Assembly: GCF_006770285.1 (NCBI RefSeq)
Contig: NZ_CP017195.1
Span: 2,046,001-2,110,000 of the forward strand
DNA from: Lactococcus paracarnosus
GTDB taxonomy: Bacteria > Bacillota > Bacilli > Lactobacillales > Streptococcaceae
Direction: 5' to 3'
DNA: 64,000 nt
Program-made: the position numbers and the translations under genes
Part shown: positions 1 through 64,000 of the stretch, in pieces
How positions within the stretch are numbered: position 1 is the stretch's first letter
Layout: every line of letters starts with the position of its first letter
Notes under the pieces: model-generated
Seen by the model: only the letters and a program-made list of their open reading frames with translations
Told to the model about the DNA's origin: nothing
Databases searched by the model: none

Positions 1-962
1 TCACCGTATTGGGGTACGATAACACCCCCATTTGTAATCAGGAAGTTCATATAAGATGTGATACAGATATCACCATCTTCTCTAGGCATCGTCCCTTCTA
101 CACTATCAATGGCAAATTCCCCCTTGATCATGATTGCTTTTTTAGGACAGCACAGTTTGTGTACTTTAAGCGAACGTCCCTTAGCATCCGTCATCCCAAT
201 CAAAGTTTGATAAGCTGCTTGGGCTTGCGTGTAAAAAGGACTTGTCTCATCTTCCGTATAGATACAAGCAACCTCACCTGGTGCAACAAAACAAGCGACG
301 TCATCCACATGACCATTTGTTTCATCCGGATCAATACCATCTTTCAACCAAAGGACCTTTTTGCAGTTAAGATAAGCACATAACTTTGCTTCGATTTCAG
401 ACTTAGACAACTCTGGATTTCTACCTTCACTTAAGAGGCACATCTCAGTCGTTAAGACAGTCCCTTGACCATCAACATGAAAAGAGCCACCCTCAAGCAC
501 AAAATTTTCTGTCTTATAGGTATCAATCCCTTCAACCTCAGCAATTTTTCTTGCAACGAGTTCGTCTTGATCCCAAGGAAAATAAAGTCCATCGACTAGG
601 CCACCCCAGGCATTAAATTCCCAATCATTCGCCCGAATATCACCTTTATCATTGATGACAAAACTAGGCCCACAATCTCTAACCCAGGCATCGTTATTTG
701 ACATCTCTAGCACACGGATTTTTCCTGGTAGCTCTTTCCGACAATTAGCATACTGTGCTTGTGACACCACCACCGTCATTTTTGTAAATTGGCTGATTGC
801 CTTTGCGACATTTGCAAATGATTTTTGGACAGGTTTCGCGCCATCACGCCAGTTATCCGGGCGCTCTGGCCAAATCATCCAAACTTGTTCTTGTGCTTCA
901 AATTCTCCTGGCATCCTAAAGCCATCTGCTTTCGGTGTGGTGCCACTAATTCTTTTTGCCAT
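1..962 (-). CDS. aguA: Agmatine deiminase, C-terminal end cut by window edge
   Basis: Hydrolyses agmatine to N-carbamoylputrescine and ammonia, the first step of the agmatine deiminase pathway. About 320 codons are present. They start at an ATG preceded by AGGAGATAAGT and run off the left edge. The family is about 365 residues, so the end carrying the catalytic Cys (about residue 357) is outside. The other active-site residues fall at the family numbering: Asp96 in VRDCGP and Glu214, His218 and Asp220 in DPDETNGHVDD. The gene lies 24 bases after aguD on the same strand, and carbamate kinase aguC would be expected further left. The identification is firm. The only uncertainty is the unseen end. 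Confidence 0.95.
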   Translation of the reverse strand, partial: MAKRISGTTPKADGFRMPGEFEAQEQVWMIWPERPDNWRDGAKPVQKSFANVAKAISQFTKMTVVVSQAQYANCRKELPGKIRVLEMSNNDAWVRDCGPSFVINDKGDIRANDWEFNAWGGLVDGLYFPWDQDELVARKIAEVEGIDTYKTENFVLEGGSFHVDGQGTVLTTEMCLLSEGRNPELSKSEIEAKLCAYLNCKKVLWLKDGIDPDETNGHVDDVACFVAPGEVACIYTEDETSPFYTQAQAAYQTLIGMTDAKGRSLKVHKLCCPKKAIMIKGEFAIDSVEGTMPREDGDICITSYMNFLITNGGVIVPQYG

Positions 963-986
963 AATACTTATCTCCTATTTCTATAT

Positions 987-2354
987 TTATTTGGTAATTT
1001 TTTTAACAACAATAATGAGTTCCCCTATCACGATAAAGACAATCGCGCCGATCGTGATAGGTAAAACTTGGGTCATCGTCTCAGCACTCAGATTAAAAGG
1101 CACTGCAATAAAGACGATAGAGGTGATGATCAAAATCATCGGTAATGCCACTAACAGATACAAGAACCCTTTTCCGCCAGCCACTTTAAAAGGCCGCTCA
1201 ATATCTGGATCTATTTTTCTGAGTTTTAAAAATGCTGGAAAAATAGGCAGATAAGCAAAGAGAAACATCACCAAGTTTAAGGCAAAGAAAGCCCAGAACA
1301 AATCTTGATTTGGTAGGAATGGGGCCATCACAACAATGACCGAGGCGACAAGCCCATTCATAATAGCTGCACCTGTTGGCATGTCATTTTTCGCACTTTT
1401 TATGGCAAATACGGCTGGCATATCACCATGTTTAGCCGCGTAACAAGCTGTATTATTGACCCCTAATGACCAAGAGGCCATGTTGCCAAATAAGGTTAAT
1501 ATAAACAAAAAGGCGACAAGCGTAACGACTAATCCATCGGTTTGACCAAGCATTAACTGAATACTATCAATCAAGCCGCTACTAGTACTGATATCCGCAG
1601 TTGGAATGGCAACACCGATACCGAACGCTGAAAAGATATAGATTGCTGCAATCACCAGACCACCTGATACAATCGCAAGCGGGATTTGTTTCTTGGGATT
1701 TTCCATGTCGGGTGCAAAGGTACAAACCACTTCAAATCCTAGAAAGTTGAATAAGATAACAGAGATAAAAGATAAAGATTTTAAATCAAAGCTAGGTAAC
1801 AAAGACCCAAGCGTATAATCATTCGCTACACCTCTTGTTACAGCAACATAAATCCCTAGTCCACCGACCAAAAGCGCCAGAAACACTTTGACAAAAGCTG
1901 CCCCATTCAATATCCATAGGCTATCACTGATTGGAAAGAAGCTGATTAACACGACCAACCAGATGAAGAGTAACTCAACCACGATGTCACCAAATGTCCC
2001 TAGTGTTTGTCCCGTCATGGTCGTGACAAGTCCAGGACAAATCACTGCAAGAGAAGCCATCCACAAAGGAAAGTTAATCCAGTAGTACCACGAAGTCCTT
2101 GCACCCATTCTATGGCCAAAGGCTTTGGTTACCCAATCATAAATACCGCCCTCTCCTTCATAAGTCGTTCCCAGTTCTGAGGCAATTAACCCATAGGGTA
2201 AAAGAAACGTCAGCATTAAGAACAGCCACCAGAAATACTGTGAGTTTCCGATTGCCGCAACAGGTGCGGCCGCCTCGGCAACAAATACAACACATATAAC
2301 TGAGAGAATGACTGAAAATAACTTAAACTTTTTTTTTGGTTTGATATCACTCAT
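987..2354 (-). CDS. aguD: Agmatine:putrescine antiporter (APC superfamily)
   Basis: A 455-residue integral membrane protein with about 12 hydrophobic segments, resembling the glutamate:GABA and amino-acid antiporter branch of the APC superfamily. Lying between aguB and aguA in the lactococcal agu order, it should exchange external agmatine for internal putrescine. That exchange sustains the pathway without energy cost. The start is supported by TGAGGAGGAAATAAA directly upstream. It is probably co-transcribed from the aguB promoter. The spacer to aguB (2355-2440) holds a possible hairpin, GTGCGTC at 2377-2383 against GACGCAC at 2426-2432. The transporter family is clear from composition. Substrate assignment rests on gene context. 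Confidence 0.88.
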   Translation of the reverse strand: MSDIKPKKKFKLFSVILSVICVVFVAEAAAPVAAIGNSQYFWWLFLMLTFLLPYGLIASELGTTYEGEGGIYDWVTKAFGHRMGARTSWYYWINFPLWMASLAVICPGLVTTMTGQTLGTFGDIVVELLFIWLVVLISFFPISDSLWILNGAAFVKVFLALLVGGLGIYVAVTRGVANDYTLGSLLPSFDLKSLSFISVILFNFLGFEVVCTFAPDMENPKKQIPLAIVSGGLVIAAIYIFSAFGIGVAIPTADISTSSGLIDSIQLMLGQTDGLVVTLVAFLFILTLFGNMASWSLGVNNTACYAAKHGDMPAVFAIKSAKNDMPTGAAIMNGLVASVIVVMAPFLPNQDLFWAFFALNLVMFLFAYLPIFPAFLKLRKIDPDIERPFKVAGGKGFLYLLVALPMILIITSIVFIAVPFNLSAETMTQVLPITIGAIVFIVIGELIIVVKKITK

Positions 2355-2440
2355 TTTATTTCCTCCTCATAGGTTAGTGCGTCACTGTTTAAGAAGTTAA
2401 CCTAACATGCTAACCCCAAAACATAGACGCACCAAACACG

Positions 2441-3463
2441 TTATAGTGCTTTTCCTAAAAATTTTTCTAGATCAGCTTTAGCATCCGCTTTATCTTGTTC
2501 GTTTATGACTACTTTTGCATCATATAGAGCAAAGAAATAAACAAGTAACCCACGCATGGCAGTCAATCTATTTTCAGCTTCGTCAAAGACAACAGAATAC
2601 GCAGAGTCAATCACCTCTGCCGATACCTCTTCTCCACGACTTGCCGGTAAGCAATGCATAAACTTAGCCCAAGGATTTGCTTTTTTGACCATAGCATCAC
2701 TTACTTGGTATTTAGGATAGAAAATCCCCATGCGTTCTGCTTCTGATAATTCTGCATCATATAAACCATACCAGACATCTGTATAAACAAAATCCGCATC
2801 GGCTAGTCCCGCGTCTTCATCCTCTGTCAGGATATACGAACCGCCTGACACCTGGCAAATCGCATCTAGCTTAGCTTGTTTTTCCTCGCTTAATTGATAA
2901 CCCTTAGGCCCAAACTGAGCAAATCGCATACCAAATTTAGTGGTAATCAAAGCTAATGAGAAACAGACTTGTGTCGCATCCCCGACAAACACAACTTTAC
3001 AATCTTCTAATTTTTTGCCTTCAGGTAAATGTTCCATCATCGTACAAAGATCCCCCATCTCTTGCGTTGGATGGTTATAGTCAGACATGCCATTGATAAC
3101 CGGGATTGTCGCATATTTTGCCAAGTCAGCTACATCCTCATGTCGATCTACTCGAGCCATGACAATATCAAGTAATCTCGAGAGGACTTTAGCGGTATCT
3201 TCTAATGTCTCATGCCCGCCAAGTTGAATTTGACCTGGTGCCAAATATTGGGCATGACCACCTAATTGTGTCATTGCCGTTTCAAATGAAATCCTTGTTC
3301 TAGTAGAAGATTGCTGAAAAATCATCCCTAGCGATTTATTTTTTAGCAAGGGTGGATAAAATCCTGTTTTAATACTTTTTTTGATAGCCAATGATAGCTG
3401 TAAGATTTCCAAAAGTTCTGCTTTTGTGAATTCCTCTGTTGTAATAAAATCTTTCTTTGACAT
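2441..3463 (-). CDS. aguB: Putrescine carbamoyltransferase
   Basis: Phosphorolyses N-carbamoylputrescine to putrescine and carbamoyl phosphate, which carbamate kinase then turns into ATP. It is a 340-residue member of the aspartate/ornithine carbamoyltransferase family. The carbamoyl-phosphate loop SSTRTR is at 52-57, HPTQE near 128-132 and HCLP near 268-271. An in-frame ATG at 3478 is not the start: its ATGGAGG is the ribosome binding site for the ATG at 3463 (protein begins MSKKDF). The product could be confused with ornithine carbamoyltransferase by family alone. Neighbouring aguR, aguD and aguA settle it. Confidence 0.93.
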
Positions 3464-3498
3464 GTTAAGTTCCTCCATTTTCTTTTTTGAACACTTTT

Positions 3499-3512
3499 AG
3501 TATACGCTTACA
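3499..3512 (-). promoter_or_regulatory. Candidate cre (CcpA) site in front of aguB
   Basis: On the minus strand the sequence is TGTAAGCGTATACT. It fits the catabolite-responsive element TGWAANCGNTNWCA except at two positions. It lies 36 bases before the aguB start, so CcpA bound here would block transcription of aguBDA when glucose is present. Carbon catabolite repression of this pathway is known in lactococci. The site itself is inferred from the motif. Confidence 0.6.
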
Positions 3513-3638
3513 TTTTCTAGTTTAATATCAGCTTATACCCAACTTTTAGGTCTATTTTAAGCTAAACTTTTCTATACCTTTAGCTATATAACCTTTATTT
3601 AAAGCCATCCCTATCACTTTTAAAACGGTTACATTATT

Positions 3639-3667
3639 TTGTAATCCTCTTAATTATCTGCTATACT
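3639..3667 (+). promoter_or_regulatory. aguR promoter
   Basis: A -35 element TTGTAA at 3639-3644 is followed after 17 bases by an extended -10, TGCTATACT (TATACT at 3662-3667). The aguR ATG is at 3717. The ribosome binding site is poor (GGTGA, only 4 bases from the ATG), suggesting low expression of the regulator. Confidence 0.6.
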
Positions 3668-3716
3668 TAAAAATAGAAGGGGCTCCTAATTCAGTTAACA
3701 AACATACGGTGACCAC

Positions 3717-4718
3717 ATGGCTATTTTACTTATCATTTACAACATCGGACTTATCATCTTATTTACGATAGTTGCAACGCTAGCAGCTATCACTTATTTT
3801 AAGCACAAAAGACGGTTATATCTCGCTATCACACTTTTATTTTTATTTTTAATTCTTAATAATATATTGATCTATTTAACAGAACAACTGCCTTGGTTTT
3901 CTGTTAAATTTAATCAACTATTTATGACAACCCCTTCTCCCAAAACGATACTCCTTGTCGCCCACACTTTTTTCCTAGTGCTGATTTTGACTACTGCATT
4001 AAAGCGTAAGATTTCATTTTGGCAATATGGACTGGTCATAAGCCATGCTTTGCTACTACTACTGGTGCCTATGCTCCCTAATAATGCCTTTAAAATATGG
4101 ATTTACTACTTCCCATCTGACCTTGTGAATATCATACTTGCCAGTTATGGACTAGCTAGCTTAAAACAAGGTACTAGTTCTCCCAGCCTTGACGTCCAAG
4201 ATAACCAGGGACAAACGCTAGCACTATTAAAAAAAATCATGCTAATAACGCTAATCATGACCGGTATGACGATAGCAGAAGATTCATATGTCATTTTTTT
4301 TCTAGATAACTATACATTTGGTAATATCCATATGACAAATCGGAGTATTAGCGAAGATCTACTCGCGATTATTTACGCATTTATGACAATAAGCTACTTA
4401 GCAAAGAAAATGTTAGCCGTAAGTCAGTCTAAAAAATATGATCCGTATCTGGGAACAGATATAGTCCCAACAGACCTCCAATTTATTGATACTTACCATA
4501 TGACCTCACGTGAATCAGAAGTTTTGCTATTGCTCTTACAAAACAAAAATAATCAAGAAATTAGCCGAGAACTTTACATCTCAATGGGGACAGTGAAAAG
4601 TCATATCCATAACATTTTTGCAAAACTCAATGTGACAAAACGCAACCAGGTCAAATTATTATATACTGAGTATAAACAATCAGAAAAATCTAACCCAGTA
4701 AAAACAGCCGACCCCTAA
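3717..4718 (+). CDS. aguR: Membrane-bound LuxR-family activator of the agmatine genes
   Basis: A 333-residue one-component regulator. Residues 1 to about 235 contain six or seven hydrophobic helices. The C-terminal part (about 262-325) is a LuxR-type helix-turn-helix with TSRESEVL, NQEISREL and GTVKSHIHNI. In Lactococcus lactis, AguR senses agmatine at the membrane and activates the aguB promoter. The divergent arrangement here, with a 253-base intergenic region to aguB, is the same. The gene ends just before an 18-bp bidirectional terminator. Domain architecture and neighbours together make the call secure. The ligand is taken from the known family member. Confidence 0.9.
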   Translation: MAILLIIYNIGLIILFTIVATLAAITYFKHKRRLYLAITLLFLFLILNNILIYLTEQLPWFSVKFNQLFMTTPSPKTILLVAHTFFLVLILTTALKRKISFWQYGLVISHALLLLLVPMLPNNAFKIWIYYFPSDLVNIILASYGLASLKQGTSSPSLDVQDNQGQTLALLKKIMLITLIMTGMTIAEDSYVIFFLDNYTFGNIHMTNRSISEDLLAIIYAFMTISYLAKKMLAVSQSKKYDPYLGTDIVPTDLQFIDTYHMTSRESEVLLLLLQNKNNQEISRELYISMGTVKSHIHNIFAKLNVTKRNQVKLLYTEYKQSEKSNPVKTADP

Positions 4719-4746
4719 TCTAGTTAGGGGTAACCTTGTGAAAATT

Positions 4747-4785
4747 AAAAAGATGCAGATTGATTTGATCAATCTGCATCTTTTT
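4747..4785. terminator. Bidirectional terminator between aguR and pbp1b
   Basis: A perfect 18-bp inverted repeat (4747-4764 and 4768-4785) with a 3-base loop, beginning AAAAAGATGCAG and ending CTGCATCTTTTT. A-run and T-run sit on the two sides, so it serves both convergent genes. A second small stem, CCCCTAA/TTAGGGG at 4712-4730, overlaps the aguR stop codon. Confidence 0.9.
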
Positions 4786-4800
4786 AATTCATATTATTAA

Positions 4801-7152
4801 TTAATTTTTATTCTGATTTCCTAATATTTTTGTCCAGACATCAGCGTAATCACTATCACTACCACCCATTGCAAATTTATATTGTGTAAGGGGGGCACCA
4901 TCTGATTTGGCCCAATAAGAGGTCGTCGTATCCCCTGAAACAGCAATATTTTTATAAGGACCGCCTGACATACTGCCAGATTTTTCACCAGTTGATGTGA
5001 GAACAGTAGACTTGTTCACTGAAGGATCCAGTGTGAATTTCTGGTCAATACCAAATATCGTTGGATTAGCTTGATAAATACTATTGGCAAGCTGCGCCAG
5101 ATATTGAGAATTACTATTAAAAGCTGTGGAGGGGGCCATTGGCGAGAGTACATCATGTCCCACCCATGAACTCAATGTGACCGCTGGTGTAGCTACCATA
5201 AGCCAGGCATCACTAAAGTCTTCTGAGGTACCTGTTTTCCCTACCCAGTCAGCATTGGCCAAAGTTGGATTTATAGTGGACAAGTGACCAAAGAATGTCG
5301 TTGTTTTTTGAGACTTGATTGGACCTCTTAAAAGCTGCGCCATAATAGAAGACGTTGCCTTTGAATAAACCTGTACAGGCTTTTTCTGATGCTTATAAAT
5401 TTCTTTACCGGTCTCATCTTTTATACTGTCAACAACATAATACTGGTCATACTCACCACCATTTAACAGGGCTTGATAGCCATTTGTATGCTGAACGACC
5501 GTCGGCTCTATCCCCCCGCCCAAAGGCAGAGATTCAATCTGATAATTGTCCACCTTATAATTCATCTTGCTCATATAGGGTTGAACCGTCAGACCTGATT
5601 GCAGTATTTTTTGGTAAGTCCAATAAGCAGGAATATTCCATGATGAATCTAGTGCTTCCTGCAAGGTCATCATTTCTTGTGTACCAGGGGAGCCAACGTG
5701 CATGATAGGTTGACCACTTGCATATTTAGCCGGGTAGTTCGAAAGCCGGCTAGCACTACCCATTAAGCCCATATCTATCGCTGGACCATAAGCAATAATC
5801 GGTTTTATAGAAGAACCCGGGCTTCTACGCGTATCAAAGGCATGGTTATTTTGGTTGGTATTATAATCTAGTCCACCTACAAAGCCAATAACAGCACCCG
5901 TTTTATTGTCCATCAAGACATTACCTGTCTGATTTTCACCAGTACCATCTTGGAGTAGTCGACCATAATTTGCGACTGCTGTCTGCATAGCTTGATAGAT
6001 TGATTGATTAATAGTCGCCGTAACGGTATAGCCACCTTCTGACAATTTTTGAGCAGCTTGCTTTTGATAACTGTCTATGACTGAATCATTACCTTGTGCA
6101 GCATCAGAAACCTTATCAGTTTTGATTAAATAATCATAGACTTTATCAATTGCTTCGTTATAAACAACCTGATAGAGATAGCCATGATTTTGTGTTTCCA
6201 CAGTTCCTGGCGCAATAAACTCTGTAGAGATATCATAAGACTTATAGGCATCATATTCTTGTTTAGAGATATAATTATTTCGATACAAATTAAATAAAAC
6301 TTCTTTTTGCCTTTTTAGACCGTATTGCATATTCTCTTTAGATTTCAGCATGCCATTAGCGCTGTATGGTGAGTAAACAATCGGACTTTGTGGTAAACCA
6401 GCAATGAATGCTGCTTCTGGAATTGTCAAGTCTTTACTTGATTTACCAAAAATACCCTGTGATGCTTCCTCAACCCCAGCAATATTTTGTCCTTTATTAT
6501 TACGACCAAAAGGAGACACATTTAAGTAATCAGTTAAAATCTGATCTTTGGTAAGATGTTTCTCAAGCTCTAAAGCATAGACCATCTCTGTGGCTTTTCT
6601 TTTAAAGGTTGGCGCTGACCCTAAAATTTGTTGCTTAATCAGTTGCTGTGTAATGGTTGAGCCACCAGAGTTTGCTCCTCCTGTTGATTCACCCAAAATC
6701 GCTCTAAAAAACGCTTTTGGTACAACCCCTTTGTGATGCTCAAAATTTTCATCCTCTGTCGCAATTAGGGCATGCTTGACATTAGGGGATATATTTTCAC
6801 TTGTCACTTTTGTTCTATTTAAGTCACTCGAAATATCTGAAATTTTTTGACCATTACTATAGGTCATTACCGAAGTTTGATGAATCGTGTTGATTTTATC
6901 GGTCAATGACTTAGTATCCGGTATTTTTACATCGGAAATAAGGCTCATTAGATAGCCTGTTCCAGTTGCTGCACCAAACACAACACCGACACTTATGATA
7001 ATCGCAAAAACCACAGACAACCCTCTTATTACAAGAAAAGTCGTCCCAAGTATGGTATTCCTATCAGTCGTCGGTTTTTGCTGTTTCATTTTTTTCTTTT
7101 GTAAACGATCTTTTATCGCCTTACGTTTTTTATCAGATAATTCTTTTGTCAT
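4801..7152 (-). CDS. pbp1b: Bifunctional class A penicillin-binding protein 1B
   Basis: Polymerises lipid II into glycan strands and cross-links them at the cell surface. The 783 residues comprise a Lys/Arg-rich cytoplasmic tail (1-35), one membrane anchor (about 38-70), a GT51 glycosyltransferase domain with ATEDENFEHHKG at 131-142 and GGSTITQQ at 163-170, and a transpeptidase domain. The transpeptidase has SPGSSIKP near 442-449 (nucleophile Ser, Lys) and KTGTSE near 638-643. The divergent position to tyrS is the same as for pbp1b in streptococci. A TATAAT-like -10 on the minus strand at 7160-7165 would give a very short leader. The ribosome binding site is weak (AAGG just before ATG). Confidence 0.93.
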   Translation of the reverse strand: MTKELSDKKRKAIKDRLQKKKMKQQKPTTDRNTILGTTFLVIRGLSVVFAIIISVGVVFGAATGTGYLMSLISDVKIPDTKSLTDKINTIHQTSVMTYSNGQKISDISSDLNRTKVTSENISPNVKHALIATEDENFEHHKGVVPKAFFRAILGESTGGANSGGSTITQQLIKQQILGSAPTFKRKATEMVYALELEKHLTKDQILTDYLNVSPFGRNNKGQNIAGVEEASQGIFGKSSKDLTIPEAAFIAGLPQSPIVYSPYSANGMLKSKENMQYGLKRQKEVLFNLYRNNYISKQEYDAYKSYDISTEFIAPGTVETQNHGYLYQVVYNEAIDKVYDYLIKTDKVSDAAQGNDSVIDSYQKQAAQKLSEGGYTVTATINQSIYQAMQTAVANYGRLLQDGTGENQTGNVLMDNKTGAVIGFVGGLDYNTNQNNHAFDTRRSPGSSIKPIIAYGPAIDMGLMGSASRLSNYPAKYASGQPIMHVGSPGTQEMMTLQEALDSSWNIPAYWTYQKILQSGLTVQPYMSKMNYKVDNYQIESLPLGGGIEPTVVQHTNGYQALLNGGEYDQYYVVDSIKDETGKEIYKHQKKPVQVYSKATSSIMAQLLRGPIKSQKTTTFFGHLSTINPTLANADWVGKTGTSEDFSDAWLMVATPAVTLSSWVGHDVLSPMAPSTAFNSNSQYLAQLANSIYQANPTIFGIDQKFTLDPSVNKSTVLTSTGEKSGSMSGGPYKNIAVSGDTTTSYWAKSDGAPLTQYKFAMGGSDSDYADVWTKILGNQNKN

Positions 7153-7178
7153 ACCTTAAATTATATCAAATTTTTTGG

Positions 7179-7184
7179 TATAAT
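7179..7184 (+). promoter_or_regulatory. -10 element of the tyrS promoter
   Basis: TATAAT is preceded by TTTGG and no good -35 is visible. It leaves a leader of about 128 bases before tyrS. I found no T-box signature (GGGTGGNACC) in it. Confidence 0.45.
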
Positions 7185-7318
7185 AGACTTAATTTATAAA
7201 AATTAAGCTAAATGAGTTTAATCAATCTGGATGTTTTGGCAATCACGCTATAAAAGACTTAGCCCAAACTTTATTACCAGTTTTTTCTCATAATACATCA
7301 GAATAGGGATGAGTTAAC

Positions 7319-8572
7319 ATGAATATTTTTGAAGAACTAAAAGTACGTGGTTTGATTTTTCAAACGACTGATGAAGCTGCCTTAGTTAAGGCATTAACAG
7401 AAGACTCGGTGACATTCTATACAGGATATGATCCTACTGCTGATTCGCTTCACCTAGGACATTTAGTCCCGATTCTAAACATGCGTCGATTACAGCTAGC
7501 AGGTCACAATCCTGTAGCGCTTGTTGGTGGTGCAACAGGTATGATTGGTGATCCATCTTTTAAAGACAGTGAGCGTTCGCTTCAAACAACTGAAACTGTG
7601 GCTAACTGGTCAAATTCAATAAAAAATCAACTCTCTCGTTTTTTAAGTTTTGAGGGAGACCATGCCGCCAAAGTCGTCAACAACTACGACTGGTTTTCAA
7701 CTATGAACGTCCTTGAATTCCTACGCGATATTGGTAAACATTTTACAATCAATTACATGATGAGTAAAGAATCAGTTAAATCACGGATTGAAACTGGGAT
7801 CTCTTATACAGAATTTGCTTACCAAATTTTGCAAGGCTATGATTTCTACCAGCTCAACGAGAATCATGGTATCACGCTCCAAATCGGTGGCTCTGACCAA
7901 TGGGGTAACATGGTCGCGGGGACTGATCTTATCCGTAAAAAGTCAGGTAATGAAACACATGTCATCACTGTCCCGCTAATTACTGATTCAACAGGTAAAA
8001 AATTCGGTAAATCAGAAGGAAATGCTGTTTGGCTTGATGCTGATAAGACCTCTCCGTATGAATTCTACCAATTTTGGTTAAATGTAGCTGATGCTGATGC
8101 TGTCAAATTCCTTAGAATTTTTACCTTCTTAAGTCTTGAGGACATTGATTCACTTGCCAAAGTATTTGAAGCAGCGCCACATGAGCGACTCGCACAAAAG
8201 ACCTTAGCAAAAGAAGTGGTCAGTCTCGTACACGGTGAAGCTGCTTATGAGCAAGCTGTTAACATTTCAGAGCAACTTTTCGAAGGTCATATTAAGGCTT
8301 TATCTGTCAAAGATATCAAGGCTGGATTGAAAGATGTACCAAACCATACGGTCACTGATGACTTTGACGGTAATTTGGTCAATCTACTTGTGGATGCAAA
8401 AATCTCACCAAGCCGTCGTCAAGCACGTGAAGATCTCACCAACGGTGCTATCTACCTCAATGGTGAACGCCAAACTGATCTTGAGTATGTCCTAAGTGAT
8501 ACGGATAAACTTGAAAATGAACTAACGGTTATCCGCCGCGGTAAGAAAAAATATACGATTGTGAACTACTAA
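7319..8572 (+). CDS. tyrS: Tyrosyl-tRNA synthetase
   Basis: Charges tRNA-Tyr with tyrosine in the cytoplasm. The 417-residue protein has the class I HIGH-type motif HLGH at 45-48 in the [12 protein letters not shown] segment, and the KMSKS-type motif KFGKS near 229-233. A C-terminal S4 RNA-binding domain spans about 350-417, with [11 protein letters not shown]. The length is normal for the bacterial TyrS family. It begins 3 bases after a GGGATGAGTTAAC leader segment and ends in front of a 20-bp terminator. It is a single-gene unit, divergent from pbp1b. Confidence 0.97.
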
Positions 8573-8585
8573 TCTCAAATAAAAC

Positions 8586-8631
8586 ATAGCAAAACCGCAA
8601 GACATTGGCTTATGTCTTGCGGTTTTGCTAT
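8586..8631. terminator. Terminator after tyrS
   Basis: A perfect 20-bp stem (8586-8605 with 8612-8631) around the loop TGGCTT, with AAAACCGCAAGACAT in the left arm, followed by ATTTTTAAG. It separates tyrS from the convergent transporter gene and could act in both directions. Confidence 0.88.
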
Positions 8632-8686
8632 ATTTTTAAGAGACTTATTTCACTATGTTTATCATCTATAACGATGATAAGATAAT

Positions 8687-10105
8687 TTAGCTTAAGCTAG
8701 ATAAATTTTTTCTTGTCAATAAGCGATAGCCGGATAGACACCAAGCAAAGATGACTAAAACAAGTGCCACATAGAAGGCATGATGCATCCCTGTGATAAA
8801 AATGTCTGGGCGCGTAGCAACATAGCCAGATACACGGTAGCCAAGTTGTCCCGACATGGCGACAAATAAGACTGTCGTCGCTAAGCTTGTCCCTAAAACA
8901 AAGCCAAGATTACGGCCTAAAGCATTAACTGATCCTGCGATGCCTAAGTATTTACTCTCAACTGTTGACATCACCAAGGCATTATTTGGACTTTGGAAGA
9001 AGCCAACACTACCACCATGTATAAAGAGGACCAACATAACAAATACCATCGCTGTCGTTTGACCGAATACGAGATAGCCTAATTGCACGACAAGTACGCC
9101 CGTAATCGCTATAAAGGTGATTTTTTCTTTGTCAAATTTATCAGATAGCACACCAGCAATTGGACTGAAAATAAACATACCAACAGGATACGACATCATC
9201 ACCATACCTGCAAATCCTGGAGTGCTAGCCCGATAATTTTGCAGGTAGAAGGGCATGAGGATACTGACAAAACTCCCTGCCGTAAACATGGCTAAGCTAG
9301 TCAAGATACTCATTGAGAAAAGCTTACTGCGGAAAATATTTAGATTAAGCAGGGGTTTTTCAACTGTTCTTTCCGTATGGATAAACCAAACAAAAAAACC
9401 TACCATTGCGACAAAGCTTAGCAAAACAGGGATGCTAAGAAATCCTTGTGCCTGTCCTAAACTCATAGCGATGAAAAAAGCGACGATAGTCAAGAACATT
9501 TGCGTTGCACCTAATAAATCCGCATCTTTAAAGGTTCCCGATCCTTTGTCCTCTGGTAATGCCTTGCGGCCAATCAGATAGGCAACAACACCTAAAGGCA
9601 CATTAATCCAGAAAATATATGACCAACTCGCAAGTTGGAGAATAAACCCACCAATTGCAGGCCCTGCTATGGCACCTAAGCTAACAAACATCGACATAAC
9701 GCTCATCGCCCTAGCTCTAAGGGCAGGTTCAAACAACTGACTGGTAATACCAAAGCTGTTAGACATGGTCATAGAGGCGCCGATTGCTTGTACAATTCTT
9801 GAAAATAATAAAAAGTGTAAGCCTAAATTAATCCCAGCAAGCAGTGACCCAAGTGTAAAAATCAAGCTACCTATATTGAAGATTTTTGTTTTGCCAAGTA
9901 AATCTCCTAATCGACCAAAAAGTAAAATCAACCCAGAAATAACGACAAGATAGATGGTCACCGACCAGGTCACTTGCCCCATCTCGAGGTGCATTTCACG
10001 CGCCATGCTTGGCAAAGCAATATTAACAATTGAGCCATCAAGCGTTGACATAAACGTGAAAATACCTAATGCTAATAGGCCTGGAAATTTTTCTTTACTA
10101 AACAT
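8687..10105 (-). CDS. MFS multidrug efflux transporter, DHA2 (14-TM) family
   Basis: A 472-residue membrane protein resembling the EmrB/QacA drug:proton antiporters. It has a motif A segment GRLGDLLGKTK between helices 2 and 3, a motif C-like stretch GAIAGPAIGG, and roughly 14 hydrophobic segments. It should expel lipophilic compounds using the proton gradient. It follows thiI by 16 bases on the same strand with GAAGG before the ATG, so it is probably the third gene of the nifS-thiI transcript. Why a drug exporter travels with tRNA thiolation genes is not evident. The substrate cannot be named from sequence. Confidence 0.85.
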   Translation of the reverse strand: MFSKEKFPGLLALGIFTFMSTLDGSIVNIALPSMAREMHLEMGQVTWSVTIYLVVISGLILLFGRLGDLLGKTKIFNIGSLIFTLGSLLAGINLGLHFLLFSRIVQAIGASMTMSNSFGITSQLFEPALRARAMSVMSMFVSLGAIAGPAIGGFILQLASWSYIFWINVPLGVVAYLIGRKALPEDKGSGTFKDADLLGATQMFLTIVAFFIAMSLGQAQGFLSIPVLLSFVAMVGFFVWFIHTERTVEKPLLNLNIFRSKLFSMSILTSLAMFTAGSFVSILMPFYLQNYRASTPGFAGMVMMSYPVGMFIFSPIAGVLSDKFDKEKITFIAITGVLVVQLGYLVFGQTTAMVFVMLVLFIHGGSVGFFQSPNNALVMSTVESKYLGIAGSVNALGRNLGFVLGTSLATTVLFVAMSGQLGYRVSGYVATRPDIFITGMHHAFYVALVLVIFAWCLSGYRLLTRKNLSSLS

Positions 10106-10121
10106 ATACTACCTTCTTTTC

Positions 10122-11345
10122 TTACAATAAATCTTGAATATCCATCTCTAAGCTATCTACTTGCGCATCAGCTGATACTTGACTGATCATGATACCATCC
10201 ACTGCACGTTGTACTAAATTATTAATATCCAGACGCTGCTCAAATTTTTCTGCGTTCTCTAGCTTAGGATTTGTTTTCGGTTGAGGTGGTGCAAAAATCG
10301 TACAACAATCTTCAAATGGTTGAATTGAAATATTGAAGGTATCAATTTTCTCAGCCAATTCAATAATCTCTAACTTATCCAAGGTGACAACCGGACGAAT
10401 GATAGGCGTTGACGTAACAGCATTGATTGCCACCATCGAACCTAGCGTTTGGCTGGCAACTTGTCCAAGGCTCTCACCATTGATGATCACTTGTCCATGA
10501 CGTCTTGCACGAATTTCATCGACCACACGCATCATAAAACGACGCGTTACTGTCATCAGGTAAGGCATAGGTACTTTTTCTTTAATTTCTTCCTGTATTT
10601 CAGTAAACGGGACTTCTATAAACTGAATATCACCACCAAAAACTGTCAATTTACTTGCTAAATCTTTGGCTTTTTTGAGCGAACCAGGGCCTGTGTAAGG
10701 TGGTGAAGCAAAATGAACTGCTTCTATTTCGACACCTCGTTTAAGTGCCAAATACCCTGCTACAGGTGAATCAATGCCTCCCGACAGCATCAGCATCCCT
10801 TTACCTGCCGTACCAACGGGTAAACCGCCTGCTCCCTTGATTGTCTCATAGCTCAAATAAGCGGCATCAGGCCGAATTTCAACACGTAGGTCAATATCAG
10901 GGCGTTTCATCTGAACCTTAGCATAGGGAATCGTTTCCATCACTGTGTGACCTAATTCGCGATTGAGCTCTGTACTATCTAATTCAAATTCATGGTCAGA
11001 GCGCTTGGCAGAAATTTTAAAGGTCATCCCCTCTAGATAGACTTTTTTTACCAGTTCAGCTACTGCAGTTTCAAGTGCCGGCATCGTTTTTTCCACCTTT
11101 ATAGCTGGAGAAAAATTTTGTACGCCAAATACTTTAACTAACTTCTCTGATAAAGGGCCATAGGCAGCACCATTTAAAAATATATGCGTACGATCACGAT
11201 CCGACTTCACAGAAACCATCGGCCATTCGACCAAAACTTCTCTGATATTGTTGGCAAGTCGTGCAATAAATTTCATACGATTTTTGCCTTTTGTTGATAA
11301 CTCGCCATAGCGAATCAGTATTTCTGAATAAGTTAAATTTGTCAT
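10122..11345 (-). CDS. thiI: tRNA 4-thiouridine synthase ThiI
   Basis: Adenylates U8 of tRNA and inserts sulfur received from a cysteine desulfurase. It may also feed sulfur to thiamine thiazole synthesis. The 407 residues hold an N-terminal ferredoxin-like/THUMP region (to about 165), then the PP-loop ATP pyrophosphatase domain with [10 protein letters not shown] near 187-196. There is no C-terminal rhodanese domain, as is usual in Bacillota, so persulfide transfer must rely on cysteines such as those in [10 protein letters not shown]. It lies 34 bases after nifS, its presumed sulfur donor. Confidence 0.94.
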
Positions 11346-11379
11346 GGGTACTTTCTATTGTTTTACGAGCAGGCTCATA

Positions 11380-12522
11380 TTATTGTATTTTCTGAAATTT
11401 CGTATGTAACTGTTTAAAAATCGTTAGAAATTGCTCTATTTCAGCCATATTATTATCTGGGTCAAGAGAGATCCTGACTGCCGACGTGGCAAGTCTAGGT
11501 GGAACATGCATGGCTGTCAGAGTACTAGACGCAAGTCCTGCCTTTGATGAGCAAGCACTTGTCGTCGAAATATAAATCTCATGTGCTTCAAATCCATGCA
11601 CGAGGACCTCTCCTCGGACACCCTTCATGCCGAATGTCACAACATTTGAAATAAACCTATCTCTTTGACTAAAAATGACAATATCCGAGTAAGCTTCAAG
11701 CGCAGTCAACAAGACCTCTTTCATGGCAGTGAGCTTGACTTGCTTGCTCTCAGCTTCTGCTACATATAGGCGAAGGGCTTTGGCAGTTGCAGCAATCCCT
11801 GCGACGTTTTCAGTTGTTGACCTTTTTTTACTTTCTTGGCCACCACCTGAAAGTAAGGGATGTAGATTTTTTCCTTTTTTCATATAAATAAAGCCGACCC
11901 CACGTGGGCCATGAAACTTATGTGCTGAAAAAGTCGCAAAATCAACCCGTTGCGGTAACATATCTAGGAGTGGAATTTTACCAATCGCTTGCACCGCATC
12001 AACATGAAAAGAAATCGTCGGTTTATCTGCCAAAAGTGCTGCAATCTGATGAAGTGGTTCGATTACGCCAATTTCATTATTAACTGCCATCACTGAGATT
12101 AAAATCGTCTCTCTTCTGATTAATGAAGCAAGGGCATCTAGGCTAACAAAACCGTTACTATCTACAGGCGCAAAATCAACCTCAAATCCTTGCGTCATTA
12201 ACCATGCAGCAGATTCTTTAACAGCTGGATGCTCAACATCTGATACAATAATATGATTCCCATAGACTTTTTTTTCAAAAGCTAGCCCTTTGATGATCCA
12301 ATTATCTCCTTCAGTGCCGCCTGACGTAAAATAAATTTCTGATGTTGCTTTCCCAAGTAGTTCTGCAATTTGCTTGCGCGAGGCCTGCAACATACGTGTC
12401 GCTACTGTCCCTAAATCGTGAAGACTAGAGGGATTACCCATAATTCTAGTCGCAACATCTGTATACGTCTTTAGCACTTGCGGGTAGATTGCCGTTGTTG
12501 CTGCATTATCAAAATATATCAC
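11380..12522 (-). CDS. nifS: Cysteine desulfurase (NifS/IscS-like), partner of ThiI
   Basis: A PLP enzyme taking sulfur from cysteine as an enzyme-bound persulfide. The 380 residues include the PLP-lysine motif SAHKFHGP near 199-206 and the catalytic Cys in TSACSSK near 322. The start codon is GTG, not ATG: GAAGGAAAAAGATA precedes GTG at 12522 and the protein begins MIYFDNAATT. Immediate linkage to thiI indicates a dedicated sulfur donor for tRNA thiolation rather than the SUF cluster desulfurase. Transcription probably begins about 220 bases upstream and crosses an intrinsic terminator. Confidence 0.92.
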   Translation of the reverse strand: MIYFDNAATTAIYPQVLKTYTDVATRIMGNPSSLHDLGTVATRMLQASRKQIAELLGKATSEIYFTSGGTEGDNWIIKGLAFEKKVYGNHIIVSDVEHPAVKESAAWLMTQGFEVDFAPVDSNGFVSLDALASLIRRETILISVMAVNNEIGVIEPLHQIAALLADKPTISFHVDAVQAIGKIPLLDMLPQRVDFATFSAHKFHGPRGVGFIYMKKGKNLHPLLSGGGQESKKRSTTENVAGIAATAKALRLYVAEAESKQVKLTAMKEVLLTALEAYSDIVIFSQRDRFISNVVTFGMKGVRGEVLVHGFEAHEIYISTTSACSSKAGLASSTLTAMHVPPRLATSAVRISLDPDNNMAEIEQFLTIFKQLHTKFQKIQ

Positions 12523-12567
12523 TATCTTTTTCCTTCTTACATGTTTTTAAACATCTTTATATGCATC

Positions 12568-12741
12568 GGGTATTGCCTGTCTTTACTTGCTAATCACCAA
12601 CTAAAATACCCTTTTTATCTCTTTTAACACTGGACAGTCATGCCATTAAAAAACTACTGATTTCTCAGTAGGTTTTTTTGATCATATCAACTCATATCAG
12701 TAGGATGACCATCACTTGAACAACTATGCTTTTGCATCTAT
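12568..12741 (-). ncRNA. Structured leader of nifS-thiI, or a separate small RNA
   Basis: From the predicted start near 12741 the minus strand carries, in order, a small hairpin (ATGC-AAAA-GCAT near 12725-12738), CCTACTGAT (12704-12696), an intrinsic terminator at 12653-12672, and a 7-bp pairing GGGTATT/AATACCC (12605-12611 with 12568-12574). The arm ATCAGTAG can pair with either of two upstream CTACTGA copies. The terminator would yield an RNA of about 90 bases. I do not recognise a riboswitch class, and no T-box consensus is present. That transcription reads through to nifS is an assumption. Confidence 0.4.
12648..12679 (-). terminator. Intrinsic terminator inside the nifS leader
   Basis: On the minus strand CTACTGA-GAAA-TCAGTAG is followed by TTTTTT, a compact intrinsic terminator. 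It lies downstream of a promoter (TTGACA at 12776-12771) and upstream of nifS. It could end a small RNA, attenuate nifS, or merely terminate the 67-codon gene before it. Confidence 0.7.
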
Positions 12742-12747
12742 ACTTCT

Positions 12748-12776
12748 ATGGTATACCTTTTGTTGAGGGATGTCAA
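12748..12776 (-). promoter_or_regulatory. Promoter upstream of the nifS leader
   Basis: A perfect -35 TTGACA (plus-strand TGTCAA, 12771-12776) is followed after 17 bases by TACCAT (12748-12753). A TATACC overlapping it at shorter spacing is the alternative -10. Confidence 0.5.
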
Positions 12777-12804
12777 CATTTTTGTCACAGCTCACATTAA
12801 AACG

Positions 12805-13008
12805 CTACATTTTTTTAAAATTAACGTGTTTTTCCTTCATAGAAATTTTGCCAACCTCATAACCATAGGCTTTTAATTCTTTCTTATAGGTTAAGAAGGC
12901 ATGGTCTATAGGGAAGCCTAGGATAGCCTCAATCTCTTCAAAAGTCAATTTAAATGCTATACGACTATCTTTTGCAACAATCTGCCATAATGGCTCATAT
13001 TTACTCAT
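12805..13008 (-). CDS. Small protein, DUF7662-like
   Basis: A 67-residue soluble protein beginning MSKYEPLWQIV. The pattern KYEPLW, LTFEEIEAILGFPI then a basic tail resembles the small DUF7662-type domain (YxPLW then LTFxEIExILG), whose function is unknown. GGCGGA lies 9 bases before the ATG. It sits between the nifS leader and the HxlR regulator, with 95 bases to the latter. Coding potential is supported by the motif match rather than by neighbours. I cannot assign a role. Confidence 0.55.
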   Translation of the reverse strand: MSKYEPLWQIVAKDSRIAFKLTFEEIEAILGFPIDHAFLTYKKELKAYGYEVGKISMKEKHVNFKKM

Positions 13009-13103
13009 CTTTTAAGTCCGCCAATTTTTTAATATTATTCACCTATATCACCAGTCTGCCAATGCTAATAATTAGCGCAATAAATGACGACACAATGAAT
13101 TTT

Positions 13104-13436
13104 TTAGTCACACAACTTTGCTGCTAAAAGGTCCGCAGAGATATGATCATTTCCCCAATCACAAATTGTATCCAGCACAGGTATCATACTGAGACCAACG
13201 GATGTCAAGTGATACTCAACTTTTAATGGATAGCCTGATGTGGTCGTCCGAACGATTAAGCCATCTCGTTCAAGTTGCCTTAGTTGTAGCGTTAGTGTTT
13301 TCCTGCTAACATCTGGTAAATCTCTGGATAATTGGTTAAATCGTGTTGTATCTTGTTCATGGATATAATAGATAATATAGATTTTCCATTTACCTTGAAT
13401 TAGCTTCATCGTTGCATCAAACTCATTTAGATACAT
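13104..13436 (-). CDS. HxlR-family transcriptional regulator
   Basis: A 110-residue winged-helix protein with the family hallmarks IQGKWKIYIIYYI, RFNQLSRDLPDVSRKTLTLQ, LERDGLIVR and YHLTSVG. Members often respond to electrophiles or disulfide stress through an N-terminal cysteine. Here the N-terminus MYLNEFDATMK has none, and the only cysteines are near the C-terminus (TICDWG and LCD). GGGGA lies 6 bases before the ATG. It is divergent from an SDR gene across a 106-base spacer that holds a symmetric candidate operator. That makes repression of the SDR and autoregulation likely. Confidence 0.88.
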   Translation of the reverse strand: MYLNEFDATMKLIQGKWKIYIIYYIHEQDTTRFNQLSRDLPDVSRKTLTLQLRQLERDGLIVRTTTSGYPLKVEYHLTSVGLSMIPVLDTICDWGNDHISADLLAAKLCD

Positions 13437-13456
13437 GACATTCCCCTAGAGACTTG

Positions 13457-13478
13457 GTAGTTACCTAAAAGTAACTAC
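13457..13478. promoter_or_regulatory. Inverted-repeat candidate operator for the HxlR regulator
   Basis: GTAGTTAC (13457-13464) and GTAACTAC (13471-13478) form a perfect 8-bp dyad around CTAAAA. It lies 21 bases from the regulator start and about 25 bases upstream of a TATAAA -10 (13503-13508) for the SDR gene. Spacing and symmetry suit a dimeric winged-helix protein. Confidence 0.55.
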
Positions 13479-13542
13479 TTTTTTTATTGTGACTTTAAGT
13501 TTATTATAAAACATATCACAAAATAAATAAAGGAAAAATAAA

Positions 13543-14265
13543 ATGAAAAAATTAATCGTCATAACTGGTGCAGGCAGTGGCTTTGGAAAAGAAATGGCCA
13601 AAACATTCAGTGAAATGGGACACCCCCTACTCCTTATTGGCAGAAATAAAACAGCATTAGATCAACTCGGCTTAGCAAACACGATGACACGTTCTGTGGA
13701 TGTTGGCAATCAAGCCGCATTCAATGAGGCAATATTAGCAGCTGAGTTAGTCTATGGTGACGTTGATCTATTGATTAATAATGCTGGCCAAATGTTACTC
13801 GGTGATGTTGGGAATCAAGCAGCTGCCGATTGGGAATGGATGATAAATGTGAATTTATTTGGGACATTAAACAGGATACAGGCAGTTTTACCTGCTATGA
13901 CTGAGAGAAAATCAGGTACCATCATCAATGTATCCTCTATTGCTGGATTTAAAGCATTTGAAAACCATGCGGCTTACTGTGCCACAAAATTCGGTATTCA
14001 TGGGCTGACAGAAACCGTCAGATTAGAAGCCTCTAAAAACAATGTCCGCATCCTACTCATCTCACCAGGTGCAGCAGAAACCCCATTATTAGGTCATACA
14101 ACACGTGATGATATAAAAGATGGCTATCATGCTTGGAAGCAAACGATGGGTGGTGTTTCGATGGATCCAAAAGCAGTGGCCAATGCTGTCGCATTTATGT
14201 ACGCCATGCCACAAGAGGTTTCTATTAGAGAACTTGTCATCGCTAGTACCCTGCAGGATAATTAA
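13543..14265 (+). CDS. Short-chain dehydrogenase/reductase
   Basis: A 240-residue classical SDR oxidoreductase. It has the Rossmann glycine motif TGAGSGFG at 8-15, NNAG near 86-89, a catalytic Ser in NVSSIAG near 131-137, and the YCATK catalytic motif near 146-150. It reduces or oxidises an unknown carbonyl/alcohol substrate with NAD(P)H. AAAGGAAAAATAAA precedes the ATG. The adjacent divergent HxlR gene suggests induction by a reactive compound, possibly an aldehyde or quinone. That is inference from context. The substrate cannot be read from sequence. Confidence 0.88.
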   Translation: MKKLIVITGAGSGFGKEMAKTFSEMGHPLLLIGRNKTALDQLGLANTMTRSVDVGNQAAFNEAILAAELVYGDVDLLINNAGQMLLGDVGNQAAADWEWMINVNLFGTLNRIQAVLPAMTERKSGTIINVSSIAGFKAFENHAAYCATKFGIHGLTETVRLEASKNNVRILLISPGAAETPLLGHTTRDDIKDGYHAWKQTMGGVSMDPKAVANAVAFMYAMPQEVSIRELVIASTLQDN

Positions 14266-14320
14266 GTAGACAGATGAGTCAAACCTAATATATGCTAAGT
14301 CATCCATATTTGATAAATGA

Positions 14321-14350
14321 AAAAAAGAGGCAGCTTTCCTCTTTTATTTT
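14321..14350. terminator. Bidirectional terminator between SDR gene and antiporter
   Basis: AAAAGAGG (14323-14330) pairs with CCTCTTTT (14338-14345) around CAGCTTT, with A-run and T-rich flanks. The stop codon of the convergent antiporter gene (14344-14346) lies inside the right arm. Confidence 0.7.
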
Positions 14351-16389
14351 GGTTTATATTCCAGAAAATCATATAGCAGATTTGAATGGTTCTCATTCAT
14401 AGAATAATTTTCCAATGCATTAACATTCTTTCTCATGATTTTCGCCTCACGAGCTGTTAGTAAGCCTTCCGCTTCATATTCAAAAATTAATTTCCGCTCA
14501 AGGTAATAACCACGCATCATTTCATCTAGATTATTTGGATGTACTTTGGTGATAATTCTCGTGATAAAACCACCTGTAGCCACTTTTTCAGAAGCTCTTA
14601 ACCGTTCTGATTGTAGATAATTAATCAATTCTGGGTTATAAACACCTTCCAGACTCTCTAAAGCCTCCATAATCAGTGTCGTATTACTGAAATATAGATT
14701 CCGAATTTCCGTCCTAGAGTCGCCAATCAACTTCCTGATTTTTTTACCTTTTACAGTTATATTCGTATGTAAGATATTATTTAATAGTAGGCGAATTGCT
14801 CTTAAGAAAATAGCAATTGCGAACGCTAAACTTGATACAAACCGATGGACAATAGAGCGTTCTAATTCTTTTAGATATCTTTGATAAATACGATACGTTT
14901 TGATCGTAATTTCATTATTTCGAAAGGCATTTTCCAGCCCTTCATTCTCAAGTCTTAAAATCAAGAGTTGCAGATCATTAAATTCAGCTGTCATCGTTGC
15001 AGATTCTTGACTAATAATCAGTTTTTGAATACGTGCTTGATAATTGTCTATAGTTGCAATATAGCCTAATTTGTTTTTATTTTTTTCAGATTCCCTTTCC
15101 AATTCGCTTACAACTTCTGTTAAAATAGCAATTCTCGCAACATTGTCAACCTTTTGCTCTTTCTTTGGTGCAATGATTGGTAAGACTAAAATACCTGTCA
15201 AAAACCCTAAAACAGTAACAGCAGCTGTTAAAAAAATCAGCAAGGAATACTTCTGAGCAACAGCTTCGGGCAGTAGTAAGATAGTTGCAACAGATACTGT
15301 TCCCTTGACACCTGAAAAGGTCAATAATAAAATATCATCGACGTATCTATCAAATCTTTGATGCCTTTTTTTGGCAATAATTGCATAGTAAATACTTAAT
15401 ATAATATATCTGACTAAAAATAAGGTAATCGTTAAGACAATAACTGTAATGAACAACCGCACGTTGTCATAATAGGCATTTGTGATAATTGGTGTAATGA
15501 TTTGTTGTAATTCAATGCCTAAGAATAAAAAAACGATGGAGTTTAGGATAAAACTAATCGTATCCCAAACTGTTTTCTTTACACTCTCAACTTGTGCATC
15601 AAACAAGGTAATTTTTTTGAAGCCACTTGCTTGCATCACACCTGCAACAACGACTGCTATGATACCTGAAACATGAAGCTCTTCTGCTAAGAAGAAAGCA
15701 AGTAATGGCATGATCAGTTCCAGCATGAGATAACCTGTCACATCTTGCGCCGCAACGTCCTCCATTAGTGTCAAAATCATACCATTGATCCATGAAACCG
15801 CAAACCCAATTAATGCGCCCCCAATAGCAGAAAATAATAGGGTGCCCAAGGCCTTCTCGACTGAAAATTCTCCGGTAGTTAGCGCCAAAATCGCAAATTG
15901 GAAGGCAATAATACCAGACGCATCATTAAATAGGCCTTCTCCTTTTAAAATCGAGGTAATCCGTTTAGGAAAATCAAAGCGCTCAGAAAGTGAACTCACT
16001 GCTACCGCATCAGTGGGTCCCAAACTGGCACCTAGGGCAAAGCAGGCAGCTAAAGGAATCGTCGTATAAAAGTTATGGCTGATAATACCGATAATTAATG
16101 TCGTAATAAAGACAACTGGAAATACAAGCAGAGATACTGTAGGCGTGTGCTTGAGTATGCCTTTAACATCCGCCTCCTCACCCTCTCTAAAAAGGAGTGG
16201 TCCAATAATAAAGGCCAGAAACAGTTCCGGATTTAGGCGTAAAACATTTCCAGCACCTAAAATACCTAAGATGAGGCCAAAAATAACCTGAATCAACGGC
16301 AATGGTAGTTTTGGAAATACCTTATTGATAACATTTGACGTAATTAAGGCCGCAAAAAATATGATGACATAAAATACCGTATGAATCAC
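14344..16389 (-). CDS. CPA1-family Na+/H+ antiporter with long cytoplasmic tail
   Basis: A 681-residue monovalent cation:proton antiporter of the NhaP/NHE type. About 12 membrane segments occupy residues 1-410. They include GASLGPTDAVAV and the ion-binding FNDASG segment, the Asn-Asp pair typical of electroneutral CPA1 exchangers. The remaining 270 residues are charged and cytoplasmic, probably regulatory. The start is GTG (16389), with AGGAGACAAAAAAGG upstream. It should support sodium and pH homeostasis. Ion preference is unknown. Confidence 0.86.
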   Translation of the reverse strand: MIHTVFYVIIFFAALITSNVINKVFPKLPLPLIQVIFGLILGILGAGNVLRLNPELFLAFIIGPLLFREGEEADVKGILKHTPTVSLLVFPVVFITTLIIGIISHNFYTTIPLAACFALGASLGPTDAVAVSSLSERFDFPKRITSILKGEGLFNDASGIIAFQFAILALTTGEFSVEKALGTLLFSAIGGALIGFAVSWINGMILTLMEDVAAQDVTGYLMLELIMPLLAFFLAEELHVSGIIAVVVAGVMQASGFKKITLFDAQVESVKKTVWDTISFILNSIVFLFLGIELQQIITPIITNAYYDNVRLFITVIVLTITLFLVRYIILSIYYAIIAKKRHQRFDRYVDDILLLTFSGVKGTVSVATILLLPEAVAQKYSLLIFLTAAVTVLGFLTGILVLPIIAPKKEQKVDNVARIAILTEVVSELERESEKNKNKLGYIATIDNYQARIQKLIISQESATMTAEFNDLQLLILRLENEGLENAFRNNEITIKTYRIYQRYLKELERSIVHRFVSSLAFAIAIFLRAIRLLLNNILHTNITVKGKKIRKLIGDSRTEIRNLYFSNTTLIMEALESLEGVYNPELINYLQSERLRASEKVATGGFITRIITKVHPNNLDEMMRGYYLERKLIFEYEAEGLLTAREAKIMRKNVNALENYSMNENHSNLLYDFLEYKPK

Positions 16390-16489
16390 CCTTTTTTGTC
16401 TCCTCTCTATGTCATCTGAATTATACTATTACCCTAATTCGATAATCAACTAAGTATTAGCTAGCTGTACCTGCTTAACTAAATATGCA

Positions 16490-16777
16490 TCACTTATCAT
16501 CTAATAGCTTTTTATACAGCGCTTTTTTCATAGCTAATTTTTGATCAAGTCTTCTATCTGCTTTTTTTTCTAACGTGGCACGACACCGCTTAATTTCTAA
16601 TTCTGATACCTGTCTACGCAACTTGGCTTTTTGATTTTCCAAACTACGAAAACGATCAAAAAATGATGATTTCACGTCATATTTGGTACTCAAATCACTC
16701 TTATCATGATTTTCTAGATATATTTCTCTCATATGATGGATCTGTTGTTCACATTCATCATCAGACATTTTTTTCAT
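16490..16777 (-). CDS. Unknown small coiled-coil protein
   Basis: A 95-residue soluble protein, highly charged, with a predicted helical or coiled-coil stretch from about residue 45 to the end (SLENQKAKLRR, LEKKADRRLDQK). Two cysteines are present (CEQQ near 9 and KRCRA near 64). TGAGGATATAAA before the ATG is a plausible ribosome binding site, and the reading frame is intact. It stands alone between the antiporter and usp. I do not recognise a family. A role as a small adaptor cannot be tested from sequence. Confidence 0.5.
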   Translation of the reverse strand: MKKMSDDECEQQIHHMREIYLENHDKSDLSTKYDVKSSFFDRFRSLENQKAKLRRQVSELEIKRCRATLEKKADRRLDQKLAMKKALYKKLLDDK

Positions 16778-16905
16778 TTTATATCCTCAATTAATTTATA
16801 TCGCTTATTATAGCATAATCTGACTTAAAATTCTCGTGACTAGCTATCCATTCATGATATGTACATGAAAATAACACGAATACGTCATATTTTTTTCATT
16901 ATTCT

Positions 16906-16934
16906 TTTACTTTTTCATAAAATGAGCATATAAT
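16906..16934 (+). promoter_or_regulatory. usp promoter
   Basis: TTTACT (16906-16911), 17 bases, TATAAT (16929-16934). Transcription would begin near 16941, immediately before the large inverted repeat in the leader. Confidence 0.6.
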
Positions 16935-16947
16935 AGCAGTAGATGAT

Positions 16948-16995
16948 GTGATAGACACATGATTAGTGGGGAATTTGTGTGACTGTGTCTATCAC
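16948..16995 (+). promoter_or_regulatory. 12-bp inverted repeat in the usp leader
   Basis: GTGATAGACACA (16948-16959) and TGTGTCTATCAC (16984-16995) are perfectly complementary around a 24-base loop containing GTGGGGAATTTGTGTG. The repeat starts within about 10 bases of the predicted transcript 5' end. In RNA it would be a stable 5' hairpin. In DNA it could be a two-half-site operator. No U-run follows, so it is not a terminator. Confidence 0.6.
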
Positions 16996-17040
16996 GATTC
17001 ATATAAACTATCGGGTTAACGAGTTCATGGAGGAACAGAA

Positions 17041-17475
17041 ATGATTCAAGGATACAAGAAAATTTTAGTTGGTATTGATGGTTCAGTAGAATCAGCAAAT
17101 GCTTTTGATAAAGCGGTTGCCGTAGCAATTCGTAATGACGCCGAACTATTACTTGTCAATGTGATAGATTTACGTGCTTTCCAAAGTATCTCTACCTATG
17201 ACACAATGGTAGCTGATGATACAAAAAGAGGCGCTGATCAATTGATTGCTGACTTTGCTGATGAAGCAAGAGCAGCAGGTGTGACACGCATCAAAACAAT
17301 TGTCGAATTTGGCTCTCCAAAAGTGATGATGGCAACAACCATTCCTACTGAAGAACAAGTCGATTTGGTGATGATTGGTGCAACTGGGTTAAGTTATATA
17401 GAACGTTTATTTATCGGTTCTGTTGCCCAATATATCGTCACACATGCCAAGTGTGATACATTGATCATTCGTTAA
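17041..17475 (+). CDS. Universal stress protein, UspA family
   Basis: A 144-residue single-domain Usp. The N-terminal strand reads ILVGIDGS (9-16). The ATP-binding signature G-x2-G-x9-G-S appears as GATGLSYIERLFIGSV near 118-133, so this is an ATP-binding type. GGAGGAACAGAA precedes the ATG at good spacing. Such proteins accumulate in stress and stationary phase, but the molecular role is not defined. Its unusual structured leader suggests post-transcriptional or operator control. Confidence 0.92.
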   Translation: MIQGYKKILVGIDGSVESANAFDKAVAVAIRNDAELLLVNVIDLRAFQSISTYDTMVADDTKRGADQLIADFADEARAAGVTRIKTIVEFGSPKVMMATTIPTEEQVDLVMIGATGLSYIERLFIGSVAQYIVTHAKCDTLIIR

Positions 17476-17477
17476 AC

Positions 17478-17512
17478 AATAAATCAGGACGCAATCTGCG
17501 TCCTGATTTATT
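17478..17512. terminator. Bidirectional terminator between usp and pepT
   Basis: A perfect 16-bp stem (17478-17493 with 17497-17512) around ATC, with AAATCAGGACGCA in the left arm. Convergent genes on both sides share it. Confidence 0.85.
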
Positions 17513-18739
17513 TTATTTAGCATTTAATGTCACAATTTCGATGATTGTATCTACTGCAGCTTGCATGGTCTCCAAACTGACGAATTCAAATCTGCCATGC
17601 ATATTTTCGCCACCTGCAAAAATATTGGGTGTCGGAATACCCATAAATGAAATTTTAGAGCCATCTGTGCCGCCACGAACAGGTTCAATTTTCGGTGTAA
17701 TCCCTAAATTTTTCATTGCTGTTTCCGCTAACGTAACGATAGACATATCTTTTTCAATCACTTCAGCCATATTATAATATTGATCCTTGACTGTCGCAGT
17801 AAGTCGCGCTTGATCAAATGAAGCATTCAACTCGTCTGCTATGGCTAACAGATTAGCCTTCATCTCTTCGAAGACTAGCCGATCATGGTCTCGTATGATG
17901 TAAGTCATCTCCGCAGCTTCTGGCGTACCAGTTAATGAGGCAAGGTGATAAAACCCTTGACGACCATCTGTGAGCTCTGGACGTGCTGCCTCTGGTAACC
18001 GACTATGAAAATCATTTGCTAGTTGTAAGGCATTAATCATCTGATTTTTAGCAGTTCCAGGATGAACATTTCGACCAGCTATGCTAACTGTTACACCTGC
18101 AGCATTAAAGGTTTCGTATTCTAACTCACCTAGAGGACCACCATCTATCGTGTAGGCAAAATCAACATCAAAGTCTACCACATCAAATAGGTCAGCACCA
18201 ACGCCAATTTCCTCATCAGGACCAAAACCAATCCGAATTTCCCCATGTTCGATTTCAGGATGCTGTAGTAAATAATCTGCAGCTGTCATAATTTCAGCGA
18301 TACCTGCTTTGTCATCTGCTCCTAAAAGCGTCGTACCATCTGTCGTAATCAAGGTTTGCCCTAGATAATTGTTTAGATTAGGAAAATCTTTAGGATCAAG
18401 TGAATAGGCACTAGCACCTAAGGTGATCGCCTTACCATCATAATTTTCAATAAGTTGTGGATTGACCCCTTCAGCATTAAAATCCGCTGTATCTAAATGA
18501 GAAATCAAGCCGATTTTACGCACTGCTTTATCTGTCGTCGCTGGAATGGTACCGATAACATACCCATTACCAGACAAATAGTGAACATTCTCTACACCGA
18601 TTTCACGCATCTCATCAGCCAACTGGCTTGCAAATTCAACTTGAGACTGCGTGGTCGGTACTGTCGTACTTGCTTCATCAGAGCGTGTATTGTGCTTGAC
18701 ATAGCGTAAAAACCGGTCTGTCATTTTTTGATTGATCAT
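17513..18739 (-). CDS. pepT: Peptidase T (tripeptidase)
   Basis: Removes the N-terminal residue from tripeptides in the cytoplasm. It is a zinc enzyme of the M20B family. The 408 residues show the metal-site motifs HLDTADF near 80, LLGADDKAG near 140, GPDEEIG near 175 and MHGRFEFV near the end (380-387). AGGAGATGAC precedes the ATG. Peptidases of this kind release amino acids from imported casein-type peptides in dairy-associated cocci. It is a single-gene unit. Confidence 0.95.
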
Positions 18740-18864
18740 GTCATCTCCTATTTTGATGGATAGTCTGCTATCCGCAATTTATCATATAACTTGATAGCAA
18801 AAAGAAAAAGCCTGATTTATGTCAAACTTTTCCTTATACTGTTAATCTGGATTGCTTTAAGCGA

Positions 18865-19155
18865 TTAAGCTTTTTTAGCTACTGGATAAACAGAAACTTT
18901 TTTTCTGTCGCGACCGAAACGTTCAAATTTTACAACGCCTTCGATTTTAGCGAAAAGTGTATCATCTCCACCACGGCCAACATTTTCACCTGGGTGAATT
19001 TTAGTACCGCGTTGACGATAAAGAATTGATCCGCCAGACACAGTTTGTCCGTCAGCAGCTTTTGAGCCAAGACGTTTAGATTGTGAATCACGACCATTGG
19101 AAGTTGAACCACCACCTTTTTTGTGGGCGAACAACGATAGATTCATTTTCAACAT
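18865..19155 (-). CDS. rpmA: 50S ribosomal protein L27 with cleavable N-terminal leader
   Basis: A 96-residue L27 of the large subunit, contributing near the peptidyl-transferase centre. It begins [16 protein letters not shown]. The segment ending in F before AHKKGG is the Firmicute-type extension removed by the protease Prp, whose gene is directly upstream. GGAGGAAAAACCCT supports the start at 19155 rather than the internal Met. It is the last gene of the L21-Prp-L27 unit. Confidence 0.97.
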
Positions 19156-19191
19156 AGGGTTTTTCCTCCTTGATTTATTAATAGGTTACAC

Positions 19192-19524
19192 CTAAGTAAC
19201 ACTAATGAAATTGCGATATGCTGCTTCATCTGCAATGGCTTTAACACCATTCTCAAAATTTTGCAGTAATATCTGAGCAATTTCAGCTTGTTTGTCGGAT
19301 AAGTCTGATAAGATTTCACAGTCGAGAAAGCCACCTTCAACTTCGTCCACTTCAACCAAAGGACGAAAATGGGCAAGTGTTTCAAGGGAATTCACCGTTG
19401 TTATTGCAAGACTTGATACGCCCGCACAAACAATGTCGTGGGCGATTTTACCATCAAAGGCATGTCCTGTAATGACGAACCGTGTAATGCTATCATTTTT
19501 CCGAGTAAACTTGATGTTAATCAT
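19192..19524 (-). CDS. prp: Ribosomal-processing cysteine protease Prp
   Basis: A 110-residue protease that trims the N-terminal extension of L27. The family catalytic dyad is visible as His21 (ITGHAFDG) and Cys33 (DIVCAGVS). The spacing of 12 residues matches the family. It lies between rplU and rpmA as in other Bacillota. The ribosome binding site is poor and only 15 bases separate it from the rplU stop, so translational coupling to rplU is likely and would keep it low. Confidence 0.94.
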   Translation of the reverse strand: MINIKFTRKNDSITRFVITGHAFDGKIAHDIVCAGVSSLAITTVNSLETLAHFRPLVEVDEVEGGFLDCEILSDLSDKQAEIAQILLQNFENGVKAIADEAAYRNFISVT

Positions 19525-19539
19525 GTTTGAAAGACGCGA

Positions 19540-19851
19540 TTAAGCGTTGATTTCTTTGATGATCACTTTTGTATACGGTTGACGGTGACCTTGTTTACGG
19601 TGTGAGTGTTTTTTAGGTTTGTATTTGAAAGTAACAACTTTCTTTTGTTTACCTTGTTTCTCAACTTCTGCGACAACAGTTGCACCAGTTACGAATGGTG
19701 CACCAATCACAGTTTTTTCACCACCAACAAGTACAACTTCGTCAAAAGTCACAGTAGCGCCAGCTTCAACGTCCAATTTCTCAACGTAGATTGCTTGACC
19801 AACTTCAACTTTAACTTGTTTCCCGCCAGTTTTTACGATTGCATAAGTCAT
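19540..19851 (-). CDS. rplU: 50S ribosomal protein L21
   Basis: A 103-residue L21, binding 23S rRNA. It begins [18 protein letters not shown] and ends with the basic tail [32 protein letters not shown] is a strong ribosome binding site. It is the first gene of the rplU-prp-rpmA unit, preceded by an L21-leader type RNA. Confidence 0.97.
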
Positions 19852-19962
19852 TTGCGTGTTTCCTCCTTATAATTTGGTATGTTAGACTCGCCTAAGCAGG
19901 TGGACTAAGTCACTTAAACCTTACCTCGTGCGGTTGCACTTTATGAAACTCACAAAGACAAC
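19852..19962 (-). ncRNA. L21 leader RNA (ribosomal protein autoregulatory leader)
   Basis: About 110 untranslated bases precede rplU. On the sense strand they contain GTGCAACCGCACGAGGTAAGG, followed by AGTGACTTAGTCCACC and GCTTAGGCGAGTC. This is the arrangement of the Firmicute L21 leader, thought to let L21 or a partner protein repress its own operon. The identification rests on position and recognised conserved blocks; no covariance model was run. Confidence 0.7.
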
Positions 19963-19968
19963 GTTATT

Positions 19969-19997
19969 ATTCTACCATAATTAGACTGCTTTAGCAA
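19969..19997 (-). promoter_or_regulatory. rplU promoter, -35 inside the duplicated pepN tail
   Basis: The minus-strand -10 TAGAAT (19969-19974) lies 17 bases after TTGCTA (19992-19997). The -35 hexamer is made of sequence that belongs to the pepN 3' end, here supplied by the duplicated copy. Confidence 0.45.
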
Positions 19998-20201
19998 GTG
20001 CTGCTTGCACTTTTTCTTTCTGTGATGCTAAAAGGTCAATCTTGCTTGTAATCTGTGTTTTCGCCATCTCTACAATGCGTTTAAAGGCTGGTTCGTCCTT
20101 AAAGCGATCTGTGAAACTGATGAAGGCCGTAAGTTTAGCCGCAGTATCAAAACTGTTGCCAATAACTTTGATGAAGTCACCTGACGCCATATCACCACCT
20201 A
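19979..20201 (-). pseudogene. Orphan copy of the pepN 3' end (tandem duplication)
   Basis: These 223 bases repeat exactly the last 223 bases of pepN (20202-20424). I compared the two copies by eye line by line and saw no difference. Because 223 is not a multiple of three, the copy is out of frame with pepN, whose stop at 20204-20206 is intact. An open frame from an ATG at 20220 spans 79 codons and includes 70-odd PepN C-terminal residues. It lacks a convincing ribosome binding site, so it is treated as a remnant. Confidence 0.85.
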
Positions 20202-20425
20202 AATTAGACTGCTTTAGCAAGTGCTGCTTGCACTTTTTCTTTCTGTGATGCTAAAAGGTCAATCTTGCTTGTAATCTGTGTTTTCGCCATCTCTACAATG
20301 CGTTTAAAGGCTGGTTCGTCCTTAAAGCGATCTGTGAAACTGATGAAGGCCGTAAGTTTAGCCGCAGTATCAAAACTGTTGCCAATAACTTTGATGAAGT
20401 CACCTGACGCCATATCACCACCTAA
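19979..20425. repeat. Exact 223-bp tandem direct repeat
   Basis: Copy A is 19979-20201 and copy B is 20202-20424, with one shared base at the junction (20425 matches 20202). Left flank, junction and right flank read TACCATAATTAG, ACCTAAATTAG and ACCTAATTTCTC. They share only a short A/T microhomology, so the event did not need long homology. Identity of the copies implies a recent event or an assembly error. Confidence 0.88.
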
Positions 20426-22738
20426 TTTCTCTTGTACCCAATCCCAGTTTTTAACAAGCCACGCAAAAGCAGCATCTTGAGAAAAGTCGCGACGGATGAG
20501 TGATGAGAACCAGAAACGTAAATCTTGTGGTTTAACCAGGTCAGTATTGGTATATTGCGCGATAATTTCAGCAACTGTTGCTGTATTTTTCGTACTAGAT
20601 ACGGCAACGTTTAGCTCACGCTGGAAAGTCTGATCTGTTGTATTGGCATAAGCATCAAAATACTGCTTAACTAACTCAGCCGTCTCATGTTCAACAATTT
20701 GATTTTTCAAGATAATTTGTCTGATATCAGCTGAAATGCTGTGAATATCGGATGCATGTTCCGCAAAAATAGCTGTTGAGTTTGCGACTGCATCTGCATT
20801 GCCAGCATATACTTCCCATGAAATTGGTAAGGCACGCAACTGTTCATCATTAAATGACTCTCCAGCAACTTTATCCCATCCTAGGCGTTTGTATTGGGCA
20901 TCAAATAACTGGCCAACAAATTGTTTGAAATCTGCTTCAGATGCTGAATCTTCATCGATGAAGATTTCAAGTGCTTTCAAAGCTTGTGAGACTGCTGCAT
21001 TGACTGGGTTAGCTGTTTCATTATCAAACTTAGCTAATAAGGTAACCAAGGCTGCATAGTCTGCTAGACCACCTTCAGCGAGCTTCAAGGCTGATTGGAT
21101 CAGTTGCACTTTTGTAATGGCATCATATGTTTGGATGCTAGACACAACTTTTTCATTTAGCTCATCTGAATAGTTGACCAGATAATGTGCCGCATTTTCA
21201 GCATTGAATCTTAAGGGTTGTTCCCCATTTTCAGCTGATAACTTAGCAAAACCAGGGATACGCACTTCTTTTCCTGATAAGACATCAGGTAGACCAGTCC
21301 AGTTCGTGTTTAGCGGGATATGCCATAAGCGGCTTTCATCGACACCTTGTCCAGTGAAAAATTGCTGTTGGCTCAGAACAAGCTCATCTCCATCCACAGT
21401 GACTGATAACACTGGATAGCCAGGTTGGTCAACCCAAGATGTCATAAAGGCTGAAACATCACGACCTGATGCAGTTGACAAAGCTGCCCACAAATCAGAG
21501 CCGACTGTATTGCCATATTGGTGCGTTTCAAAGTAAGCTTGAAGGCCTGCTGAGAAATCTTTATCTCCCAACCATTTGCGGAGCATCACCATCAGACGTG
21601 CGCCTTTTGCATAAACAATGGCACCGTCAAATAAGGTATTGATTTCATCAGGATGATTGACTGCGACATGCACACTTTGTACACCATCGATGGCATCACG
21701 GTTAAGCGCCATTGGGGCTTCAGCTAGAGAAAACTGCTCCCAAATGTGCCAGTCAGGTTCGATGGCATCAATCGCAACGTACTCCATCATGTTAGCAAAC
21801 GACTCATTCAACCATAGATCATCCCACCACTCCATAGTAACGAGATCGCCAAACCATTGGTGAGCAAGCTCATGTGCGATGACTAGGGCAACGTATTGGC
21901 GACTTTCGAGTGTTGAGTTATCAGGATCAGCTAACAAAGCAACCTCACGATAAGTGATCGCCCCCCAGTTTTCCATAGCACCTGCCGAGAAGTCTGGTAG
22001 GCCAATATGCCAAGAATGTGGCAATGGATAGGCAACCTTGAAGTAATCTTCATAGAATTCAATCACGCGAATGGCAATATCAAGTGGGAAATCTAAGGCT
22101 GCTACTTTATGTGCACGTGTTGAGAATACCCCAACTTGAGTACCTGTCTTAGTGTGACCCAGTTTTGATTGCATATCGCCAAAAACAAAGGCAAGTAGGT
22201 AAGATGACATTTTCACTGTCGTGTCAAAGGTGTGGATACCATTTTCATTTGACACTTTTGGCATATTTGACACAATAGATTCGCCAGCTTTTTCATCAAA
22301 CTTAACCGATAAATCAAACGTTGCTTTTGCAGCTGGCTCATCGATAGATGGGAAAGCTTGGCGGGCAAAATGTGTTTCAAACTGGGTGCCAACTAATTGT
22401 TTTTTGACGCCGTCTACTTCATAGTATGACGGGTAGATCCCTGTCATGTTATCTGTTAATTCAGCTGAATAACTAAAAGCAACTGTTACCTTACCTGTTT
22501 TAGCAATCGCGAACGCAACTGTCTCAGACACCTCATCTAAAGTGAAGTCAACTGCTTGACCGTCCACTGAAACAGAGGTAATGGCTAAGTCTTTTTGGTG
22601 AAATGCTAAATCACGTGTTAGTGCTTCACCGGTAACTGTCACGTCACCTGAAAACCGTTTCGTCTCACGGTTAACATCCAGAAAAATGTGATAATTTTCT
22701 GGTTTAAAATCGTTATATAAGTGTTTAAATGCTTGCAT
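20204..22738 (-). CDS. pepN: Aminopeptidase N (lysyl aminopeptidase)
   Basis: A zinc M1 metallopeptidase that removes N-terminal residues, with broad specificity, from peptides in the cytoplasm. It is 844 residues from the ATG at 22738, close to lactococcal PepN (846). Diagnostic motifs are GAMENWG near 254-260 and the zinc site HELAHQWFGD near 288-297. An upstream ATG (22753, ATGGAGGC) is the ribosome binding site, not the start. An extended -10 TGGTATACT lies at 22798-22803. Its last 223 bases are repeated just downstream. The coding sequence itself is complete. Confidence 0.95.
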   Translation of the reverse strand: MQAFKHLYNDFKPENYHIFLDVNRETKRFSGDVTVTGEALTRDLAFHQKDLAITSVSVDGQAVDFTLDEVSETVAFAIAKTGKVTVAFSYSAELTDNMTGIYPSYYEVDGVKKQLVGTQFETHFARQAFPSIDEPAAKATFDLSVKFDEKAGESIVSNMPKVSNENGIHTFDTTVKMSSYLLAFVFGDMQSKLGHTKTGTQVGVFSTRAHKVAALDFPLDIAIRVIEFYEDYFKVAYPLPHSWHIGLPDFSAGAMENWGAITYREVALLADPDNSTLESRQYVALVIAHELAHQWFGDLVTMEWWDDLWLNESFANMMEYVAIDAIEPDWHIWEQFSLAEAPMALNRDAIDGVQSVHVAVNHPDEINTLFDGAIVYAKGARLMVMLRKWLGDKDFSAGLQAYFETHQYGNTVGSDLWAALSTASGRDVSAFMTSWVDQPGYPVLSVTVDGDELVLSQQQFFTGQGVDESRLWHIPLNTNWTGLPDVLSGKEVRIPGFAKLSAENGEQPLRFNAENAAHYLVNYSDELNEKVVSSIQTYDAITKVQLIQSALKLAEGGLADYAALVTLLAKFDNETANPVNAAVSQALKALEIFIDEDSASEADFKQFVGQLFDAQYKRLGWDKVAGESFNDEQLRALPISWEVYAGNADAVANSTAIFAEHASDIHSISADIRQIILKNQIVEHETAELVKQYFDAYANTTDQTFQRELNVAVSSTKNTATVAEIIAQYTNTDLVKPQDLRFWFSSLIRRDFSQDAAFAWLVKNWDWVQEKLGGDMASGDFIKVIGNSFDTAAKLTAFISFTDRFKDEPAFKRIVEMAKTQITSKIDLLASQKEKVQAALAKAV

Positions 22739-22883
22739 ACATGCCTCCATTGTTTTGTTTGGAAAAATTCTCAAACAATAATATTTCATACCTAACTAGT
22801 ATACCAAAATATCAGGCAATCAACCACTTGACGCGATTGAAATCAGTCTGGAAAATAGGCATTAAATTACCACCATTTCCCAT

Positions 22884-22919
22884 AAATAAAACAGCACTCA
22901 ACCGAGTACTGTTTTATTT
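22884..22919 (-). terminator. Terminator after purA
   Basis: Arms AAATAAAACAG-C-ACTC (22884-22899) and GAGT-A-CTGTTTTATTT (22904-22919) pair around AACC, with one mismatch. On the minus strand the hairpin directly follows the purA stop and ends in a T-rich tract. Confidence 0.8.
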
Positions 22920-22922
22920 TTC

Positions 22923-24254
<1,332 letters not shown>

Positions 24255-24380
24255 TTAAAAACTTGCTAAAATTGCAACACTTAATTATAACAAATCTAGC
24301 AAATTATTGCCACCGTTCTACGATTTTTATCAGGTACTTTTCAAGAAAGTTCGTGAAATCAATTAAATTTCTTGGGGCTA

Positions 24381-24427
24381 TCTGTCTCTATTCTGTGCGC
24401 ATCTTTTGTGCACAGAATAGAGACAGA
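24381..24427. repeat. Long perfect hairpin between groEL and purA
   Basis: TCTGTCTCTATTCTGTGC (24381-24398) is perfectly complementary to 24410-24427, an 18-bp stem extendable by two pairs over a loop of 7-11 bases. Neither side carries a U-run, so it is not an ordinary terminator. It lies after the groEL terminator and upstream of the purA promoter. Confidence 0.7.
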
Positions 24428-24436
24428 AGGAGTAAA

Positions 24437-24471
24437 ACAAAAAAGAACCCACATAAACAAAGGATTCTTTT
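24437..24471 (-). terminator. Terminator after groEL
   Basis: On the minus strand AAAAGAA-T-CC pairs with GG-G-TTCTTTT and is followed by TTGTTTT, 7 bases after the groEL stop. The stem is short with one mismatch. Confidence 0.6.
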
Positions 24472-24477
24472 AATTGA

Positions 24478-26438
<1,961 letters not shown>

Positions 26439-26466
26439 TTGGTAAGCCTCCAATTATTTTTAATTT

Positions 26467-26493
26467 TTGGCACTCAATACGTAAGAGTGCTAA
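26467..26493. promoter_or_regulatory. CIRCE element (HrcA operator)
   Basis: TTGGCACTC-N9-GAGTGCTAA (26467-26475 and 26485-26493) matches the consensus TTAGCACTC-N9-GAGTGCTAA with one change. It sits in the transcribed leader just downstream of the promoter, the usual place for HrcA repression of heat-shock chaperonins. Confidence 0.95.
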
Positions 26494-26500
26494 TGATTTA

Positions 26501-26529
26501 ATTATACGCACTTGGTCAGGAATAGTCAA
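26501..26529 (-). promoter_or_regulatory. groESL promoter
   Basis: Minus-strand TTGACT (26524-26529), 17 bases, TATAAT (26501-26506). This is a near-consensus vegetative promoter next to CIRCE. Confidence 0.88.
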
Positions 26530-26645
26530 GAATTTGTTTCGTTTTTTATACGACAAGTCCTACTCTATCTAGATGTTGACCTTGCTAGATAATGTATCCC
26601 TGAAATAGCCTTTATGAACTTTTTAAAATATTTTGAGTATCATAA

Positions 26646-26666
26646 AATCCCAACTATAAGTGGGAT
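26646..26666 (-). terminator. Weak terminator after ssb
   Basis: ATCCCA(A)CT pairs with AGTGGGAT around ATA, with one bulged base. On the minus strand it is followed by TTTTATG. It separates ssb from groESL. Confidence 0.5.
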
Positions 26667-26676
26667 CTTCTGTCTT

Positions 26677-27072
26677 TTAAAAGGGTAGGTCATCTGTTGC
26701 TAACATCACATCTTCTAATGATGTGACATTATTTTCTCTTAAAGCAACTGCAGCCTTACTCTCCAATAAATTAAACTGGTGACATAAAACTTCGGTGACA
26801 TAATGTGTGACACCAGATTTATCATCGTACCGTCTACTACGAAGCTCACCTTCAATCGATATCAGGCTACCTTTCTGGGCATAGGCTACAAATAACTCTG
26901 CTGATTTCCCCCATATGATAATCGATAGAAAATCGACACCACGTTCACCATCAGCAGTTTTAAACTGTCTATTTACCGCAAGTGTACTGCGGATGACAGA
27001 TTTTTCCGTTGCTGTTTTTCTCAATTCCGGTTGTGCAGTTAATCGACCAATAAATAAACTTTTATTCATCAT
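26677..27072 (-). CDS. ssb: Single-stranded DNA-binding protein, short (SsbB-like) type
   Basis: A 131-residue OB-fold protein with NKSLFIGRLTAQPELR at the N-terminus and the acidic tip DDLPF at the C-terminus used for partner binding. It lacks the long Gln/Gly-rich linker of the replicative SsbA (usually over 160 residues). In streptococci the 131-residue SsbB beside groES is a competence-induced protein for incoming DNA, and the neighbourhood here matches. AGGAGGATTTTTTAA supports the first ATG. TACGTATA at 27095-27102 (minus strand) differs by one base from the ComX box TACGAATA. Confidence 0.85.
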   Translation of the reverse strand: MMNKSLFIGRLTAQPELRKTATEKSVIRSTLAVNRQFKTADGERGVDFLSIIIWGKSAELFVAYAQKGSLISIEGELRSRRYDDKSGVTHYVTEVLCHQFNLLESKAAVALRENNVTSLEDVMLATDDLPF

Positions 27073-27128
27073 TTAAAAAATCCTCCTAGAAACCTATACG
27101 TAACTAGGGGATAGACTACTCAGATTTT

Positions 27129-27752
27129 TTATTTATGCCAATGTTGTGCTGGTGAAAAAGTTGTCCCTGGTACTTCGCTTGGTGCCAGTTCAATAATTCC
27201 TCGTTTTTGAGGTGCATTAGGCAAGGCAAGTTCACGTGGACTTGCCATCATGCCAAAACTTGGTACCCAACGTAACTGACCTGCAAAAATCAAAGCACCA
27301 TTTGGCATCATCGCACCTGGTAGGACAACGATTGTTTTCATCCCAACACGTGCGTTAGGTGCACCTGCTACGATTTGTACAACTTGATTATGGCCAATCG
27401 TAACTTGGGCAATATTTAAATGATCAGAATCAGGATGTGCCACCATCTCCACGATCTCACCAACTACAAATTTTGGCTCTTGATCATTCATGAGCTGTTC
27501 TTCAAATCCAGCAGCCTTCATCTCAGTATTAAGGCGTGCAACATCTGCATCTGATAGGCTAACTTGACCATTGCCATTTACTGGAAACAAAGCTGTTGCT
27601 TCAAAAAAGTTCCAGGCAACAACCTCACCAGTATCTTGACGCGTTACTCTCGCCACATTATTTTTACGTGTTGCTGCTAATTTTTCACCTTGATTATCGC
27701 CAACAATTAGCATCAAGACGTCGTTCATATGCGTGTTATAAATCGCAATCAT
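27129..27752 (-). CDS. ytpR: YtpR-type tRNA-binding domain protein
   Basis: A 207-residue protein. The N-terminal half matches the DUF4479 region, and the C-terminal half (about 90-200) is an EMAP/Trbp111 tRNA-binding OB fold with FVVGEIVEMVAHPDSDHLNIAQVTIG-type sequence. The same fold occurs at the N-terminus of PheT, but here it is free-standing. A role in tRNA or structured-RNA binding is assumed from the fold. Its start overlaps the thioredoxin stop by 4 bases (ATGA), indicating coupled translation. Confidence 0.88.
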   Translation of the reverse strand: MIAIYNTHMNDVLMLIVGDNQGEKLAATRKNNVARVTRQDTGEVVAWNFFEATALFPVNGNGQVSLSDADVARLNTEMKAAGFEEQLMNDQEPKFVVGEIVEMVAHPDSDHLNIAQVTIGHNQVVQIVAGAPNARVGMKTIVVLPGAMMPNGALIFAGQLRWVPSFGMMASPRELALPNAPQKRGIIELAPSEVPGTTFSPAQHWHK

Positions 27753-28069
27753 TTTGTTTTTACTCCTGTTAAAAATGCATCAATTTCTGTTTTTGTTTTG
27801 CGTAGTTTGTTCACCAAACGACCTGTCTCTTTACCATCTTCAATCACGACAAAACTAGGAATCCCCATAATCCCCCACTCGATGGCAACATCTAGATAAG
27901 CATCACGATCAACTTCTATAAATGTATACTCTGGATGAGCTGCCTCGATTTCAGGCATTGATGGTTTAATAAAGGAACAATCGCCACACCAGTCTGCTGT
28001 AAAAAAGAACACATTTCGTCCTTTTTTAACGTATTTTGCCAAAACTTCTAAATTTTCAGGAATAATCAT
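27749..28069 (-). CDS. Thioredoxin-family protein with CGDC active site
   Basis: A 106-residue thioredoxin fold with active site WCGDC (Cys28, Cys31) in FFFTADWCGDCSFI and the cis-Pro segment GIPSFVVIEDG near 72-82. The classical motif is WCGPC. The Gly-Asp pair should shift redox potential and resembles the YtpP-type proteins found beside ytpR. It overlaps the DUF4651 gene by 14 bases and ytpR by 4, so it is part of one tight unit. The partner substrate is unknown. Confidence 0.88.
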   Translation of the reverse strand: MIIPENLEVLAKYVKKGRNVFFFTADWCGDCSFIKPSMPEIEAAHPEYTFIEVDRDAYLDVAIEWGIMGIPSFVVIEDGKETGRLVNKLRKTKTEIDAFLTGVKTK

Positions 28070-28370
28070 CTGCTATATCCACCTTTTTTTCTTCACCAAA
28101 TGTTTCAACAATTCTTAAACTATCCCCATCTATTTCAAAGGTCACGACCGTACCATCTGAACGGATGATACCACCTTCATGTATCTGAAAAAGAATTGGG
28201 TCAGTCATAATCCAACTTGTCAAAATATCATCAAACATAAAATGTTGTTTTGCTAACGTCAAGAGTCGTCGTATATTTCGATCCTTACGTTTTTGGTATA
28301 GGGTCGTCACACCGACCGCAAGACTTACGCCAACAAGCGCCCCTACACCAATCTTTAATATTTTTTTCAT
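28056..28370 (-). CDS. DUF4651 membrane-anchored protein
   Basis: A 104-residue protein with one N-terminal hydrophobic segment (about 5-24, IGVGALVGVSLAVG) followed by a basic patch QKRKDRNIRR and a soluble C-terminal domain. It matches the DUF4651 family found in streptococci at the same place, between pepA and a thioredoxin gene. Function is unknown. It heads the DUF4651-thioredoxin-ytpR-ssb run. An extended -10 TGCTAAAAT (minus strand, TAAAAT at 28377-28382) lies just upstream. Confidence 0.75.
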   Translation of the reverse strand: MKKILKIGVGALVGVSLAVGVTTLYQKRKDRNIRRLLTLAKQHFMFDDILTSWIMTDPILFQIHEGGIIRSDGTVVTFEIDGDSLRIVETFGEEKKVDIADDYS

Positions 28371-28503
28371 ATCTTTATTTTAGCATAATTTTAATCAGCT
28401 TGCTAACTCCTTATACTTTTTAGTGCCTATTTTAAGCGCATTTTGGTATCATTAAAGAAAGACTTATTTTTTAATAAGTTATCTAATTTAGGAGCGTGTC
28501 ATT

Positions 28504-29589
28504 ATGTCTATCACATTTGAAAAAATAAAGGAAATTACTGAAATTCAAGCAACTTCTGGTTTTGAAAAACCAATGCAAGCGTTTATGCGAAAGCAAATAA
28601 CCCCTTATGTAGATGACGTCCAAACAGATGGACTCGGTGGAATTTTTGGCATTAAACACGCAAAATCAGAAAATGCCCCAAGAATTATGGTAGCAGGTCA
28701 TATGGATGAAGTCGGCTTCATGGTTAGTATGATCAAACCTGATGGTACATTACGTGTGGTTGCCTTAGGTGGTTGGAATCCTCTAGTCATCTCTGCCCAA
28801 CGCTTCACGTTATTTGCTAGACACAATATTACGATCCCCATTATCACAGGTGGTATCCCGCCACATTTGATGCGTGGCGCAGGGGGTGCTGCTTCAATAC
28901 CAAAAGTTGAAGATATCATTTTCGATGCCGGTTTCACAGATAAGGCCGAAGCAGAACATTTTGGTATTCATCCCGGTGCAGTCATCGTCCCACAATCAGA
29001 AACTATTCTCACTGCCAATCAAAAAAATGTCATCAGTAAGTCTTGGGACAACCGCTATGGTTGCTTGATGGTAAACGAACTTTTAGCACACTTGACTACA
29101 GAGAATATACAATTACCCAATACACTTATCGCTGGCGCCAATGTCCAAGAAGAAGTTGGGCTTCGAGGGGCTCACGTATCTACTACAAAATTCAATCCAG
29201 ATTTATTTTTCGCCGTAGATTGCTCACCAGCTCAAGACACCTTTGATGCAAGTGCAGACGGACGTATCGGTGAGGGTACTCTCATGCGTATTTTTGACCC
29301 AGGACATATTTTACTACCTACCATGCGTGATTTCTTATTAGACACAGCAGAATCTGCAGGTGTCAAGTATCAGTATTATGTCTCAAAAGGCGGAACAGAT
29401 GCTGGGGCTGCACATTTAAAACAATCTGGTATCCCTTCAACGACAATCGGTGTTTGTGCACGCTATATTCATAGCCACCAAACCCTGTTTTCACTAGAAG
29501 ATTTCGACACTGCTCAAGCTTTTTTACAAGAAATTGTGAAGAAATTGGATCGCAGTACTGTTGATTTAATTCGAGGCGATACCTTTTAA
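28504..29589 (+). CDS. pepA: Glutamyl aminopeptidase (M42 family)
   Basis: Releases N-terminal Glu and Asp from peptides in the cytoplasm. It is a dodecameric metal-dependent peptidase. The 361 residues contain the metal-site motifs AGHMDEVGF near 64-72, WDNRYG near 181, QEEVGLRGA near 215-223 and the C-terminal HSHQTLF. TTTAGGAGCGTGTCATT precedes the ATG. An extended -10 TGGTATCAT lies at 28444-28452. It is divergent from the DUF4651 gene, the same arrangement as in streptococci. Confidence 0.94.
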   Translation: MSITFEKIKEITEIQATSGFEKPMQAFMRKQITPYVDDVQTDGLGGIFGIKHAKSENAPRIMVAGHMDEVGFMVSMIKPDGTLRVVALGGWNPLVISAQRFTLFARHNITIPIITGGIPPHLMRGAGGAASIPKVEDIIFDAGFTDKAEAEHFGIHPGAVIVPQSETILTANQKNVISKSWDNRYGCLMVNELLAHLTTENIQLPNTLIAGANVQEEVGLRGAHVSTTKFNPDLFFAVDCSPAQDTFDASADGRIGEGTLMRIFDPGHILLPTMRDFLLDTAESAGVKYQYYVSKGGTDAGAAHLKQSGIPSTTIGVCARYIHSHQTLFSLEDFDTAQAFLQEIVKKLDRSTVDLIRGDTF

Positions 29590-29614
29590 GTAATACTTGT
29601 GTATCAGAATAATA

Positions 29615-29647
29615 AAAAATGATTGCCAACAAACGGCAATCATTTTT
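29615..29647. terminator. Bidirectional terminator after pepA
   Basis: AAAAATGATTGCC (29615-29627) pairs perfectly with GGCAATCATTTTT (29635-29647) around AACAAAC. It is shared by pepA and the convergent peptidoglycan hydrolase gene. Confidence 0.88.
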
Positions 29648-29665
29648 CAGTTTCTTAACAAAGAC

Positions 29666-32062
29666 TTAGTCTAATGCATTAAGTTTATATTTATCAATTC
29701 GATTGACTAGGTTAAGAGCATAGTTTGGATCGGTTGCATAGCCACCTGCTTTTAGTGCCTGTGCCGCATTTTGATAACTGCCAGCGTTACTACGCCAAGC
29801 ACCTTGATAACGATAAGTTGAGCCATTTACCGTTGTTTTTATCTTAGTCACATAGTCTCTTAAAGACTCCGCTTGACTTGCATATTTCCGAAAATTAGCA
29901 TAGATGTAGTATGGTGTCCCTTTATTTGCAAGTACAAAAGTTGTGGCTGGCTTACCTGATCTACCTTCCGCTTCAGTTCTATAGCCTGTAACCGTTTGGT
30001 TAGTAGCAGTTGTATTTTCAGCGGTTAATCTACTAACAACTGCACCAGTCCAACTAGAGTCAGCCTTAACACCAAATAAATTATTGCCAGTTTTAGCAAG
30101 TTCACTTTGGCCCCAAGCACTTTCTGCAATGGCTTGGCTCATCATAACAGATGGAAATAAGTCATTAGCTCTTGCTAGCTGTTGTGCGCTTGCATAGAGG
30201 GCATTAAACCAAGCTTTTTGGGCATCGTTTGTTCCTGTTAGGTCTATCTTACCTGTTGGACTTGGTCTATCAGATTGAGAATCGGAAGCTGTCTTAGTGT
30301 TCACGACGTTATTAGTGTAACTCGCTTGTGTAAAACCACCGACCTCATTACCATTTGGATCGTTCGTACGTCTTACCATAACATATGCCTGCTTATTTGA
30401 TGGCACTTCCATGCTGACATCAAAACCTGTCATATCAGCAGACGCAAAGTTACCAAGGTAGTTTTTCACATCCGGTCTACTCACTATCGGCGTAAGCTTT
30501 CTGGCAAGTTCTTTATTTGTGTTTTTATCCATCACGAACACATATTGATATTTGTAAGTGCTACTCTCTGTCCAAAACCAACCACGTGTCTTAAGCACTG
30601 TATCATTTATGGACACACTGTCTTGATCATATTTGGCCTTATTAGAGGATATCGTATTATCTCCAAAAGTATAATCAGATTTTCCACCAATTTCATCACC
30701 TTTTGGATCATTCGTTCGTCTAATCATCATGACGATCGTTTTATCAATTGGCACCTCTAACTGATCCTGAATACCAGATTTTTCAGAGTTATCTAAATTG
30801 TTCAACGCACTTTTTACATCAGGTCTAGTTGCTATATTAACATTTTTTCGAGCTAGCTCTCTACCAGTATTGACATCTAATGCAAAGATAAATTGGTATT
30901 TATAACTCTGTCCAGCCCAGAACCACGCACGCATCGCTAACGTATTACCAGTTAGGGAGCTGCTGTCTAAATAGCCACGATTAGAGAAAGTTGTTATCGG
31001 ATTTGAAGTAAATCGAATATCGTCTGCTCCGCCAACATCATCTCCTTTCGGATCATCCGTTTTTCTTGACATGATATAAACGTTACGCCCCTGTGGCGTT
31101 GGCAGTGTGATATTAAAACCAGATTTTTCAATGTTCGGATAATTATAAACGTTTTTAATATCAGTTCTGATATCTGGTGTTGTGACTTGCTGACGCGAAA
31201 TTTCTCTTCCAGTATTTGCATCCATTATAAATAAATATTCATATTTTTTTAAACTATAGTGCCAACCACGAACCTTAATACTATTTCCCTCACCTGTTAC
31301 ACCAACTGAGTCTAAATAGCCTATATTACTTTTATTCTTAATATCATTATAATATTTTGAAACTAAATCACGAAACTGATTAATGTCATAACCAAATCTT
31401 GCCCAATATGCATCTGGATCTACATGGTCGGTTGTTTGGTTAAATTTATAAGAGAGCATTTTATGGGTCGTTAAATTCCCATCAGGTTTTATCGATAAAT
31501 CATTTTTTTGTGGCGTACTGGGACTTGACATTAACTTTGGCTCTCCCATATTATACTGATCCATCTGTTGTGCTGTCCAATTAGCCAATGTTGCTATCTG
31601 CTTGTAAAAAGCCGCTTGACTAGCGACACGCATCTGTTCGATTTGAATCCCATACTTATTCCCATAGGGACCCGAACCCCAGGATTTCTTATTTTTATCT
31701 GCAATAGTAATTAATCTGCTATCATCAACAAAAGCATGCACGAAGGCAGAATCTTGTGTTCGTACCATATAATCAATAGAACCGTTAATCGTACCTCCAT
31801 CAACACCAACCTCATGAATGACAATCATTTGAGGCTTGCCACTGTCGTAATCCATATTGATATTACCATTCTTTGATGGATCTTGATCATAAATCCGACC
31901 TAATTGCAATTCTTCACCTGCTGGTTTAATGTTATTTCTGATAATGTAATCATTAACATCACTAGCTGATACCCTTATAGATATGAACATACCCATAATC
32001 ATGACAATAGCCCCAATTATTTGTATAGTTCCCTGTTTTCTTCTGTTCTTATTGTCGTACAC
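29666..32062 (-). CDS. Secreted bifunctional peptidoglycan hydrolase: amidase, three Bsp-like repeats, glucosaminidase
   Basis: About 798 residues. A signal peptide (hydrophobic core then SVSASA-type cleavage near VSAS) is followed by a PGRP/amidase_2 N-acetylmuramoyl-L-alanine amidase domain (about 70-230). The amidase has putative zinc ligands in VIHEVG, LTTHKM and DHVDPDAYW. Three repeats of about 110 residues follow (250-590), each with a GYLDS-like start, RGW/AWFW, GRELARK, RPDV and RRTNDPKGDE-VGG. These resemble GBS Bsp-like repeats. The C-terminal 200 residues are a GH73 glucosaminidase domain (IAESAWGQSELAKTGNNLFG). The start is probably GTG 32062, with AGGTGG 8 bases upstream; GTG 32074 is the alternative. 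Adjacency to the polysaccharide locus suggests wall remodelling. Confidence 0.85.
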   Translation of the reverse strand: MYDNKNRRKQGTIQIIGAIVMIMGMFISIRVSASDVNDYIIRNNIKPAGEELQLGRIYDQDPSKNGNINMDYDSGKPQMIVIHEVGVDGGTINGSIDYMVRTQDSAFVHAFVDDSRLITIADKNKKSWGSGPYGNKYGIQIEQMRVASQAAFYKQIATLANWTAQQMDQYNMGEPKLMSSPSTPQKNDLSIKPDGNLTTHKMLSYKFNQTTDHVDPDAYWARFGYDINQFRDLVSKYYNDIKNKSNIGYLDSVGVTGEGNSIKVRGWHYSLKKYEYLFIMDANTGREISRQQVTTPDIRTDIKNVYNYPNIEKSGFNITLPTPQGRNVYIMSRKTDDPKGDDVGGADDIRFTSNPITTFSNRGYLDSSSLTGNTLAMRAWFWAGQSYKYQFIFALDVNTGRELARKNVNIATRPDVKSALNNLDNSEKSGIQDQLEVPIDKTIVMMIRRTNDPKGDEIGGKSDYTFGDNTISSNKAKYDQDSVSINDTVLKTRGWFWTESSTYKYQYVFVMDKNTNKELARKLTPIVSRPDVKNYLGNFASADMTGFDVSMEVPSNKQAYVMVRRTNDPNGNEVGGFTQASYTNNVVNTKTASDSQSDRPSPTGKIDLTGTNDAQKAWFNALYASAQQLARANDLFPSVMMSQAIAESAWGQSELAKTGNNLFGVKADSSWTGAVVSRLTAENTTATNQTVTGYRTEAEGRSGKPATTFVLANKGTPYYIYANFRKYASQAESLRDYVTKIKTTVNGSTYRYQGAWRSNAGSYQNAAQALKAGGYATDPNYALNLVNRIDKYKLNALD

Positions 32063-32216
32063 TTGATTGCCCACCTATATATATTAATTTTTCTATCTTA
32101 TTATACCATATTTCTAAATTTTTTACACAACTAAAAAACCAGATCTTTTAGGCTGTTTATCAAACAACTTAACTTTCAACGACCTAGGATTTTATTTTTT
32201 ATTATAGAGAAACTAT

Positions 32217-33749
32217 CTATTTTTTTCTCGCTATTCTCTTAGCTAACATATGCTTTACAGACTTAAAATACTGGTTTCTACCATGTAAAATCGTGATGAA
32301 CAATACATCTAATACTAGCGTAGCGACAACTGTAGCAAGCAAATCTAACCAAGGATTAGCAAGCTCTATGTATGATGTCAATTTGTAGACCAGTAAGACA
32401 ATTCCAGTTGCAAGTAATAAATGTCCCCAATTATAAAATAAAAACTTTTTAACTGACTCTTTAAACCCTTGTCGAAACATTTGATAGGATTCGAACCAGC
32501 TGTTAATTAAAACATTAGTAATCAAAGTCCCCATTAAGATGCCTGCAACGCCTAAGTTTGTTTGAGTAACCAATATGATGGATAAAGTCAAATTGATTAG
32601 TGCCTCAACAATTGATTTAAGTCCTTGAAATTGCAGCGCCCCATAAGCAAACATAAATGCACTGATTGTCTGGCGCATTTGGCCAATTAAATAATTTAAA
32701 ACTGTAAATAATAGAACCCAAAATCCCATTACATAAGATTCACCCGCCCAAGCGCGAACAAATGGCGTCATTAAGTTCATGAGACATGATGACACAATAA
32801 TAGATGCCATGTAATTCATAAAATAGGCTTGATAAAACGTCTTAATATTATCATCCTTAGAATTCTTAATCGACATATTACCAATACTCGCAATAATCGA
32901 ACTAATCGTTTTATTCGTAACGAAAGTAATACTCGCAGTAATTAATAAATAATTGGCATATTGACCTACAGCAGCAAGACCAATAAATGTTGAAATAATA
33001 ATATTATCTGTTGAAGTAAGTACAACAGCACCAACTTTTGCCCCTAGAAGTTCTAATACATTTTTTCGAATAATCCCAAATTCCACTTTACTAATATGTT
33101 CATCTACATGATCTTTTAAATAAGGATGCTCCTTATCAACCACTCTTGAGATAACAAAATTGGATAGGAAAGTACAGACAACTTGAATGACTAAATAAAG
33201 AATAAAATTTTGATAAACAAACAAGACAACTGACTGCAAAGACATCTGAACAACAGTAAACCAAAATAAATTGAGTTGGTTTTTATACTCTTCCTGATAG
33301 GCAGTAAGCAAGGTTCTCTTGTAGGTGAAAATATAAGATGAAATCGTATTCATCAGAAATAGCGCATAGATGATGTACAAGCCATCAACATAGTCCCCTT
33401 TAATTACGGTGTGTAAAAACGGCATAAACCCGATGCCTAATACGGCAACAAACAGGCCTATCGCTTCATAGGCACGTTTGTAAAAACGCATATAGGCAGC
33501 AATTTTGGGTTGATCATTATCTGCAATTGGTCGATATAAGTTATATGAAATCGCTGTACCTAGTCCCAATTCCGCAAAAGAAAATACGGTAAAGAGATTC
33601 GTCATAAGCCCATTAACACCTAAATATAACTCACCTAGTTTATGAATAAATAAGGTTTGAACGATAAATTTAAAAACAAGTAAAATGACTTGTGTGCCAA
33701 ATGAAACCATGATATTTTTAGTTGCTTTTTGAACATTTGTGGTTTCCAT
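32217..33749 (-). CDS. Polysaccharide flippase (Wzx/MATE-like)
   Basis: A 510-residue protein with 12-14 hydrophobic segments, of the oligosaccharidyl-lipid flippase superfamily. It should move undecaprenyl-linked glycan units to the outer face. It is the last cell-wall polysaccharide gene of the cluster, and GGAGATTAGTA supports its ATG. With an ABC exporter (RgpC/RgpD) also present, this flippase most likely serves a second component such as side chains or lipid-linked sugars, as in streptococcal GacK-type systems. Substrate is inferred from context. Confidence 0.85.
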   Translation of the reverse strand: METTNVQKATKNIMVSFGTQVILLVFKFIVQTLFIHKLGELYLGVNGLMTNLFTVFSFAELGLGTAISYNLYRPIADNDQPKIAAYMRFYKRAYEAIGLFVAVLGIGFMPFLHTVIKGDYVDGLYIIYALFLMNTISSYIFTYKRTLLTAYQEEYKNQLNLFWFTVVQMSLQSVVLFVYQNFILYLVIQVVCTFLSNFVISRVVDKEHPYLKDHVDEHISKVEFGIIRKNVLELLGAKVGAVVLTSTDNIIISTFIGLAAVGQYANYLLITASITFVTNKTISSIIASIGNMSIKNSKDDNIKTFYQAYFMNYMASIIVSSCLMNLMTPFVRAWAGESYVMGFWVLLFTVLNYLIGQMRQTISAFMFAYGALQFQGLKSIVEALINLTLSIILVTQTNLGVAGILMGTLITNVLINSWFESYQMFRQGFKESVKKFLFYNWGHLLLATGIVLLVYKLTSYIELANPWLDLLATVVATLVLDVLFITILHGRNQYFKSVKHMLAKRIARKK

Positions 33750-34090
33750 TACTAATCTCCTACTTTTGAACTCTATAAATTAACTACTATCTCTTAAGTA
33801 TACACAAAAGTCGTAGCAAAATTTTCTTTTACACCGTACTTTTATTAGCTAAGAAAAATATTTACTTCAGCTGCCTCTGATTTATTAGGATAAAATAGGA
33901 AGTTGCTGGATATAACTTGTATATCTAAAAACTACAGGTGTACGTAGCTTACTGACCACGCTAATTTGAACATAAAGCAAGTTCCACCTTGTACATTATA
34001 ACTAGTTTTTTTATTTTAAGCAAACTGATAGATAAGAAAGATATGAGATTCCAAAGTGATTCATATAATTTTAACGCATTCCTTTATCAC
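33750..34090. other. 341-bp intergenic gap without a gene
   Basis: No convincing coding region was seen. The right end has an imperfect hairpin, GATATGAG (34040-34047) plus AGTGAT (34055-34060) against ATCACTCATATC (34085-34096), straddling the end of the Stealth gene. It could terminate or protect that transcript. Near the flippase, minus-strand TATACT (33798-33803) is a possible -10. The rest is AT-rich with no recognised structure. Confidence 0.5.
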
Positions 34091-35104
34091 TCATATCTCA
34101 AAATTAGATTTGCTAGGGAATCTTTTCTCAAACGCATTTTGCATACTTTTTTTCACAACTTCAAAATCTTGAGAAGTTAAATCAGTATCATCATTTAAGC
34201 AAACAATTTTATAGTTGGAATTGATCACTTTTTCAAAAGACGTCACATCTTTTATACTGATAAGTGTCCCTAACTTATGCATTCTTGTTGGGACAAAATT
34301 GCCAATTGCAAGGGAGTACAGCCTAATATACCAATCTGTAACGTCCGTGATTTCTCTGAACTTATGACGACATGTGCTATCAAAAATATCGTGATGTCTT
34401 GCCCATAATTTTTCGTATATTGATTTGTTCATGGCTGTAGATAAATGAAAATGCATGATATCTGAGATATTAGGATAAGGCAATTGGAGTAAAGTTGTCC
34501 CTAAATACTTTACTCCTGTTTTAAAGTTTATCATCTTGAAAAAATTCTTCTTAATGATATCACCTTTAGAAAATTCTTTGTGAATTAACGCCATGTTATT
34601 GATTGTAAAATGATTAAACTGTTCAGCTGTTGTCGCAGGTATAAGTGTTAACATGTCCCTAGGAATACCATGCTTAAAAAAATGCGTAGACTTTGTGGGA
34701 TTTATCAAGAACATATCGTCATTGAAATAGACAAAGTTCTCTGATAAGCCACTAATTCTATGTAAGTTTAAAGCAATTGTATCACTAGAAAATGTTGGTA
34801 AATAAGCATTAGGTATAAAGTCTGTATGTTTGACCACTGTTAACTTAGGGTGATTTTGATTAAGCCACTTTGGCAAATGACCATAAGTAACTAAGAAAAT
34901 CCTGTTCACCCAAGGTGCATTGACTTCAATTCCTCTAAACCAATATTTAAACGTATCATAATCTCTAAATCTTGCGAAATTGTTAGCAGAATTAGACGTT
35001 ATTTTTTTAGATAGCAAAAGAACATGATTTTCAAAATCACGTTGCCAAATTTTATCGGTATCATCTAGCCATGATACAACAATATCTGTTTTTTCATTTC
35101 TCAT
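34091..35104 (-). CDS. Stealth-family sugar-phosphate transferase
   Basis: A 337-residue protein with the conserved regions of Stealth hexose-1-phosphoryltransferases. CR1 is DIVVSWLDDTD (7-17). CR2 runs from about 45 to 130 with ARFRDYDTFKYWFRGIE, APWVNRIFLVT and FVYFNDDMFL. The later CR3/CR4-like regions include HFFKHGIPRD and CLNDDT. Such enzymes form phosphodiester links between sugars in bacterial capsules. Here this suggests a phosphodiester-linked wall polysaccharide, like the lactococcal pellicle. The ribosome binding site is weak. Confidence 0.88.
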   Translation of the reverse strand: MRNEKTDIVVSWLDDTDKIWQRDFENHVLLLSKKITSNSANNFARFRDYDTFKYWFRGIEVNAPWVNRIFLVTYGHLPKWLNQNHPKLTVVKHTDFIPNAYLPTFSSDTIALNLHRISGLSENFVYFNDDMFLINPTKSTHFFKHGIPRDMLTLIPATTAEQFNHFTINNMALIHKEFSKGDIIKKNFFKMINFKTGVKYLGTTLLQLPYPNISDIMHFHLSTAMNKSIYEKLWARHHDIFDSTCRHKFREITDVTDWYIRLYSLAIGNFVPTRMHKLGTLISIKDVTSFEKVINSNYKIVCLNDDTDLTSQDFEVVKKSMQNAFEKRFPSKSNFEI

Positions 35105-35149
35105 TTTAAAATTCTCAGTTCGTTACTAAATTTCCCATACTAATTTCTA

Positions 35150-36163
35150 TCAATTTATAAGTTTGCCATATATCGTCATAAAATCACTACTTTCTTTAGG
35201 TGGTTCAAATTTCCATGATAATTTGATTAGGCCAAAATCATTCTCAACCTCATTCATGATAGTGGTCGTTGCATTATCCGCCAGCTTGTACTTGTAACCA
35301 CCAGACAGAAAATCTCCTGGATCATTACTGTGAATAGGTAATTTTTCCATTTCTTGTGCTAATTCTGGTAAACAGTCTAAAGTTAAATCAATTAATTTAT
35401 CTAACTGCAAATAATGAATCACTTTAGTATAGCGTTGCCAATAAGCATCATTAAGTACCTTCAAAGCCTCATAAAAGTATGTATTAGTTCCACCTAAAAA
35501 ATATAATTGCCAATCACCTTGTGATACACCATGGTCACTTGCAATGGGTAAACTTTTTTTTGCCCGATAAGATAAGAAAGGATAGTTAAATATGTCACTA
35601 GTAAATTGCTTATTCAGCCATAAAGTGGCATCTACCCATATCCCACCATGCATCGCTAGGAGATTAATCCTAATTTGATCAGAAAAATGCGCATTTGTCA
35701 TTTTTCCAGATAAAAATAAGTCTAAAATTTCTGGTCTAAGTGATACATATTCTTTAAAATTTGTTTGATCAATATTAATAAACTTCGTTCCCTGTGGAAA
35801 TTGTTTCTGCATCTGCTGTATACAATTTTTGACCACTTCAGGAGCATTATCCATACCTTGCCACCATGAATACCAAACTGTTTGATTTTTTACTTGTCGC
35901 TCTTGATAGTTCATTGAAATATCAGACAATTCTTTTGATAACGCTTTCTTTAAGTGATATTTAACACCACGATAACATCTCTTCTCGAAAAAGAATGCCA
36001 TCTTGAACAGCCCAGACTTAGCCCATTTAAAAGGTATGATGATTGCTAACCATCTCAAATGACAAGATATAATTCTTGGCACTGTCAGTTTAGGTGACCA
36101 ATAAAAAACATTGGGGATATTCAGTTTATAAATTCTAATAATTGACTTGTACATATCACCCAT
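35150..36163 (-). CDS. GT32-like capsular polysaccharide glycosyltransferase
   Basis: A 337-residue protein of the capsular polysaccharide synthesis (Caps_synth/Gly_transf_sug, GT32-like) group. It carries WYSWWQGMDNAPEVV near 97-111, then DQIRINLLAMHGGIWVDATLWL near 172-193, whose Gly-Gly-x-W-x-D-x-T is the DxD-type nucleotide-sugar site. It should transfer a sugar during side-chain assembly on the cytoplasmic face. Donor and acceptor are unknown. The start could be 36163 or the ATG nine bases downstream; neither has a strong ribosome binding site. Confidence 0.8.
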   Translation of the reverse strand: MGDMYKSIIRIYKLNIPNVFYWSPKLTVPRIISCHLRWLAIIIPFKWAKSGLFKMAFFFEKRCYRGVKYHLKKALSKELSDISMNYQERQVKNQTVWYSWWQGMDNAPEVVKNCIQQMQKQFPQGTKFINIDQTNFKEYVSLRPEILDLFLSGKMTNAHFSDQIRINLLAMHGGIWVDATLWLNKQFTSDIFNYPFLSYRAKKSLPIASDHGVSQGDWQLYFLGGTNTYFYEALKVLNDAYWQRYTKVIHYLQLDKLIDLTLDCLPELAQEMEKLPIHSNDPGDFLSGGYKYKLADNATTTIMNEVENDFGLIKLSWKFEPPKESSDFMTIYGKLIN

Positions 36164-36230
36164 TATTTTTCTTTTTTAGTTCATAATCTGCGTAACTAGG
36201 TATTCAAGTGCTTGCCACAGCATGGTCTAG

Positions 36231-36599
36231 TCACACTAGATCATGTTCATTTTTATCTATCTCATTAAGTTCTGCTTTCATAAGCGATAGTTCTTGTGTC
36301 AGTACTTTTATTTGATTCTCCGCATTAATTAACGAAATATGTGCATTCAAGGCAAAAATCAACAAGACACCAGTTAACCCAAATAAGGCAAGTGATGTGA
36401 GATTGATAATCCCAAGCAGTTTAGCAACACGTGTTCCTAATGTAGGCACCAACGCCCCAATTAAAATAATGACAGCTAACAATAGCCATTTGCGTAGCTG
36501 TCTGACTTCTGCTTGACCCTTTTTGACTAAGTAAATTGGCAAGATAAAAAAACCAACTGCCAAAATGATTGCGATAATTTGTAATTGTAAAGGCATCAT
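36231..36599 (-). CDS. DUF2304 small membrane protein
   Basis: A 122-residue protein with three hydrophobic helices (about 5-23, 39-58, 66-88) and a C-terminal coiled-coil-like tail (NAENQIKVLTQELSLMKAEL). It matches DUF2304. Members such as GacJ and SccP accompany a GtrB-type glycosyltransferase and raise its activity. Its ATG overlaps the stop of the GT2 gene upstream by 4 bases, so the two are translationally coupled and probably form a complex. Confidence 0.85.
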   Translation of the reverse strand: MMPLQLQIIAIILAVGFFILPIYLVKKGQAEVRQLRKWLLLAVIILIGALVPTLGTRVAKLLGIINLTSLALFGLTGVLLIFALNAHISLINAENQIKVLTQELSLMKAELNEIDKNEHDLV

Positions 36600-37327
36600 T
36601 TTTGGTCCTCTTTCCTAATCAACCCAGCAATTAAAATAGATAGTGAGACATCAATCATATAGCCAACTGCTTTTCTTAAGTTAATACTTGATTCACCAGT
36701 CGTCCGCTCAAACATCTTAACACCCACTTCTCTTACCTTGATGTGATTAGCAAACAAGTGCATATAACTCTCTGGTTCGGGATATTTACTTGGATAATAG
36801 CTTGAAAATTGGTCGATAACTTTGTGATTACCTGCTCGATAACCGCTTGTCACATCTTTTATTTTTACTTTTGACGACCACTTGATTAGTTGTGATAAAA
36901 TTTTAATACCAAGTTGTCGCGCACCTGTTGACTGAAAATCAGAAGTACCCTCTTGAATAAATCGCGAACCGACAGTAAAGTCAACTTCTCCATTAATGAT
37001 TGGGTCAACTAGTTGAGGTAAAGATGCTATATCATGTTGACCATCGCCATCAAATTGGATCGCGATATCATAGCCATGCTTTTTAGCGTATATATAACCT
37101 GTTTGTACAGCACCACCGATACCTAAATTAAGGACGAGTTCAACATGGTTAATCTTATTCGCTAGCAATATCTCTTCTTCATTATCAGAAGACCCATCAT
37201 TAATCACGATATAGTCTAATTTATAGTGACTACTCTCACGATAGGCATCAACTGTCTTAATGACTGCTGCAATCCCCTCAGACTCATTGTAAGCGGGGAT
37301 AATTAAAAGGATTTTTTTCTTATCCAT
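36596..37327 (-). CDS. GtrB-like GT2 glycosyltransferase (polyprenyl-phosphate sugar synthase type)
   Basis: A 243-residue GT2 enzyme of the dolichol-phosphate-mannose-synthase-like group. It has IPAYNES (9-15), NDGSSDN (43-49), FDGDGQHD (92-99, the metal-binding DxD) and a C-terminal hydrophobic stretch. With the overlapping DUF2304 gene it resembles GacI-GacJ of streptococci, which make undecaprenyl-phosphate-linked sugars for side-chain addition outside the membrane. The sugar is unknown. GGAGAATAA supports the start. Confidence 0.85.
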   Translation of the reverse strand: MDKKKILLIIPAYNESEGIAAVIKTVDAYRESSHYKLDYIVINDGSSDNEEEILLANKINHVELVLNLGIGGAVQTGYIYAKKHGYDIAIQFDGDGQHDIASLPQLVDPIINGEVDFTVGSRFIQEGTSDFQSTGARQLGIKILSQLIKWSSKVKIKDVTSGYRAGNHKVIDQFSSYYPSKYPEPESYMHLFANHIKVREVGVKMFERTTGESSINLRKAVGYMIDVSLSILIAGLIRKEDQK

Positions 37328-37384
37328 TTATTCTCCAAAATTTTTTATATAGTACCTATTATAGCATAAATGAATTATGCGTTA

Positions 37385-38173
37385 TTATTGATTCCCTTTT
37401 TGATTGTTTACATAGACGCGCATCAGCAGTTTTGCAATCACAGTTGGCCAATAGCGTTGATACATCATAAACTCTTCAGTTTCTCTATTTTTATCTAATG
37501 TATTTGCTGTTGTTTCGGAAGCATCATGTATCCGATGGTACATCAGCCTTTGCTTAATATACGTCACTTTACCTGGCAGGGCCATGATTCTTTCCCACGC
37601 ATCCCAGTCTACGACCATTTTTAATGATTCATTAAACTTGAAATCAGAGAGTCTTTCCATGTTATAAGATACCGCAGGGCAAGAAATAAAATTACCAAGC
37701 GCATAAATACGTTTTTGATACCATTTAGCCTGAAGTAGGGACATCAAGCTTAAGCCAAAATGTTTGATTTTCAAATTGATATTACGTGGTCTTAGCTGAT
37801 CTTGTGCATCATTTTCACTATAGTCTGTAAAGACAATATTTGTCTTCTCAGAATGATTAAACGCCTTGATCACCTCAGTCCCATAACTTGGCAAATAGAT
37901 ATCATCTTGATGGGCAATCGTCGCATATTTAGTCGTGACAAAAGATAAAGCCTGGTTCCAGTCGTGCCCAATACCACCACCGTTAGTGGTGAATACGTCA
38001 ATCTGATATTTTTTTGCTAATGTATCAATTAATGTATTGGGTGTACTTGTATATAAAATAACTTTTGATGCTTGTGCTTTCACACTTGTTTGATTCAGAC
38101 AAGATTGAATGCAAGCTTCTAAATAGGGTGATTGGCCGTATGCACAAATCACAAAAGTATGTTTAATCATCAT
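37385..38173 (-). CDS. GT2 family glycosyltransferase
   Basis: A 262-residue cytoplasmic GT-A enzyme with VICAYGQSPYLEACIQSCLNQ at the N-terminus, HQDDIY near 93-98 (DxD-equivalent) and VDWDAWERI near 188-196. No membrane segments were seen. It presumably adds one sugar to a lipid-linked intermediate. It lies 13 bases after the DUF2142 gene on the same strand. Specificity cannot be deduced. Confidence 0.82.
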   Translation of the reverse strand: MMIKHTFVICAYGQSPYLEACIQSCLNQTSVKAQASKVILYTSTPNTLIDTLAKKYQIDVFTTNGGGIGHDWNQALSFVTTKYATIAHQDDIYLPSYGTEVIKAFNHSEKTNIVFTDYSENDAQDQLRPRNINLKIKHFGLSLMSLLQAKWYQKRIYALGNFISCPAVSYNMERLSDFKFNESLKMVVDWDAWERIMALPGKVTYIKQRLMYHRIHDASETTANTLDKNRETEEFMMYQRYWPTVIAKLLMRVYVNNQKGNQ

Positions 38174-38186
38174 TTCTCATTTCAAT

Positions 38187-39779
38187 TTAAAAGTTTAAAG
38201 CGCCTATACTATAGAAATACACATAACTCGTTAATAAAGCGCCACAAAAGCATAGTTTCATGACTATCGAATAAATGTATTCTCTCTGTTTCAACACCAT
38301 GTCAACAGGAATAACATCATTATTTAAGATTTTTCTAACTGATTCACTTAATAAGAGTGGCAATGAAACAATTACAATAAATAAATATCGCCCTTGAACA
38401 CCCAATATTTGCTGATAGCCTTGAGTATATACCCTCGGATCTCCTGATATTGCATAAATGATGGCAAATATCATAAAAAGATCCAGCATCAACAAAATAG
38501 CTTTAAAATATTTCGGTATTTTAATATCTATTGAAAAGCTTGTTATTACAAGCATTAAAACAAAAATTACAATATTAGCATTATTCATAACTGGGTGACT
38601 TACTTTTAAAAAAGGAGCTTGCAAATGACCATTTGGTATTGCAATTTGTTCAAAAAGACTTTGACCAATTGTATCAATAAAAGTACGAGTAAATACTTCA
38701 ATTGACTCTCTAATATGTGTAACAAAGTATGTCAGATTAGGGACTTTCCCCGCTACTTTGCTTGATTCTGTAATTGTAACCATGCCTAAAAGAGCGAAAA
38801 TACGAGATTGAACTAACCAAACTCCTGAACAAATGATCCCAACAATAATTGGTATTAATGCAATAATTTTAGTATTGGCGGACTGGTAATATGATTTGGG
38901 TATGAACAATGGTAAAATAATAATTGATACTACGGGCGCCTTTGCTAGCACTATTAAAGAGCAGAATATGGTATACATGACTATATCTTTTGTTTGAATT
39001 TTCTTTTTCACATCAAACATATTGACTAACCATGCTATCGCTAATAAGGAGAGGCCATAGTAAAATGCATCATAATTATATCCTGCCGGAATCCATAAAC
39101 AAATTGGAATTGTGGACATACCAAATAGTACGATTTTATAATGCTTTGATTTTTTTATTGCAAAATAAGCCATGATGGCTAAAGCTAAAATATTGAACAT
39201 CCTACCCAAATAATAAGAAACATATACATACGGACTCAATAGCCTGCCTAATTTTATCCCTATTGCTGAAGGAATAAATACCGGATTCGCAATATTATAG
39301 TTCCTAATTTTAATTTTTGAGTAATCAGATTGGACATGTCTCAATGCCAGCCATTCTTTGCTATATAAGTTATACTTATTTAGTTGACCTTCCGGGTTGA
39401 ACGCTGCATCTGGAGATATGTCATAAAACTCTTGTTTATTTGCAAGATTGATAAAGCGTCCATCAGCAATTTGAGCAGCCACAGCGTAATGTGGTTGTTC
39501 GTCTAATCCTGTTCCAGCAGGTAAAATCAAACTATTCATTATACCAATTAACAATATAATCCAGAAAGCATTTCTAGAAATTTTTTTCACATCATTAAAA
39601 TTAAGAAGCAGCATCAAAGTAATAAGTACAAAAAAAGCAAGCAACATATATTTTTGGGGCCAAGCAACTTTATTAGGAAACATAAAGTGTGATAGAAATA
39701 ATAAGAAAAACATGATTATAAAAATAATCTTATTTTTTTTTATGTTATTTATACCTTCATTCAAAGTGTTTTGTATCAT
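38187..39779 (-). CDS. DUF2142 polytopic membrane protein (probable GT-C glycosyltransferase)
   Basis: A 530-residue protein with about 12 membrane helices. After the second or third helix an external loop carries GTGLDEQPHYAVA near 91-103, the hallmark acidic/His loop of DUF2142 and GT-C enzymes that use polyprenyl-phosphate sugars. With the GtrB-like and DUF2304 genes nearby it completes the three-part set (synthase, helper, GT-C transferase) known for adding side groups to wall polysaccharides outside the membrane. GGAGAAAGT precedes the ATG. It could alternatively act as a polymerase. Confidence 0.78.
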   Translation of the reverse strand: MIQNTLNEGINNIKKNKIIFIIMFFLLFLSHFMFPNKVAWPQKYMLLAFFVLITLMLLLNFNDVKKISRNAFWIILLIGIMNSLILPAGTGLDEQPHYAVAAQIADGRFINLANKQEFYDISPDAAFNPEGQLNKYNLYSKEWLALRHVQSDYSKIKIRNYNIANPVFIPSAIGIKLGRLLSPYVYVSYYLGRMFNILALAIMAYFAIKKSKHYKIVLFGMSTIPICLWIPAGYNYDAFYYGLSLLAIAWLVNMFDVKKKIQTKDIVMYTIFCSLIVLAKAPVVSIIILPLFIPKSYYQSANTKIIALIPIIVGIICSGVWLVQSRIFALLGMVTITESSKVAGKVPNLTYFVTHIRESIEVFTRTFIDTIGQSLFEQIAIPNGHLQAPFLKVSHPVMNNANIVIFVLMLVITSFSIDIKIPKYFKAILLMLDLFMIFAIIYAISGDPRVYTQGYQQILGVQGRYLFIVIVSLPLLLSESVRKILNNDVIPVDMVLKQREYIYSIVMKLCFCGALLTSYVYFYSIGALNF

Positions 39780-39897
39780 ACTTTCTCCATTATTTTTTTA
39801 AATGTTCACTTCACTATCTTTTTGCTAGATGTTAAAATAGTTCCATATTTTTTATGGCTACGGATAACCACCCAAAAGAATACAATTTATGAGTGAT

Positions 39898-40857
39898 CTA
39901 ACTATTTTTCTTAACAGATTCTAATGAATGCTTATCTTCATGCTTAAATGCTAGATGCATTCCCTGCCATCTAGCTAAACGGAAAAGTGGAGCAGAAATG
40001 GCGTAATAAATTTTTTGAAACTTAGAATACTCACTATCTTTCAAGGCATGAGAACTGTCTTGCCATGACTGAATTGTTACGGCCTTAATTAATTCTTTCT
40101 TACTAGGTTTTGCTAGCACCACACCTGTTTTTTCAAGCCCAAGCATTTCGTCTAAAATTCTACCTTTATATTCATTAAGCTTAATATCATTAGAATGTAT
40201 GACGATACTCTCACTTGAGTAGGCTTTCAGGTAACCACTCTGAATGATATCTTTACCAAAAGCTTGATCTTCTGCATAGCTTATATTACGATAAGGAATA
40301 TCGTTTACTAAAATACTTCTTCTTGCTGCCGAACAAACGTCTGAATAGAAGCAAGCCCGCCCTAAGTCAGATGAGGTTGATGCGTATATTGTTGTTGCAC
40401 CAGATACACCTTGTGCAGCAAATACAGCATTAATATCCTTTTTTTGCAATGGGAAACAATATTTCCTTGGCATTTGTCTGCCTAATACAGCAGCTATTTG
40501 AGGACTTTTATCAAAAGGTGAAAGTAAGTTTACCAGCCAATCTTCATTTGCCGGAATAGCATCCTGGCTTAAATATACCATGAACTCTCCATCTGCCATT
40601 TCCGCCGCCTTTTGACGCGTCCCACCATGAGAGTATTCACTATTTTCAATCTGTTGGAATATAATATTATCGTACTTCTCGCAAAAATTTTGAATAATGG
40701 CAACGGATCTATCTCTTGAGCCAGAATCAATAATCAAAACATCATATTTAAAATCTGTTTTTTGTTGGAAAATCGCCGTCAATGTTTCTTCTAGATGATC
40801 TTTTTCACCATTATATACTGGTATAAAAATAGTCGCTTTTATTTCTAAATTATCCAT
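39898..40857 (-). CDS. GT2 glycosyltransferase, rhamnosyltransferase-like
   Basis: About 319 residues, beginning MDNLEIKATIFIPVYNG. It is a GT-A fold with IIDSGSRDRS, SEYSHGGTRQKAAE and YLSQDAIP (the metal site), similar to rhamnosyltransferases of the WbbL/RfbF group. An upstream in-frame ATG at 40929 would overlap rgpF by 80 bases and add a basic tail. The ATG at 40857 overlaps the rgpF stop by 8 bases and has AGAGGT 8 bases upstream, so it is preferred. Likely role: adding rhamnose or another sugar during chain building. Confidence 0.82.
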   Translation of the reverse strand: MDNLEIKATIFIPVYNGEKDHLEETLTAIFQQKTDFKYDVLIIDSGSRDRSVAIIQNFCEKYDNIIFQQIENSEYSHGGTRQKAAEMADGEFMVYLSQDAIPANEDWLVNLLSPFDKSPQIAAVLGRQMPRKYCFPLQKKDINAVFAAQGVSGATTIYASTSSDLGRACFYSDVCSAARRSILVNDIPYRNISYAEDQAFGKDIIQSGYLKAYSSESIVIHSNDIKLNEYKGRILDEMLGLEKTGVVLAKPSKKELIKAVTIQSWQDSSHALKDSEYSKFQKIYYAISAPLFRLARWQGMHLAFKHEDKHSLESVKKNS

Positions 40858-43828
40858 TAAGTGTGACCTCTTGTAAAATAATTTTTTCAACTTTTTCATA
40901 GCTTTTTTGCCATGATTTTCCTTCAACACTCTCAGAAATTGCTGCTGAATGTGCGTCTATATCATCTCTTTCGACAACTGAACACAATTTTTCAGCTAAA
41001 GAAGTCGGATAAGCAGTTGTATATTCTATACCATTAATATCACCTAAAACTAGGGTATTATTCTCACCACCATTCATAACTGGCACACATCCTGAAGCGA
41101 GTAATTCTAACGGTAATAGCGAGACATTCGTCAGTGATAATACTAAACACGCAACACTCTCTTGATAAAGCTTTGAAAGTTCGTTCTTAGTTAAAATACC
41201 AAGATTCGTATACTCAAAAGGGATCTCATATCCTGACGTATCTTGGCCGAAGAAAGCAATCTCATACTCTGGATACTTTTCTTTAAAAATTTGCAAAGCT
41301 AATACACCCAGTTCAAAACCTCTGCGCTCGGTATGTGCTCTAGCATAAAAAATAATTTTCTTTTGTTTTTTTATCACCTGACTAGGCTTAGGCTTATATA
41401 TATCTAAGTCAACACCAAAATCAAAATAGTCAGCTAACATACCATATTGTGCTACTTTTTTTGTTAACCATTTCCCTGCTGTAATACCATAAAAACCAAA
41501 TTTATAAGTTGCTTCTGCAAGCATATATCTGGAACCAACACCAAAAAACATTGGTTCAAAATCTTGTACAAAATAAAATTTATGAGCTTTTGTTTTTAAA
41601 TTAAGTACACCGTAAGCTGTTTCCCAACTAGTTGCAAAAACAACGTCCTCATTGGTCAGCTCACTAGCTAACTTAACAACTGTAGACAAGCCATACGATT
41701 TTTTAAAAACATCTTGTGCCTCTTTTGCAGTTTGAGAAATCGTATTTGTATTATAAATTGCAAAACTAACTTGATGTCCGTTATTTTGTAAAAAATTTGC
41801 AAATCTTGCAATTGTGCTATGTCCGCCACCTCCTGGACCTACAGGTGGGGTAATAAATGTAATCTTAAGCTTAGTCTTCGCAATTTTTTCTGGTTTCTTA
41901 TATACACTTTGCGAGACGATATCTTCAATTTGGGGCATTTGTGGAGATTTTGACAAATCAATTTTTGAATTAATCGAGTTTACATTATTTACGACACCAC
42001 TTCTTCCTCTAATTTTATCAGAAATTTTTCTTGCCACTGCTCTCATACCCTCATTTTGGTAGGTATCAATAACTTTTTTAATCACACTCATCATTCCTCT
42101 TAAACTATTTTTTTTCACTTTATTTAGTAACTTTTTAGTTATCTTCTTCATAATTTGGAACAGGTATTTCGGCGTTACTTGTTGTTGCTTGATAATTTCC
42201 TTGAGCTGTGGTGCAAGCCTTATATTTAGTTTTTTATTGTCAATAAAAGGCGTAATCTGCTTATTTAAAGAAATTATAAAATCATAGTTGTTTGCCCAAG
42301 CTACATATACTAACAATCGTTCCATAGCATGAAGAATTGAGTTTTGTGGCAGTGGCTCATTAGGCATCTCTTCTGCCGATAACTTCAAATCAAATAAGGG
42401 TTTAATTGCGTCATATTTGGCCCAAAAAAATGTCCCATAGCTCATAGTAAATGTATGTAATTGATTGAAATCAATCGCTTTTGATAAGTTCATTCTCTGC
42501 CAAAGTTCAGTCATAGCTGGGACCATTGTCGCTTCATTATTAGCATCCACGATTTTATTGAAACGGAAAAAAGTTGGAATATCTGCAATTACAATACCTA
42601 AATTTTTATTATCTGACAAACTTTGAACACTAGCATCAGCGGTATCTATTAGCATCTCGGATAATTCTGTTCGCCAACTTTCTCCTGCAAAAAAATCAGC
42701 CTCTACCGATTTTTTAGTATGAAAGTGACCTATTATATCATAAGATGCTAATTCATTTTTTAATAATAACATTGGAAAAATATCACGGCCAACATTTCCA
42801 GTTACCACAACCTTTGCACTTAATTTATCAATAGATAAAATCTGGATAATTTCTTTTTCTTTATCCTCATTATCCGTTGTAATGAATAAATCATACACGA
42901 AGGAAAAACTGTCGAATTTTGTCAAAAATTCAGATAATAACTCGACATAGTAAACATGTAAATGAACGGCAACCGTTTTATCATTTGGCTGATAAATTAA
43001 GTGCTTATCTAATGTCTTTTCAGCTAATAAATATGGATAATCGGGTATATCAATCCGACTCATATGATCGATAATTAAGTGTGTTGGATATTCTGTTTTC
43101 CTTTTTATATAATCAATAACATATGGTGCTACATCTTGTCTAAGCGCAATTGTTTTCACTTTAATAAAAGGCGCCTTATTAAACAAAATAACATCTGGTC
43201 GAAAATATGAAAAATCAGGAGTTTGTGATGGTAAGTAATCCATGCCAATTGTATTTAGAACTGTATCATATGTAAAACCAGCATCAACTAACATCTTTGT
43301 GAACTGAGTCTCATAGCTATCTATGATATCTTGCACATTATTACTTGCTTGCATTTTTTTCCAAAAATTTAAAAATACATTTGAAATTATTATCTTATTT
43401 TTAAACGATATAAAATAACTTTGGATGTGTTCAGGGAATTTTTCATATGCTTGATGATTTGTTATTCCCCAAAAATCTATTGTTTCATCTCTATCATACT
43501 TATCATAAATTTCATTCATATCGTATAATGGACCAAACGTCGTATCATTCATAATCGTCACATTATCAAACTGTGCTAAATTATCAAATCCAACATGGCT
43601 GAATCCCTCCTGCCAAGCTGCAAAATCAAAGCCAGTATTTGTTCTCTGAATAAGTTCATCAAATAGATTTTTTTCTTGCAATCGTTCTCTATCTTCTTGA
43701 GATACAATGCTATTTGATAAAACAATGACTTTAGAAAACAAAGGTCTCATTTCTTTCAATTGAAAAATAACGTGATCACTTACTGTTCCAAATTTATTAA
43801 AGTGTACATATAGCAATAAACGATTCAT
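40850..43828 (-). CDS. rgpF: RgpF-like rhamnan synthesis protein fused to a GT4 glycosyltransferase
   Basis: About 992 residues in two parts. Residues 1-560 resemble rhamnan synthesis protein F: MNRLLLYVHFNKFG, FDFAAWQEG and, later, TGNVGRDIFPMLLL and GHFHTKKS. After a linker, about 660-990 is a GT4/WsaF-like glycosyltransferase with FITPPVGPGGGGHSTIARF and FYARAHTERRGFELG. Usual RgpF proteins are near 580 residues, so this is a fusion. The ATG at 43828 overlaps the rgpE stop by one base (TAATG) with AAGGAG upstream. A TTG seven codons earlier is rejected. It probably adds and terminates or branches rhamnan. Confidence 0.84.
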   Translation of the reverse strand: MNRLLLYVHFNKFGTVSDHVIFQLKEMRPLFSKVIVLSNSIVSQEDRERLQEKNLFDELIQRTNTGFDFAAWQEGFSHVGFDNLAQFDNVTIMNDTTFGPLYDMNEIYDKYDRDETIDFWGITNHQAYEKFPEHIQSYFISFKNKIIISNVFLNFWKKMQASNNVQDIIDSYETQFTKMLVDAGFTYDTVLNTIGMDYLPSQTPDFSYFRPDVILFNKAPFIKVKTIALRQDVAPYVIDYIKRKTEYPTHLIIDHMSRIDIPDYPYLLAEKTLDKHLIYQPNDKTVAVHLHVYYVELLSEFLTKFDSFSFVYDLFITTDNEDKEKEIIQILSIDKLSAKVVVTGNVGRDIFPMLLLKNELASYDIIGHFHTKKSVEADFFAGESWRTELSEMLIDTADASVQSLSDNKNLGIVIADIPTFFRFNKIVDANNEATMVPAMTELWQRMNLSKAIDFNQLHTFTMSYGTFFWAKYDAIKPLFDLKLSAEEMPNEPLPQNSILHAMERLLVYVAWANNYDFIISLNKQITPFIDNKKLNIRLAPQLKEIIKQQQVTPKYLFQIMKKITKKLLNKVKKNSLRGMMSVIKKVIDTYQNEGMRAVARKISDKIRGRSGVVNNVNSINSKIDLSKSPQMPQIEDIVSQSVYKKPEKIAKTKLKITFITPPVGPGGGGHSTIARFANFLQNNGHQVSFAIYNTNTISQTAKEAQDVFKKSYGLSTVVKLASELTNEDVVFATSWETAYGVLNLKTKAHKFYFVQDFEPMFFGVGSRYMLAEATYKFGFYGITAGKWLTKKVAQYGMLADYFDFGVDLDIYKPKPSQVIKKQKKIIFYARAHTERRGFELGVLALQIFKEKYPEYEIAFFGQDTSGYEIPFEYTNLGILTKNELSKLYQESVACLVLSLTNVSLLPLELLASGCVPVMNGGENNTLVLGDINGIEYTTAYPTSLAEKLCSVVERDDIDAHSAAISESVEGKSWQKSYEKVEKIILQEVTLNG

Positions 43829-45210
43829 TATTTTCTCCTTAGTACCCAATTAACCAGTTTCCCAAAACTCAGCCTAACTTGCCAAGTTTTGGAATTAATT
43901 ACTTGTTGATACTCAAGTTCTAATTGCTCATAACGTGCTTGTAGTTGCTGTTTATTACTGACAATTTGCTGTTTTTCTTTAACTAATTTCTTCTTTTCTT
44001 CAGTCAAACGTAAATATCTATTCAAGATGACCTTCGGTGGATAGTCTTCAGACCAGACATCCGATATATCAGACATACTATATTTTAAGGTTACTACTCT
44101 TTCCTGATAATCTCGAACTTTATAATAAATTTGTGGATCATTCTCTACAAAATAAAAACATTCTTCTTCTTTAAAACCATTTGTATTAAATGATTCGATT
44201 TTTCCATTAGTCGAATCAACTAAGGTAACATAAGTATAGAAGCTAGGCAGTTCTGTTAAATCAACTCGAATTTCTGTTGTGCCATCTGGGATTGTGAAAG
44301 ACAACTGATCTTTATAGTTAAACTCAAATACTATTTTTTGTTCTTCTGAATAATTCTCTATTCGATAGTAAACTGTAATTTTTTGATTCGATAATGCCTT
44401 CAAATAAGTTAAATACTTAACAACTTGAGATTGATCTGCAAGTAAAGTATACAACAATTTTGAATGCCCAATTGCCCAGTCATTTTCTTTTAAAACATCG
44501 TCATACTTAACTTGATATTTATTCCAAATATAATTAAACGTTTCAAGTAATCCCTCCCATTTTTGGAAGGTATTGTTAGTATTTTTATTTCGACTCTGAT
44601 TATGAATCATATAATTCAAATAATTTTGGTCACACTTGACAAAAGTATGTTTTTCCAGAGCTAGGCTTAACCAATAATCCCAATCCTCATGGCTTCTTTT
44701 ATTTAGATTTAGATCAAATTTATATTCTTTAGCAATATTTGACTTCACAAGGGCAGATATATCAATAAAATTCTCGAAAAGCAACCGTTCAAGCGTATAC
44801 GTTGGAAAGTTTGTTTCGGAAACCAAATTTTCCTTTGTATCTAGCTGTCTCAAATCACCGTAGACAACATCAGCATCAGAACATATCGCTTTATGATAGA
44901 ATTTTTCCAAATAGTCATCTGACCAATAATTATCAGCATCTAAGAAAATGAAATAGTCCCCAGTTATATTAGCTAATCCCTCGTTTCGTGCATAACTAAT
45001 GCCTCTATTTTCTTGATTAACATAGATGACATTTGCATGTTTAGTAACCATTCTAGTAATAAGCTCATCAGAGTTATCAGTTGACCCATCATTAATGATT
45101 ATCAGCTCTATGTTAGTATAGGTTTGGTTAAAAACAGATTGGATAGCTCTTATAATATATTTATCATAATTATAGTTCGTGATAATCACAGAAATTAGTG
45201 GTAAAGACAT
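43828..45210 (-). CDS. rgpE: GT2 glycosyltransferase at the rgpE position
   Basis: A 460-residue protein. The N-terminal GT-A domain (1-250) has ISVIITNYNYDKYI, NDGSTDNSDE and FLDADNYWSDDY (DxD). A middle region (about 270-400) of beta character follows, perhaps carbohydrate-binding, then a C-terminal coiled coil (EEKKKLVKEKQQ). The position between rgpD and rgpF is that of rgpE in lactococcal and streptococcal rhamnan loci. The acceptor is presumably the polyrhamnose backbone. The donor is not deducible. A 181-base gap separates it from rgpD. Confidence 0.8.
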   Translation of the reverse strand: MSLPLISVIITNYNYDKYIIRAIQSVFNQTYTNIELIIINDGSTDNSDELITRMVTKHANVIYVNQENRGISYARNEGLANITGDYFIFLDADNYWSDDYLEKFYHKAICSDADVVYGDLRQLDTKENLVSETNFPTYTLERLLFENFIDISALVKSNIAKEYKFDLNLNKRSHEDWDYWLSLALEKHTFVKCDQNYLNYMIHNQSRNKNTNNTFQKWEGLLETFNYIWNKYQVKYDDVLKENDWAIGHSKLLYTLLADQSQVVKYLTYLKALSNQKITVYYRIENYSEEQKIVFEFNYKDQLSFTIPDGTTEIRVDLTELPSFYTYVTLVDSTNGKIESFNTNGFKEEECFYFVENDPQIYYKVRDYQERVVTLKYSMSDISDVWSEDYPPKVILNRYLRLTEEKKKLVKEKQQIVSNKQQLQARYEQLELEYQQVINSKTWQVRLSFGKLVNWVLRRK

Positions 45211-45391
45211 TTTTCTCCCTATTTTGAATATAAAATCTGAATCATTTTAAGTAGAGTGGTAATTAAATCTAATCTGTAACTATAAAATTAAATCTTTGGC
45301 GCTTTTAAAACTATTTATCACTTACAACGTATACAATTATTATGCGTATTATCATAACTGTATTAGATGAAAAAAATATGTACAGATCAAC

Positions 45392-46600
45392 TTATATTTC
45401 TCGTAATAGTCCGTAATCTTCTTTATCTTCTATGTCTCGCAATATAAACCTTGCATCGTGTCCTTCTTTTGTAAAAGTAATCATATCCGTTTCATTTGGA
45501 TTCTCTTCATTCACAATTTTAGGATCTTTTCTGAGTGAAGCAATGATTTTAAAATCTGTATTGTGGAAATTTTCCAACGGGATGGATGCCCTAAGCTCAC
45601 TACTATCAACTGCTATTGAACCACTATCAAAAACGATTCCCCCTCTTTTTTCATCATGTAGTGCATAAGCAATGTATAATGGGGTTTCTTTTTTCAATTT
45701 TTCATCATATAACTCATAATGCACTTCAAACTCAAAAAGTTTATCTGAATTGGATAATACTGAATTTGATTTTTTTTCTATCCAAATTTTCGCTTTATCC
45801 TTAGCAGGCGCTTTCCCAGTAACTACGTGACTCTCATAATTTTCCAAGTTATCTTCTGAATATTGATTGGTAATGTCTTGAAGGTTCTCCGATTTTTCGA
45901 GTATACCATCTTTTATATAAATCACCTTATTACAATATCTTTGGACCGCATTCATATCATGAGTAACAAGTATAACTGTTTTATTTACATCACGTTTGAT
46001 CTCTTCAAAAAATTCTCGACTCTTACGTTGAAATGCTTCATCTCCCACAGCTAGTATCTCATCTAGTACTAATATATCACTTTTTGCTTGAATAGCTACA
46101 GCAAAGGCTAGACGTACCTGCATACCTGATGAATAATTCTTTAATTTTTGATCCATGAACTCGTGCAACTCTGAAAAAGATACAATATCGCCATACATAT
46201 CATCTACTTCTTTAGCAGAAAAGCCAAGCATAGCACCGTTTAGATAGACATTTTCTCTCCCCGTCAATTCCGGATTAAAACCTACACCTAATTCTATAAA
46301 AGATACCAAGCGCCCATTGATAGAAACAGTGCCCGTTTCCGGTACATATATTTGAGAAATAATTTTTAAAAGTGTTGATTTCCCAGAACCATTACGGCCA
46401 ACAATACCGAAAAAATCTCCCTTTTCAACATTGAATGAAATGTCCTTTAGAACAGATTGCTTTTTAAAGCCCTTGATTCCTTTCATTCTATTAACTAGTG
46501 TTGTTCGCAAACTCGTTGAACTTTCCGTCGGTAATTTGAATGACTTACTTACATTCTTTACTACAACAACACTTTCTTTTTCTTCAATTTTTTTATTCAT
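45392..46600 (-). CDS. rgpD: ABC exporter ATPase for rhamnan (RgpD/Wzt)
   Basis: A 402-residue ATPase. Walker A is GRNGSGKSTLLK near 68-79, the signature YSSGMQVRLAFA is near 156-167 and Walker B ILVLDEILAVGDEAF is near 175-189. The C-terminal 140 residues form a Wzt-type extra domain that in O-antigen exporters recognises the capped glycan. Together with RgpC it moves undecaprenyl-linked polyrhamnose across the membrane. It lies head-to-tail with rgpC with no gap. Confidence 0.93.
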   Translation of the reverse strand: MNKKIEEKESVVVVKNVSKSFKLPTESSTSLRTTLVNRMKGIKGFKKQSVLKDISFNVEKGDFFGIVGRNGSGKSTLLKIISQIYVPETGTVSINGRLVSFIELGVGFNPELTGRENVYLNGAMLGFSAKEVDDMYGDIVSFSELHEFMDQKLKNYSSGMQVRLAFAVAIQAKSDILVLDEILAVGDEAFQRKSREFFEEIKRDVNKTVILVTHDMNAVQRYCNKVIYIKDGILEKSENLQDITNQYSEDNLENYESHVVTGKAPAKDKAKIWIEKKSNSVLSNSDKLFEFEVHYELYDEKLKKETPLYIAYALHDEKRGGIVFDSGSIAVDSSELRASIPLENFHNTDFKIIASLRKDPKIVNEENPNETDMITFTKEGHDARFILRDIEDKEDYGLLREI

Positions 46601-47389
46601 TTAAATAATCTCCGCAAATTTATCTGCATATTTTTTGAAAATGGTGTAACCAAATACTAATACAATAAAGGGTAATACATAGGGAATAGCAACGATCCAT
46701 TTATTATTAATAAATTCCGTTATCACTTGATTCCCAGGATAAATTAGTATATGTCTAAGATCCTGAATAATTGTTGCTAGAGGGTTTAACATCATTACTG
46801 CAATAATTCTATTATTATGAATCATAGAAAGCGAATAAATAATTGGTGTCGCATACATACCAGCCTGCATGACAACCTCCCAAACTGGTGCGATATCTCT
46901 AAAGTAGACAAATAGAGTTGCTAAAATAAAAGCAATACCCAATGAGAAAGCAAATATTGGGATAATATAAAGAGGTGCAATAATCGCATATTTAGAAATT
47001 TCTACTTGATTAAGTACAGCAAAGAATAAAACCACCAGTAAATTAATTAAAAAGTTGATGAAAGCACTAACTGCAACAGATAACACTATAATTTCTTTGG
47101 GGAAACTAAGTTTACGTAACAAATCTCCACGTCCAACAATTGACGTTAGTCCCATTGATGTTGTTTCAGCAAAAAAGTTCCAAATCACCATTCCTAATAG
47201 CAATGCAACCGCAAAGTGAGGCATATCTCGTCCCAAGCCTAAAAATCTTACAAAAACGAGATACATGACACTAAACAACATCAAAGGTTTCAAAATAGAC
47301 CATAAATGCCCCATTAAACTTCCTTGATACCGTAATTTAAAATCCGTTTTCACCAATTCTTTCAATAAAATCCAATTTTTCGAGTTCAT
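46601..47389 (-). CDS. rgpC: ABC exporter permease for rhamnan (RgpC/Wzm)
   Basis: A 262-residue ABC-2 type permease with six hydrophobic segments, starting MNSKNWILLKELVKTDFKLRYQ-like and containing GSLMGHLWSILKP, typical of TagG/Wzm proteins. It forms the membrane channel for the rhamnan with RgpD. Its ATG overlaps the rgpB stop by 4 bases. Confidence 0.92.
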   Translation of the reverse strand: MNSKNWILLKELVKTDFKLRYQGSLMGHLWSILKPLMLFSVMYLVFVRFLGLGRDMPHFAVALLLGMVIWNFFAETTSMGLTSIVGRGDLLRKLSFPKEIIVLSVAVSAFINFLINLLVVLFFAVLNQVEISKYAIIAPLYIIPIFAFSLGIAFILATLFVYFRDIAPVWEVVMQAGMYATPIIYSLSMIHNNRIIAVMMLNPLATIIQDLRHILIYPGNQVITEFINNKWIVAIPYVLPFIVLVFGYTIFKKYADKFAEII

Positions 47390-48321
47390 TTTTTTACATA
47401 CCCCAACTTTGTCACAACAAGTGTACGAAACACAATGGTGTGAAATAATTTATTCTTTTTAAAGTTATATTCTTTTAAATACTTAATTCGATTCATAACC
47501 GTCTGATTTAGCAAGGCAACATACTTTTCGATCAACTCTCTATTCTCATCCGATAAATCCGGTTGATTTAATACAGCAGCTGCTTGCTTTTGGCTGGTGA
47601 TGATCAGCTCCCAATATTTTTGAATGGCTTGTAACGGATTTAACCATTTTTTAAAACGTTTAGCCAAAGTCCTAGCACCTAGCACATTATGATCATGCTG
47701 CCGATAAAGTTCACCTGGCTTATCAATATAAACGAGCTTTCCTGTTGCAGTGGCTAGCAAGGCCAAGTACCAATCATGCATGATCATGTTATCTGAGCTG
47801 CTCCATCTTTTGACCAAGGCATGATTGACCATCGCAACACCACCAGTCACGGTGTTTTCTGTTAACTCTGCCAGTAAACTTGTATTGGCATGGTGGCTTT
47901 GGCTATTGATCATTGATGGATTGATCACCTTCAAGTTTTTGTCTACGACTGATAAATCCATATAGACCATCAAAGCTTTATCTGCATCATACTTTGTAGC
48001 TTCAGCTAGCATGATTGTCATTTTTTCCGGAAGCCACACATCATCTTGATCACAGAAAAAATAATAATCTGCTACATCATGCTTGATTAGCTTATAAAAA
48101 CTATTAATGACGCCTAAATTTTTTCGTTCATCTTCATCAATCCAATGAATACGTTCATCTTTTAAAGTATAGGCTGTAATGATGTCAAGCGTCTTATCTG
48201 TCGATCCATCATCACGAATCAGTAATTGCCAGTCTGTAAACGTCTGTGCTTGTATGCTCTCAATTTGCTCCGAAAGAAACTTTTCCCCGTTATAGGTTGA
48301 GAGAACAATATTAACTTTCAT
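47386..48321 (-). CDS. rgpB: Rhamnosyltransferase RgpB
   Basis: A 311-residue GT2 enzyme with VLSTYNGEKFLSEQIESI (5-22), RDDGSTDKT (36-44) and FFCDQDDVWLPEKM (the metal site near 88-101), the RgpB rhamnosyltransferase pattern. It adds alternating rhamnose residues to the growing backbone with dTDP-rhamnose. It overlaps rgpA by 11 bases and rgpC by 4. Confidence 0.92.
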   Translation of the reverse strand: MKVNIVLSTYNGEKFLSEQIESIQAQTFTDWQLLIRDDGSTDKTLDIITAYTLKDERIHWIDEDERKNLGVINSFYKLIKHDVADYYFFCDQDDVWLPEKMTIMLAEATKYDADKALMVYMDLSVVDKNLKVINPSMINSQSHHANTSLLAELTENTVTGGVAMVNHALVKRWSSSDNMIMHDWYLALLATATGKLVYIDKPGELYRQHDHNVLGARTLAKRFKKWLNPLQAIQKYWELIITSQKQAAAVLNQPDLSDENRELIEKYVALLNQTVMNRIKYLKEYNFKKNKLFHTIVFRTLVVTKLGYVKK

Positions 48322-49453
48322 TCAAAAACAGCTCCTCATATTGTTCTACAATCTTACCCCAAGTATATTTTTCAGATATAATTTGCCTCGCTTTTTGCGC
48401 AAGAACCTCGACTGACTTTATGTCAAGATTCTCTGCTTGATTCATTACCTCGCAGAGCGTATCTAATTGCCAAAAAAGAGCTGAATCTAAGGCCACATTA
48501 TGATTAAAACTGACATCAAATACCAAGTTTAAATCTGTCGTACTCATCGCTTCAAGTAATCCAGGGTTTGTCCCACCTACGGCATGTCCATGTATGTAAG
48601 CAAAGGCATGCTTTCTGATAGCCGTCAGCTGCTCTTTATCATACACTGTGCCAACGAACTTAATACGCTTGTCTTGATCAAAGTTAGTTAATAGTCGTAA
48701 TTTTTCAAAATAAGGATCGCCCAGATGGTTGGTGATGATAACCAAATCATGTGTCGTACTTGACGCCATAAAATTTCGAATAATTGCCTCGTAATTATTC
48801 TCAGGGACAAATCGGCCAACAACAAGGTAATAGGCACCCACTTGGATGCCATATTTTTCCAACCATGGTTGGGCAACTCCTGGAACGATTGCTACATTGT
48901 TTGTGCCATAAGCAATCACTTTTGATACAACATGACCATATTCAGCTTTTAAATAATCTTCAATGCCTTGATTATCCGAAATAATCAAATCAGCGTGCTC
49001 AGCCATTTTTTTCTCTGAGTATTTTAAGTACAGCTGAATTGGCTTTATCCACTTACTACGCTGCCATTCCAGTCCATCTGGATTAACGAATAACGTACCT
49101 CCTATTTTATGAATCAGTTTCATATAATGACCAATAAAGGCACCTAGTGTATTACCTAATACATAAAATATAGGATTCGTAATCTGGTTTGATTTGATAT
49201 ACTTTATGGCATAGACAATCGCATCTCGGTCATAGAAAATGACATTTGCCGCACCAAAATTTCTTTTTTTAATCTCGAATACATCAGCAGCTTGATAAGT
49301 AAGATGTTTACCCGTTTCATTTTCCGAAAGCTGGGCAACATGATACTTAATTTGATCCGACTGTTGATGACTAACAAGCTCCTCAACAAAAGTTTCAAAT
49401 CCACCATACTTGGCAGGCAAACCACGCGAACCAATTATAAAAACATGTTGCAT
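48311..49453 (-). CDS. rgpA: Rhamnosyltransferase RgpA (DUF1972/GT4)
   Basis: A 380-residue protein beginning MQHVFIIGSRGLPAKYGGFETFVEEL, the DUF1972 signature of Cps2T/RgpA enzymes that add the first rhamnose to lipid-linked GlcNAc. A GT4-type C-terminal half with VVGRFVPENNYE and GHAVGGTNPGLLEAM follows. AGGTGAAAA precedes the ATG. It has its own extended -10 promoter and follows the rmlD terminator, so the rgp genes can be transcribed apart from rml. Confidence 0.93.
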   Translation of the reverse strand: MQHVFIIGSRGLPAKYGGFETFVEELVSHQQSDQIKYHVAQLSENETGKHLTYQAADVFEIKKRNFGAANVIFYDRDAIVYAIKYIKSNQITNPIFYVLGNTLGAFIGHYMKLIHKIGGTLFVNPDGLEWQRSKWIKPIQLYLKYSEKKMAEHADLIISDNQGIEDYLKAEYGHVVSKVIAYGTNNVAIVPGVAQPWLEKYGIQVGAYYLVVGRFVPENNYEAIIRNFMASSTTHDLVIITNHLGDPYFEKLRLLTNFDQDKRIKFVGTVYDKEQLTAIRKHAFAYIHGHAVGGTNPGLLEAMSTTDLNLVFDVSFNHNVALDSALFWQLDTLCEVMNQAENLDIKSVEVLAQKARQIISEKYTWGKIVEQYEELFLNES

Positions 49454-49485
49454 TTTTCACCTAATTTCTCATCATAGTCTTTTTC

Positions 49486-49514
49486 AGTATAGCACATTTA
49501 AGGATAATTGTCAT
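49486..49514 (-). promoter_or_regulatory. rgpA promoter
   Basis: Minus-strand ATGACA (49509-49514), 17 bases, then extended -10 TGCTATACT (TATACT at 49486-49491), 33 bases before the rgpA ATG. Confidence 0.7.
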
Positions 49515-49584
49515 TTTACCGTCTGATTACATTTTTGGATTTACCCGGTTTTATCTTAGTCACACCGTTTATAAATATTTATAA

Positions 49585-49611
49585 ACTAAAAAACAAGTAC
49601 CGAGGTACTTG
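49585..49611 (-). terminator. Terminator after rmlD
   Basis: CAAGTAC (49594-49600) and GTACTTG (49605-49611) pair around CGAG. On the minus strand this is followed by TTTTTTAG. It separates the rml operon from the rgp operon. Confidence 0.8.
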
Positions 49612-49627
49612 CTTGTAAAGACTCAAT

Positions 49628-51546
<1,919 letters not shown>

Positions 51547-51698
51547 TTAATGATGATCCTTAATCAGCATCAACCCTATCGTTTAAAATGAGACTGCTCT
51601 CCTCAAACAAAAATACATATTTTAATAAAAATAAAGACTGGATAGCCTATCCTTATCTCTTTTTGCTTGAGTTAGTCGTCATTTAGATATGTGATACC

Positions 51699-52292
51699 TT
51701 ATAATGAATCTGCACTTAATGGCTTCACATCACTAAGCAAGGGATGATTTTCATCTGCATCACTCACTTCTGCATTAGCAATATTTTTCCATTTGATTCC
51801 TAAAGCAGGGTCTGCATAATTAACAAAGGCGTATTTTGGTTTTAACTCAAGTGCCCAGTAATCATTTACAAGGTAGCTATACGATACAAAATCGCTCAAA
51901 ACTTGGAAACCATTTGCTACACCACGTGGCACAAATATACCTTTACTAGCATTAATTTCAGTTTGATAGACATGACCAAAACTAGCACCTTCTCGCAAAT
52001 CAACCCATGCACCAAGTACACGACCATTATCCGCTACAGAAATATATTTATCCCATGGTTCCGCGTGTAAGCCACGTAAAACATCTTTTCTCGAAAAAGA
52101 GACATTATTCTGCAATTTACCTTCTGTAAAAAAAGAGGTCGGAAAGCCTAGGGGTATCATTTTTTCTTTTTGAAAGTTCTCTTTAAACCAGCCACGATTG
52201 TCTCCATGAACAGGAATGTCAAACTCTAACATACCAGGGATTTCAGAAATTTCTCGTACTGCTAATGGTTTACCAAAAAAATCTTCACTCAT
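51699..52292 (-). CDS. rmlC: dTDP-4-dehydrorhamnose 3,5-epimerase
   Basis: Epimerises the keto sugar at C3 and C5. About 197 residues, cupin fold, with DNRGWFKENFQ near 32-42, LRGLHAEPWDKYI near 74-86 (catalytic His) and the conserved VPRGVANGFQVL. The start at 52292 (MSEDFF) is one base after the rmlA stop. An earlier in-frame ATG inside rmlA is less likely. GGAGG lies 12 bases upstream. Confidence 0.94.
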   Translation of the reverse strand: MSEDFFGKPLAVREISEIPGMLEFDIPVHGDNRGWFKENFQKEKMIPLGFPTSFFTEGKLQNNVSFSRKDVLRGLHAEPWDKYISVADNGRVLGAWVDLREGASFGHVYQTEINASKGIFVPRGVANGFQVLSDFVSYSYLVNDYWALELKPKYAFVNYADPALGIKWKNIANAEVSDADENHPLLSDVKPLSADSL

Positions 52293-52293
52293 C

Positions 52294-53169
52294 TTAAACA
52301 TCAGCCTCCACAAGTCTTAGTAAATATTGACCGTACTCATTTTTCTTAAGTGCTTGCGCAAGTTCAATCACTTGCTCACGTGTTATATAGCCCATACGGT
52401 AGGCAATTTCTTCTAAATTAGCTACTTGTACATTTTGCATGCGCTGTACCGTTTCGATATATTGTGCTGCTTCAAGTAGTGACTCGTGTGTTCCAGTATC
52501 CAGCCATGCAAAACCACGTCCCATCACCTCAACATCTAAATCACCACGTTTAAGGTAGGCATCATTCACATCTGTGATTTCAAGCTCACCACGAGGTGAC
52601 GGTTGAATAGACTTAGCAATTTCAACAACATCATTATCATAGAAATATAGACCAGTAATCGCATAATTTGATTTTGGATGCTCCGGCTTTTCTTCTACTG
52701 ATATCGCACGCATGTTTTTGTCAAATTCGACAACACCAAAACGTTCTGGATCCTTCACTTGGTAGCCGAAAACTGTCGCACCCTTGTCTTTAGCAGCAGC
52801 ACGGGCTAACATACTAGACATACCAGGACCATAATAGATATTATCACCAAGTATCAAGGCAACATTATCAGCACCGATAAAGTCAGCACCGATAATAAAA
52901 GCTTGTGCCAAACCATCTGGGCTTGGTTGAACAGCATAGCTAAGTGAGATACCAAACTCACTCCCATCTCCTAATAATTCTTCAAAACGCGGTACATCTT
53001 GTGGCGTCGAAATAATCAAGATCTCTTTAATACCTGCTAACATTAAAGTTGAAAGCGGATAATAAATCATTGGTTTATCATAGATGGGCATCAATTGTTT
53101 ACTTGCTGCACGCGTTAGTGGATATAAGCGTGTTCCTGAACCGCCTGCTAATATAATACCTTTTGTCAT
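52294..53169 (-). CDS. rmlA: Glucose-1-phosphate thymidylyltransferase
   Basis: Makes dTDP-glucose from glucose-1-phosphate and dTTP, the entry to the rhamnose pathway. From [10 protein letters not shown] it is 291 residues, with the nucleotide-binding [11 protein letters not shown] (9-19), the metal-site region [10 protein letters not shown] near 107-116 and [12 protein letters not shown] near 160-171. The family is about 290 residues, so an earlier in-frame start at 53244 is rejected. It is the first gene of rmlACBD. Confidence 0.95.
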
Positions 53170-53267
53170 GCTGAATTCTCTTTTCTTTTTTATCTTTAAA
53201 TATGACAATAACACACTAAGCATAGATAGCCTCTGTATTGTCAAGTATCCAAAATATCAATCATCTA

Positions 53268-53276
53268 ATTATATCA
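53268..53276 (-). promoter_or_regulatory. Extended -10 of the rml operon
   Basis: Minus-strand TGATATAAT (TATAAT at 53268-53273) without a good -35, about 100 bases upstream of rmlA. A TTGACA (plus-strand TGTCAA near 53239-53244) further downstream could be part of a second promoter. Confidence 0.45.
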
Positions 53277-53346
53277 TATTTATTATTACATGTGCCACCT
53301 AGTAATAAAACTGATATAGTTTATAAGTTAAATCCCTTATCACTAC

Positions 53347-53382
53347 AAAAAAAGACAAGGTCACTTAGACTTGTCTTTTTTT
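53347..53382 (-). terminator. Terminator after ezrA
   Basis: AAAAAAAGACAAG (53347-53359) pairs with CTTGTCTTTTTTT (53370-53382) around GTCACTTAGA, 28 bases after the ezrA stop. Confidence 0.85.
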
Positions 53383-53409
53383 GGCTTGCTCTTTAACAAA
53401 CTGATGTTC

Positions 53410-55140
53410 TTAACGGTAATCAGGTGTTGGTTTTGTGTTATAGTAGACATTTGAAATTCGCTCTGAAGCTCCTGGCTCTACTTCATCTAGCGCAACAGAT
53501 ATCTCTTCAAAAGATGCAGTGTAATTACGATCTCGCTCAAACAATTGGTAAGCCTTCGCAATACTCTTGGCAACCCGTTCATTTGTTGTCTTATAACGAT
53601 TTGCATATTGCATCAAATCTTCCGCTAAACGTGCATTATCAACCATTTCATCTGTCGCATCTTTAAGATTAGCAACATCTTCTGTCGTGACATCAACCAG
53701 ATGATTAACACCATCGATATTAACCTTGACTTTATTTAGTTCTTTAAATAAAGTTTGTACTCGCTCAGAAGTGGCAAAAAACTTATCTAAATAAGACTGG
53801 GGTAAGCCAGGTAAGTTACGTTTTTCAACGTATCGTTTTAAGATACGAATTTCTCGATCAAAGGTATCAGCCACATCTTGTGCAGCTTTTTCTTGTTTTC
53901 GTAAATTCTGTAAATCGCTACTAATTTTAACCTGATTTTTTTCGATATCATCAAGTGTAGAAATGATAATGTCTACTTCTTTACCAAGTAAACTATACGG
54001 CTGCGCATTCTCTTTTATCACATCTAGAATTTCACTTACGCCAGAATCAAGTGTCTCAAGTTCTTCTTGGAACCCTCTGACTAAGCCCATCTCATTACCG
54101 GTCAAAATATAATTTTGTGAAACATGATCGATTTCAAGCAAGAGATTTTTATTATTAGTACGTGTATGTGCAAGATAATCTTTTATAATATTAGCATTAT
54201 TGGCAACGTCTCGTCTCGCCTTATACTCTTCTGAAAAAGTTTCATATAAGCCGTCTAGATTAAGCTTCATTTTCTCCAACTGAGCATCTGCACGATCTAG
54301 CTCAAAATTTTCCACAAAAATCATAGCCTGTGCTAAATCATCACTAATTTCTTGTAGCTTATCTTCAACTTTTGCTGATTCTGGTAACTTTAAATCTTTT
54401 GCTTTAAAATCCTCATAACCATTAGTTAATGATTCTAGTTGCGCTGGATATGTTTGTGTTAACTCAATGACAAGAGGTGGGATACGATCTGCAATTGCAC
54501 CGAGTGCGATTGTATGTTCTTCAGCAGTTTCTAGAACTTCAGATGCTTCTATGGGATCACCAGTAGAATTTAAATCAACAAATTGCGTAAACTCTGTCTC
54601 GATATTCTTTAGTTGTACTTGAAGTTCAGTGATGGCAACACCGTATTTCCCAGCATTATCAGAGATTTCTGAACGTAAGGTATCATACAAGTCTAGAGAA
54701 TCTTGAATCTTAGATGAATTAATCGTTTCTTGCTTGGTTAACTCAGATATACCATCTCGGATAGACTGTACGTCTTCTTCCATTAGTTTAATCTGGCTTT
54801 CTGAAGCGTCAACCGAAGTACGTGCTCTAATAAATCTAAAGGAATCATTTAACTGTTCAGCTTCAAAAATATGATTTTCTAAATCTGCAAAAGAATTAGC
54901 CGATAAATCAATCCATTTTTGATTCCACTCTCTAAAAATCGTCTGACTTTGACCGACTAAGTGGAGTTTTTTAACAGCTTCAACTTCTTCTTGAACAGGC
55001 AAATCAAACAAATCTTCCTTGCGCTTCTCAAGAGCAAGAATGCGATTCTCTGTTTGCTTACGTAGCACCATCGCTATAACATAAAATATAACGACTATTG
55101 CTAGCAATATGATTATTGCAATTATAATACTTTTAGGCAT
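53410..55140 (-). CDS. ezrA: Septation ring formation regulator EzrA
   Basis: A membrane-anchored divisome protein that tunes FtsZ ring assembly. The 576 residues start with a single membrane helix (about 4-25, IIIAIIILLAIVVIFYVIA-like), followed by long coiled-coil spectrin-like segments. The C-terminal NYTASFEEISVALDEVEPGA is characteristic. Length matches EzrA of streptococci (about 575). GGAGAGTAAAAAAGA precedes the ATG. It is a single gene between terminators. Confidence 0.93.
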   Translation of the reverse strand: MPKSIIIAIIILLAIVVIFYVIAMVLRKQTENRILALEKRKEDLFDLPVQEEVEAVKKLHLVGQSQTIFREWNQKWIDLSANSFADLENHIFEAEQLNDSFRFIRARTSVDASESQIKLMEEDVQSIRDGISELTKQETINSSKIQDSLDLYDTLRSEISDNAGKYGVAITELQVQLKNIETEFTQFVDLNSTGDPIEASEVLETAEEHTIALGAIADRIPPLVIELTQTYPAQLESLTNGYEDFKAKDLKLPESAKVEDKLQEISDDLAQAMIFVENFELDRADAQLEKMKLNLDGLYETFSEEYKARRDVANNANIIKDYLAHTRTNNKNLLLEIDHVSQNYILTGNEMGLVRGFQEELETLDSGVSEILDVIKENAQPYSLLGKEVDIIISTLDDIEKNQVKISSDLQNLRKQEKAAQDVADTFDREIRILKRYVEKRNLPGLPQSYLDKFFATSERVQTLFKELNKVKVNIDGVNHLVDVTTEDVANLKDATDEMVDNARLAEDLMQYANRYKTTNERVAKSIAKAYQLFERDRNYTASFEEISVALDEVEPGASERISNVYYNTKPTPDYR

Positions 55141-55231
55141 TCTTTTTTACTCTCCATCACTGATCTGTTAATATATTTAAACCGTGTATTCAAATTATAA
55201 ATTCCGTGTTTCATTATACCATATTTACACA

Positions 55232-55269
55232 AAAAAAGACACTGAAAATTAACTTCCAATGTCTTTTTT
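55232..55269 (-). terminator. Terminator after tsf
   Basis: AAAAAAGACA (55232-55241) pairs with TGTCTTTTTT (55260-55269) across an 18-base loop, with a T-run on the minus strand. It lies 135 bases after tsf. Confidence 0.7.
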
Positions 55270-55403
55270 CCATATCATTTTAGGTTAGTTCGAACTGAGC
55301 AGTTATCTAAAAATAACAGTGTTATTATGCTAATTAAGAATTTAGCTACCTTTTATTCTTAGATATAGCAAACGCAGCAGGCCACACACTACCTAACGAC
55401 TTA

Positions 55404-56441
55404 TTATTTTTCTAAAGCAGCAGCCATCGTCGCTTGAACTTCAGCTTCAAAGTTATTTGCCGCCTTTTCAATACCTTCGCCAACTTCAAAACGTGCAAAT
55501 GCAACAACAGTTGCGTTAACAGAAGCCAGGTATTGCTCAACAGTTTTGCTATCATCCATCACATAAAGTTGTGCTAACAATGTGTAAGCTTGGTCAACTT
55601 TTGTATTATCAAGCATGAAACGTTCCATTTTACCTGGAATGATTTTATCCCAGATTTTTTCAGGTTTGCCTTCTGCAGCTAATTCAGCTTTAATAGCCAC
55701 TTCTGCTGCTGCAACGATTTCATCTGTAAGTTGTGCTTTAGAACCATAAGTAAGGAATGGTAATGCTGGTTTATCAACCATTGCACGGCTTTCGTTGTCC
55801 AATTCAATCACGTGGTTAAGTTGTGCCAACTCATCTTTAACGAATTGTTCTTCTAACTCTGTGTGTGAAAGCACAACTGGTTTCATTGCTGCAATATGCA
55901 TTGACACTTGTTTAGCAAGTGCATCATCAGCACCATCAACAACTGTGATAACACCGATACGTCCGCCATTATGTTGGTAAGCACCAAAATGTTGGGCATC
56001 TGTTTTCTCAATCAAAGCAAAACGACGGAAAGAAATTTTTTCTCCGATAGTTGAAGTCGCTTCAACGTAAGCTTCTGATAAAGTCTTACCAGATGCCATT
56101 TGAATCGCAAGTGCTGCATCGTTATCAGCTGGTTTGTTTTTAGCAATCAATTCTGCTGATTCATTAACTAAAGCAACAAACTGTTCGTTTTTAGCAACGA
56201 AGTCAGTTTCTGAGTTAACTTCAACAAGTGCTGCAAAGTTACCGTCAACGTAAACACCAGTTAAGCCTTCTGCTGCAATACGGTCAACTTTTTTAGCTGC
56301 TTTAGCCATTCCTTTTTCACGGAGTAACTCAGTTGCTTTTTCGATGTTACCATCAGTTTCTACTAATGCTTTTTTAGCGTCCATAACGCCAGCACCAGTT
56401 TTTTCACGTAATTCTTTTACTTGAGCTGCAGTAATTGCCAT
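55404..56441 (-). CDS. tsf: Elongation factor Ts
   Basis: Nucleotide exchange factor for EF-Tu. The 345 residues begin [26 protein letters not shown], the UBA-like domain with the TGAGxMDxKKAL signature, followed by [10 protein letters not shown] near 79-88 and the dimerisation domain. It is longer than E. coli EF-Ts (283) but like other streptococcal-type proteins. AGGAGAAAATAAA precedes the ATG. It is the second gene of rpsB-tsf. Confidence 0.97.
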
Positions 56442-56489
56442 TTTATTTTCTCCTTTTTGATGTGCTTATGATACTTAATTTTTTATGAA

Positions 56490-56522
56490 AAAGAGGGCTG
56501 AGGCGTAGGCCCCGCCCTCTTT
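56490..56522 (-). terminator. Attenuator hairpin between rpsB and tsf
   Basis: AAAGAGGGC (56490-56498) pairs with GCCCTCTTT (56514-56522). An inner GGC/GCC pair tightens the loop, and on the minus strand it is followed by TTCATAAAAAATT. It lies 49 bases before tsf and could lower tsf expression relative to rpsB. Confidence 0.65.
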
Positions 56523-56530
56523 CAATTTTA

Positions 56531-56677
56531 TTGGTCAATTCAAAAGAAGCTTATACTTCTTTTTGTCGTAACACGACGCGTTACTGATTGGTCAATTCAA
56601 AAGAAGCTTAGGCTTCTTTTTGTCGTAACACGACGCGTTACTGATTGGTCAATTCAAAAGAAGCTTAGGCTTCTTTT
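56531..56677. repeat. 57-bp tandem repeats at the rpsB 3' end
   Basis: Two full 57-bp units (56531-56587, 56588-56644) are followed by a 33-base third copy (56645-56677) that is the end of rpsB itself. The full units differ at two positions (CTTATACTT against CTTAGGCTT). Each holds a palindrome AAAAGAAGC-CTAA-GCTTCTTTT (sense) and a second small dyad GTAAC/GTTAC. The rpsB stop codon lies in the hairpin loop of the third copy. Confidence 0.92.
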
Positions 56678-57447
56678 GAACCTTCCACAACTTCTACCAA
56701 TTCTTCGATTGATTCAGCTGATGCTGGTTCAGATACGTTTGCATCTTCAGCTTCAACAGCATCTTCACCTTGATGACCTTCGATAATAGCATCTGCCATT
56801 TTACCAGTGATCAATTTAACAGCACGAATTGCATCATCATTTGCAGGGATGATAACATCAATTGGATCAGGATCCGCATTTGTATCAACCATTGCAACGA
56901 TTGGAATGTTTAATTTAGTTGCTTCTTGAACTGCAATTTGCTCTTTATGTGGATCCACGATGTAGATAACATCTGGGATACGAGGCATATCAGCAATACC
57001 GCCCAAGAATTTTTCAAGACGATCGCGTTGTTTATTCAAAAGTACAACTTCTTTTTTAGGAAGCACGTCAAAAGTACCGTCTTCTTCCATTTTGTTGATT
57101 TCTTTCAAACGTGCGATACGTTTTTGAATCGTACCCCAGTTAGTCAAAGTACCACCCAACCAACGGTGGTTGATGTAGTATTGACCAGCACGGAGTGCTT
57201 CTTCTTTAACAGCTTCAGCAGCTTGTTTTTTTGTACCTACAAAAAGAACAATAGCGCCGTTTGCTGCTGCGTCGCGTACATAGTTGTATGCGTCATCAGC
57301 AAGTTTTACTGTTTTTTGTAAATCGATAACGTGAATACCGTTACGTTCTGTAAAGATGAACGGTTTCATTTTTGGGTTCCAACGGCGTGTTTGGTGACCG
57401 AAGTGAACACCCGCTTCGAGTAGTTGTTTCATTGAAATGACTGCCAT
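56665..57447 (-). CDS. rpsB: 30S ribosomal protein S2
   Basis: A 260-residue S2 protein starting [29 protein letters not shown]-like, with [10 protein letters not shown] near 93-102 and the C-terminal acidic tail ending VEGSKEA. AAAAGGAGACTAGCTC precedes the ATG. Its last codons and stop are part of the 57-bp repeat. It is first in the rpsB-tsf operon. Confidence 0.98.
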
Positions 57448-57572
57448 GAGCTAGTCTCCTTTTAAAATTGTTTTTTCCTCTTTCGAACATCAACTATCAC
57501 CGCAACTATCTCTAGCACAACGACGATATCCGCTCAAAATGTGGTTTAGATTGCGTAAAATTTTACTGCAAC
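57448..57572 (-). ncRNA. rpsB leader (candidate S2 autoregulatory RNA)
   Basis: About 125 untranslated bases between the predicted start and rpsB, with self-complementary segments around GCGGATATCGTCGTTGTGC and AGTTGCGGTGATAG. S2 leaders that control rpsB-tsf are known in several phyla. Assignment here rests on position and length only. Confidence 0.4.
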
Positions 57573-57578
57573 CATTTA

Positions 57579-57607
57579 ATTATACATGACTTTAGCGTGT
57601 TTTACAA
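57579..57607 (-). promoter_or_regulatory. rpsB promoter
   Basis: Minus-strand TTGTAA (57602-57607), 17 bases, TATAAT (57579-57584) preceded by CATG. Confidence 0.75.
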
Positions 57608-57656
57608 GTCTTATTTGGTAATAATCAAGAATAAAGCAACCTTTTTGTCCACCTCA

Positions 57657-58196
57657 TTAACCCAAAAATTCGTTCGTCGTCATCAACCTTGCTACTGCCG
57701 AAAGTTCAGCAAGCATCGTTTCTTGGACCTGTTTGGCAGACATTAGCTCGCCATCTACTGTCAAATCTCTTGTAGCCGTCGCATCAGATATTACGATTGG
57801 CGCATAGCCTAAGCTTTCCGCAACTGGTGTTGTTGCACGGATACACATGTGTGTCATCATACCACAAATGACAAGCTGTTCAACACCATTTTGTTCTAAT
57901 TGATGCTGCAAGGTTGTGCCTTGAAAACTGTTTGGAAATTGCTTTTCTACAATTATGGAACTAGCATCATGTTTTAATTGCGGATGCAAGTCAGCACCTA
58001 CTGTTCCTACTTCAAAAAAATCTGCATTTGTTTCATACTTGATATGCTGAATATAAATGATTGGTAATTTTGCTGCAAGAAACTGTGCTTCCAATGCATT
58101 AATCTTTATCAATGCCTCATCAGCACCAGCTAATGTCATTTTTCCGCCTGTAAAATAATCATTTTGCACATCAATCACTAATAGTCCTTGTTTCAT
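57657..58196 (-). CDS. Isochorismatase-family cysteine hydrolase
   Basis: A 179-residue protein of the isochorismatase/nicotinamidase superfamily with the full catalytic triad: Asp9 in VIDVQNDYF, Lys85 in VEKQFPNSF and Cys118 in MMTHMCIRAT. Substrates in this family range over nicotinamide, ureidoacrylate, isochorismate and others, and none is indicated here. AGAGGTATAGAG precedes the ATG. It is divergent from an Lrp/AsnC-type regulator, which may control it. Confidence 0.9.
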   Translation of the reverse strand: MKQGLLVIDVQNDYFTGGKMTLAGADEALIKINALEAQFLAAKLPIIYIQHIKYETNADFFEVGTVGADLHPQLKHDASSIIVEKQFPNSFQGTTLQHQLEQNGVEQLVICGMMTHMCIRATTPVAESLGYAPIVISDATATRDLTVDGELMSAKQVQETMLAELSAVARLMTTNEFLG

Positions 58197-58289
58197 CTCT
58201 ATACCTCTTCTCTATTAAATAAAGTATAATAGTTTTATAGTAGATAGTAAATGCTTTTGCGAAAGGGGTTTTAGCCAACATCTTTCACG

Positions 58290-58709
58290 ATGAAAGGAAT
58301 CTCATTGGACAACATCGATCATCAAATCTTAGCCTATTTAAAATCAAATGCTAAACTGACAAACAAAGACATTGGCCAACTGATCCATATGACAGGACAG
58401 GCCGTAGGTATCAGAATCAATAAATTGATTGGTGCCGGACACATTCAAAACTACACCATCTCTATTAAGTATGATCACAAACAATTTATCCGCGTTTTCA
58501 TGGATAATAACCAGTATGACACCTTTGAATCAGCAGTAAATAGATATCTTGAAGTAGACGATTTTTATAAAGTGTCAGGACAAGCCTGTTATATGATTGT
58601 TGGCCATTTTTCTCATGAAAGACTAGCCCAATTCATTACGACAATCTCAAGATGGGGACGTTACAGCATCGAAACTGTCATTGACAACAGAAAAAAAGAT
58701 AGGCAATAA
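58290..58709 (+). CDS. Lrp/AsnC-family transcriptional regulator
   Basis: A 139-residue regulator. An N-terminal helix-turn-helix (about 6-60: LDNIDHQILAYLKSNAKLTNKDIG, MTGQAVGIRINKL) is followed by a RAM-type effector domain. The ATG at 58290 has no close ribosome binding site. A TTG at 58305 (protein then begins at LDNIDHQ) has AAAGGA 8 bases upstream and gives the usual Lrp N-terminus, so it may be the true start. It is divergent from the isochorismatase-family gene and convergent with the NUDIX gene, 6 bases away. Confidence 0.85.
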   Translation: MKGISLDNIDHQILAYLKSNAKLTNKDIGQLIHMTGQAVGIRINKLIGAGHIQNYTISIKYDHKQFIRVFMDNNQYDTFESAVNRYLEVDDFYKVSGQACYMIVGHFSHERLAQFITTISRWGRYSIETVIDNRKKDRQ

Positions 58710-58715
58710 TCTATA

Positions 58716-59234
58716 TTATAAATCATGCCCACCGTAAACACCATTCAAGTCAAACAATAAATCAATGACACTTTTGTGATAAGGAATAAATTCGCCACTT
58801 AAAATTAAGGCTTGAACCGCTTCACGTGTTGCCCATTTTACCGACTGGACTTCAGATGTTTGCAGGCTTAACTCTGATAGCGCTATGTCTTGATAAAGCA
58901 TATAGTAGTCATCAAACCCTTCATCAAAATTCAGGGTAAAAAAAGGTCTCATCTCAGAAAAATCATGATGCACCCCAATTTCTTCTTGTGTCTCACGTGC
59001 AATTGCTTCTTGACTCGTTTCGCCAGCAATAACACTCCCGCCGGCTGAGATATCCCACATGTTAGGCCACCCCTCTTTAAAAGGCTGACGTTGCTGAATC
59101 AATAACTGATTATCCGAATTTAAAATACTCAGATTAACGACCAATCGGAAGTCACCAGCACTCAGTTTTGTCCCCCGTTCAGCTGTTCTACCGGTAAGTC
59201 GACGCTCTTGATCATAAATATCAAATAATTCCAT
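58716..59234 (-). CDS. NUDIX hydrolase
   Basis: A 172-residue protein from the ATG at 59234, which has GGAGGAGATAAGC directly upstream. An ATG five codons earlier is rejected. The Nudix box GGSVIAGETSQEAIARETQEEIG is complete at 65-87 (G-x5-E-x7-R-E-x2-E-E-x-G). The N-terminal ELFDIYDQERRLTGRTAERG resembles the YfcD/isopentenyl-diphosphate-isomerase-like branch. It hydrolyses a nucleoside-diphosphate-type compound of unknown identity. Confidence 0.9.
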   Translation of the reverse strand: MELFDIYDQERRLTGRTAERGTKLSAGDFRLVVNLSILNSDNQLLIQQRQPFKEGWPNMWDISAGGSVIAGETSQEAIARETQEEIGVHHDFSEMRPFFTLNFDEGFDDYYMLYQDIALSELSLQTSEVQSVKWATREAVQALILSGEFIPYHKSVIDLLFDLNGVYGGHDL

Positions 59235-59307
59235 GCTTATCTCCTCCACAACATATCATACGTCAAGTGGGCATAAATGACAAGTAAAAATCTATGTCGT
59301 CTGACAT

Positions 59308-59359
59308 GACTAGTGAACTTACTAGTCTTATCAGAGAAGATTAAACTAACTAGTCTCTA
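59308..59359. repeat. ACTAGT-containing dyads between NUDIX gene and adhE
   Basis: GACTAGT (59308-59314) and ACTAGTC (59321-59327) form a 7-bp inverted repeat around GAACTT. Another ACTAGTC follows near 59350-59356. They lie between the NUDIX promoter region and the adhE terminator and could be operator sites for the NUDIX gene. Confidence 0.4.
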
Positions 59360-59394
59360 CTTATATGTTTTGACAGATGACTTATTTATAACGT

Positions 59395-59421
59395 AAAAAA
59401 CCGCACATCTGTACGGTTTTT
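59395..59421 (-). terminator. Terminator after adhE
   Basis: AAAAACCG pairs with CGGTTTTT, extended by AC/GT inside, with an ATCT loop, 11 bases after the adhE stop. Confidence 0.85.
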
Positions 59422-59431
59422 CTTGAATTAT

Positions 59432-62032
59432 TTAACCCTTGTAGTCGTAAGCAATTTCAATGATTGCTTTCAGTTCAGAAATCAAAGGTTGTTTTGGATT
59501 TGCAGTTGTACATTGGTCTTCGTATGCTTTTTCAGCAAGATGATCAATTTCTGCTACCATTTGTTTCTTAGTCAAGCCTTGTGATTGCCAGTTCATTTCG
59601 ATGCCAGTCGCAATACCAAGTTTATAAACTGCACTTGCAAGTGCTTCAACAAGTTCTGCAGTCGTATTCCCTTTGAGTCCTAAGAATCGTGCGATATCAG
59701 CATAGTCTGTATCTGCACGGAAGAAGTCATATTTAGGGAACATGGCATGTTTTTGAGGATCTTTGGCATTGTAACGGATAACGTGCGGTAATAAAATCGC
59801 ATTCGTACGTCCGTGAGGTACACCCCAAGCACCACCCACTTTATGGGCGATTGAGTGAGAAATACCGAGGAAGGCATTTGCGAAAGCCATACCAGCCATC
59901 GTAGAGGCATTATGCATCTTCTCACGAGACTCAGCGTCACCAGTTTTTACTGATTTTTCAAGATATTCAAAGACGATTTTGATAGCTTGTAATGATAAAC
60001 CACGTGTATAATCTGATGCCATAACTGACACGTATGACTCGATCGCATGTGTTAACACATCCATCCCTGTATCAGCTGTTACACTTGCAGGAACTGACAT
60101 AACAAGTTGTGGGTCAATAATTGCCACATCTGGTGTCAACGCATAATCAGCTAAAGGATATTTAGTATGATCATCTGAGTCAGTGATTACTGCGAAAGGT
60201 GTCACTTCTGAACCTGTTCCTGATGTTGTTGGAATACAGATGAATTTTGCTTTCTCAGCATATTCAATCTTATAAGCACGTTTACGAATATCAAGGAATT
60301 TTTGTTTAGCACCAAAGAAGCTTGTATCTGGGTGTTCAAAGAACATCCACATTCCTTTAGCAGCATCCATAGCTGAACCACCACCCAGTGCAATGACAAC
60401 ATCGGGTTGGAAGTTATTGAACATTTCTAATCCTTTATAGACTGTATTTGTAGATGGGTTAGGTTCAACATCTGAAAATACTTCAATGCTTGGATCATTT
60501 GGATTTTTCTCAAGTTGTTTACGGATAAGATCAGCATACCCAAATTGGACCATACCTGGGTCACAAACAAGCATCACACGTTCTGCTTTAATTTGTTGTA
60601 AGTAAGTAATCGAATTCTTTTCAAAGTAAACTTTTGGTGGTAATCTGAACCATTGCATATTATTTCTCCGTTTAGCAAGTGTCTTAACATTAATCAAATC
60701 AACTGCTGATACATTGTGTGAAACTGAGTTATGTCCGTATGACCCACAACCTAGTGTCAAAGATGGTAACATTTCATTGTAGATATTACCGATACCACCC
60801 TCAGCAGCAGGCGTATTGACAAGAATACGACATGCTTTCATGCGGATACCAAATTCAATTTGGAGTGCTTCATCCTCAGTATGGATAACTGCTGTATGAC
60901 CAAGACCACCAAGATCAAGCATGGCTTCACATAAATCAAGACCTTCTTCAGTCGAGTTAGCTTTGATCATTGCTAACACTGGAGACAATTTTTCACGTGA
61001 TAAAGGATAATCTGGTCCAACACCGGCAATTTCTGCAATCAAGAGCTTCGTTTCAGCTGGTACTTTGATACCAGCTAATTCGGCAATATGTTTGGCAGAG
61101 AAACCAACAATTTTCGGATTAACCGCATGACCATCAGGTAACATGACAGTTGCTTCAAGTTTAGCTAATTCTGCTTTTGAAGAAACGATATAGGCATTAT
61201 GAGCCAAGAACTCATCTTTAACTTCATTAAAGACTTCATTGTCAACAATAATTGCTTGCTCAGACGCACAAATCATCCCGTTATCAAATGTTTTTGAAAG
61301 GAACAAGTCATTTACCGCACGTTTGATTTTGGCTTCCCTAGTAATGTAAGCAGGTGTGTTACCTGGACCTACACCAAGTGCTGGTTTACCAGTAGAGTAA
61401 GCAGATTTAACCATAGCTGAGCCACCAGTCGCAAGTACTGTTGCAATCGTTGGGTGGTTCATCAAGAGACCAGTTGCTTCAATAGAAGGTTTTGTAACCC
61501 ACTGAACACAGTTTTCAGGTGCACCAGCCGCTACTGCCGCATCAAGCACGATTTGCGCTGCTGCTGAAGAAGATTTTTGAGCTGATGGGTGAAAAGCGAA
61601 GATGATTGGGTTACGTGTTTTAATGGCAATCATTGCTTTAAAAATTGTTGTAGACGTTGGGTTCGTTGTTGGCGTAACACCACAGATAACACCGACTGGT
61701 TCTGCAATCTCGATGATGCCCGCTTCTTTATCTTCGTTGATAACACCAACAGTTTTATTATCTTTAATGGCATTCCAGATATACTCTGATGCATACATAT
61801 TTTTGATTGCTTTATCTTCATAGATACCGCGACCAGTTTCTTCGACTGCTAATTTTGCAAGCGCCATATGTTTATCAAGAGCTGCCATACTCATTTCATG
61901 AACAATATGGTCAATCTGTTCTTGATTTAATTTTTCAAGTCCTTTAAGTGCTTGGGCACCTTTGGCAGCCAGTTCATCGATCATACCAGCAACATCAAAT
62001 GTTTCAGTTTTATCTACAGTTTTAGTAGCCAT
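59432..62032 (-). CDS. adhE: Bifunctional acetaldehyde-CoA/alcohol dehydrogenase
   Basis: Reduces acetyl-CoA to acetaldehyde and then ethanol, regenerating two NAD+ in mixed-acid fermentation. The 866 residues comprise an aldehyde dehydrogenase half (to about 440, catalytic Cys in NGMICASEQ near 255) and an iron-dependent alcohol dehydrogenase half (about 450-866). The second half has VIALGGGSAMDAAKG near 545 and the metal-site histidines in GISHSIAHKVGG and VPHGRTNA. AAGGAGAAAAAAAG precedes the ATG. Enzymes of this family assemble into spirosomes. Its leader and upstream region carry several control motifs. Confidence 0.97.
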   Translation of the reverse strand: MATKTVDKTETFDVAGMIDELAAKGAQALKGLEKLNQEQIDHIVHEMSMAALDKHMALAKLAVEETGRGIYEDKAIKNMYASEYIWNAIKDNKTVGVINEDKEAGIIEIAEPVGVICGVTPTTNPTSTTIFKAMIAIKTRNPIIFAFHPSAQKSSSAAAQIVLDAAVAAGAPENCVQWVTKPSIEATGLLMNHPTIATVLATGGSAMVKSAYSTGKPALGVGPGNTPAYITREAKIKRAVNDLFLSKTFDNGMICASEQAIIVDNEVFNEVKDEFLAHNAYIVSSKAELAKLEATVMLPDGHAVNPKIVGFSAKHIAELAGIKVPAETKLLIAEIAGVGPDYPLSREKLSPVLAMIKANSTEEGLDLCEAMLDLGGLGHTAVIHTEDEALQIEFGIRMKACRILVNTPAAEGGIGNIYNEMLPSLTLGCGSYGHNSVSHNVSAVDLINVKTLAKRRNNMQWFRLPPKVYFEKNSITYLQQIKAERVMLVCDPGMVQFGYADLIRKQLEKNPNDPSIEVFSDVEPNPSTNTVYKGLEMFNNFQPDVVIALGGGSAMDAAKGMWMFFEHPDTSFFGAKQKFLDIRKRAYKIEYAEKAKFICIPTTSGTGSEVTPFAVITDSDDHTKYPLADYALTPDVAIIDPQLVMSVPASVTADTGMDVLTHAIESYVSVMASDYTRGLSLQAIKIVFEYLEKSVKTGDAESREKMHNASTMAGMAFANAFLGISHSIAHKVGGAWGVPHGRTNAILLPHVIRYNAKDPQKHAMFPKYDFFRADTDYADIARFLGLKGNTTAELVEALASAVYKLGIATGIEMNWQSQGLTKKQMVAEIDHLAEKAYEDQCTTANPKQPLISELKAIIEIAYDYKG

Positions 62033-62073
62033 CTTTTTTTCTCCTTAAAAATGGTAAGAGTGATAAGTCTTTT

Positions 62074-62097
62074 CAAGTTAGTGAATTCACTAACTTG
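62074..62097. promoter_or_regulatory. 24-bp perfect palindrome in the adhE leader
   Basis: The sequence centred on GTGAATTCAC with flanking CAAGTTA/TAACTTG is a perfect 24-bp palindrome. It covers about +8 to +31 of the predicted adhE transcript. With no loop it suits a dimeric DNA-binding protein better than an RNA hairpin. Its spacing (GTGA-N2-TCAC) differs from a Rex box (GTGA-N6-TCAC). Confidence 0.7.
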
Positions 62098-62110
62098 TCT
62101 TTATGAACTT

Positions 62111-62138
62111 ATTATACCATTTTGAAAACGTTTGTAAA
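62111..62138 (-). promoter_or_regulatory. adhE promoter with overlapping cre site
   Basis: Minus-strand TTTACA (62133-62138), 16 bases, and extended -10 TGGTATAAT (TATAAT at 62111-62116). A cre-like sequence TGAAAACGTTTGTA (62123-62136, plus strand) covers the -35 and spacer, so CcpA binding would block the polymerase. Confidence 0.7.
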
Positions 62139-62148
62139 GCGAAAAAGT

Positions 62149-62173
62149 GGATAAAAATGACGTATTTTTATCC
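62149..62173. repeat. 10-bp inverted repeat upstream of the adhE -35
   Basis: GGATAAAAAT (62149-62158) and ATTTTTATCC (62164-62173) form a perfect dyad around GACGT. Its place just upstream of the promoter suggests a regulator site, but a terminator-like role is also possible. Confidence 0.55.
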
Positions 62174-62176
62174 GCT

Positions 62177-62194
62177 TTGTGAAATAAATCACTT
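62177..62194. promoter_or_regulatory. Candidate Rex box upstream of adhE
   Basis: TTGTGA-AATAAA-TCACTT matches the Rex operator TTGTGA-N6-TCACAA except for the last two bases. Rex represses fermentative dehydrogenase genes until NADH rises, so adhE is an expected target. Confidence 0.6.
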
Positions 62195-62243
62195 TATCTT
62201 TAAGGAAGCCAGATTTTAAAAGAAACCTAATTCACAAAGTGAG

Positions 62244-62278
62244 TAAAAAAAAATGAACAAATGTTGACATTTGTTCAT
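62244..62278 (-). terminator. Terminator after ylbL
   Basis: ATGAACAAATG and CATTTGTTCAT (62253-62263 with 62268-62278) pair perfectly around TTGA. On the minus strand they are followed by nine T residues, 12 bases after the ylbL stop. Confidence 0.9.
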
Positions 62279-62289
62279 AAGCCTTAACT

Positions 62290-63342
62290 TTAATTTTTTT
62301 CCAAGTAATTAATTGCGTCTTGCACTGTCTTAATTGGCACAATCTTCATTTTAGTTTTCAATTTTTTTGCAGCAACCAGTGCTTCTTGGTAATTTGTTTT
62401 GATATGCTTATCATATTTTTTCATTGCCGGCGTAATTTCATCATCTGGAGCTAAAAAGACCTTCGCACCATTTTGATTAGCAGTCGCCACTTTTTTATCG
62501 ATACCACCAATACGGCCTACGATCCCGTTTGCTTCGATAGTACCTGTACCAGCTATGTCCTTACCTTGAGTCAAATCCTTACCCGTTAACTGAGAATAGA
62601 TTTCAAGTGTAAACATCATCCCAGCAGATGGTCCGCCTATCCCACCAGCATTTATCTTAACAGCGGGCGTACTAGAAACAACTGTATGATCAACTAATGT
62701 AATCCCAATACCTGCTTTACCATCTGCTAATTTAATCGTCTTACCATCAGCTGATTTATTTTTTCCCTCTTCATTGATATATTGAACAGAGATAGGTGCA
62801 CCAACTTTTAAAGACTTGATATATGCCATTAACTCTTGAGAAGATTTGAAATTTTTTCCATCAACACCACTAACTGTATCAGCTACCTGTAGTACATTTT
62901 TTAAAGAAGAAGATTTCAACACATCTAAAACGTAAACCCCTTTATAAGTTAAGTCAAAAGGTTTATTAGCCAATTTGAAAGCTTCATAAATAGCAGCATT
63001 TTGTGCACTTTCCATATAAAAAGCATTCATCCGATTATAATCACTATCAGATTGATTACCCATCATGTCCTTCTTACTGTAAACATCTGTGAAATCAGTT
63101 GCAGCAGCGTAGATCAAACCTGCTCCTGTTGCCTGCATCATAGATACTGTTGTCAGATTTAGCGACCCTTTGCCAACAACAGAAGCCTGATCAACCTTAA
63201 CCATAGAGCCGACATTTTCAGTAGTTCCTGGCATTTCAATATAATAAGGTAATGGGAATAAGATACCAATGATTATCAAGATCGTTAAAAAAAGGATAAC
63301 TAACCATCTTTTTTTGATAAAAGACTGTTTATATTTCTTCAA
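62290..63342 (-). CDS. ylbL: Membrane-anchored PDZ/Lon-type (S16) protease, YlbL/SepM family
   Basis: A 350-residue protein with one N-terminal membrane helix (about 13-32), a PDZ domain (about 130-200) and a C-terminal Lon-like serine protease domain. The Ser/Lys dyad appears as Ser239 in GGPSAGM and Lys284 in [11 protein letters not shown]. In streptococci the homologue SepM trims the competence-stimulating peptide outside the cell, and in Bacillus it acts in division control. The start is TTG (63342), with GGAGCG 7 bases upstream, inside the coaD end (14-base overlap). Confidence 0.92.
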
Positions 63343-63817
63343 TTTTACGCTCCAATTCTTTTATAACTAAACTCGGTACCCATTTTGAAATATCAACTCC
63401 AAATCGAGCTAATTCCTTGATACGTGTACTATTAATATATTGTAAATTAGGATCTGCAAGCAATATAACAGTTTCCATGCCACTAATCTGTTGATTAAAA
63501 TAAACCATCTCTGATTCATAGGCTAAATCTTGCGCATTTCTCACACTTCGAACTAAGGATGTTACTTGTAGTCCTTCCGCAACCTTAACCGTTAAATCCG
63601 ACTCATGAACAATTACTCGAACATGATCAAATTCAAGCAATAGGTTTTCCAACATAACTTTTCGCTCAATAGTCGAAAATAAAGGATTCTTTTTATCATT
63701 GTTAAAGATGCCCACATAAAGGATATCAAATAATTTAGCAGCCCGATAAATAATATCCAGGTGACCATTTGTTACAGTATCAAAGGTTCCAGTATATAGC
63801 CCAATTTTTTTAGTCAT
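63329..63817 (-). CDS. coaD: Phosphopantetheine adenylyltransferase
   Basis: Makes dephospho-CoA from 4'-phosphopantetheine and ATP, the penultimate step of CoA synthesis. The 162 residues start at the ATG at 63817 with GAGGTGATC upstream. A GTG two codons earlier is rejected. The nucleotidyltransferase motif TNGH is at 16-19 ([15 protein letters not shown]) and the second motif is NSTRIKEL near 129-136. It overlaps the rsmD stop by 8 bases and ylbL by 14, so the three are one tight unit. Confidence 0.96.
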
Positions 63818-64000
63818 GATCACCTCTTTTATAAATCGTTACTTTAGAAATACCATAGCGTTTTTGCCTTATTAACTCAAACGCTCCAATAACAACAGGG
63901 AGCTCCACTGACGCATCAGTTTCACATACAATGACCACTTGGTCGCTCAATACTTGTAAATTATCTAAACCGCTGATATCATTTTGAACAGTTTCTTTAG
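63810..64000 (-). CDS. rsmD: 16S rRNA (guanine966-N2)-methyltransferase RsmD, C-terminal end only
   Basis: The last 62 codons of a reading frame entering from the right edge and ending at TAA (63810-63812). The translated end contains [13 protein letters not shown] and [19 protein letters not shown]. The closing [12 protein letters not shown] matches the C-terminus of RsmD, which precedes coaD in most Bacillota. The catalytic SAM-binding part is outside the window, so the call rests on this tail and on gene order. Confidence 0.85.

What the first reader, a model, noticed from the sequence alone, without database searches (positions are those of the whole stretch)
19979..20425. Exact 223-bp tandem duplication of the pepN 3' end, abutting the rplU promoter
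The two copies look identical and share only a base or two of homology at the junction, so the event is recent or an assembly artefact. The duplicated copy is out of frame and follows an intact pepN stop. It increases the distance between pepN and the ribosomal rplU operon and still provides the rplU -35 hexamer TTGCTA, so the promoter seems preserved. Without the duplication, pepN would end at the same place relative to the promoter. The ancestral arrangement therefore had the rplU -35 inside pepN coding sequence.
Basis: seen in the sequence. Interest (0 to 1): 0.55.

Follow-up and report, generated by a model that had tools for sequence, protein, structure and literature searches.

The report
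Recent 223-bp duplication beside rplU promoter
In one lactococcus-like bacterium the last 223 bases around the end of a peptidase gene appear twice in a row just before a ribosomal-protein promoter; it looks like a recent, probably harmless copying slip (or an assembly error) that left both the gene and the promoter intact.

Summary
Window 19979-20425 holds two identical 223-bp copies plus one base; the exact match run is 224 nt, so only 1 bp is shared at the junction. The genome is near Lactococcus piscium. Ten other genomes of the genus match the locus and none has a second copy; an eleventh, 70% complete, has no match. In four others it does not, and in one an insertion splits the spot. The copies differ at 0 of 223 sites, while the unit differs from its nearest relatives at 15 and 17 sites, so the event is young or is an artefact. 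It is the only exact tandem duplication with a period of 62-2999 bp in the fetched stretches of this genome. That pepN and the promoter both survive needs no selection: any tandem duplication keeps both flanks. Best reading: a recent, near-neutral, homology-independent tandem duplication. An assembly error cannot be excluded without reads. Low interest.

The parts
19979..20201 (-). copy of the 223-bp unit next to rplU: out-of-frame duplicate of the pepN 3' end; supplies the rplU -35 hexamer and 13 of 17 spacer bases
20202..20424 (-). copy of the 223-bp unit that forms the true 3' end of pepN, stop codon included
20201..20202 (.). novel junction between the copies, 1-bp overlap
20204..22789 (-). 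pepN-like M1 aminopeptidase, 861 codons, intact; the only Peptidase_M1 match in the genome
19969..19997 (-). rplU promoter-like site TTGCTA-17-TAGAAT with TG before the -10; the -35 overlaps the duplicated pepN end
   Evidence: same layout in relatives
19874..19945 (-). ribosomal protein L21 leader (RF00559), 49.3 bits
19540..19851 (-). rplU (L21)
19981..20190 (-). possible by-product: 69-codon ORF = PepN C-terminal fragment, ATG 14 nt past the pepN stop with predicted Shine-Dalgarno pairing -11.2 kcal/mol; expression not shown

Best explanation
A recent, lineage-specific tandem duplication of 223 bp that spans the pepN 3' end and the upstream half of the rplU promoter. It was most likely made by homology-independent (illegitimate) joining, such as template switching between sister strands near the rplU promoter, with 1 bp of overlap. 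Because the pepN stop codon lies inside the unit and the right edge lies in the promoter spacer, the left flank plus one copy still gives an intact pepN, and the other copy plus the right flank still gives an intact rplU promoter. The net effect is a 229-nt spacer between the pepN stop and the rplU -10 box where the nearest relatives have almost none. I infer that it is close to neutral and, having perfect repeats, probably reversible. Shown: sequence, junction, single copy in relatives, low divergence. Inferred: the mechanism, neutrality, and that it is real DNA rather than an assembly join.
For: Exact copies with a 1-bp junction. No second copy in 10 of 11 other genus genomes searched; the eleventh had no match. 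Divergence 0 of 223 between copies against 15 of 223 (G001) and 17 of 223 (G006, L. piscium) to relatives; at equal rates this places the event within about the last fifth of the time since the split from G001 (95%, my arithmetic). No other exact tandem duplication of period 62-2999 in 114 stretches plus the window of a single-contig genome of 2,265,140 bp, apart from one masked piece that could not be read, so the assembly is not littered with such joins. The same spot also took an insertion with a 29-nt duplicated target in G003, so changes there are tolerated.
Against: No reads were available. A 0-1 bp junction is also what end-to-end joining of two overlapping contigs would give. No second strain of this species could be examined. 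Neutrality was not tested; the extra copy holds a well-placed ribosome-binding site.
Confidence: 0.63

Rival explanations
1. Assembly artefact: two contigs sharing about 223 bp at their ends were joined end to end instead of being overlapped.
For: Perfect identity and a 1-bp junction; no second copy in any relative with a match; the sequencing method of this genome is unknown to me.
Against: Only one such duplication in the fetched stretches of a single-contig genome; 223 bp is not a usual k-mer size (recalled); the locus has no other match elsewhere in the genome (one match).
Confidence: 0.28
2. Selected regulatory change: the duplication was kept because it separates pepN translation and transcription from the rplU promoter.
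For: Five relatives have the -35 inside pepN; in four other genus genomes the two are separated by other sequence or genes, so separation is viable.
Against: Preservation of both elements is automatic; very low divergence means no time for selection to leave a trace; the extra RNA has no special fold (z -0.44); no new terminator-like site on the pepN strand.
Confidence: 0.06
3. Birth of a small ORF: the extra copy is translated by re-initiation into a free 69-residue PepN C-terminal piece.
For: ATG at 20190 lies 14 nt past the pepN stop, with predicted Shine-Dalgarno pairing of -11.2 kcal/mol; only 0.8% of 2506 ATGs in the window score as well.
Against: The same site exists inside pepN of single-copy relatives (-11.4 in G001 and G006, -11.6 in G008; weaker, -7.5 and -6.7, in G007 and G004), so it is a by-product of codons; no NCBIfam match for the ORF.
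Confidence: 0.03

Closest known systems
Short-junction (illegitimate, homology-independent) tandem duplications of bacteria
   Same: Head-to-tail copies with little or no junction homology. PMC11111574 (passages seen) reports spontaneous tandem duplications in E. coli that need no homologous sequence; PMC11721125 (passage seen) describes S. aureus amplification junctions with microhomology or no homology.
   Different: Those examples are selected and alter gene expression (the S. aureus ones are 7-13 kb); this one is 223 bp, not known to be selected, and inferred from one assembly. In PMC3411829 (passages seen) the cut-off deduced for true Salmonella duplications was 11 bp or more of junction microhomology, far more than the 1 bp here, though that screen favoured long microhomology.
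rplU promoter with Rfam L21_leader (RF00559)
   Same: Leader present at 49.3 bits against a cut-off of 36.
   Different: Nothing unusual in the leader; the duplication stops upstream of it.

Membership tests
Short-junction tandem duplication | two adjacent direct copies | tested here: met
Short-junction tandem duplication | little or no homology at the junction | tested here: met
   1 bp exact overlap; a 5-bp AATTA near-match offset by one base, or a longer one, occurs in 2.7% of 20000 random pairs
Short-junction tandem duplication | single copy in the parental state | tested here: met
   no second copy in 10 of 10 other genus genomes with a match; 1 of 11 searched (70% complete) had no match
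Short-junction tandem duplication | present in the DNA of the organism (not an assembly join) | not testable with these tools
   no reads; indirect support only
L21_leader (RF00559) | covariance-model score above the gathering cut-off | tested here: met
   49.3 bits against 36

The most novel reading that the evidence does not exclude
The duplication relieved a conserved conflict in which one stretch had to serve both as the end of pepN and as the rplU promoter, and it created a translationally coupled 69-codon PepN-tail ORF, making this a very young case of function splitting by partial gene duplication at a gene/promoter overlap.
Probability: 0.06. Interest if true: 0.4.

Novelty: new member of a known kind. 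Interest (0 to 1): 0.15.

Why it matters
Mostly as a clean, datable example of a homology-independent short tandem duplication caught young at a gene/promoter overlap, and as a caution that 'both elements are preserved' is automatic for tandem duplications. If real it could serve as a natural copy-number marker for strains of this species.

Tried and rejected
Recombination between flanking repeats: rejected, only 1 bp is shared; the 5-bp near-match AATTA is offset by one base and has P = 0.027, not convincing. Genome-wide assembly problem: not supported. G003 as a second case of the same duplication, because its contigs end near this spot: rejected, it looks like an insertion with a 29-nt duplicated target. 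Structured RNA in the new spacer: rejected, z -0.44. A second promoter on the pepN strand at the new junction: none found. Outgroup rplU promoters: my anchor word was absent from all 19 loci outside the genus (and from L221, the window's own), and no pepN-like sequence was found in those 19 loci, so no ancestral state was inferred from them. Literature: searches on duplication mechanisms and on assembly errors listed nothing about this locus; only listings and the passages named above were seen.

Full report
What is there. The window carries two letter-identical 223-bp copies at 19979-20201 and 20202-20424, plus one further matching base. On the - strand, in gene direction, the first copy met is the true end of pepN (20204-22789). 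The second, out of frame with pepN, sits between the pepN stop and the rplU promoter. After it come the promoter-like site TTGCTA-17-TAGAAT (19997-19969), the L21 leader (19945-19874), rplU, prp and rpmA. The right edge of the unit falls inside the promoter spacer, just upstream of the -10.

Where it is from. The PepN protein is 97% identical to that of Lactococcus piscium DSM 6634; the genome is one contig of 2,265,140 bp. The genus is called Lactococcus_A in GTDB (recalled); a 2025 paper in the listing (title and start of abstract only) proposes the genus Pseudolactococcus, and a 2026 title there calls L. laudensis Pseudolactococcus laudensis.

Comparison. Of 11 other genomes searched in the genus, 10 match the locus and one (70% complete) does not. 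None of the ten shows a second 223-bp copy. In G003 an insertion with a 29-nt duplicated target splits the same spot and leaves the original end with its -35 on the rplU side. In G002 pepN ends before a hairpin, and rplU has a separate promoter further downstream. In G005, G009 and G010 whole genes lie between them (gene labels are my reading). So the boundary is variable in this genus.

Age and origin. The copies differ at 0 of 223 sites; the unit differs from G001 at 15 and from G006 at 17. If the copies diverge as fast as the species do, P(0) = exp(-15f), so f is below 0.2 at 95% (my arithmetic); gene conversion between copies would loosen this. The junction shares 1 bp, so homologous recombination between pre-existing repeats is out; illegitimate joining or a template switch is the likely route (inferred).

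Is it real? Scans of 114 stretches plus the window found no other exact tandem duplication with period 62-2999 (the output was cut, one search repeated the scan without the masked piece). Shorter exact ones have periods 61, 57 and 24, and a tolerant TRF run lists 24 rows of period 20 or more, the other rows with periods above 61 being diverged. As a rough base rate, 80 loci of other genomes (1,002,921 bases) held one exact case (L027, period 166). This speaks against a sloppy assembly, but a single bad join would look the same, so I keep 0.28 for an artefact.

Function. A tandem duplication keeps both outer flanks, so an intact pepN and an intact rplU promoter are expected whatever the selection. 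The new spacer RNA does not fold better than its shuffles and has no terminator-like site on the pepN strand. It does hold an ATG at 20190 with strong predicted ribosome binding (best 0.8% of 2506 ATGs in the window), but the same site exists inside pepN in relatives (-11.4 to -11.6 in three of five, weaker in two), so translation of a PepN tail is possible and undemonstrated.

Verdict.

Noticed in passing
56530-56677: A 57-bp unit repeated 2.6 times lies across the rpsB stop codon, before tsf; each unit holds a hairpin with a stop codon near its loop. Copy number differs by species: by eye 3 hairpins in L. piscium (G006), 3 in G009, 2 in G007 and G008, 1 in G001 and G005.
   Followed up: partly
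L219 1-190 and L220 1-160 (G003): The pepN 3' end is split by a probable insertion sequence with a 29-nt duplicated target and imperfect inverted ends, right at the rplU -35; pepN there reads into the insert and gets a different tail. Ungapped end-to-end matching of the ends (18 of 40) did not exceed every shuffle (max 22), a one-base offset fits better by eye; the family was not determined.
   Followed up: partly
L216, L217, L218 between pepN and rplU: In three relatives whole genes lie between pepN and rplU: a flotillin-like gene in all three, and ABC-transporter-like and two-component-like genes in two (my reading of the translations, no family search).
   Followed up: no
It is the only Peptidase_M1 match in the genome.
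   Followed up: no
L027 14012: An exact tandem duplication of period 166 (match run 181) in the Lactococcus hircilactis record.
   Followed up: no
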